This document shows, in pieces, positions 1 to 36,051 of a stretch of DNA of 36,051 nt (within the stretch, counting starts at the first letter, position 1; every line of letters starts with the position of its first letter). The stretch is from Chitinophaga pinensis. Lineage in GTDB: Bacteria > Bacteroidota > Bacteroidia > AKYH767-A > OLB10. The DNA is taken from the NCBI GenBank assembly GCA_943332105.1, contig CALQOD010000021.1, positions 1-36,051 on the forward strand, written 5' to 3'. The position numbers and the translations under genes were made by a program. Below the pieces are notes generated by a model that searched no databases, was not told the origin of the DNA, and saw nothing but the letters and a program-made list of their open reading frames with translations.

Positions 1-150
1 CATGGATTCCAGAGTGCATTTCAAACTATGGGAATTCGCAGAAAGAATTACGAAAAAATAATCAAGAGCATAGGAACTATTTTCTTCGCAATTATCATCC
101 CTGCATTATTTGCAGCAATGCCACTTTATTTCTTATTCATTAAACACTAA
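1..150 (+). CDS. sdhC: Succinate dehydrogenase cytochrome b subunit, C-terminal fragment
   Basis: The 5' part of this gene lies outside the window. The last 49 codons read in frame 1 to a TAA at 148-150. They begin with HGFQSAFQ, a stretch I recognise from the Bacteroidota-type cytochrome b558 membrane anchor of succinate dehydrogenase/fumarate reductase, and end in a hydrophobic helix (IIIPALFAAMPLYFLFI). The subunit anchors SdhA and SdhB in the inner membrane and carries heme and the quinone site. It lies 15 nt upstream of sdhA, as expected for an sdhCAB operon. The identity rests on the short tail plus the gene order. Confidence 0.88.
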   Translation, partial: HGFQSAFQTMGIRRKNYEKIIKSIGTIFFAIIIPALFAAMPLYFLFIKH

Positions 151-165
151 ACAGAAAGTTATTAT

Positions 166-2079
166 ATGAGTTTAGATTCAAAAACACCAGCAGGCCCATT
201 ATCAGATAAATGGGATAGCCATAAATTCAATTTAAAATTAGTTAACCCGGCAAACAAGCGTCGCTATGATGTTATCATCGTAGGAACTGGCTTGGCGGGG
301 GCATCGGCTGCTGCTTCATTAGCAGAGCTAGGTTATAACGTAAAAACATTTTGTTTCCAGGATAGTCCACGCCGTGCGCATAGTATCGCTGCACAAGGCG
401 GAGTTAACGCTGCGAAAAACTATCGTAATGATGGAGATAGTGTTTACCGTTTATTTTATGATACTATTAAAGGTGGCGATTACAGATCGAGAGAGGCGAA
501 TGTACATCGTTTAGCACAAGTGAGTGTAAACATCATCGACCAATGCGTTGCGCAAGGTGTTCCATTTGCACGTGAGTACGGTGGATTATTAGATAACCGT
601 TCATTTGGCGGTGCTCAGGTATCAAGAACTTTTTATGCTAAAGGACAAACTGGTCAGCAGTTATTGCTAGGTGCATACAGCGCAATGAATCGCATGATAG
701 GAACAGGCCAGATTAAAAGCTACACTCGTCATGAGATGTTAGAACTAGTAATGGTTGATGGACAAGCGCGCGGAATTATTGCGAGAGATATGGTGACTGG
801 TGAGGTTGAAAGACACAGTGCGCATGCAGTAGTTTTATGTACTGGTGGATACGGTAATGTATTTTATTTAACAACCTACGCGCGAGGTTCGAATACAACA
901 GCTATCTGGAGAGCGCATAAAAAAGGTGCTTACTTCGGCAACCCTTGCTTTACACAAATTCATCCTACATGTATTCCAGTATCTGGTGATCATCAATCGA
1001 AATTAACGTTGATGTCGGAGTCGTTACGAAATGATGGACGTATCTGGGTACCTAAGCAAAAAGGAGATCCAAGAAAACCAGAAGACATTCCTGAAGAAGA
1101 AAGAGATTATTACTTAGAGAGAAGATATCCATCATTCGGAAACTTAGTACCTCGTGATATTGCTTCACGTGCAGCAAAGGATATGTGTGATAAAGGATTC
1201 GGAGTTGGCAATACAGGCTTAGCTGTTTACCTTGACTTTAGCGATGCAATTAATCGTTTAGGAGAGAAAGCAGTAGAATCGAAATATGGTAACCTGTTCG
1301 ATATGTACAAACAAATCTCAGGAGATAATCCGTATAAAACACCAATGATGATATATCCGGCGGTTCACTACACTATGGGTGGCTTATGGGTAGATTATAA
1401 TTTGATGACAACAATTCCTGGCTTATATGCATGTGGAGAAGCGAACTTCAGTGATCATGGTGCAAACCGTTTAGGTGCATCTGCCTTGATGCAAGGATTA
1501 GCAGATGGATACTTTGTATTGCCATATACTATTGGCGATTATTTAGCTGGTGTAGAGCGCAAGCCTATTGCTAATGACACTCCTGAATTTATGGAAGCAG
1601 AAGCGAAAGTGAAAGACCGTTTAGGAAAATTATTATCTATTAAAGGAAGCAAAACAGTTCATGATTTTCATCGTGAGTTAGGTTTAATTATGTGGAACCA
1701 TTGCGGAATGGCACGTAACGAAAAAGGATTGAAAGAAGGTATTGATAAAATCAAAGTATTAAAAGACGACTTCTGGAATAACTTATTAGTTCCTGGCGAA
1801 GCTTTAGAATTAAATCAGAATTTAGAGAAAGCGGGACGTGTTGCAGATTTAATTGAGCTTGGTGAATTAATGATGGTAGATGCCTTGGATCGTAATGAAA
1901 GTTGCGGTGGTCACTTCCGTGAAGAATACCAGACTCCAGAAGGAGAAGCATTACGCGATGACGACAAGTTCGCATATGTTGCAGCCTGGGAGTACAAAGG
2001 CGACGGACAAGCGCATCAATTACACAAAGAAGATTTAAAATACGAGAATGTTAAACTTTCACAACGTTCTTATAAATAA
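166..2079 (+). CDS. sdhA: Succinate dehydrogenase/fumarate reductase flavoprotein subunit
   Basis: This is the catalytic FAD subunit that oxidises succinate to fumarate at the cytoplasmic face of the inner membrane, passing electrons to SdhB. The 637-residue product has the FAD-binding GTGLAG motif at residues 40-45. His72 in [11 protein letters not shown] is the expected site of covalent FAD attachment. HPTC in the middle of the protein and [15 protein letters not shown] further on belong to the substrate/FAD domains. Length and motifs fit the longer Bacteroidota form, which resembles the epsilonproteobacterial and Bacillus type more than the proteobacterial SdhA. It is second in the sdhCAB operon: 15 nt after sdhC and 34 nt before sdhB. 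No defect was seen. Confidence 0.97.
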
Positions 2080-2113
2080 CATTTAACCCACCAAATAAAA
2101 AATAGCTATCATC

Positions 2114-2872
2114 ATGAGTGGAAATATGAATTTAACTTTAAAAGTCTGGAGACAAAAAAACACAAAGTCATCTGGAAAATTTGAAACATATACTGCAAAA
2201 AGTGTTTCTCCAGACATGTCATTTTTAGAGATGTTGGATGTTGTAAACGAAGACTTAATTAAAGGCGGAAAAGAGCCTATTGCATTTGATCACGATTGTC
2301 GTGAGGGTATTTGTGGTATGTGCAGTATGTATATTAACGGTCGCGCACATGGGCCAAACAAGGGAGTAACTACTTGCCAGTTGCATATGCGTAGCTTTAA
2401 AGATGGCGACACAGTTATCATTGAACCTTGGAGAGCATCTGCATTTCCGGTACTAAGAGATTTAGTAGTTGACCGAAGAGCATTTGATAAAATTCAGCAA
2501 GCAGGAGGATTCGTAAGTGTGAATACAGGATCTGCACCTGATGCGAACAGCATTCCTGTTCCGAAGGCTAATGCGGACGAAGCATTTAACTCAGCGGCTT
2601 GTATTGGCTGTGGTGCTTGTGTAGCAGCTTGTACGAATTCATCAGCGATGTTATTCTTATCGGCTAAAGTATCACAATATGCTTTATTACCTCAAGGAAG
2701 AGTGGAAGCAAAACAACGTGTAGTAAATATGTTGAAGATTCACGATGAGGCTGGATTTGGTGCATGTACAAATACAGAAGCTTGCGAAGCTGAATGTCCG
2801 AAGGGAATTTCTGTAAGCAATATTGCACGATTAAACAGAGAGTATATCTCATCGATGGTATCAGGAGAATAA
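2114..2872 (+). CDS. sdhB: Succinate dehydrogenase/fumarate reductase iron-sulfur subunit
   Basis: This subunit carries electrons from the flavin of SdhA to the quinone through three Fe-S clusters. All ligands are visible in the 252-residue product. Cys62, Cys67, Cys70 and Cys88 fit the [2Fe-2S] ferredoxin-like domain (CREGICGMC). Cys163, 166, 169 with Cys173 ([11 protein letters not shown]), together with Cys218, 224 and 228 ([14 protein letters not shown]), fit the [4Fe-4S] and [3Fe-4S] clusters. An alternative start at Met5 (2126) is possible; neither start has a clear Shine-Dalgarno sequence. It is the last gene of the operon and is followed by a hairpin terminator. Confidence 0.97.
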
Positions 2873-2897
2873 TTTCAAAAAACAGCAATACTATTTT

Positions 2898-2930
2898 AAA
2901 CCCTTCTAAAAACATTAGGAGGGTTTTTTA
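2898..2930 (+). terminator. Rho-independent terminator of the sdhCAB operon
   Basis: AAACCCTTCT (2898-2907) pairs with AGGAGGGTTT (2917-2926) with a single G-U wobble and a 9-nt loop. The 3' arm runs into a T-tract. It starts 25 nt after the sdhB stop codon, so it should end the sdh transcript. Confidence 0.85.
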
Positions 2931-2947
2931 TTTGGGGACTGAGGTTG

Positions 2948-2955
2948 TATATTTG
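2948..2955 (+). promoter_or_regulatory. Bacteroidota -7 box upstream of the Kazal-domain gene
   Basis: TATATTTG matches the Bacteroidota -7 consensus TAnnTTTG. Only 6 nt separate it from the ATG at 2962, so transcription would begin at or next to the start codon. TTTG at 2931-2934 is the nearest -33-like element, but its 13-nt spacing is short. The box follows the sdhB terminator directly, so the next gene is probably an independent unit. Confidence 0.6.
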
Positions 2956-2961
2956 TAAATA

Positions 2962-3462
2962 ATGAAACGAATTCTATTTATTCTTTCTTTGCTATTTGTA
3001 GCCACATTAAATGTGAAGGCGCAAACACCTGGTGTATGCAAGGATTCATTGCGCCAACCACAACCAACGTATTCTTGTCCTGTTAAGTACGAACCTGTTT
3101 GTGGATGTGATGGACAAACTTATCGTAATAAATGTAATGCAGAAAATAGAGCTGGTTTACTGTATTCGACAGATGGCTGTTGTGGAAATTTTGATTTTGA
3201 TATTACTCCCAATGCAGTTACTTATCAATTAAATTTAGAGATATATAAAAAAACAAGTGGCAATGTTTTAATTACGGTTTTTAATACGCTTGGGTATCGC
3301 GAATTCGAATATCAGATTTTTATTCCTGATGCTGCAAGTGTTGGCGGTGCTTATCTTTTTCCTTTAGATTTAAATTATTTAGGGAATGGCGTTTTTCTTT
3401 TACAAGTTATATCTGATGGAGAGCAGCTCGTGAAAAAGTTTTATAAGTACCGTACTGATTAA
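2962..3462 (+). CDS. Secreted Kazal-type domain protein with T9SS-like C-terminus
   Basis: The 166-residue product has three parts. Residues 1-20 are a signal peptide (MKRILFILSLLFVATLNVKA). Residues about 26-74 form a Kazal-type serine protease inhibitor-like domain with cysteines at 26, 39, 47, 49, 58, 73 and 74, and the hallmark CGCDGQTYRNKC. Residues about 80-166 resemble a T9SS type A sorting domain: ITPN near its start, a beta-rich body, then NGVFLLQVISDGEQLVKKF. The predicted role is a secreted or surface-bound protein that may bind or inhibit serine proteases; no target can be named. The CTD is less canonical than those of the two later T9SS proteins because it lacks a PNP motif. An odd Cys73-Cys74 pair ends the Kazal domain. 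Confidence 0.8.
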   Translation: MKRILFILSLLFVATLNVKAQTPGVCKDSLRQPQPTYSCPVKYEPVCGCDGQTYRNKCNAENRAGLLYSTDGCCGNFDFDITPNAVTYQLNLEIYKKTSGNVLITVFNTLGYREFEYQIFIPDAASVGGAYLFPLDLNYLGNGVFLLQVISDGEQLVKKFYKYRTD

Positions 3463-3515
3463 TCAGAGCTGCTTATTAAATTATTTTTTATACTTTTAAT
3501 TAATAAATAAATAGC

Positions 3516-6500
3516 ATGAATAGTTCATTAAAAGCTATTCAGGTTTTTCTTTGGATAGTTTGTTTTTCATTATTTCAAACTCCTTCAAAAGGAAATAGCC
3601 TGACTACTCCATGTAATACAACCGCTCCTACTCTACTTTCTAGTGGACCTACAACTTTTTGTAGTGGTGGATCAGTTACACTAAGTGATAGTCATGGGCG
3701 CACATTACATTGGAGTAACGGAGCAGACTCAGTTGCGATTACCGTTTCAAATTCAGGAAACTATAGTGCCTACTATGATTCTGCAGGATGTATTAGTAAT
3801 GCATCTTCAATTCAAGTTATCGTAAAATCAAATCCGACTGGTGTTTATTTAGATAATCCTTATCAGCTTTGCGAAAACGATTCAGGACTCGTTACCATCA
3901 TGGGAAACACTTTTGGATTAAGTTATATGTGGGATGATGGAAGTACTGGTAATTCTGTATGGCTCAAAAATTTTCAACGAAGCGTTATAATTACCAATAG
4001 TAATGGTTGTAGCACTCCGCTTTACACGAATACCTTTATCACCTATGTAAATCCGATTTTTATTTCAGGCGACTTAGATATTTGTAGAGGAGAATCAACC
4101 ACATTAACTATTGATAATCCGGACCCCAATGCCACTTATTACTGGAGTGATGGACAAATGGGGACATCCATCAACGTTAGTCCTTATTCTACTACCAACT
4201 ATAGTGTTGTAAATTGGTCAGGTAGTATGTGTGGTAGTTTTGCAGAGGTAACAATTAACGTACATGTACCAACAGCTACGATTACTGGAGTTAATAGCGT
4301 TTGTAGTGGACAAAGCACCTCTTTAAGTGCTTCGGGCGGGAATCAATTTTTATGGAGCAATGGATCAATCTCTGGAGGAATATTTATTACGCCTACAAAC
4401 ACAACAACCTACATCGTAACAGTAACAGATTGGTATGGATGCACTGCAAAAATTTCAAAAACAATTACTGTGGGTCAATACCCAACCATTACAATAAGTG
4501 GTGATACAACATTATGTAATCAAGATACAGCCTACCTAACTGCGAATGGGGCCTGGAATTATGTATGGTCAAATGGAGATACAATAGCCACCACTAAATA
4601 TGTTAATTATAGCAGTACCTATGTTACAGGAACATCTATTTTGGGATGCTCCACTACTAAATGGGTACAAATCATATACGACAATAGTGCAATTCCGTAT
4701 TTATATACAAGTAATAATATCACCACTATTTGCCAAGGACAAACTACAACTATTAGTGATACCACTTCAACTATAACCAGTTATTTATGGAGTAATGGGA
4801 GTACCTCTAATTCAATTACGGTATCGCCAACTACAACAACCAACTATACGTTAAGTACAACATCATCGAGTGGCTGTCATTATTCATCCAATTTCAAAAT
4901 AAGTGTTGATACACCTAGCTATCCGGTTTTAAGCACTTACTCCGTAATAATTCAAGGGCAATCGAAGACTATTTACAGCAATGTGGTTGGCTCTGGATAT
5001 CTATGGAGTACAGGAGAAACAACAAGCAGTATAGCGGTTACGCCTAGCCAAACGACCAGTTATATTTTAACAGTTACTTTCCCTGGTGGTTGTACTAGTA
5101 CAGATACAACCATTGTATATGTAGATTCATTGCCAATAATCAGCGGACCTGACTCGGTTTGTGCGAATACTCCATTCACATTAACTGCAACTGGTGGCGG
5201 AACCTACCGATGGAGTCCGGGACAAGAAACAACATCTAGCGTTACAAGAACAATTACATCAAGTGGTAACTATACCATTTATGTTTATGTTACCACACCT
5301 CATGGAGCCTATAAATCGCTCACCAAAGTAGTTTATATTAAGCCAATGCCTTACTCTTCAATCAGCAATTCAGTTACGATTTGCAAAGAAGATTCGGCGA
5401 GGATAATTTTAAATCCTGGTAGTGGTACTACTTTCCAATGGTCGAATGGAGCAACAAATGATACGATATGGGTACACCCAGCAATTACAAGTACCTATAC
5501 TGCAACTATTACTAACAGTAATGGATGTACGAAAAACCAGTCGATAACTATTACAAGTCGTCCAACAACTATTATTAACATTACTGGCGATAGTATAATT
5601 TGTCGTGGTGCGGGAGCTACACTTAATGGTAACTATGGTAAGAATTATTATTGGAGCACAGGAGCATTAACTAATCAGATTCATGTATCTCCTATTTCAA
5701 GTCAGGTATATAGTGTTTATGCAAGAGATTCCAGTGGATGTTTAACAAACACAGACACTATTGAAGTAACTGTTTTGAATCCGCTTCAGATGAATATTAG
5801 CGGTGACCAAAATATTTGCAAAGGTGATACAACAATTTTAAGTGTTTCAAATACGGGCTTTAACTCTTATTGGAACACCGGCGACACTACACAATCGATA
5901 GCAGTAACCCCACCGACAACGAGCATCTATTCCGCCATGATTATGAATCCTGCGAATGGCTGTATTGCATCCGATACCGCTGTTGTTTCAGTTAACCAAG
6001 GAGTACACAACGGACAAATTTGCGTCTATTATATTCCAAATTGCAATCCTTTTATTGCATTGGTTGCAAAATACTCAAGTGGTTTATATTACTTATGGTC
6101 TACAGGAGAAACAACTTCCAGCATCAGTGTGCCTGCTACCGCTGGAACATATTCATTAACCATTTCAAATCATGATGGATGTGACGAAATGCATTTATCT
6201 GTAACAATTGATTCATCAATATGTGGATGTAATGCGCCCTATATAAGTGGTAATAATACAATTTGTTTAGGAGGTTCAACAACATTAACCGCAAATAACT
6301 TTTCGAATCCCCAGCCAACAGGATATATCTGGAGTAATGGCGCAACAACACGAAGCATAACAGTTTCTCCAACTACCACCACTACGTATACTGTTCAAAT
6401 GATTCTGGATAGTTGTATTCAAACAATATCTTATACCGTAAATATTCTTTCAGATACTGTAGCACCAATAACGGGTGTTGATACTATTTGTTCAGGCAAT

Positions 6501-9500
6501 ACATCATTTGTCGGATTTCAAACATTGAATAATGGTTTATCCTATTTATGGAGTAACGGAGCTACGGGCAGTTATTCTGGCGGATTAAATCCTACAAACC
6601 CCATCCAGAATTATACAGTTACTATTACTTACCCAGGAGGATGTAACATTAGCGGAACAAAAACACTTTACACCATTGCACCACAAACATTTTCAGTAAT
6701 TGGAGATAGTGTTGTTTGCGAAGGGGACTCGATTTATTTAATTGGAAGCAATACTGATTTAAATTATTGGTGGAATGGATTAGGCGATAATGTAGGTGGA
6801 GATAGTATTTATTTTAGTCCAACAACTAGCGGAAACATAATGGTATATGGTAGTATTTATAACAGTACTACCTACTGCAGTTCTGCTTTAAGTTATCCGC
6901 TTCATTTTATTCAAAATGAAAATACAGAAATAATTGGCAATGATTTAATTTGTCAAGGGAATGCGCTTACACTTACAACCAATAATACCGGTTCATTGCT
7001 CTGGTCGAATGGATCTACCAACAATACGATTACTCTATTTCCTTTCAATAACCAATCAATTGTATTAACTAACACCAATCAATGTGGCTATATAAGCAGT
7101 GATACATTAATTGTTCATGCAATAACCAATTCTCAAATCAATCATTACGACACCAGTATTTGTATCAATAATAATCCAATAACTATTATTCCTCATTTAA
7201 GTGGTAGTTACAGCTGGAATAACAACGCTACAGATTCAAGCATAACTTTAACTGCATTACATGATACAACTATTTTTGTAGATATCACGTTGCTAGGAGG
7301 ATGCGTTGCAAGAGAAGAATATACAATAACAGTACATCAGCAACCGAATGTAACCTTTACTGGCGATACAATTATTTGCCAAGAGGAATTAACTACACTA
7401 ACTGCTAACGGAGGCTCCTCTTATTTATGGGAAAACGGCTACACCTCTGCCTCAACGTTAGTACAACCATTTGTTAGTACCTGGTATTCCGTTACAGCTA
7501 CTGATAATAATGGTTGCAGCAGCACTGATTCCATATTCGTGAATGTTTCAAGAATACCAATGGTTACCATGTATGCACCAAAAAGTTTTTGCAGCGGACA
7601 AATTGCACAGATTGTTTGTGCTGCTAATAGCTATAGCTTCAATGATAATTATTATTACCTATGGTCGAATGGGGCAACAGGTACAACCATCAATGCTACT
7701 ATAAACAGTGATACTACTTTTTATGTAACCGTAACAGGAAACAATGGATGTAGTAACGAGTCATCGGCGAAAGTAACTACGAATTTAAATCAACCGATTA
7801 TAACAGGTGTTACCTTACTTTGTAAAGGGAAAAGCACATCACTTTCATTAAGTAATAACGATGCACCATATGGATCAACATATTTATGGAGTACGGGTGC
7901 AACAACAAAAAATATTACTGTAACTCCGCAACAAACAACTACCTATATAATTACAATTACATGGCCTGGCGGATGTACAACAACAGCAACCAAAACCATT
8001 ATTGTAGATTCAATTCCTGCTATAACATTTACAGGAAACAATCAGCTTTGTAAAGGTGGGACTACAACATTAAAATCAATTGGAGGAAGCAATCCGTATT
8101 GGACGGGCTTCGGATTTAAAGATAGTTTAATTGTTAGTCCTACGAGCACCACTACCTATCAAGTGCAAGTTAGTAACAGCAACGGATGTACGAGAACAGG
8201 AAGTTATACAGTTAATGTGATTAATAACCCAGTTGCTTTTATAGGAGACTCGACTGTCTGTTCAAACACAAGTTTGAATTTAAGCGCAACAGGAGGAACT
8301 AGTTATTTATGGAATACAGGTGCTACAAGTAGTTCAATAAGTGTTAGTCCTATTCAATATACATTATATACCGTAACAGTAACCAATAACAATATTTGCA
8401 GTGCTACACATAGTTTCCCAGTATATATCAACTCTACACCTACCGCAAGTATCACAGGTGATTTTTATGCATGTGAAAATGAAAGCACAATTATTACAGC
8501 ATCAATAGGCAATAGTTATTTGTGGAGCACTGGAGATACAACAAGAAGTATTACCATTCCTCCGAATACACCAACGGGGGCTTACTCGGTGACAGTTACC
8601 AGTAATAATGGATGTAGTGCAAGCACAGCAACAATTCATAATTACGTTTTACCACCTACTATTCATGTAACTGGCACTGCCAGCAAATGCGGACCAGGAA
8701 CATTTTATTTAAATGCATATACGGCAGGCTCATCCTATCTCTGGAGTACAGGAAACACATCAAGTGCAATCTCTGTAAATGCTAACACAACAATTAATAT
8801 TGGCTTAACAATTACTAACAGTTACGGATGTACGAATGATTCTATTATTGCATTAATCATTAATAATGCTCCAACACCAGTGATAAGCAGCAATGACACT
8901 ACACTATGTAATGGAGATTCAATAGCGATTTATAGTAACCAAGTGAGTGGAATTTATAGCTGGTCTACATCTGACACAACAGCCAATATCTTTGTTTCAC
9001 AGGCAGGTAGTTATCAACTAACTTATTCTGATAGCAATGGATGTGCGGGAACAAGTAATACGATTCACATTTACAATGTAAACTCTCCTCCACCAGTCTT
9101 ATCAAGTTTAGCAGACACAATTTGCTTCGGAGAAAGTATTAGCATTTTAGCGACGGGAGCAAATCAATACCAGTGGAGTCCTAATTCAAACATATCCAAT
9201 GCAAATAGTAATTCTCCAGTTTTCTATCCTACCTCAAACACTATTTATACATTAACGGGAACAAATACCTACGGATGCACCTCAACAACTAATTATTCTA
9301 TCGTTGTAAATTCATTGCCGATTGTAAATGCAGGATCCGATTCTTCGATAAATAGCGGTACTACATTACAGTTAGGAGGCAATCCGACAGCAACGGGACT
9401 TGGTCCGTTTATTTATCAGTGGACACCAGGAGGCAACCTGAACGATTCATTGATAAGTAATCCGACAGCAAGTCCGAATAATACTGCAACTTACTATGTA

Positions 9501-9842
9501 ACTATTACAGATGGTAATGGCTGCCTTAATAGTGATTCTGTGACGGTAATCGTAAACAACATACAAGGAATAACCACAACTGAATCTATCTCGACAATCA
9601 GTCTAAATCCGAATCCTTCAAGCAATACAATTGTTGTTAACATCAAGTCAGAAACAACAGACAAATTCGAGATTAAGATTTTAAATACAAGTGGACAACT
9701 ATTACTGAATTTAATAGAAGAAAAATTAAATTCATCTCTAGAAAAATCAATCAATATTGAAAGTTGGGAATCGGGAGTGTATTATCTGCAAGTGAATGGC
9801 AGCAGTTGGAGTAAAACAATTCGATTTGTAAAAGTAGATTAA
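3516..9842 (+). CDS. Giant secreted Ig-like repeat protein with T9SS sorting domain
   Basis: This 2108-residue exported protein begins with a hydrophobic signal-like segment (residues about 6-27). It then contains about 27 Ig/PKD-like repeats of roughly 73 residues. The typical unit is Cys-x-Gly near the start, a central (S/T)YLWS(N/T)G(A/E)TT core, S(I/V)xVxP, a TxxYxVTVT strand, and a second Cys in N(G)GC. The two cysteines per unit probably form a disulfide outside the cell. The last ~80 residues are a T9SS type A sorting domain (LNPNPSSN ... SGVYYLQV ... KTIRFVKVD). No enzymatic domain was seen, so an adhesin or surface-filament role is an inference. A weak -7-like TACTTTTA lies upstream. 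Its TAA overlaps the stop codon of the convergent gene. Confidence 0.88.
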   Translation: MNSSLKAIQVFLWIVCFSLFQTPSKGNSLTTPCNTTAPTLLSSGPTTFCSGGSVTLSDSHGRTLHWSNGADSVAITVSNSGNYSAYYDSAGCISNASSIQVIVKSNPTGVYLDNPYQLCENDSGLVTIMGNTFGLSYMWDDGSTGNSVWLKNFQRSVIITNSNGCSTPLYTNTFITYVNPIFISGDLDICRGESTTLTIDNPDPNATYYWSDGQMGTSINVSPYSTTNYSVVNWSGSMCGSFAEVTINVHVPTATITGVNSVCSGQSTSLSASGGNQFLWSNGSISGGIFITPTNTTTYIVTVTDWYGCTAKISKTITVGQYPTITISGDTTLCNQDTAYLTANGAWNYVWSNGDTIATTKYVNYSSTYVTGTSILGCSTTKWVQIIYDNSAIPYLYTSNNITTICQGQTTTISDTTSTITSYLWSNGSTSNSITVSPTTTTNYTLSTTSSSGCHYSSNFKISVDTPSYPVLSTYSVIIQGQSKTIYSNVVGSGYLWSTGETTSSIAVTPSQTTSYILTVTFPGGCTSTDTTIVYVDSLPIISGPDSVCANTPFTLTATGGGTYRWSPGQETTSSVTRTITSSGNYTIYVYVTTPHGAYKSLTKVVYIKPMPYSSISNSVTICKEDSARIILNPGSGTTFQWSNGATNDTIWVHPAITSTYTATITNSNGCTKNQSITITSRPTTIINITGDSIICRGAGATLNGNYGKNYYWSTGALTNQIHVSPISSQVYSVYARDSSGCLTNTDTIEVTVLNPLQMNISGDQNICKGDTTILSVSNTGFNSYWNTGDTTQSIAVTPPTTSIYSAMIMNPANGCIASDTAVVSVNQGVHNGQICVYYIPNCNPFIALVAKYSSGLYYLWSTGETTSSISVPATAGTYSLTISNHDGCDEMHLSVTIDSSICGCNAPYISGNNTICLGGSTTLTANNFSNPQPTGYIWSNGATTRSITVSPTTTTTYTVQMILDSCIQTISYTVNILSDTVAPITGVDTICSGNTSFVGFQTLNNGLSYLWSNGATGSYSGGLNPTNPIQNYTVTITYPGGCNISGTKTLYTIAPQTFSVIGDSVVCEGDSIYLIGSNTDLNYWWNGLGDNVGGDSIYFSPTTSGNIMVYGSIYNSTTYCSSALSYPLHFIQNENTEIIGNDLICQGNALTLTTNNTGSLLWSNGSTNNTITLFPFNNQSIVLTNTNQCGYISSDTLIVHAITNSQINHYDTSICINNNPITIIPHLSGSYSWNNNATDSSITLTALHDTTIFVDITLLGGCVAREEYTITVHQQPNVTFTGDTIICQEELTTLTANGGSSYLWENGYTSASTLVQPFVSTWYSVTATDNNGCSSTDSIFVNVSRIPMVTMYAPKSFCSGQIAQIVCAANSYSFNDNYYYLWSNGATGTTINATINSDTTFYVTVTGNNGCSNESSAKVTTNLNQPIITGVTLLCKGKSTSLSLSNNDAPYGSTYLWSTGATTKNITVTPQQTTTYIITITWPGGCTTTATKTIIVDSIPAITFTGNNQLCKGGTTTLKSIGGSNPYWTGFGFKDSLIVSPTSTTTYQVQVSNSNGCTRTGSYTVNVINNPVAFIGDSTVCSNTSLNLSATGGTSYLWNTGATSSSISVSPIQYTLYTVTVTNNNICSATHSFPVYINSTPTASITGDFYACENESTIITASIGNSYLWSTGDTTRSITIPPNTPTGAYSVTVTSNNGCSASTATIHNYVLPPTIHVTGTASKCGPGTFYLNAYTAGSSYLWSTGNTSSAISVNANTTINIGLTITNSYGCTNDSIIALIINNAPTPVISSNDTTLCNGDSIAIYSNQVSGIYSWSTSDTTANIFVSQAGSYQLTYSDSNGCAGTSNTIHIYNVNSPPPVLSSLADTICFGESISILATGANQYQWSPNSNISNANSNSPVFYPTSNTIYTLTGTNTYGCTSTTNYSIVVNSLPIVNAGSDSSINSGTTLQLGGNPTATGLGPFIYQWTPGGNLNDSLISNPTASPNNTATYYVTITDGNGCLNSDSVTVIVNNIQGITTTESISTISLNPNPSSNTIVVNIKSETTDKFEIKILNTSGQLLLNLIEEKLNSSLEKSINIESWESGVYYLQVNGSSWSKTIRFVKVD
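3624..9560 (+). repeat. Tandem array of about 27 Ig-like coding repeats
   Basis: Within the giant gene, units of about 220 bp repeat in tandem. I counted 27 copies by eye using the WSNG/WSTG core and the Cys-x-Gly start. The copies have diverged at the DNA level, with no long exact repeats noticed. Some units lack one hallmark: unit 8 has no GC motif, and units 15, 17 and 21 have altered WSNG cores. This points to old duplication followed by divergence rather than recent expansion. Confidence 0.85.
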
Positions 9843-10810
9843 GATTGAGTTATAACAATCGATTTAATCTTATCAATATAGTTGCTTAAAATTGTTTCCT
9901 TATTGTAATCACTTTTAACCATATTTATGAGTTCATGGTTGGGAGTTAAATTTCTATTAGAAACAATCTCTTTTACCTTTTCGAAAGCAACGATTACTTC
10001 ATCAATTGTTTTGGCTTGATGAGAATATTTATAGGGAGATGTCATAATTACTTCACACCCAAAACTCATTGCTTCAATAACAGAAACAGGAAATCCTTCA
10101 TGCTCTGCAAGTCTGAAAAATATTGGCGTTTCACGTAAGTGATTTTGAAAACCATCGGAAGGCACCCAACCAAATAATTTTACATTAGCGGGTAATTCTA
10201 CCTCCGAATTTACCACGCCAAACAATTTAAATTCGATGGATGGATATTTTTCTGCTACTGCTTTAAACTGATGAATTCCATAAAACGCCTGACGCTTATC
10301 TGCGATATAAGTCATTGCAGAAATCGAAGAATATTTTTCAATCACGTTTTTCACATCGGCAAATTTAAACGGAACATATTCAGGTTTTAATCCAACAGAG
10401 ATTAGCTCAGTATTCAACCAAGGTGAATCAACAAAGTGAAAAGCACGGTTGATATAATCACGCTTTATAGTTCCATTTTTATATCGCTCCATGGCCAGCA
10501 AGGAATCTGTGCCCTGCCATTGCATAATGAGTTTCTTCTTGAGCTTCAACACTGCATTCAAAGAACCGCTATTATCCGTTACACCATTCATTGATATAAC
10601 AACATCTGCAAAAGGCAATAACAATAAAAATTTTAGTTGTTGCAGTTTTGAATTATAGGTATCACAAAAAACATATTTTGATTTGGAATCAAATCGTCCG
10701 AGATCATCTGCTAGTCGTTTGCTGAACAAGGGTAATCCATTTATTAGTACGAGCATAGACTTATTTGCGAAGGATGTAGGTAGATTTATTAAGTGTTTTC
10801 CGAGATTCAT
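9839..10810 (-). CDS. GT4-like glycosyltransferase
   Basis: This 323-residue protein has the GT-B layout of family 4 glycosyltransferases. The C-terminal half contains FKLFGVV, VKLFGWVPSD and EHEGFPVSVIEAMSFG, in which Glu238 and Glu246 form the E-x7-E motif that binds the nucleotide sugar. It is short for the family because the N-terminal acceptor domain is compact. No signal peptide or clear membrane helix was seen, so it is probably cytosolic or peripheral. Donor and acceptor cannot be predicted. It is encoded opposite the giant Ig-like gene, and the two stop codons share 4 nt (TTAA). A weak -7-like box (AACATTTG, plus-strand 10834-10841) lies 23 nt upstream of its start. Confidence 0.8.
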   Translation of the reverse strand: MNLGKHLINLPTSFANKSMLVLINGLPLFSKRLADDLGRFDSKSKYVFCDTYNSKLQQLKFLLLLPFADVVISMNGVTDNSGSLNAVLKLKKKLIMQWQGTDSLLAMERYKNGTIKRDYINRAFHFVDSPWLNTELISVGLKPEYVPFKFADVKNVIEKYSSISAMTYIADKRQAFYGIHQFKAVAEKYPSIEFKLFGVVNSEVELPANVKLFGWVPSDGFQNHLRETPIFFRLAEHEGFPVSVIEAMSFGCEVIMTSPYKYSHQAKTIDEVIVAFEKVKEIVSNRNLTPNHELINMVKSDYNKETILSNYIDKIKSIVITQS

Positions 10811-10841
10811 TTACTAACTCATAACACTTGATTCAAATGTT

Positions 10842-10876
10842 TTAAGTTTAAAATACTTATTAAAATCTAAACTTAA
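10842..10876. promoter_or_regulatory. 9-bp inverted repeat upstream of the GT4 gene
   Basis: TTAAGTTTA (10842-10850) and TAAACTTAA (10868-10876) are perfect reverse complements separated by 17 nt. The dyad begins 32 nt upstream of the minus-strand glycosyltransferase start, next to its weak -7-like box. It could be an operator or an AT-rich hairpin. It could also be chance in such AT-rich DNA. Confidence 0.3.
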
Positions 10877-10880
10877 TTAC

Positions 10881-10916
10881 ATTTTCAAATTAGCAAATTG
10901 CCAAATTTTCAAATTG
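10881..10916. repeat. CAAATT array with exact 8-bp period
   Basis: Four copies of CAAATT start at 10886, 10894, 10902 and 10910, exactly 8 bp apart, with variable dinucleotide spacers. They lie in the 171-bp noncoding stretch between two minus-strand genes (10811-10981). They may belong to a dispersed intergenic repeat or to a phased AT-rich element; the window holds no second copy that I noticed. Confidence 0.6.
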
Positions 10917-10981
10917 ATAATGTGGCCCCCTTTCGAATTAAAGTTTGTCCTCTACTAATAATTATTTTTTCAATCGATGAA

Positions 10982-11932
10982 TTACTGTTTTACCAATCGA
11001 ATTGCGCCCATTGGACTATCAACTACACTCAGATAGTAAACACCACTTGGAAACTCTGTCAAGTCAACTCTAAAGTCATTACTATTAATCATGCCTTCGC
11101 TCATTTTTTTACCTTCTACATTAGTAATGATATACATTTTATTTTCTCCAAGATCTAATTTGATAGAAACAGTATTCTTTGTAGGATTTGGATAAATGAT
11201 TGTTTGATTTTTATCCTGATTACTTATTCCTGTTGTTGTTTGTGAATTAAACAAAGCTGTTACCTCTGTTTGCGTTAACGAACGATTCCAGATTCCGATA
11301 TCATCAAATACACCTGCATAATAATTTCCACTAGGACCTCTTCCTATCCATAATGGTTGATTAACAGCGGATGATCCTGTTCCAGTAAATGTAGTGCTAT
11401 CAATCAAAACTCCATCACGATACAACTTCATTTTAGTATTTGAATAAGTACCTACTAAATGCATCCATGCACCAATTGTATCAGTAGAATTTAACCAAGT
11501 CCATGCTGATTGTTGTTTACATGCACCAAACTGAACACCGACACCACCTTGAATATTTGATATAAAGTTTCCTGAATTAAGATTACCCGACATGATCACA
11601 ACTCCCGAAGATGGCTGCACGCTTTTTTTCACCCATAAAGAATAGGTAAAAGCACCCGATTGCGAAAAGGTAAAAGTTGGAGTTGACAATTGCATCCATT
11701 GACTACCTAGACCATCAACATATGCAGCAGCATTCAAATTTCCAAAACGATCAGGAACGAACGTAGCTCCATAATTCGCTAATGTATTTAAAGATGCATT
11801 ATTCGCGTTTGCCCCGCTATTATTGAAGTTATACCATCCTAGAAGTCCTGTAGTAGGAACATACGATGGAACTTGTGCAAATAAAATATTAGTTGCGAAT
11901 AGTGCAATAAGAGTAAGTAGTTGTTTTTTCAT
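10982..11932 (-). CDS. Secreted LamG-like (concanavalin A fold) protein with T9SS sorting domain
   Basis: The 316-residue product has a signal peptide (residues 1-19, ending LFAQ). A LamG/concanavalin A-like jelly-roll domain spans about residues 28-232: GLLGWYNFNN at its start, FTYSLWVKK, WMHLVGTYSNTKMKLYRDGVLID in the middle, and FDDIGIWNRSLTQTEVTALF at its end. This pattern is typical of LamG_3 domains. The C-terminus is a canonical T9SS type A domain (IIYPNPTKNTVSI ... FPSGVYYLSVV ... AIRLVKQ). It is probably a surface or secreted carbohydrate- or protein-binding protein, with no catalytic motif seen. It sits 57 nt downstream of the pentapeptide-repeat gene on the same strand. No clear promoter or terminator was identified. 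Confidence 0.85.
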   Translation of the reverse strand: MKKQLLTLIALFATNILFAQVPSYVPTTGLLGWYNFNNSGANANNASLNTLANYGATFVPDRFGNLNAAAYVDGLGSQWMQLSTPTFTFSQSGAFTYSLWVKKSVQPSSGVVIMSGNLNSGNFISNIQGGVGVQFGACKQQSAWTWLNSTDTIGAWMHLVGTYSNTKMKLYRDGVLIDSTTFTGTGSSAVNQPLWIGRGPSGNYYAGVFDDIGIWNRSLTQTEVTALFNSQTTTGISNQDKNQTIIYPNPTKNTVSIKLDLGENKMYIITNVEGKKMSEGMINSNDFRVDLTEFPSGVYYLSVVDSPMGAIRLVKQ

Positions 11933-11989
11933 AATAATAGATTTGAGATTATAAAAATAAAAAAATATTTTAATTAAATGTGTAGATTT

Positions 11990-12553
11990 TTATTTTTCTA
12001 TTAAAACATCATATTTGGCTAACAAACCCACAACACCATCGATTGAAAACTTTGCCTTTTTCACTCGATTACTTTCTAGATCTATATAATAATTATAAGA
12101 TGTTCGGAAGTCTGCTTTTTCAAGTATTGTTCGATCAAAAATGGCCTGGATTAAATTGCAATTATCAAACACTGCAGCTGTTAAGTCGGCCTCTGCAAAA
12201 TCTACATCTTGCAGCTGTGAATTTTTGAAAATCGTTTTTGTAATGGTTGTTTTATAAAAGGAAGAATGATTAAGCTGACAATTATCAAACGAAAATGAAA
12301 GTCCGAATTCATTGCAAATATCGAATCGTAGTCCGAGCATTTTACAATCCTTGAATTGCACATCCCTAAAAGCAGTCTTATTCAATTTTGTTAAACTAAT
12401 GTCACAAGCATTAAACTTACAGCTGACAAAACTAAATTGAGACAAATCGTTATTTGAAAAATTACAATTATTAAAATTACAATTATCATATTCCCCGATT
12501 ACCAACACATCGATTTTGTCAAAGACTTTATCCTGTACAAAAAGTTGTTCCAT
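11990..12553 (-). CDS. Pentapeptide-repeat protein
   Basis: The 187-residue protein is built largely of five-residue units with a central Phe or Leu, such as CNFNN, CNFSN, CKFNA, VQFKD, VDFAE, ADLTA, AVFDN, CNLIQ and ADFRT. These form a right-handed quadrilateral beta-helix in this family. There is no signal peptide. Some relatives (the Qnr/MfpA group) protect DNA gyrase, but most have no known function, and nothing here specifies one. The C-terminal ~30 residues (after ADFRT) are non-repetitive and may cap the helix. No TAnnTTTG box was found upstream. Confidence 0.85.
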   Translation of the reverse strand: MEQLFVQDKVFDKIDVLVIGEYDNCNFNNCNFSNNDLSQFSFVSCKFNACDISLTKLNKTAFRDVQFKDCKMLGLRFDICNEFGLSFSFDNCQLNHSSFYKTTITKTIFKNSQLQDVDFAEADLTAAVFDNCNLIQAIFDRTILEKADFRTSYNYYIDLESNRVKKAKFSIDGVVGLLAKYDVLIEK

Positions 12554-12606
12554 TTGTTTAATTACATTAAAATTGATTGAATATTGATTTTATCAAGAGA
12601 AAATAA

Positions 12607-13197
12607 TTATAATAACACTTGCCCTCCTACTACACTCACATACCTTCTTAACTCTTCGAAATACTTATTAAACTCCTGATCAAAATCAGCGTAGTATCTA
12701 TCTAAGTAAATAGCAGCTTCATCCATACGTGAATCAAACTTTGTTCTCTTCGACATACCCGTGAGTGTTTTATTTATTCCTGCCACCGTTTTATAATTCA
12801 TCAACCAGTTTTGAGGAATCATATATTCAATCATCTGCTGCGTGCGCAAGGGCAATCGATGATGATTATCGTTTAATAACGAGTAAAAGTTATTTGCATA
12901 AACCGACAACTCTTCGTGATGATATTGTTCCCAATTAATAGCTAAGTAATGATCGTAAAAAACATCAACGATCACTGGTGAATATTTTCCAAACTCACTG
13001 CGCAACCTTATTTTACTTTGCTCAACTACTTTATGAGTATCGGTAAATTCATCAATCATGCGATGCAGTTTAATACCTTTTACAATCTCCTCATCAAAGA
13101 GCTCAATTTGCTTTCCTTTTACATGATCGGCAATAAAATTTCCAATCATAATTTCATGATTATTCCCACTTAAATAAAGGTGAGCTAAATAGTTCAT
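12607..13197 (-). CDS. acpH: Acyl carrier protein phosphodiesterase (AcpH/DUF479 family)
   Basis: AcpH hydrolyses the 4'-phosphopantetheine arm from holo-ACP, giving apo-ACP. The 196-residue length and the N-terminus MNYLAHLYLS match the family start closely. GNFIADHVKG, KLHRMIDEFTD and VDVFYDHYLA follow, with His/Asp residues typical of its HD-like metal site. Because the family normally begins at MN(F/Y)LAH, the start at 13197 is well supported. It lies only 5 nt beyond the T-tract of the terminator that follows gcvP, leaving almost no room for a promoter of its own. There is no Shine-Dalgarno sequence. Confidence 0.9.
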   Translation of the reverse strand: MNYLAHLYLSGNNHEIMIGNFIADHVKGKQIELFDEEIVKGIKLHRMIDEFTDTHKVVEQSKIRLRSEFGKYSPVIVDVFYDHYLAINWEQYHHEELSVYANNFYSLLNDNHHRLPLRTQQMIEYMIPQNWLMNYKTVAGINKTLTGMSKRTKFDSRMDEAAIYLDRYYADFDQEFNKYFEELRRYVSVVGGQVLL

Positions 13198-13202
13198 GCG
13201 TT

Positions 13203-13235
13203 AAAAAAAGTCCCGAGGTAAAACTCGGGACTTTT
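13203..13235 (-). terminator. Strong hairpin terminator downstream of gcvP
   Basis: AAAAGTCCCGAG (13206-13217) and CTCGGGACTTTT (13224-13235) form a perfect 12-bp stem with a 6-nt loop. On the minus strand the hairpin is followed by a run of seven T residues, so it should stop the gcvP transcript. The tract ends 5 nt before the acpH start codon. Confidence 0.9.
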
Positions 13236-13247
13236 CATATTTTATTA

Positions 13248-16118
13248 TTAAGATTCTACTTCTTCGTATGAACTTATATCGGGACATGTACAAACGAGAT
13301 TACGATCTCCATATGCATTGTCTACGCGCTTCACAGTAGGCCAGAATTTATTCTCCGACAACCAAGATGCTGGATAAGCAGCTTGCTTTCTGGTGTAAGG
13401 ATAATTCCAATTGTCAGAAGTTAATTCTTCTGCTGTATGTGGTGCATTTACTAATACGTTATTGTGCTTATCACCTTCTCCATTTTCAAGAGCGCGAATT
13501 TCGTCACGAATAGAAATCATAGCATCGCAGAAACGATCTAACTCAGACTTTGACTCACTCTCGGTAGGCTCAACCATTAAAGTCCCAGCTACTGGGAATG
13601 CTACCGTTGGCGCATGGAAACCATAATCAATTAAACGCTTTGCAATATCACCTGCTTCAATTCCTGCAGATTGTTTAAATGCTCTGCAATCTAAAATCAT
13701 TTCATGCGCACAATGTCCGTGATTACCTTTGTATAATATCGGATAATGTCCTTCTAAACGCACCTTCATATAATTCGCATTCAGAATTGCATATTTAGTT
13801 GCATCAGTCACACCCTTGCTTCCTAACATTTTGATATAACCATAACTGATTAATAATATTGATGCACTACCCCAAGGAGCTCCACTAACTGCTGTGCCTA
13901 TACGCTCTTTGCTGATATTGATTATCGAATGATTAGAAAGGTAAGGTGCTAAATGACTTCTCACTCCTATAGGGCCCATTCCAGGGCCACCGCCGCCGTG
14001 CGGAATTGCAAATGTTTTATGTAAGTTTAAATGGCAAACGTCAGCTCCTATCATCCCAGGACTAGTTAAACCAACTTGAGCATTCATATTAGCGCCATCC
14101 ATATAAACCTGACCACCATTATCATGAATGATTTGTGTTAGTTCGCGAATACCTTCTTCATATACACCATGTGTACTTGGGTAAGTAACCATCAAGGCAG
14201 CTAAATTATCTTTATGCTTCTCTACTTTTTCTTTCAGATCTGCAATATCCACATTACCATGCTCGTCACATTTCGTAACTACTACATTCCAACCAGCCAT
14301 TACTGCCGATGCAGGATTAGTACCATGCGCGCTCTGAGGGATTAAAACAATATTACGATGACCTTCCCCCTTTGCTTGCAAATAACCTCTGATAGCCATA
14401 AGTCCTGCATATTCACCTTGCGCACCTGAGTTAGGTTGCAACGAAATTGCATCAAACCCTGTAATATCACATAAATAATTCTCCAATTCCTTTATTATAT
14501 ACTGGTACCCTTGTGTTTGATCCAATGGAGCAAAAGGATGAATGCTGTTCCACAATGGCCAGCTTAAAGGTATCATTTCACTTGTAGCGTTTAGTTTCAT
14601 TGTACATGAACCCAATGCAATCATTGAATGATTTAATGCAAGGTCTTTATTCTCTAAATGCTTTATGTAACGTAACATGTTCGTTTCACTTCTGTATTTA
14701 TTGAAAACAATATTCGTCAAAATAGCAGATTTTCTAGTTAAAAAATAGTCGCTATTGATAATACTTTCATTTGTGGATGCAAATTCAGCATCACTTCCAT
14801 TAGCATTTGCAAAAGCAGCTACAATGTCTTTTAAATCATTATTTGTAGTCGTTTCGTCTAGCGCAATAACAATTGCATCATCTTCATATCTAAAATTAAT
14901 TCCCTTTGCAAGCGCATTTGCTTTTATCGTAGCTGCCATACCGTTAGCCACAACTGTAATGGTATCAAAATATGCCTCATGTGCAATTTCGTATCCGGCA
15001 TTAGTAAGAGCATTTGCAAGATTACATGCTTTTTTATGTACTGAAGATGCTATATCTTTAATTCCTTCTGAACCATGATACACTGCATACATCGATGCCA
15101 TTACCGCTAATAATACCTGAGCAGTACAAATATTTGATGTTGCCTTATCACGCTTTATATGCTGCTCACGTGTTTGTAGTGCCATTCGCAAAGCAGGTTT
15201 ACCAGCCGCATCAACACTTAAACCGATAATTCTTCCAGGAATATCTCTTTTATAATCTTCCTTAGTTGCAAAGAAGGCTGCATGAGGTCCGCCATAGCCC
15301 ATTGGAACGCCAAAGCGCTGAGAGTTTCCCACAACAACATCTGCACCCCACTCGCCCGGTGGCGTTAACAATACCAGTGATAATATATCAGCTGCAACAA
15401 CAATCCTAATGTTTTTTGTTTTGCATTTAGCAGCAAACCCACTATAATCATAAATTGCCCCATTCTTACCAGGGTATTGAAGTATTACTCCGTAAAAATC
15501 ATCATCAAAATTAAATGTGGAATAATCCCCAAACTCTAACTCAATTCCTATAGGCTCTGCTCGCGTTTTTAATACATCTACAGTTTGAGGAAAAACTTCG
15601 TTGGAAACAAAAAACTTAACTGCATTATTCTTTACTTGCTCTTTACTTCTTGTATGAAATAACATCGTCATTCCTTCTGCTGCTGCTGTAGATTCATCAA
15701 GCAAAGAAGCATTTGCCATTGGCAAGCCCGTTAAATCAGAAATGATGGTCTGAAAATTAAGTAAAGCTTCTAATCTTCCTTGAGCTATCTCAGCCTGATA
15801 AGGTGTATATGCAGTATACCAACCTGGATTTTCTAGAACATTTCGCAAAATTACAGGAGGTGTTACAGTACCATAATAACCTAATCCGATATATGTACGA
15901 AACATTTTGTTTTTAGCCGCCAGCTTTCTTAAACTATTAATATATGTGGTTTCATCAACAGCTTCGCCAATTGATAATCTCTCTTTCAAACGAATATCAG
16001 ATGGTATAATTTGATTTATTAATTCATCAATTGAATTAACTCCAATTAATTTTAACATTTCTGCTGTTTCCTGCTTGTCTGGTCCAATGTGACGATCGGA
16101 AAATGAATAAAGTGACAT
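13248..16118 (-). CDS. gcvP: Glycine dehydrogenase (decarboxylating), P-protein of the glycine cleavage system
   Basis: GcvP decarboxylates glycine with pyridoxal phosphate and transfers the aminomethyl group to the lipoyl arm of the H protein. At 956 residues it is the single-chain form with both halves fused, close to the usual length. The PLP lysine is Lys701 in [25 protein letters not shown] near the N-terminus, [20 protein letters not shown] and [12 protein letters not shown] are further family signatures. The other glycine cleavage genes are not in the window, so gcvP stands apart, as in many Bacteroidota. A -7 box (TAAATTTG) lies 18 nt before the start. No glycine riboswitch was seen upstream. 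Confidence 0.97.
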
Positions 16119-16136
16119 AGTGAGTATTTAAGTTTG

Positions 16137-16144
16137 CAAATTTA
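16137..16144 (-). promoter_or_regulatory. Bacteroidota -7 box upstream of gcvP
   Basis: On the minus strand this reads TAAATTTG, an exact match to TAnnTTTG, 18 nt before the gcvP ATG. No convincing -33 TTG was found at the usual distance. Confidence 0.55.
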
Positions 16145-16337
16145 TAAAATGCATGCTTGAATTTTCATGTTTAGGGGCTCGAAATACAAAAATATTTGTA
16201 TTTAAATGAGCTGATTTTCAAGGCCCAATGGTTTAATCTTAAAAATATAACGCAATAACGCCCTTTTATTAAAAATACTTAGCTGAAAACTTCTTGATTT
16301 ATCCCACTAAAATAGTAATTAACCTTTAGATATTATG

Positions 16338-16345
16338 TAGTTTTG
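16338..16345 (+). promoter_or_regulatory. Bacteroidota -7 box abutting the 16349 start codon
   Basis: TAGTTTTG fits TAnnTTTG and lies just 3 nt before the ATG at 16349. The in-frame TTG at 16343 lies inside this box, so it is not a plausible start codon. The arrangement predicts a leaderless mRNA. Confidence 0.55.
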
Positions 16346-16348
16346 ATT

Positions 16349-16945
16349 ATGATAAAAAAGTCGATTTATGTACTAATATGCTGTTTTTTATTGGGAATTG
16401 CTACCATCAGTGCCCAGCAAAAAATAACTTTGTTAAACGGAGAAGAAATAAATGTCACATCGTATTCTATTGGAGAGATGTTTGTTAATTACAAACTGAC
16501 AGGCGATTCACCAAAAAAACTTCGAATAGTTGATAAATATGATGTATTCTCAGTAACAAATACAGATAACAAGGAAGTGGTACTATACAAACCTGCAGAC
16601 AGTTTAGACTTCACAATTGACGAGGCAAAGGTTTATATGGAAGGTGAAAGAGCGGCTACAAAACACTTCGACAAATCGGGGTCTAGTATTTCATCTATTT
16701 ATGTTGGAGCGGCTTCAGGATTTTTAGGTTTTTATTCTATACCCTTACCCTTTCTTTACAGTATGACATTAGGTCGTAAAAATCCCAAACAACTACCAGC
16801 CGAATTCAAAAGTTATGAAGGCAACGAAGCGTTTCGATTAGGATATAATAGAGAGGCGAGAAATATTAAGCTTAAACAAAGTTTGAAATTCGGTTATGTT
16901 AGCTTAGGAATCAGTCTTACGATGCTTGTATTTTTGACGAAGTAA
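16349..16945 (+). CDS. Exported protein of unknown function with C-terminal membrane segments
   Basis: I do not recognise a named family. The 198-residue product begins with a signal peptide (MIKKSIYVLICCFLLGIATISAQQ). A region resembling small Bacteroidota exported proteins that start KITLLNGEEI follows. Two hydrophobic stretches come later: about residues 115-135 (IYVGAASGFLGFYSIPLPFLYSM) and the extreme C-terminus (YVSLGISLTMLVFL). Between them is a polar segment rich in Lys, Glu and Arg. It may be a periplasmic or membrane-associated envelope protein. The start at 16349 is chosen because an upstream in-frame TTG overlaps the -7 box. It is followed after 7 nt by the UbiA-like gene, so the two are probably cotranscribed. 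Confidence 0.7.
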   Translation: MIKKSIYVLICCFLLGIATISAQQKITLLNGEEINVTSYSIGEMFVNYKLTGDSPKKLRIVDKYDVFSVTNTDNKEVVLYKPADSLDFTIDEAKVYMEGERAATKHFDKSGSSISSIYVGAASGFLGFYSIPLPFLYSMTLGRKNPKQLPAEFKSYEGNEAFRLGYNREARNIKLKQSLKFGYVSLGISLTMLVFLTK

Positions 16946-16952
16946 GTCATTG

Positions 16953-17762
16953 ATGAAAATCAACAAAGCTATTCACCATTTATTACTTGGTATAACCGCC
17001 GCCTTTTTCTTTGCTCCCTCGTTATCTGCTTCAAATAGCGAGAATACCTTTCCAGCCTTAATGTCGGTATTCATTGGAACTCTTTTAATTTATCGACTAT
17101 CCGTTTGGGTACCTATACTAAGTTTCAAGAATCCTTATTTAATGTTTGAAACTAACCCCACCATTTATGAGTTTTTATTTTATTTTGTTTTGATTCTTTT
17201 CTGTTATTTATTATTAAAGATTAAAACGATAATACTTTTTAGTAGTTGGGGAATTTTATCCATTGCTTATTTCACAAATATTAAAATCGGTTCTTTTGAA
17301 TTTAAAGGATTAAGAAGTGTTCCCATTGTAAAAACTATTCACCTTGCATTACTATGGACTATCATCGGATTCTTATTCCAACTAAATGAATTAGGCTGCA
17401 ACCTAGCACTCGTAAAAATTGTATTTATACGATTTTTAATGATTTTTTTGATCTGCTTAGGAGTAGATTTAAGAGATATTCAAAAAGATTTGCAAGCGAA
17501 AACCACAACCCTGGCAACATTAATTGGCTTTAAAAATCTGAAAGCAATAATGCTGCTATTGAATTTAAGCTTAATAGTTTTTTTATCCTTGAACTTTATT
17601 GATAATAAAATTGAATTGCTAATAGCAACTATCCTTATGCTGTGTACTTTATATTTGAAAGCACATAGCAAGTCAGCAACTTTTACAATATTAATGGATG
17701 GCACTTTATTTATTTACTCATTATTGATTTTAATTTCGGATTTTACGAAAAATCTGACTTAA
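16953..17762 (+). CDS. UbiA-like membrane protein with incomplete active-site motifs
   Basis: The 269-residue product is an integral membrane protein with about eight or nine hydrophobic helices. Residues 172-179 (DLRDIQKD), followed by TTTLATLIGFK, match the second Asp-rich motif of UbiA-family prenyltransferases, enzymes that join prenyl diphosphates to aromatic or other acceptors. The first Asp-rich motif (NDxxDxxxD), expected after the second helix, is not visible; the equivalent stretch (around residues 47-65) has no aspartate. It may therefore be a divergent or non-catalytic member. Start at ATG 16953, because the in-frame TTG just before it is less likely. It lies 7 nt after the preceding stop, and its own stop overlaps the promoter box of the next gene. 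Confidence 0.7.
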   Translation: MKINKAIHHLLLGITAAFFFAPSLSASNSENTFPALMSVFIGTLLIYRLSVWVPILSFKNPYLMFETNPTIYEFLFYFVLILFCYLLLKIKTIILFSSWGILSIAYFTNIKIGSFEFKGLRSVPIVKTIHLALLWTIIGFLFQLNELGCNLALVKIVFIRFLMIFLICLGVDLRDIQKDLQAKTTTLATLIGFKNLKAIMLLLNLSLIVFLSLNFIDNKIELLIATILMLCTLYLKAHSKSATFTILMDGTLFIYSLLILISDFTKNLT

Positions 17763-17767
17763 ATTTG
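17760..17767 (+). promoter_or_regulatory. Bacteroidota -7 box overlapping the UbiA-like stop codon
   Basis: TAAATTTG overlaps the TAA of the upstream gene and ends 4 nt before the ATG at 17772. This gives the downstream gene its own probable leaderless promoter inside an apparent operon. Confidence 0.5.
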
Positions 17768-17771
17768 TACA

Positions 17772-18455
17772 ATGAAATTGAAATCAGCTTTAGCGCTCTC
17801 AATCCTTTTATTTGATTTATTTTATGGTGCCTATTTGCATGCAGAAACACCAGTGGAAATCTTTAAAAAGGGAGAAAACAAAAAAAAGATTCGACCATTT
17901 TTTCAATTAGACAGCTATTATTCTTTTATTGGTAATGAGCAAGCAGATGTGCAAGGATTCAAAGCGGGTATTGAGCTTAATCAGAAATGGCGATTTGGCG
18001 TTGGATATAACAAAATCAAGTCAGACATTATTGAATGGAAACTACTTCCTGAGGAGGAAAGATCTTATTCTGATACAAATCGTGTAAAAAGTCAGCTTTA
18101 CCTAAATTACTATCCCGTTCTTGCCGAATATGTTTTTTATAATAAAGATCCCTGGCAAGTTTCTCTTCCATTTACTCTAGGATACGGCAACTCCTACTTC
18201 AGCTACTACGATAAGAATAATAATAGTCGAAAAATTTTTAATCATTCGATTTTAATTACCGAGCTAGGCATAACCGGCCAGGTAAAAGTTTTTAAATGGA
18301 TTGGACTTGGTATAGGTATTGGCTACAGATACCTACTTATTAATAATCCCGAAATTGTTACAAAAGTTAGCTCTCCAATATATTCAATCAGAATAAAAAT
18401 TTTTCCTGGAGCTGTTATCAAAACATTCTTTCCAAACTTAAGTGGAGATTGGTAA
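17772..18455 (+). CDS. Putative outer-membrane beta-barrel protein
   Basis: The 227-residue product starts with a signal peptide (about residues 1-24, ending HAE). The rest is rich in alternating hydrophobic and aromatic strands, such as FFQLDSYYSFIG, AGIELNQKWRFGVGY, SLPFTLGYGNSYFSYY and GLGIGIGYRYLL. These strands suggest a small beta-barrel similar to the loosely defined outer-membrane beta-barrel families of Bacteroidota. No named family was recognised. The C-terminus (SGDW) does not end in the usual aromatic OMP signature followed by stop, apart from the final Trp. It has a -7 box 4 nt before its start and lies 32 nt upstream of the dCMP deaminase gene. Confidence 0.6.
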   Translation: MKLKSALALSILLFDLFYGAYLHAETPVEIFKKGENKKKIRPFFQLDSYYSFIGNEQADVQGFKAGIELNQKWRFGVGYNKIKSDIIEWKLLPEEERSYSDTNRVKSQLYLNYYPVLAEYVFYNKDPWQVSLPFTLGYGNSYFSYYDKNNNSRKIFNHSILITELGITGQVKVFKWIGLGIGIGYRYLLINNPEIVTKVSSPIYSIRIKIFPGAVIKTFFPNLSGDW

Positions 18456-18475
18456 AAGCACTGCTTAACAATTAT

Positions 18476-18483
18476 TATCTTTG
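18476..18483 (+). promoter_or_regulatory. Bacteroidota -7 box abutting the dCMP deaminase start
   Basis: TATCTTTG fits TAnnTTTG and ends 4 nt before the ATG at 18488. A TTG at 18449-18451 lies 24 nt upstream of the box, slightly long for a -33 element. A leaderless transcript is predicted for the three-gene operon that follows. Confidence 0.55.
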
Positions 18484-18487
18484 AGAC

Positions 18488-18952
18488 ATGAATAATTTAA
18501 GCTTTGATGATATTTACATGGACCTCGCCCAGAACTTATCACGCAAATCGCATTGTGTGAAAGCAAAGGTTGGTGCCGTGATTTCGAAAGATACCCGAAT
18601 TGTTTCATTAGGATATAATGGACCGCCAGCAGGAACACATAATTGTGATGAGCAATGGCCTGAAGAAGGATGCGCCAGAGATCGAAAAGGCGGATGCTCG
18701 TTAGCGTTACATGCAGAAGCAAATGCAATTTTGTATGCATCAAAAAATCAAATTACCATGGAAGATGCAACACTATATGTTACGCTTTCCCCTTGCCTAG
18801 CCTGCGCAAAAATAATTTACACTACTGGTATTAAAAAAGTTATTTACCTCGACTCCTATGCTGCCTTTAAAGGAATAACAATAGAAGAAGGAGTAGAATT
18901 TTTAACGAGGTTTGGAGTTACAGTAGAACAGTATCAACGTAAACAATTATGA
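18488..18952 (+). CDS. dCMP deaminase (ComEB-like)
   Basis: This cytosolic zinc enzyme converts dCMP to dUMP for thymidylate synthesis. The 154-residue protein carries the cytidine/deoxycytidylate deaminase signature: His75-Ala-Glu77 (zinc ligand and catalytic Glu) and Pro-Cys103-Leu-Ala-Cys106 (two zinc ligands). GYNGPPAGTHNC and GCARD are typical of the dCMP deaminase branch. The gene's last 4 nt overlap the start of the protease gene (ATGA), so the two are translationally coupled. The enzyme has no evident functional link to the protease. Confidence 0.93.
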   Translation: MNNLSFDDIYMDLAQNLSRKSHCVKAKVGAVISKDTRIVSLGYNGPPAGTHNCDEQWPEEGCARDRKGGCSLALHAEANAILYASKNQITMEDATLYVTLSPCLACAKIIYTTGIKKVIYLDSYAAFKGITIEEGVEFLTRFGVTVEQYQRKQL

Positions 18953-20529
18953 GCGAAAAATCTAATTCAAGATCGTGGACACCATTTGTTTTTGGAATTG
19001 CATTAGCATTAGGAATTTACATAGGAGATAAATTAAATTCCAGACATGAATTGAGTGGTGTAAATAAGATGGAGGAGATCCTAAATTTTATAAATTCAAA
19101 TTATGTTGACACTTTAAATATTAATGATACGCAGGATAAAGCTATCGAAGCCTTATTACAGCAGCTTGACCCACATTCAGCTTATATACCTGCTGCAGAT
19201 CTGAAAAATGTGAATGAAGACTTAGAAGGGAATTTTGAAGGAATTGGAGTTGAGTTCAGAATAATTAATGATACAATAGTAGTTCTTAAAGTAATAGCTG
19301 ACGGCCCTAGTGAAAAAGCAGGATTACATGATGGAGATCGAATAATAAAAGTTAATAATAAAAACATTGCAAGTATTAAAATCACTAATAAAGATGTGAT
19401 GAAATTACTGAAAGGCGAAAGTGGCACTAAAGTAAAAGTGACCGTTTTTAGAAAAGCAGCTGGTAAGTCGTTAAGCTATGATATTAAACGCGGAAAAATT
19501 CCACTCTATAGCGTTACTACTTCTTACATGTATAATAAAGAAATAGGATATATTTTAGTTGATCGCTTCGCGGAACATACATACGATGAGTTTATTGAAG
19601 CTACTGAGCGATTAAAAAAATCAGGGATGACAAAACTGATTATTGATGTAAGAAATAATCCAGGAGGATATTTGGAAACTGCAGTTGATATTGTTGATGA
19701 GATGATAGCTGGTGAAAAAATGGTAGTCTACACAGAAGGAAAAAATCGCAAGAAGCAAGAATATAAAACTTCAAAAAAAGGAATTCTCGAAGATATACAA
19801 ATAGAAGTATTAGTTAATGAATCGTCGGCCTCTGCAGCAGAAATTTTAGCTGGCGCACTACAAGACTGGGACAGAGCTACAATTATTGGACGAAGAAGTT
19901 TTGGTAAAGGACTAGTACAAGAACAAACTCCAATCAACGATGGCTCTGCAATTCGTTTAACCGTTGCTAGGTATTATATCCCATCTGGAAGATGCATTCA
20001 AAAATCTTATGCTGGTGGTAGTGAAAAATATTACGAAGACTTTTCTGATAGAGAAAATCATGGAGAACTATTTTCAAAAGACAGTATGAAAATAGATAAG
20101 AGTAAAGCATTTAAAACAGCAAGTGGTAAAACAGTATATGGTGGTGGCGGAATTATCCCTGATTATTTTGTACCACTAGATACTTCTTTTTCAAGTTATT
20201 ATTTGAATAAATTATTTGCAATGAATTCGTTTAGCGATTTCTGCTATAATTACGCTGATAATAATATGGTAAAACTGAAAAGCTTCGAAGGCCCTTTAGA
20301 TTTTGTTGCTAATTATACTATTACCGATAATCTGTTGAACGACTTTATCCATTATGCTACAACCCATGGTGTACCAATGGACCAAAAAGGATATAATCGT
20401 AGTAAACCAGAAATTAAAAACCAATTGAAATCTTTATTTGCACGCATTGCATGGGATGACGAGGGACTTTATCGTACAATAAATGAAAATGATGCTACCT
20501 TCAATAAAGCAGTTGAATTATTTAAATGA
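18949..20529 (+). CDS. C-terminal processing protease, S41 family
   Basis: This 526-residue periplasmic serine protease cleaves proteins near their C-termini. Residues 11-24 form an N-terminal signal anchor. A PDZ domain spans about 95-170 (NFEGIGVEFR ... GPSEKAGLHDGDRI). The S41 peptidase core spans about 190-350. The Ser/Lys dyad is probably Ser295 in NESSASAAEIL and Lys320 in RSFGKGLVQ, 25 residues apart as in known Ctp/Prc proteases. A ~150-residue C-terminal extension follows. The gene overlaps both neighbours by 4 nt (ATGA), placing it in the middle of a coupled three-gene operon. Confidence 0.93.
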   Translation: MSEKSNSRSWTPFVFGIALALGIYIGDKLNSRHELSGVNKMEEILNFINSNYVDTLNINDTQDKAIEALLQQLDPHSAYIPAADLKNVNEDLEGNFEGIGVEFRIINDTIVVLKVIADGPSEKAGLHDGDRIIKVNNKNIASIKITNKDVMKLLKGESGTKVKVTVFRKAAGKSLSYDIKRGKIPLYSVTTSYMYNKEIGYILVDRFAEHTYDEFIEATERLKKSGMTKLIIDVRNNPGGYLETAVDIVDEMIAGEKMVVYTEGKNRKKQEYKTSKKGILEDIQIEVLVNESSASAAEILAGALQDWDRATIIGRRSFGKGLVQEQTPINDGSAIRLTVARYYIPSGRCIQKSYAGGSEKYYEDFSDRENHGELFSKDSMKIDKSKAFKTASGKTVYGGGGIIPDYFVPLDTSFSSYYLNKLFAMNSFSDFCYNYADNNMVKLKSFEGPLDFVANYTITDNLLNDFIHYATTHGVPMDQKGYNRSKPEIKNQLKSLFARIAWDDEGLYRTINENDATFNKAVELFK

Positions 20530-21905
20530 AGTGGTTTAATAAAATAAGTCAGTCGCCGACACTATTTACATTAGCAATTGCAATTACAAGGCTGCCTTTT
20601 TTATTTTTTGGTTACGGATCGGAAGAAGACGCATGGGCATTACCGTTAGTAGCAGAACGGATTGCAAAATCTGGTGTATATGAAGTGTCGCGCTTGCCAG
20701 GTCACCCCTTTCAGGAATTATTATACACAATCATATGGAATACAGGACCTATAGTTTATAATTTATTTACTGTATTCATAAGCAGTTTCGGAATTTACTT
20801 TTTTATTAAAATTTTACAGCACCTTAAATTAGAATGGAAATGGGCTGCTATCAGTCTTGCTTTCACCCCTATTTTCTTTATCAACTGCACCAATAACATG
20901 GACTATCTATGGGCGTGCAGCTTTATTATCATATCACTTTATCATCTACTAAAAAATAATTTTCTCTTTAGTGGATTATTTCTCGCTATGGCCATTGGAT
21001 GCCGTATTACTTCAGGCGCTGCAATAATTCCATTAATTATTTTTTTGATGATCACTGAAAACGAACAATTAGTCAAGAGCCTATTTAAAATTGTGTTGTT
21101 CACTGCAGTTTTTACAATATTAATTTTTATTCCAGTATTAAAAGAATATGGTTTAACCTTTTTCACTTATTATGAGCACTTTCCGATTCCTTCATTTGCT
21201 AAGAATTTTTACAAGGGAAGTTTTGGTGCTTTTGGAATCACTGGTTATGTCGGAGTTTTAATGCTAGTATTTTATAGTTTTAAAAAATTAATTAAAAATC
21301 TAAATTTATTTAAGTCGCCAATAATTATAGTCGCAATTGTAGGTGTCACTTTGTTTAAAATTGCATTTATTAGCTTACCACTTAAATCAGCTTTCATTAT
21401 TCCAATTTTACCCTATTTGTTTTTGATGACAGCTGTATTGTGCGATGAAAAAATTCAAAAATGGGCATCCATCTTATTAGTTATTTCTTGTTTTTTCTTC
21501 GGAATTAATTTATCTGATCCACTAAGAGGATCGAAAGAAAGTAAACTTAGTTATTCATTTGAAGTAAGCAATCAAAAAGTTGTATTTGATGTTTTATCAG
21601 GCATTTTTACTGCTGATATTACAAAGCGAATAAACCGTACAGCGTTTGCAAATGAAGTAATCGATAAAGCAAAAGGAATTCATGAGCCTACGTATATAAT
21701 CGCAGGATGGTACTTGTCGGACATTCTTGTACTTCAAAAAGGGTATGAAAATGTTTATGTGAAATATGGTTATTATACCAATAAAAATGTACTTGATTCA
21801 CTTGCGAGAATAAACTACTCGATAAAATACTTACCGCAACAAGAAGAACTAAACGATTTACGTTTTGGAAATTCTTTTACAAAAACATGCGCAACACCTT
21901 TTTAG
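20526..21905 (+). CDS. Polytopic membrane protein, probable GT-C type glycosyltransferase
   Basis: The 459-residue product has many hydrophobic helices and no signal sequence. After the first helix, the extracytoplasmic loop has acidic residues (GYGSEEDAWALPL) and then SRLPGHPFQELLY. This resembles the DxD/ED loop of GT-C enzymes that transfer sugars from polyprenyl phosphate carriers. Sequence after about residue 330 is more polar and probably periplasmic. The substrate is unknown. It begins within the stop of the protease gene (ATGA overlap), and its TAG shares 4 nt with the stop codon of the convergent thioesterase gene. The GT-C assignment is an inference from topology and the loop motif. 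Confidence 0.6.
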   Translation: MKWFNKISQSPTLFTLAIAITRLPFLFFGYGSEEDAWALPLVAERIAKSGVYEVSRLPGHPFQELLYTIIWNTGPIVYNLFTVFISSFGIYFFIKILQHLKLEWKWAAISLAFTPIFFINCTNNMDYLWACSFIIISLYHLLKNNFLFSGLFLAMAIGCRITSGAAIIPLIIFLMITENEQLVKSLFKIVLFTAVFTILIFIPVLKEYGLTFFTYYEHFPIPSFAKNFYKGSFGAFGITGYVGVLMLVFYSFKKLIKNLNLFKSPIIIVAIVGVTLFKIAFISLPLKSAFIIPILPYLFLMTAVLCDEKIQKWASILLVISCFFFGINLSDPLRGSKESKLSYSFEVSNQKVVFDVLSGIFTADITKRINRTAFANEVIDKAKGIHEPTYIIAGWYLSDILVLQKGYENVYVKYGYYTNKNVLDSLARINYSIKYLPQQEELNDLRFGNSFTKTCATPF

Positions 21906-22339
21906 CTTAGTCCATCTTCAAAAGCTATTACTTTTGCTCTCCACGACTTAGGTATTTCTACTGTTGAATTACTGAGATAGTTGTAGCATACCTGCACCGA
22001 CATCCCAGAGGCACAAATAAACACCTCCTGTCCATTTTCAGAAGTAATTGCGTATTCGACTTCATAACTTTTATTCCCTAATTTGCTTACACGAGAATAC
22101 ACAAATACATTATCAGACAGCAAAATTGGTCGATGATAATTAATCTCAGTCTTTGCTAGTATCACACCTTGCTCATTCCAGTTAACAGTTTCATTTATTA
22201 CATCGCTGAAATAATGAATCCTAGCTAACTCAAAATAAGTTAGATGATTAGCATTATTGACATGCCCCATATGATCAATATCTTTAAAACGAATTTGAAT
22301 AGCTAACTTATGTTTGAATTCTGACAGATTAATTTTCAT
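21902..22339 (-). CDS. Hotdog-fold acyl-CoA thioesterase (4HBT/YbgC-like)
   Basis: The 145-residue protein belongs to the hotdog thioesterases that hydrolyse acyl-CoA or acyl-ACP. IRFKDIDHMGHVNNANHLTYFELAR (about residues 16-40) contains the catalytic Asp22 and the GHVNNA signature of the 4HBT subfamily. A longer reading frame begins at 22402, but a perfect -7 box lies between that point and Met22, so I choose ATG 22339, which also puts the hotdog domain at the usual distance from the N-terminus. It is transcribed divergently from the GIN-domain lipoprotein, and the gene end overlaps the convergent membrane protein by 4 nt. The natural substrate is unknown. Confidence 0.87.
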   Translation of the reverse strand: MKINLSEFKHKLAIQIRFKDIDHMGHVNNANHLTYFELARIHYFSDVINETVNWNEQGVILAKTEINYHRPILLSDNVFVYSRVSKLGNKSYEVEYAITSENGQEVFICASGMSVQVCYNYLSNSTVEIPKSWRAKVIAFEDGLS

Positions 22340-22356
22340 AATATTTTTGTTGGAAG

Positions 22357-22364
22357 CAAATTTA
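22357..22364 (-). promoter_or_regulatory. Bacteroidota -7 box upstream of the thioesterase gene
   Basis: On the minus strand this reads TAAATTTG, 17 nt before the ATG at 22339. It lies inside the longer open frame that begins at 22402, which argues for the shorter protein. Confidence 0.55.
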
Positions 22365-22414
22365 ATAGAAACCAATAAATGTTTATTATATTCGCTAAAC
22401 AATTAATTACAATC

Positions 22415-23125
22415 ATGAGAGCATTACCAATAATAAGCACAATTATTCTTTTATGCTTTTTCATTTCCTCTTGCAGATCTAAGGTTGAAGGAGAGGGTCC
22501 AATTAATTTACATGAAGTAAAAATTAGCAACTTCGATAAACTATATCTTGAGATACCAGCTCATATTGTTATTGAAAATAGTGACACTTCTACATTTACA
22601 ATTGCTTGCCAAGATAATATTTTACAGGAGCTAACTATACACAATATTGGCAAAAAATTATTGATTGAATCAAGCAAAAAATTCAACAGTCAAAAACCAA
22701 TAGAAATAATAATAACTACTCCAAAAGTTTATTATATTGACATTGCTGGACAAGGACAGGTAGATTACAACCCTGTAGTTTATCAAAGCGAATTAAAAAT
22801 TAATCTGAGTGGCAGCGGAAAGATAAATTCCCGAATCAATACAGAATCTATTGAGGTAAAAATTAACGATAATGGTAATGTTGTTTTATCAGGGAAATCA
22901 GCTATTTTAAAAGGAACACTCAATGGATCAGGCGATATTCATGCTTATGATTTAATTGCTGATAAATGCAAGTTTGAAATTAATGGCGCTGGCAATGTTA
23001 GATGCAGTCCAAGCACATTATTAAAGGCAACTATTGACGGAAGTGGAGATGTTTTTTATAGAGGAACTCCAGAAATAAAATCTGAAATTAAAGGCTCTGG
23101 CCAAATAAAAAGAGAATCAAAATAG
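22415..23125 (+). CDS. GIN-domain (DUF2807) lipoprotein
   Basis: The 236-residue product is an exported lipoprotein: a hydrophobic signal ends in the lipobox-like FISSC, with lipidated Cys about residue 20. The body is a DUF2807/GIN domain, a right-handed beta-helix with repeated G(S/A)G(D/N/Q/K) turns such as LSGSGKINS, LNGSGDIHA, INGAGNVRC, IDGSGDVFY and IKGSGQIKR. The family is widespread in Bacteroidota, is often called a putative autotransporter adhesin head domain, and has no established function. The ATG at 22415 is chosen over an in-frame ATG at 22379 because it starts directly at the signal peptide. Its stop codon overlaps the next gene's GTG start by one base. Confidence 0.85.
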   Translation: MRALPIISTIILLCFFISSCRSKVEGEGPINLHEVKISNFDKLYLEIPAHIVIENSDTSTFTIACQDNILQELTIHNIGKKLLIESSKKFNSQKPIEIIITTPKVYYIDIAGQGQVDYNPVVYQSELKINLSGSGKINSRINTESIEVKINDNGNVVLSGKSAILKGTLNGSGDIHAYDLIADKCKFEINGAGNVRCSPSTLLKATIDGSGDVFYRGTPEIKSEIKGSGQIKRESK

Positions 23126-24279
23126 TGAAACTACTTTTCCTTACCTCGCGATTCCCTTACCCGCTTGAAAAAGGCGATAAATTAAGAGCTTACTACTTTA
23201 TTAAGTACTTAAGTACAAAGCATGATATTTATTTATTTGCAATAAATGAAAATATACCTGACCAGAATTTAATTGATGAACTAGCGCCATTTTGCAAGAA
23301 AATTGAAGTTGTAAAAATCTCTAAACTGCAATCGCTAGCAAATTTAATTAAAGCAATTTTTCAATTTAAAATCCCATACCAAACTGCTTATTTTACTTCG
23401 CACAATGCTCAAAATAAATTAATAGCATATGCTAAAGAAAACAAACCTGACGCTGTTTTTTGTCATTTAATTCGTATGGGAGAGTACATCAAATATTTAT
23501 CTCTAGAAAATTCAATACTTGATTTCATGGATACTTTTTCCATTGGAATGAAACGATATGCTGAAAATGGAAATTTATTAATTCGAATACCCGCAAAGAT
23601 TGAATACAGACGATTATTGAAATACGAAAATAAATTATTTGATTTGTTTAAGCACAAAATAATAATATCTAGTCAAGATCAATCTTATATACCGCATCCA
23701 AACAATACAACTATTCAAATAATTCCTAATGGAGTTGATGCAGATTTTTATCAAAATAAGTCTAGCGAGAAAAAACACGATTTACTATTTATTGGAAATC
23801 TTTCGTACGCACCAAATATCTATGCTATCAACTATGCTGCTGAGCACATCATGCCACAATTAAAGTCGCTTACCTTAGCTATTGTAGGTGCTACTCCTAA
23901 TCGTGAAATATTTAAACTGCAATCGGCGAACATTAAAATTATTGGTTGGGTTGATGATAGTCGAGATGCATATAACGAATCGAAAATTATGATTGCTCCG
24001 ATGTTTATAAGCATAGGATTGCAAAATAAAATATTACAGGCGATGTCGATGGAAATACCTTGTGTAATTACCAGCATGGCTAATAATGCGCTGGGTGCAA
24101 TAGCAGAAAAGGAAGTATTAATCGCAGATACTCCAGAAGAATTTATTACTCAAATTAACCGGTTGCTGAGCGATCATTTTTTATATGAATCGATAACTAC
24201 TAACGGAAGAAAATTTATTTTAAAAAATTTCAACTGGACAGAAAACGTTGAAAAAATAAACCAGCTTTTAATGAATTAG
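23125..24279 (+). CDS. GT-B glycosyltransferase (TIGR03087-like)
   Basis: The 384-residue protein starts with MKLLFLTSRFPYPLEKGDKLRAYYF (residues 1-25), the N-terminal signature of a glycosyltransferase 4 subgroup tied to exopolysaccharide export. PNGVDADFYQ (201-210), LLFIGNLSYAPN and GWVDDSRDAYNESKIMIAPM form the donor domain. GLQNKILQAMSME (298-310) replaces the usual NKxLEAMA, with Gln305 where a nucleotide-binding Glu is usual. The start codon is GTG, overlapping the lipoprotein TAG by one base, so the two are coupled. The 3' end overlaps the convergent PAP2-like gene by 12 nt. Donor and acceptor are unknown. Confidence 0.82.
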   Translation: MKLLFLTSRFPYPLEKGDKLRAYYFIKYLSTKHDIYLFAINENIPDQNLIDELAPFCKKIEVVKISKLQSLANLIKAIFQFKIPYQTAYFTSHNAQNKLIAYAKENKPDAVFCHLIRMGEYIKYLSLENSILDFMDTFSIGMKRYAENGNLLIRIPAKIEYRRLLKYENKLFDLFKHKIIISSQDQSYIPHPNNTTIQIIPNGVDADFYQNKSSEKKHDLLFIGNLSYAPNIYAINYAAEHIMPQLKSLTLAIVGATPNREIFKLQSANIKIIGWVDDSRDAYNESKIMIAPMFISIGLQNKILQAMSMEIPCVITSMANNALGAIAEKEVLIADTPEEFITQINRLLSDHFLYESITTNGRKFILKNFNWTENVEKINQLLMN

Positions 24280-24840
24280 CTGAGCTACTAGGCCTAATAT
24301 TATTCCACTAATACTACCAATAATTACTTCCATTTTTGTATGCCTGCCAAGTATTACACGCGACAACCCCACAAATGCACTAACCGCTAAAGCAATTAAC
24401 CCTATTACGAGAAAATCATATAACATTAAGGCTGCTAGAAAAAAAGCGGTAGCACAATGAAGCGAAATTTTAAATTTGTTCCTAAAAAAATAAAATACAA
24501 AAATCATTATTGAATAGGTCAGTAATAGATAAACAAGCCCTATCGGAAAATTATAATAAACACTTTCTGCTAAAAGCAACATTAGTATAAAGAGCAGTTT
24601 GGGGTACGACTTACTTCGTTCTTGGTTATTACTCAAATCGAAATTGGAAATTTTACCACGAAAAACCTGAATACTGTTAAAAACAATTATCGGTATTATT
24701 GCAGTTAAGCTTATCAATATTAATACTGCTTTCGCAATTTCATATCCATATATTTCTCTAATATACGTAAATGAAAATATACTAATTATCAGTAAAGGAT
24801 GAAAAACTATAGAAACAATTCTTGCAAATATTTTAAGCAT
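24268..24840 (-). CDS. PAP2-like (phosphatidic acid phosphatase type 2) membrane protein
   Basis: This 190-residue integral membrane protein has about five or six hydrophobic helices. Two PAP2 motifs are visible: Ser126-Leu-His128 in KISLHCATAFF, and SRVILGRHTKMEVIIG with Arg161 and His167, the expected phosphohistidine pair. The first motif (KxxxxxxRP) is not canonical; NNQERSKSYP (71-80) may stand in its place, as in a Bacteroidota subgroup. Likely substrates are lipid phosphates such as polyprenyl diphosphate or phosphatidate, which is an inference. It starts one base after the histidine kinase stop codon (TAAGATG), so it belongs to the signalling operon. Confidence 0.72.
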   Translation of the reverse strand: MLKIFARIVSIVFHPLLIISIFSFTYIREIYGYEIAKAVLILISLTAIIPIIVFNSIQVFRGKISNFDLSNNQERSKSYPKLLFILMLLLAESVYYNFPIGLVYLLLTYSIMIFVFYFFRNKFKISLHCATAFFLAALMLYDFLVIGLIALAVSAFVGLSRVILGRHTKMEVIIGSISGIILGLVAQLIH

Positions 24841-24841
24841 C

Positions 24842-27199
24842 TTAGTCTAGTACAATAATTTTGTCATTAAGCAATTCTATTTCAGATTTAAAATCATCTA
24901 CTACCAAAGCAATTGTATATTCAATCTCAGCAATATCATTTTTCAATTGCGATGATGTTCTTTTTAAATCTCTGTATCCTTCTACATTTCTAATAGTAGT
25001 ATAAAGTGATTTTATTCCAGCGCCATCAATTGTTGGTTTTATTTTATGCGCTAAAGTTGCTGCCGAATCCATTTCGCCATTTATATAATGTTGCTTCATT
25101 TTCATAACTGTTTCAGGTATCGTTTCAATAAAAATTGAAAGCATCCTTTGTATAAAATCAGTACTAGTACCTAGCTCTTTTGATAAGTTATCTAAGTTAT
25201 ATAATTTTTTATTTTCAAATTGAGGCTTTTTACGCGCAGGGTATTTTCGTTTAGAAAATTTGATAAGTTCTGTTTTATCAATACATAATGAAACAATTTT
25301 TTTATACAAAAAATCCTCTTTAAAAGGCTTTACAATTACATCCTCCATTCCAGCACTTAAAAACTTTTTCTGAAATTGTTTTGCAGGATTAGCTGTTAAG
25401 GCGATAATTGGTGTTTTAGATTTCTTTACATCCTTATAATTACGAATTAACGCTGTTGTTTGCAACCCATCTAAAACAGGCATTTGAATATCCATTAATA
25501 CTATATCGTAATTGTTATTCTTGAATAATTCATATGCTTCTTGACCATTAGAAGCTACATCTACTTTTAAACCCCAATCTTGTAGCATTGCTTGAACTAT
25601 AAACTGATTCACTAAATTATCTTCTGCTAGTAATACACGAAGTGATCCTATCATTAAACGCTCCGAATAATCGGGTTTATCAAAAAACTCATCTTTACTT
25701 TTTTCAAAAGGTAAAATAACTGAAAATTCACTTCCTTTACCCACATCACTTATTATAGAAATAGTTCCATCCATTTGCTCAACAATACTTTTTACAATAG
25801 ACAATCCAAGCCCAATGCCTGCCGAAGTATTTTGATGTAATGGATTTAATTGAGTAAAACTGTTAAAGATTTTATCAATCTTATTTTCCTCAATACCTAA
25901 CCCTGTATCCTTCACAGAAAACTCAATCCAAATACGATCATTATCCTCCTTATGAATTTTACTAGATACTACAACTTCTCCTTCAGCCGTGAATTTAATT
26001 GCATTACCTATTAAGTTTAACAATACTTGATTTAACCGATATGGATCGCCAACTACTTTCGGTAAAGTATCTACATCTATTAGATGTTTTAAAATTAACC
26101 CTTTTTCTTCGGCAATTAATAATTTTATTTGAACAGCAGTATCTGCAACTTGATTTACATCAAATACAACACGATCAAAACTTAATGTGCCAGATTCAAT
26201 TTTAGCTATATCCAGCAAATCATTTATTATAACCAATAAATTTTCTGCAGTAGAATTTAAAACATTAATATATTTTTTCTGCGTTAATGATAGCTGCGTT
26301 TTTTGTAATAAACGAGACATACCTAACACACCGTTTAGAGGCGTGCGCATTTCATGGCCTAAGCTCGCCATAAACATCTCTTTTACCTGCACCGACTCTT
26401 CTGCTAGCTGCTTTGCTTTTATTAATTCGTCTTCTGCAATTTTTCGTTCAGTGATGTCTAATAAGGAACCGAATAAACCTATTAGATTACCATCCTTATC
26501 GATTCTCATTTGCGAATTTGTTTGAATCATTTTCACTTCACCATTATAACAAATTATTCGATATGCTATATCATGCGGTAATTTATTATTAATAATGCGC
26601 TGCATATTTTCTTGCACCATCTCAACATCATCGGCATGAACCAAAGAAATAAATTCATCAAAGGAAGGCGCTCCTAAAGATTCTGGCCTGCCCCATATGA
26701 GAAACAAACCTGGTGACCATGAAATTTTATTTTCAATAAAATCAAACTCATAACTGCCTGCCTTTGCTAACCGTTCAGCATCAAATAATGATTTCTGACT
26801 TTTAATTAATGTTTCTCTATTTTTCTTTTGCTCTGTTATTTCAATGCCATATCCCAAAAAATGTGTAAAGTTTCCATTCTCATCAAAATAAGGATTTACT
26901 CTACGAATATAATAACGCTCATTACCATGTTTATCAGCTATTCGTTCTTCAATTTCCATTGGGGTTTTAGATTCTAAAACTGCTTCAAGCATCTTACGCC
27001 TTCCTTTTGCAATTTCAACAGGAACATTTCTGAATTCACAATATTCCAAATCTGTTTTACCAATTATCCATTGACGAATTTCTGGATCATTTACTGCTTT
27101 TGGATTAACATATATATAACGAAAATCCTTGTCAATAACAACAAAATCGCCTGGAAACTGAGATAATAACGATTCAAAAAAATGTTCGTTGAATGACAT
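24842..27199 (-). CDS. Hybrid sensor histidine kinase (PAS-PAS-HisKA-HATPase-REC-Hpt)
   Basis: The 785-residue protein has no transmembrane segment and is probably cytosolic. PAS domains lie at about 8-125 and 135-255; the first has PYFDENGNFTHFLGYGIEITEQ at its end. HisKA follows, with His282 in ASLGHEMRTPLNG. The HATPase domain has NLIGNAIKFT and GLGIEENKID. A receiver domain carries Asp570 in LMDIQMPVLDG. An Hpt domain near the C-terminus has His718 in AHKIKPT. It thus holds a full His-Asp-His phosphorelay. The start is ATG 27199; an in-frame TTG two codons earlier is less likely. It lies 31 nt after the NtrC-type regulator gene, its probable partner. Confidence 0.93.
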   Translation of the reverse strand: MSFNEHFFESLLSQFPGDFVVIDKDFRYIYVNPKAVNDPEIRQWIIGKTDLEYCEFRNVPVEIAKGRRKMLEAVLESKTPMEIEERIADKHGNERYYIRRVNPYFDENGNFTHFLGYGIEITEQKKNRETLIKSQKSLFDAERLAKAGSYEFDFIENKISWSPGLFLIWGRPESLGAPSFDEFISLVHADDVEMVQENMQRIINNKLPHDIAYRIICYNGEVKMIQTNSQMRIDKDGNLIGLFGSLLDITERKIAEDELIKAKQLAEESVQVKEMFMASLGHEMRTPLNGVLGMSRLLQKTQLSLTQKKYINVLNSTAENLLVIINDLLDIAKIESGTLSFDRVVFDVNQVADTAVQIKLLIAEEKGLILKHLIDVDTLPKVVGDPYRLNQVLLNLIGNAIKFTAEGEVVVSSKIHKEDNDRIWIEFSVKDTGLGIEENKIDKIFNSFTQLNPLHQNTSAGIGLGLSIVKSIVEQMDGTISIISDVGKGSEFSVILPFEKSKDEFFDKPDYSERLMIGSLRVLLAEDNLVNQFIVQAMLQDWGLKVDVASNGQEAYELFKNNNYDIVLMDIQMPVLDGLQTTALIRNYKDVKKSKTPIIALTANPAKQFQKKFLSAGMEDVIVKPFKEDFLYKKIVSLCIDKTELIKFSKRKYPARKKPQFENKKLYNLDNLSKELGTSTDFIQRMLSIFIETIPETVMKMKQHYINGEMDSAATLAHKIKPTIDGAGIKSLYTTIRNVEGYRDLKRTSSQLKNDIAEIEYTIALVVDDFKSEIELLNDKIIVLD

Positions 27200-27230
27200 A
27201 ATCAATAATCAAATTATTTAATGCAATATA

Positions 27231-28598
27231 CTATGTTTTTCCTTCTTTTATCATTCGATAGATTGTGCTTTTACCAATATCGAGTCGCTTGGCAACTTCA
27301 ATAACATTATGATCAAAACGATTAAGGTAATGACGAATAATTCTAGTATCGTATTCAGCAAGTGACAAATCTTGATCTAACAAATCAGCTGGTGTTTTCG
27401 TTGCAGTAAAGGTAATATCTATAGGAGTTATTTGTGTGCCATCGGCCATTACAGCAGCTAATTCAATCACAGCTTTTAGCTCGCGCACATTACCAGGATA
27501 TCTGTAGAACATCAACTTATCTTTTGCTTCTGATGTTAATGACTTACGCGGAAATTTATTTTCTAGGCAAAATGAATCTAAAAAGTGCTTTGCTAAAATT
27601 AAAATATCGTTGCCACGCTGACACAATGGAGGTAAATTAATAGGCAAACCTAACAAGCGATAATATAAATCTTCTCTAAAATTACCCTTCGCCGTTTCTT
27701 CTCCTAAATTTTTATTCGAAGCAACAATAATCCTTACATCAACCGGTATCACTTCGCTGCTTCCTAATCGCGTAATTTCTTTTTCTTGAAGTACACGCAA
27801 TAGCTTTGCCTGCATCGATACAGGCATTTCCCCTATTTCATCCAAAAACAATGTTCCGCCATTAGCATCTTCAAATTTCCCAGTTCGTCTTGTATTTGCA
27901 CCTGTGAAGGCTCCTTTCTCATAGCCAAACAATTCACTTTCTAATAAATCATGAGGAATAGCAGCTACATTAATCGCATTAAATGGAGATTTCGCTCTGC
28001 TTGAATTATAATGAATTGCTTTAGCAACTAATTCTTTTCCAGTTCCTGTTTCGCCTGAAATCGAAACTAAAATTTGCGTCATAGTTCCTTTATCAATCAA
28101 ACGATAAACATGTTGCATTGCATCACAACTACCAATAAGCAAATTATTTCTATGATACTTTCCGGAGATTTGTTGCTTTAATTCCTGTAACTCATTTTGC
28201 AGAGTTACATTCTTGCGAATATTATTGATTGAGTTCCACAGTCGTTCTTTCGTCTCATCATTTTTTACAATATAATCGTAAGCACCCACTTTTAAAATAT
28301 CTACCGCAGTAGAAATATTTTCCTGCCCAGAAACAACAATTACCTGGCAATGTGGTATTTCTTGCTTGATGCGCTTCAACAGTTCATCGCCCATAATATC
28401 TGGCAATGTATAGTCGAGCGTTATTACATCAGGCTGTAAATACAATTCCTTTAACAATTCTTTTCCGTTAACAAATCGCTGCACTTCATTATCTGGATTA
28501 GCAGATAAGTGATGTTGTAAAAGTTCGCCATACCAAACATCATCTTCAGCAATGAAAATCTTTAATGGTTTGATGGCATTTTTAAGTCCTGTATTCAT
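27231..28598 (-). CDS. NtrC-family sigma-54-dependent response regulator
   Basis: The 455-residue protein has a receiver domain (about 12-130) with phosphoacceptor Asp62 in [10 protein letters not shown]. The AAA+ domain has Walker A GETGTGKE (182-189) and GAFTGA (229-234), the sigma-54 contact loop. It ends with a Fis-type helix-turn-helix ([22 protein letters not shown]). It would activate sigma-54 promoters when phosphorylated, probably through the adjacent hybrid kinase. The open frame can start at TTG 28628 or ATG 28625. A perfect -7 box (28608-28615) lies within those extra codons, so ATG 28598 is preferred. No convincing sigma-54 promoter was found in the window, so its targets are unknown. 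Confidence 0.93.
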
Positions 28599-28607
28599 AT
28601 GAGATTC

Positions 28608-28615
28608 CAAATTTA
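28608..28615 (-). promoter_or_regulatory. Bacteroidota -7 box of the response regulator operon
   Basis: The minus strand reads TAAATTTG, 9 nt before ATG 28598. It faces away from the -7 box of the MFS gene at 28635-28642, so two divergent promoters share about 35 bp. Confidence 0.55.
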
Positions 28616-28634
28616 CAAAATCCATCAATCCTAT

Positions 28635-28642
28635 TAACTTTG
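28635..28642 (+). promoter_or_regulatory. Bacteroidota -7 box of the MFS gene
   Basis: TAACTTTG fits TAnnTTTG and lies 11 nt upstream of the ATG at 28654. No -33 TTG was found at the usual distance. Confidence 0.5.
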
Positions 28643-28653
28643 CAATACAAATT

Positions 28654-29898
28654 ATGAAGCCTCACGACCCTTTCGGATCACTTCGAATAAAAGATTTCAG
28701 ACTATTCTTATCTGCTAAATTACTTTTTACAGTGGCTACGCAAATGCAAGCTATCATTGCTAGTTGGCTCATTTATGAAAAAACCAAAGATCCATTCAGT
28801 TTAGGGCTTATTGGTTTGGTAGAAGCAATACCTGCAATATCGTTAGCGTTGCCTGGGGGATTACTTGCCGATCGGTTTAGCCGCAAAAAAATCATGTTGC
28901 TAGCTACTTTATTAATCGTAATTGGGTCTGTAGTACTTTGTATTTATACGAATCCACAAATTTCAAATTATTTTAAGAATGACGTATTTTTTACAGGCAC
29001 TACAACTTTATATTCCATAATTTTTATTGTAGGTATTGCTCGAGGATTTTATGTTCCTGCACAGGCAGCATACTGGGCTCAAATTTTACCAAAAGAAGAA
29101 TATGTTAATGCCTCAATTTGGAATAGCAGTTTATGGCAAATTGGTGTAGTTGTTGGCCCTGCTTTAGGCGGAATTTTATTTGCTCAAACAGGTGCATTTT
29201 TTTCCAGTTTTTTAGTATTGGTATTTATGATTCTAGTGTCGTTATTAATCACCTTTTTTAGGCCAACCCCAGTATCAAGTAGATTAATTAATGAATCTGT
29301 AGGAGTAAGTATAAAAAATGGAATCAGCTATTTCTTTAAGCACCCAATTTTACTTTCTGCTGTTTCGCTCGATTTATTTGCAGTATTATTTGGTGGTGCA
29401 GTTGCGCTTTTGCCTGCATTTGCTGATATGGTTTTGCATGTAGGTCCCGAAGGATTAGGGTATTTGCGATCTGCCCCAGCGATTGGAGCTGTGATAATGT
29501 CGCTAATCATGGCATTTTATCCACCTCACCATAATGCAGGTAAAAAAATGCTGTTATGTGTTGCAGGCTTCGGATTTTGCATGATTGGATTTGCCCTTTC
29601 ACAATCGTTTATTTTATCGTTTACTATTCTCTTGCTAAGTGGAATGTTTGATAATGTAAGTGTTGTAATTCGGTCAACTATTTTACAATCGCAAACGCCC
29701 GATGAAATGCGAGGACGAATATCAGCAGTGAACAGCATTTTTGTTGGAAGTAGTAATGAACTCGGAGCATTCGAATCAGGTTTAGCTGCTCGATTCATGG
29801 GGTTAGTACCGTCAGTAATTTTTGGAGGAATTATTACGCTAGTAGTAGTAATTATAACTCAAAAAATGGCACCCGCTTTGAAAAAACTAACAATCTAA
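28654..29898 (+). CDS. Major facilitator superfamily transporter (EntS/MFS_3-like)
   Basis: The 414-residue protein has the 12-helix pattern of the MFS. The family motif A between helices 2 and 3 is clear (GGLLADRFSRKKI, residues 68-80). The N-terminus, DPFGSLRIKDFRLFLSAKLLF, and DEMRGRISAVNSIFVGSSNELGAFESG in the second half, are typical of the EntS-like MFS_3 group of exporters. The substrate is unknown. It is divergent from the two-component operon, with only 55 bp between the two start codons. Its TAA shares 4 nt with the stop codon of the convergent unknown gene. Confidence 0.88.
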   Translation: MKPHDPFGSLRIKDFRLFLSAKLLFTVATQMQAIIASWLIYEKTKDPFSLGLIGLVEAIPAISLALPGGLLADRFSRKKIMLLATLLIVIGSVVLCIYTNPQISNYFKNDVFFTGTTTLYSIIFIVGIARGFYVPAQAAYWAQILPKEEYVNASIWNSSLWQIGVVVGPALGGILFAQTGAFFSSFLVLVFMILVSLLITFFRPTPVSSRLINESVGVSIKNGISYFFKHPILLSAVSLDLFAVLFGGAVALLPAFADMVLHVGPEGLGYLRSAPAIGAVIMSLIMAFYPPHHNAGKKMLLCVAGFGFCMIGFALSQSFILSFTILLLSGMFDNVSVVIRSTILQSQTPDEMRGRISAVNSIFVGSSNELGAFESGLAARFMGLVPSVIFGGIITLVVVIITQKMAPALKKLTI

Positions 29899-30380
29899 TC
29901 TGCATCCCAGCCGTCTTTAAGAAATGTTTTCCTATCGAAAGATTTAATCCATTCCAAAAACATAATCCTAAACCCTTCAATTTCCTCGCGAATCAATCTG
30001 CTATATTCTAGGTTAATAATACCGATAACCTCCATTCCATCCAGTTGATTCAACAACTTTTTGGCTGCTATTTTTACAAGTATTGAATTCTCTATTTTCT
30101 CGTTATAATAAGGACTGTTTTCGGCAACCACTAACTTATTTGACATCTCGAAAGAAGCAATCTTTAAAACTTTTTTATATTGATTTTCAATGGTGCTATC
30201 ACCTAACGTTTCAGAACAAGAATTGATTAAATCATTTATCAAACCTGCCTTTTGAATAATGGGTAAAGCCTGAACACGGGCATCTTCAGAAAGAATTGCA
30301 CGAATAGCTTCTTTACCTGCTAGCTTTAACATGCTAAAATCTTCCGAAGTATTCAATTCCGCTTGGCTATGATATTCCAT
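29895..30380 (-). CDS. Unknown 161-residue soluble protein
   Basis: I do not recognise this protein. It has no signal peptide or membrane helix and looks largely alpha-helical and acidic. Notable segments are LKLAGKEAIRAILSEDARVQALP near the N-terminus and LNQLDGMEVIGIINLEYSRLIREEIEGFRIMFLEWI toward the C-terminus. A good promoter lies upstream: TACATTTG, with TTGAC 21 nt further on. This supports it as a real gene rather than a spurious frame. It is divergent from secA and converges with the MFS gene, overlapping its stop by 4 nt. Confidence 0.7.
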   Translation of the reverse strand: MEYHSQAELNTSEDFSMLKLAGKEAIRAILSEDARVQALPIIQKAGLINDLINSCSETLGDSTIENQYKKVLKIASFEMSNKLVVAENSPYYNEKIENSILVKIAAKKLLNQLDGMEVIGIINLEYSRLIREEIEGFRIMFLEWIKSFDRKTFLKDGWDAD

Positions 30381-30405
30381 CTATGAAGTAGTCTTTCGCT
30401 TTTTT

Positions 30406-30437
30406 CAAATGTAAGGCTGTAAAACTATACGAGTCAA
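30406..30437 (-). promoter_or_regulatory. Bacteroidota promoter (-33 and -7) of the 161-residue gene
   Basis: On the minus strand, TTGAC (plus 30433-30437) serves as -33 and TACATTTG (plus 30406-30413) as -7. The TTG and the -7 box are 21 nt apart, within the range seen in Bacteroidota. The -7 box is 25 nt from the ATG. This is the most complete promoter in the window. Confidence 0.65.
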
Positions 30438-30523
30438 TAAGGGTACTAATAAACTTGCTAACAATTATAAAATCCGTAGAATTTATTAAATAAAATGTAG
30501 GCAATGGTCTCGTGAATAAGCAT

Positions 30524-30531
30524 TAACTTTG
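30524..30531 (+). promoter_or_regulatory. Bacteroidota -7 box of secA
   Basis: TAACTTTG fits TAnnTTTG and lies 21 nt before the secA ATG at 30553. An in-frame TTG at 30529 falls inside the box and so cannot be the start codon of a transcript made from it. Confidence 0.55.
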
Positions 30532-30552
30532 CAGACTATTGCAATAGATATT

Positions 30553-33500
30553 ATGTTAGATTTTGTAAACGGACTGTTAAAAAAGTTTTTTGGCAGCAAA
30601 GCAGAAAAAGATTTAAAGGAATTAAGTCCCTTTGTTGGACTAGTAAATTCGGAATTTGATGAATTGTCAGCGCTAAGCAACGATGCGTTAAGGGCAAAAA
30701 CTTTCGAGTTTAAAAAACAAATCCAAGATTATATTCAAGAAATTGAAAATGAATTAAGCGAACTTAATTCGTCAGCTGAAGAGAATCCAGATACGGATCT
30801 TCAAGAAAAAGAAAAAATATTTTCTCGTATTGATGAGCTTAAGAAAGAAAGAAATCAAAAAATAGAAGATGTTTTATTAGAAATTTTACCAGCTGCTTTT
30901 GCTGTTATAAAAGACACTGCTCGTCGTTTAAAAGAAAATGTAGAGTTAGAAATTACCGCAACTGAGCACGACAAAAATTTAGCTGTTAAGAAAAGCAATG
31001 TTATCATACGTAATGATAAAGCATATTATCAAAACAAGTGGATGGCCGCAGGTAATGAAGTTACTTGGGACATGGTGCATTACGATGTTCAGTTAATTGG
31101 AGGTACAGTTTTACATCAAGGTAAAATTGCGGAGATGGCAACGGGTGAAGGAAAAACATTAGTTGGCACACTTCCTATATACCTTAATGCACTTGCAGGA
31201 AGAGGTGTTCACGTTGTTACAGTAAATGATTACTTAGCAAAGCGTGACTCTGAGTGGAACGGACCTGTATTTGAATTCTTAGGATTAACTGTTGATTGTA
31301 TTGATAAGCATCAGCCAAACAGCGACGACAGAAGGAAAGCTTATCTGGCAGATATTACATACGGAACAAACAATGAATTTGGTTTCGATTACCTGCGTGA
31401 TAACATGGCGCGAAGTACGGAAGATATTGTACAGCGTGAGCATCATTTTGCAATTGTTGATGAAGTTGATTCCGTTTTAATTGATGATGCTAGAACTCCT
31501 CTAATAATTTCTGGCCCTACTCCAAAAGGCGATGAGCAAGAATTTTTTGAATTAAAGCCTCGCATTGAAACATTAGTAAACTCACAAAAAGCATATGTAA
31601 ATACGCTTATTGCAGATGCAAAGAAGAATCTGGGTATTAAAGAAAAAGAGGGGGAAGTTGGACTAGCTTTACTAAGAGCGTATCGCGGCTTGCCAAAGCA
31701 CCGTGCACTTATCAAGTTATTAAGTGAGCCTGGGGCTAAAGCATTAATGCAAAAAACAGAAAATGGTAACATGGCTGATCATGGTCGTGATATGCGTGAG
31801 AAAGTTGATCCGGAATTGTTTTTCGTCATTGATGAAAAGAATCACACAATTGAGATGACAGAAAAAGGTAATGATTTAATTAGTGGTAATCTAAACGACC
31901 CGCACTTCTTTGAAATACCAGATGTAGGATCAATCATTGCTGATCTTGAAAAATCAAATTTGCCTGCTGAAGAAAAGCTTCAAAAGAAAGATGAATTGAT
32001 GCGCGACTTTTCAATTAAAGGAGAACGAATACACACTGTAAATCAATTGTTGCGTGCTTATACACTATATGAAAAAGATATTGAGTATATTATTGATGGA
32101 GGAAAGATAAAAATTGTTGATGAACAAACAGGTCGTGTGTTAGATGGTCGTCGTTATAGTGATGGTTTGCATCAAGCAATTGAAGCAAAAGAAAATGTAA
32201 AAGTAGAAGCGGCTACGCAAACATATGCAACCGTTACGCTGCAAAATTATTTCCGTATGTACCACAAGTTAGCGGGTATGACAGGAACAGCAGAAACAGA
32301 GGCAGGTGAGTTATGGCAGATTTATAAATTAGATGTTGTTGTTGTTCCTACTCATCGTAAGATTTCAAGAAAGGATGAAGAAGATTTAATTTATAAAACG
32401 ACGCGCGAAAAATACAATGCGGTAATTGATGCTATCGTAAAATTAACAGAAGCCGGTCGTCCGGTACTAGTAGGAACTACCTCTGTTGAAGTTTCGGAAT
32501 TGTTAAGTCGCATGCTTTCCCAGCGTAAAATCAAGCACAATGTATTGAATGCAAAACAGCATCAGCGCGAAGCGGAGATTGTTGCTGAGGCAGGTAAAGC
32601 TAGTCAGGTGACAATAGCAACCAACATGGCTGGGCGTGGTACCGATATTAAATTAGGCCCGGGGGTTAAAGATGCGGGTGGATTAGCTATCATTGGTACT
32701 GAACGTCATGAGTCGCGCCGAGTGGATAGGCAGTTACGTGGTCGTGCGGGACGACAAGGCGATCCAGGTTCCTCACAGTTCTTTGTATCATTAGAAGATA
32801 ACTTGATGCGTTTGTTTGGTTCTGAGCGTATCGCAAAAATGATGGATACTTTAGGATTGAAAGAAGGTGAAGAAATCCAGCATTCAATGATTACTAAATC
32901 AATTGAGCGAGCGCAACGAAAAGTAGAAGAGAATAACTTCGGTATTCGTAAACGCTTATTAGAATACGATGATGTGATGAATGCACAGCGCGAAGTGATT
33001 TACAAAAAACGTCGTCATGCATTATACGGAGAGCGTTTGTCGCTTGACCTTCAAAATATGCTTTACGAATTGAGTGAGTCTGTAATTAATCAGTATCATG
33101 AAGACAAAGACTACGATGGATTTAATTTTGAATTGATACGTATTTTCGCAATTGAAAATCCTATCACACCAGATGAATTCCTGAATGCTAAGAATGGAGA
33201 AGAACTTTATGAAATTCTTTATGATAAGTTAGATGAGCATTATCGATTTAAAACTTCGACTACTGCTGAACGCGCATTTCCTGTCATTAAAAATGTTTAC
33301 GAGCAACCAGGACAGCAGTATGAAAATATCGTAGTGCCATTTTCCGATGGAATTCGTAATATTCAGGTATTGGCACCATTGCGTAAATCGTATGAATCGC
33401 ATGGCAAAGAAATCATTGCAGCTTTCGAAAGAAATATTACACTTGCTTTTATTGATGATACTTGGAAAAATCATTTACGTGATATGGATGATTTAAAGCA

Positions 33501-33879
33501 AAGCGTCCAGAATGCAGTTTACGAGCAAAAAGATCCGCTTTTAGTTTATAAGTTAGAGTCCTTCAATTTATTCAAGAAAATGGTAGACGAAGTAAACAGA
33601 GATACCATGTCGTTTTTGTTCAGAGGCAATATTACAGCACAAGACCAGAGTCAGGTTAAACAAGCTACAGCTCCAGTGCGTCAGGATTTAAGTAAATTAA
33701 AAACTACCCGCGATGAGAATCAAGGAAGCTCTTCTAACGGTGACGGAATGACGCAAAATCAACCTGTACAGAAAAACGAACCGATTCGAAATCAAGCAAA
33801 GATACTTCCAAACGATCCTTGTCCTTGTGGAAGTGGGAAGAAGTACAAGAAATGTCACGGAGTAAGTAACGAAGGCTAA
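30553..33879 (+). CDS. secA: Preprotein translocase ATPase SecA
   Basis: SecA drives post-translational protein export through SecYEG by ATP hydrolysis. The 1108-residue product has Walker A MATGEGKT (195-202), the DEAD-like VDEVDSVLIDDARTPLIISG, TNMAGRGTDIKLG and RQLRGRAGRQGDPGSSQFF. A C-terminal zinc-binding tail has Cys1090, Cys1092, Cys1101 and His1102 (CPCGSGKKYKKCH). It is about 200 residues longer than proteobacterial SecA because of an extra segment around residues 330-450, normal for Bacteroidota. ATG 30553 is chosen because the TTG at 30529 sits in the promoter box. It is transcribed alone, with no clear terminator. Confidence 0.98.
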   Translation: MLDFVNGLLKKFFGSKAEKDLKELSPFVGLVNSEFDELSALSNDALRAKTFEFKKQIQDYIQEIENELSELNSSAEENPDTDLQEKEKIFSRIDELKKERNQKIEDVLLEILPAAFAVIKDTARRLKENVELEITATEHDKNLAVKKSNVIIRNDKAYYQNKWMAAGNEVTWDMVHYDVQLIGGTVLHQGKIAEMATGEGKTLVGTLPIYLNALAGRGVHVVTVNDYLAKRDSEWNGPVFEFLGLTVDCIDKHQPNSDDRRKAYLADITYGTNNEFGFDYLRDNMARSTEDIVQREHHFAIVDEVDSVLIDDARTPLIISGPTPKGDEQEFFELKPRIETLVNSQKAYVNTLIADAKKNLGIKEKEGEVGLALLRAYRGLPKHRALIKLLSEPGAKALMQKTENGNMADHGRDMREKVDPELFFVIDEKNHTIEMTEKGNDLISGNLNDPHFFEIPDVGSIIADLEKSNLPAEEKLQKKDELMRDFSIKGERIHTVNQLLRAYTLYEKDIEYIIDGGKIKIVDEQTGRVLDGRRYSDGLHQAIEAKENVKVEAATQTYATVTLQNYFRMYHKLAGMTGTAETEAGELWQIYKLDVVVVPTHRKISRKDEEDLIYKTTREKYNAVIDAIVKLTEAGRPVLVGTTSVEVSELLSRMLSQRKIKHNVLNAKQHQREAEIVAEAGKASQVTIATNMAGRGTDIKLGPGVKDAGGLAIIGTERHESRRVDRQLRGRAGRQGDPGSSQFFVSLEDNLMRLFGSERIAKMMDTLGLKEGEEIQHSMITKSIERAQRKVEENNFGIRKRLLEYDDVMNAQREVIYKKRRHALYGERLSLDLQNMLYELSESVINQYHEDKDYDGFNFELIRIFAIENPITPDEFLNAKNGEELYEILYDKLDEHYRFKTSTTAERAFPVIKNVYEQPGQQYENIVVPFSDGIRNIQVLAPLRKSYESHGKEIIAAFERNITLAFIDDTWKNHLRDMDDLKQSVQNAVYEQKDPLLVYKLESFNLFKKMVDEVNRDTMSFLFRGNITAQDQSQVKQATAPVRQDLSKLKTTRDENQGSSSNGDGMTQNQPVQKNEPIRNQAKILPNDPCPCGSGKKYKKCHGVSNEG

Positions 33880-34188
33880 TCAGCAAAATCAAGTTTTAAG
33901 ATGAGTACACCACATGAAATTTTATCGATAGATATTAATTCATGAGTTGCGCTATATACCAAAGATTTGTAAGCATGTGCTTTAATAAAAATGGAAACAA
34001 ATCGCTTTCTGAAGACTAAAATCACTTTGTTGATTTATCCAATATTGAAAATAAAAATCTTGAAAACAAAATACTGAACACCATTAAAGCAACGAATAAT
34101 AAAAGTCCAAACAATTTTTATTTTTACAAGTTCCTACTAAAACAATTTAGAAGTTGATACTTTATAATAAGAAGTAGCAACCGAAGAA
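33880..34188. other. Noncoding stretch after secA, possibly degenerate coding DNA
   Basis: No intact gene was seen. One plus frame from ATG 33942 stays open to TGA 34155-34157 apart from a TAA at 34017. It reads like a worn coding sequence (NHFVDLSNIENKNLENKILNTIK is part of it), but it matches nothing I recognise. It lies directly upstream of the receiver-domain pseudogene and may be part of the same decayed locus. No terminator hairpin for secA was found here. Confidence 0.35.
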
Positions 34189-34606
34189 GTGGTTAACTCT
34201 CTAATCGCTATTCTTGATGATAATCAATCGTTCAGTTTAATCTTAAGCGATTATCTTTTGGATGAATGTAATTTACACTGGCAGAAATACACCAATGGGA
34301 CTAATTTTTTAGCGAGTACAAAGTTGGGGATGACAGAATAATTATTCTAGATTATGATTTTTGAAAGGGTAATGGACCGAATGGATTAGTTATATTAATA
34401 CATATCAAAGAAATAAATCCGATAGGTAGAGTAATTATAGTTTCTGGGCAAGACAATTTAGAGGTGGTTATTGAAACTATGCGATAAGGTGCAGTGGATT
34501 ATTTTATTAAACCAACAAGACTATATTTCCAACCATCGTTTGTTCAATTTTAAATTAATCGCCATTGAAAAAATGCGATTGAATTAAATTTTGATATTCT
34601 GTCTTC
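34189..34606 (+). pseudogene. Decayed response-regulator receiver domain
   Basis: The stretch reads as a receiver domain broken by a frameshift and stops. From 34189 one frame gives VVNSLIAILDDNQSFSLILS and continues through NGTNFL to a stop at 34339. From about 34329 the next frame gives DDRIIILDYDF, a TGA at 34362, then NPIGRVIIVSGQDNLEVV, a TAA before GAVDYFIKP, and further stops. The conserved parts are the acidic pair (LDD), the phosphoacceptor in LDYD, the SGQ Thr/Ser position and the Lys in FIKP. These match the receiver domain of the intact regulator at 27231-28598 in order and spacing ([24 protein letters not shown]). It is a relic paralogue, with the 3' end running into the methyltransferase gene. 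Confidence 0.8.
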
Positions 34607-35317
34607 TTAATTATTGTTTTTCCAAACTGCCAATATACTTTTGCCAGCACTGTAATTTATCAAACTATCAAAAATACGAGATAAAGAAACCAATATTTTA
34701 TCCCACATCCAAATCTGTCTAGCGGTAGGATATGTTTGTTTTAATATCTTATTAAAAAACGATCCAATCAAGCCGAAAGAATCAAGATAAATTAATTTTA
34801 CTACAGTTGCATTTTCAAACTGGTATTTCTCAAACATTGATTTATTATATCTACGTAAATGTCCAATTGCACTATCAAAACGACTGAACAAAGAATTATG
34901 CGCAGGAACTAAAACGATAAGCAAGCCATCCTTATTTAAAAGGTTAATAGCTCTATTTAGTTCTTCTCTGTCATCATTCAAATGTTCAATTACATCTACA
35001 TACAAAATCGTATCAAATTTTTCATCCTTCGATATTTCATCGATTGTTCCTACTTGAACAGAGCAACAATTGCTAATTTGATGTTCAGAAATCATCACAT
35101 CGATATAAGCAGCTAACTTTGCATCTGGCTCTAGACAAACCCACGAAGTAACATTATTATTAAATAAAAATTTGGTTTTTGTTCCTATACCTGCGCCAAC
35201 TTCAAGCACACTGCCCTTTATGTGTTTTTTTAAAAGCGAGTTAAGATAATTATTCCAGTTATTAGCGCATGCGAATAAATCTAACTCTTGTCCAACATAA
35301 ACCGTATTCTTTAACAT
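34607..35317 (-). CDS. Class I SAM-dependent methyltransferase
   Basis: The 236-residue protein has the Rossmann-fold SAM-binding motif I, VLEVGAGIGTKT (residues 37-48). An acidic residue ends the second strand (CLEPD), and motif II is TILYVDVIEHLNDD. It also carries VPAHNSLFSRFDSAIGHLRRY, a stretch common in methyltransferases encoded beside polyprenyl-phosphate glycosyltransferases. The methyl acceptor is unknown, but a glycan or lipid-linked sugar is plausible from context. Its ATG follows the glycosyltransferase stop with no gap (TAAATG), so the two are translationally coupled. Confidence 0.87.
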   Translation of the reverse strand: MLKNTVYVGQELDLFACANNWNNYLNSLLKKHIKGSVLEVGAGIGTKTKFLFNNNVTSWVCLEPDAKLAAYIDVMISEHQISNCCSVQVGTIDEISKDEKFDTILYVDVIEHLNDDREELNRAINLLNKDGLLIVLVPAHNSLFSRFDSAIGHLRRYNKSMFEKYQFENATVVKLIYLDSFGLIGSFFNKILKQTYPTARQIWMWDKILVSLSRIFDSLINYSAGKSILAVWKNNN

Positions 35318-36051
35318 TTATTCTACTATGTACTTTTTGTATTCATACGCAGGAATGAAACTTTGTTGCGTTCGATAATTGAGTACAGAAAAAACTAAAA
35401 ACAACGATATTAAGAATGCTTGAATAATTACGATGGTCATGCCCAAAATTATTGATGAAGCCCATCCTGGAATAGCAAGATCGGTAAACAATCTTATTCC
35501 TGCTACAATAAAAATTGCCAATAGTGCATTAACAATTAAAATAATTGAAAACAACAGTATTCTAACGGCCAACACATCGGTAAAAACTGAAATTGCACTT
35601 AACCCATGCATTACCAGATTGATAAAATTCATTTTAGATTTTCCCTTATACCGTTTCCCTCTCGAAAGTGGAACAGTATCAAAAGGCGTTTTAGAGCGAA
35701 CTATTCCAACTGAAAAATGATTCCATAGTTCACTCACATAAATAAGATTTTTAAGTCGCTTAAAAGGTATTGCACAAAAGTTTCCAAAATTAATTTGCTT
35801 CCCTGTCAAAATTTTAAAAACAGCTTTATAGAAGAAATAAAATATTTGGAACCATATTGCTTCAAACCTATTAGATCGTTTTGCAAAAACGATTTTTCCA
35901 TTTTGTTCTATTGCCGTGTCTAAAAGAACAATAATATCTTCCGGCTTATCTTCCCCATCTGCATCTATTACTACAACATATTTGCAATTATAATGATCAT
36001 TAATATAACAGAGGCCCAATACAATTGCACGCTGATGACCTACATTTTTAA
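35318..36051 (-). CDS. DPM1/GtrB-like family 2 glycosyltransferase, N-terminus outside window
   Basis: The frame runs off the window; reading into the last codons gives NVGHQRAIVLGL, typical of the region just before the catalytic DxD. VVVIDADGEDKPEDI holds the metal-binding DAD, and GRGKRYKGKSKM-like SRGKRYKGKSKMNF is the C-terminal acceptor-loop signature. Two C-terminal membrane helix regions follow (about plus 35340-35600). The family transfers a sugar from a nucleotide to polyprenyl phosphate at the inner membrane. An in-frame TTG at 36019 is not the start, because conserved sequence continues upstream. It is the first visible gene of an operon with the methyltransferase. Confidence 0.88.
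   Translation of the reverse strand, partial: KNVGHQRAIVLGLCYINDHYNCKYVVVIDADGEDKPEDIIVLLDTAIEQNGKIVFAKRSNRFEAIWFQIFYFFYKAVFKILTGKQINFGNFCAIPFKRLKNLIYVSELWNHFSVGIVRSKTPFDTVPLSRGKRYKGKSKMNFINLVMHGLSAISVFTDVLAVRILLFSIILIVNALLAIFIVAGIRLFTDLAIPGWASSIILGMTIVIIQAFLISLFLVFSVLNYRTQQSFIPAYEYKKYIVE

Follow-up and report, generated by a model that had tools for sequence, protein, structure and literature searches.

The window analysed here, a stretch of 36,051 nucleotides, contains a gene for a long Ig-array surface protein (P0001), which lies between a gene for a Kazal-domain protein and a convergent glycosyltransferase gene whose stop codon overlaps that of P0001 (Table 1). The P0001 open reading frame has an ATG start, a TAA stop and zero internal stops, and both visual inspection and a simple hydrophobicity rule indicate a hydrophobic N-terminus in the protein. 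Two profiles score above their cut-offs at the C-terminus, Por_Secre_tail from Pfam (PF18962; residues 2032–2099, 41.4 bits against 27) and TIGR04183 from NCBIfam (residues 2032–2106, 38.1 bits against 23), and the T9SS component SprA (TIGR04189) is found on contig C2 of the source genome, G000, at 2622.7 bits. The Pfam family Ig_7 (PF19081, 'CHU_C associated') is likewise above its cut-off (29.6 bits against 27.3, in 11 stretches). An earlier note on this DNA had described about 27 Cys-paired Ig/PKD-like units and a T9SS sorting domain with no enzymatic or recognisable ligand-binding module, and we confirm this plan: 27 units were recovered, and the 5 Pfam families listed at E values of up to 10 include neither an enzymatic family nor a carbohydrate-binding or other binding module. 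The Pfam search also gave a PAAR motif at E 0.88, far under its cut-off.

Table 1. Features of the P0001 locus, with positions in the window.
Feature	Position	Strand	Basis
Left neighbour, Kazal-domain protein; T9SS tail weak (18.5 bits, cut-off 23)	2962..3462	+	Profile matches
Tract near-identical to G006	3427..10057		Alignment; single mismatch outside the gene, at 9913
Insert; corresponding site empty in G003, G004 and G005	3463..9842	+	Comparison with three congeners
Ig-array surface protein CDS (P0001)	3516..9842	+	ORF, 2108 aa
Signal-peptide-like N-terminus, about residues 1–27	3516..3596	+	By eye and simple hydrophobicity rule
27 tandem Ig/PKD-like units, residues 39–2023, with 37 sequons D-S/T-A/I/L/V/M/T	3630..9584	+	Unit HMM, sequon count, predicted fold
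T9SS type A sorting domain, residues 2032–2106	9609..9833	+	Pfam and NCBIfam
Right neighbour, glycosyltransferase (Glycos_transf_1), convergent	9839..10810	-	Profile match

An HMM built from the proposed units matches 27 stretches of P0001 at 49.7–83.0 bits, and because this test is circular we also scored the units with leave-one-out models, which gave 30.4–77.8 bits for all 27, whereas the highest domain score over 200 shuffled versions of P0001 was 7.5 bits. The core Trp can be read from the alignment in every unit and both Cys in 24 of the 27, with the first Cys missing in U7 and U27 and the second in U8. The repeats are diverged, with a mean identity between units of 27.5%, and they are, by their sequences, old. 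The proposed check for recent tandem expansion rules this out, as adjacent units are no closer (27.49% identical) than non-adjacent units (27.52%) and no tandem repeats were found in the DNA of the gene, while the comparison of repeat number came down to the sole other carrier, G006, in which the protein has the same length of 2108 aa. The altered cores of units 8, 15, 17 and 21 are real sequence variants, and U2, U18, U25, U26 and U27 likewise deviate from WSNG/WSTG in the unit alignment. The suggestion that P0001 is unusual as a uniform array is a weak one, since long arrays of this unit also occur elsewhere in the genus (at least five others in the sampled stretches of G000 and G006).

Structure prediction gave a confident two-unit model with an Ig-like fold (pLDDT 93.4), in agreement with the tandem beads expected earlier. 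A model of U14–U17 was weaker than this canonical pair (mean pLDDT 79.9) with the strand pattern unchanged, and U15 and U17 therefore look like ordinary variants; neither a special fold in the altered units nor the special roles suggested for units 8, 15, 17 and 21 is supported by this model, which covers units 15 and 17. The best PDB sequence match of P0001 is GhpA (E 1.4e-17), and in a Foldseek search with the two-unit model GhpA fragments take the first seven places (TM 0.78 for 9flw, E 2.4e-08). GhpA fragments also head the VIA-align list (Z 11.6, rmsd 3.0, 143 aligned), in which single PKD domains reach Z 9.9 over 69 residues. No GhpA match at E 0.001 was obtained with the first 2500 residues of a 5353-aa array of G006.

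P0001 carries 37 Bacteroidota O-glycosylation sequons (D-S/T-A/I/L/V/M/T) against 8.5 expected from shuffling (sd 2.8), and D-S/T followed by other residues is found 10 times against 12.1 expected. Column-preserving shuffles, none of which (0/1000) reached the 35 sequons observed, gave an expectation of 16.4. The excess is the largest among the 375 complete proteins sampled, a set which leaves out ORFs cut by the ends of stretches, including an array on contig C2 (2152 aa; a 1516-aa stretch cut by the sample edge) with 28 sequons against 8.4 expected, and as this array is also sequon-rich P0001 is not unique. Within the sample the sequon ratio is 1.88 for secreted-like proteins, 1.24 for inner-membrane-like proteins and 1.14 for the others. 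Two further arrays are sequon-poor (3 against 16.9 expected in the 5353-aa array and 1 against 9.3 in a 2604-aa array), and the sequon load is not a common property of all arrays of this unit. There is only a modest excess of sequon S/T in the loops of the model (18/35, compared with 242/592 for all S/T), where 35 of the 37 sequons are counted and the other two straddle unit borders. Both the motif and its near-full occupancy have been described (PMC12871550, PMC8550257). P0001 is predicted to be O-glycosylated.

The P0001 gene is an accessory insertion. It was identified in 2/42 genomes of the order, with only nine candidates scored per genome, in 2/24 genomes in another search, and in 2/7 genomes of the genus. 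Copies of GATTAA bound the insert (3457–3462 and 9837–9842), and the empty sites of the congeners keep a single copy. It should be noted that GATTAA at each end is the Asp–stop context of the respective gene and may be due to chance. As for mobile-element hallmarks, neither a long direct repeat nor notable terminal inverted repeats were found when the junction regions were searched singly and the two ends compared by eye. We reject a foreign composition, since the GC3 of the array gene (0.257) lies within the range of six other window genes (0.210–0.295) and slightly above that of six other Ig arrays (0.177–0.249), and therefore no distant donor is indicated. The donor search found no further close copy among its two matching loci, one at 99% and the other (L060) at 26%; L060 was not accepted as an ortholog, since on inspection it consists largely of a PKD-like array and the unit model gives it only a weak match.

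The array genes of G000 and G006 are 99.6% identical, with 26 differences in 6327 nt and a dS of 0.009, whereas eight neighbouring genes have dS values of 0.355–1.068 between the same two genomes. The near-identical tract stops 36 bp (left) and about 215 bp (right) past the insert, and its neighbours show species-level divergence. All 12 array-gene fragments of 500 bp are at least 99.0% identical to G006, compared with a median of 82.2% for the 417 outside the gene, a background that is overstated by the use of best local matches and that leaves out the 1226 of 1655 fragments without a match of 350 bp or more to the sampled G006 sequence (429/1655 had one). At the neighbouring genes, with the exception of the glycosyltransferase, G000 is no nearer to G006 than to G004 or G005. 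The sample also contains three other, smaller islands of near-identity, and a second T9SS gene that is near-identical between the two genomes is located at G000:C3:15223-17730. The dN/dS between the two P0001 copies is 0.30, compared with 0.02–0.14 in the eight neighbours, although this is based on only 26 differences. We note that the evidence for near-identity comes from two draft genomes (147 and about 200 contigs). The ending of the tract close to the edges of the insert indicates a recent gene-sized exchange between species, and a recent transfer of the whole array gene is well supported by these sequence comparisons.

Type A cargo of Porphyromonas gingivalis is passed to PorV, PorU and A-LPS (PMC11205867). 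On balance, we think that P0001 is probably a stalk of an ordinary class, extended, O-glycosylated and anchored to LPS, the gene of which is common to two species. The open reading frame, repeats, tail, predicted fold, insertion state, near-identical tract and sequon excess are computed results; the LPS linkage, the glycosylation, the stalk length, the role as a coat or spacer and the recombination route are all inferred. The protein would leave the cytoplasm by Sec and cross the outer membrane by the T9SS, after which the tail would be cut off and the remainder joined to surface LPS. The 27 Ig-like beads, each of which we take to be about 3.5–4 nm long, would then project as an extended stalk of very roughly 100 nm. 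The sequons would probably be filled by the general periplasmic O-glycosylation of the phylum, so that P0001 would carry the host's own glycan in several dozen copies and act as a sugar-coated spacer or coat and not as an enzyme. The array gene may pass whole from one species of the genus to another through homologous recombination in short segments of the genes beside it, and the recipient would gain a new surface stalk bearing its own sugars. Against this reading, homology on the left extends over only 36 bp.

Near-identity could also be produced if the gene of one species had been stitched into a contig of the other during assembly or binning, as both genomes are fragmented drafts, the contig of G006 comes from a MAG record, and on the left the shared flank, at only 36 bp, approaches the size of short assembly words. 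However, each contig has own-species flanks on both sides, and an artefact would therefore need two independent false joins; in addition, the two copies differ at 26 sites and the smaller islands are what real gene flow would give, and we regard chimeric assembly as quite unlikely. We also think it improbable that the gene was ancestral at this site, kept by G000 and G006, and deleted between GATTAA copies in G003, G004 and G005. The one copy at the empty sites and two around the insert are as a short-repeat deletion would leave them, but G000 shows no special closeness to G006 at the neighbours (again excepting the glycosyltransferase) and retention alone cannot yield a dS of 0.009 next to 0.36–1.07, so that a recent exchange is needed even if the gene was ancestral.

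The function of P0001 might be read differently, and long bacterial Ig/PKD arrays are often adhesive. Particular Ig units could bind a specific ligand, such as an algal polysaccharide or the surface of prey or kin, with exchange spreading niche-specific attachment and the glycans being incidental. A gene-sized exchange would be expected of such a selectable niche trait, and the raised dN/dS allows for relaxed or changing constraint on the few differences available, but the units are all of one kind with none standing apart as a separate fold, and the Pfam families listed include no binding module, and we consider an adhesin possible but rather unlikely. The lead of GhpA in the sequence and structure searches, together with the presence of SprA, could instead mean that P0001 is a smaller protein related to the grappling hook of Aureispira, with side-by-side protomers that form a cell-catching filament or hook. 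The similarity is however confined to the repeats and reflects the general Ig_7/PKD fold, to which the single PKD domains also align, P0001 is far shorter, and the T6SS sheath gene VipB (PF05943) was found in 0/7 genomes of the genus with a positive E. coli control, making this most improbable.

Environmental Bacteroidota commonly have long surface proteins made of Ig repeats, and to our knowledge almost none of them has a known role. The P0001 gene, an accessory one, has apparently been observed shortly after its move between species, and both its empty site and its breakpoints are defined, so that its spread and selective value could be traced in lake time series. The empty sites, the between-species exchange and the sequon enrichment were beyond the reach of the earlier note, and the strong, easily made prediction of 37 O-glycan sites divides the giant arrays of a single genus into a sequon-rich and a sequon-poor kind. 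A more speculative and, in our view, doubtful extension is that glycoprotein stalks form a small exchangeable pool common to species of the genus, in which a ready-made cassette with its short flanks enters a fixed position between core genes and is decorated by each recipient with its own species-specific O-glycan. If true, one transfer would re-clothe the cell against phages or grazers, and the pool would also include the second T9SS gene that is near-identical between G000 and G006.

The nearest published precedent that we found for such an exchange or array type is PMC5266723, in a search whose scope does not establish absence from print. There, surface-protein variants of P. gingivalis strains are exchanged independently of strain phylogeny, comparable to the P0001 transfer; those variants are, however, swapped within one species, whereas the P0001 gene was apparently gained whole, at a site that is empty in congeners, and the two species concerned have a median identity of 82% in the sampled sequence. 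P0001 has the same domain family and overall plan as the Bacteroidota Ig_7 arrays with a T9SS tail but it is accessory, and it has a type A tail where the long arrays on C62, C2, C34 and C37 of the source genome have type B (TIGR04131). The S-layer glycoproteins TfsA and TfsB of Tannerella forsythia are, as predicted for P0001, T9SS cargo with many D-S/T-X O-glycan sites (for TfsB, 19 of 20 predicted sites are reported as detected; PMC8550257), but these form an S-layer, whereas P0001 is read from sequence in an uncultured Bacteroidota lineage. Among solved proteins the best match by both sequence and structure is GhpA from Aureispira sp. CCB-QB1 (PDB 9flp, 9fls-9fly, 9g8b), which shares the fold and the tandem Ig/PKD-like domains and is secreted by the T9SS (PMC11205867), as predicted for P0001. 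With 5898 residues GhpA is much longer than P0001, which has 2108 and is known here from its sequence and a model; GhpA forms heptameric filaments (PMC13319060), and the GhpA system uses a partner T6SS in ixotrophy, whereas the P0001 genus has no detectable T6SS sheath gene among the seven genomes searched.

The array gene is an accessory insertion and has very probably moved between species in recent times, the exchange being the best-supported part of our account, with glycosylation second and function last. A full-length match to its product was found only in the source genome and in that of a second carrier species (G006) among the seven genomes of the genus examined, and wider carriage came to two of 24 genomes at family level and two of 42 at order level (E 1e-75). 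The empty site is seen in three other genomes (G003–G005), where the Kazal-domain and glycosyltransferase genes converge directly, their stop codons overlapping, and nothing lies between them. A homolog of the Kazal-domain gene lies near sdhB in all six other genomes of the genus; in G001 a different gene follows at this position, and no glycosyltransferase match was found genome-wide in G001 or G002.

Features of the window and of the two carrier genomes (G000, source genome)
Feature	Location	Remarks
Kazal-domain gene	window 2962-3462	encodes a small protein with a Kazal-type protease-inhibitor domain; sub-threshold T9SS tail
Insert	window 3463-9842	hexamer GATTAA at each end; single copy at empty sites
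Array gene	window 3516-9842 (+)	open frame of 2108 residues
Glycosyltransferase gene	window 9839-10810	
Near-identical island	G000:C3:15223-17730 (L091) / G006:C25	G000 coordinates are those of the T9SS-tailed 835-aa gene (tail judged by eye)
Near-identical island	G000:C7:8278-9514 (L095)	
Near-identical island	G000:C22:17200-18300 (L141:17200-18300)	
Giant array	G006:C4 (L149:745-16803)	5353 residues; 54 matches to the unit model of the array protein

Between the two carriers, identity per 250 bp is 88–96% across sdhA and sdhB, 76–86% in the Kazal gene, 97.6–100% over the array gene and 58–94% further on, and the identical tract ends 36 bp inside the Kazal gene on one side and approximately 215 bp inside the glycosyltransferase gene on the other. 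The two copies of the array gene differ at 26 of 6327 sites (dS 0.009); dS for eight neighbouring genes ranges from 0.355 (glycosyltransferase) to 1.068 (gcvP). When 1655 fragments of 500 bp were drawn from a sample of both genomes, 429 were comparable, and the 417 outside the array gene had a median identity of 82.2% (99th percentile 98.1), with all 12 array gene fragments at 99.0% or more. The simplest route would be homologous recombination on short flanks carrying the insert. The glycosyltransferase is itself unusually close between the carriers when compared with G003–G005 (dS 1.2–1.75), which suggests from sequence divergence an older exchange that included this gene.

Three smaller near-identical islands were also seen between the carriers in the sample. 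The island with the 835-aa gene extends over some 3 kb (92–100% per 200 bp, with flanks mostly at about 77–91%), and as diverged orthologs occur in G001, G002 and G003 (63–77% identity), this was probably allele exchange rather than gene gain. A pair of small genes lies in an island of about 1.1 kb, and the third, of about 1 kb, encodes a 105-aa protein with a likeness by eye to ParE-type toxins.

The array protein, which belongs to an ordinary class, is real as the earlier note had described it: Pfam places Ig_7 (PF19081) in 11 stretches plus a T9SS tail that NCBIfam also finds, and all 27 proposed units (residues 39–2023) were recovered by a model from their own alignment. As this is circular, each unit was rescored with a model from the other 26, and all 27 scored 30.4–77.8 bits (the top stretch in 200 shuffled copies of the protein reached 7.5 bits). 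Tryptophan is present in every unit and both cysteines in 24 (read from the alignment). Recent expansion, which the note had proposed to test, is not borne out, as pairwise unit identity averages 27.5% (maximum 49%, U04/U20), adjacent units are no closer than non-adjacent ones (27.49% vs 27.52%) and no DNA tandem repeats were found; the array is therefore old.

Non-cytoplasmic proteins of Bacteroidota are O-glycosylated at D-S/T-A/I/L/V/M/T with near-complete occupancy, according to passages of two reports (PMC12871550, PMC8550257), and the array carries 37 such sequons where 8.5 are expected. Control motifs gave 10 against 12.1 expected (D-S/T plus other residues), 15 against 23.4 (N-S/T-X), 9 against 8.6 (reversed) and 6 against 2.7 (E-S/T-X), and under column-wise shuffling of the unit alignment, which preserves the preferences of the repeat itself, 35 sequons were observed where 16.4 (sd 2.8) are expected. 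For the 375 complete ORFs of at least 250 aa in the sample, the observed/expected ratio was 1.88 for secreted-like proteins and 1.14 for the others, and the array protein had the highest excess (28.3; second, 12.5). The G006 copy retains all 37 sequons and has one extra, and we consider glycosylation likely. Part of a 2152-aa array on contig C2 has 28 sequons against 8.4 expected, which counts against uniqueness, and two further giant arrays carry fewer sequons than expected (3 where 16.9 are expected in the G006:C4 array, and 1 where 9.3 are expected in the other); the genus therefore seems to retain both sequon-rich and sequon-poor arrays.

The protein would be exported by Sec and then translocated by the T9SS (SprA was found in the source genome), after which the tail would be cleaved and the protein linked to LPS, as described for type A cargo of P. 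gingivalis in part of PMC11205867, leaving an extended chain bearing sugars. We infer a role as coat or spacer, at roughly even chances, with a specific adhesin as the main rival. What makes the gene interesting is its recent exchange and accessory nature, together with a surface product that is probably heavily glycosylated and an empty site that is clearly delimited. We note that in the 2.77 Mb source genome 124 matches to the type A tail and 25 to the type B tail were found at E 0.001 (the sets may overlap partly), indicative of a large surface repertoire, with type B tails on the long Ig arrays of contigs C62, C2, C34 and C37.

The Ig-like fold expected from the repeats was upheld by structure prediction. 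Units 22–23 were modelled as all beta (AlphaFold2, 13 window rows; mean pLDDT 93.4, pTM 0.75), and the top seven Foldseek matches in the PDB were all fragments of GhpA, the grappling hook protein A of Aureispira (best TM 0.78, E 2.4e-08). VIA-align gave Z 11.6 and rmsd 3.0 over 143 residues with a GhpA fragment, and Z 9.9 and rmsd 1.6 over 69 residues with a collagenase PKD domain. Units 14–17, which include two of the 'altered' cores, gave a poorer model (pLDDT 79.9, 6 rows) yet the same strand pattern, and again matched GhpA (TM 0.41–0.49). The first 2500 residues of the 5353-residue G006:C4 array had no GhpA match at E 0.001. A common fold does not make the array protein a hook, because it is only about one third as long as GhpA and none of the seven genomes of the genus yielded a T6SS sheath gene; as modelled, the single bead is PKD/Ig-like and the bead pair resembles those of GhpA.
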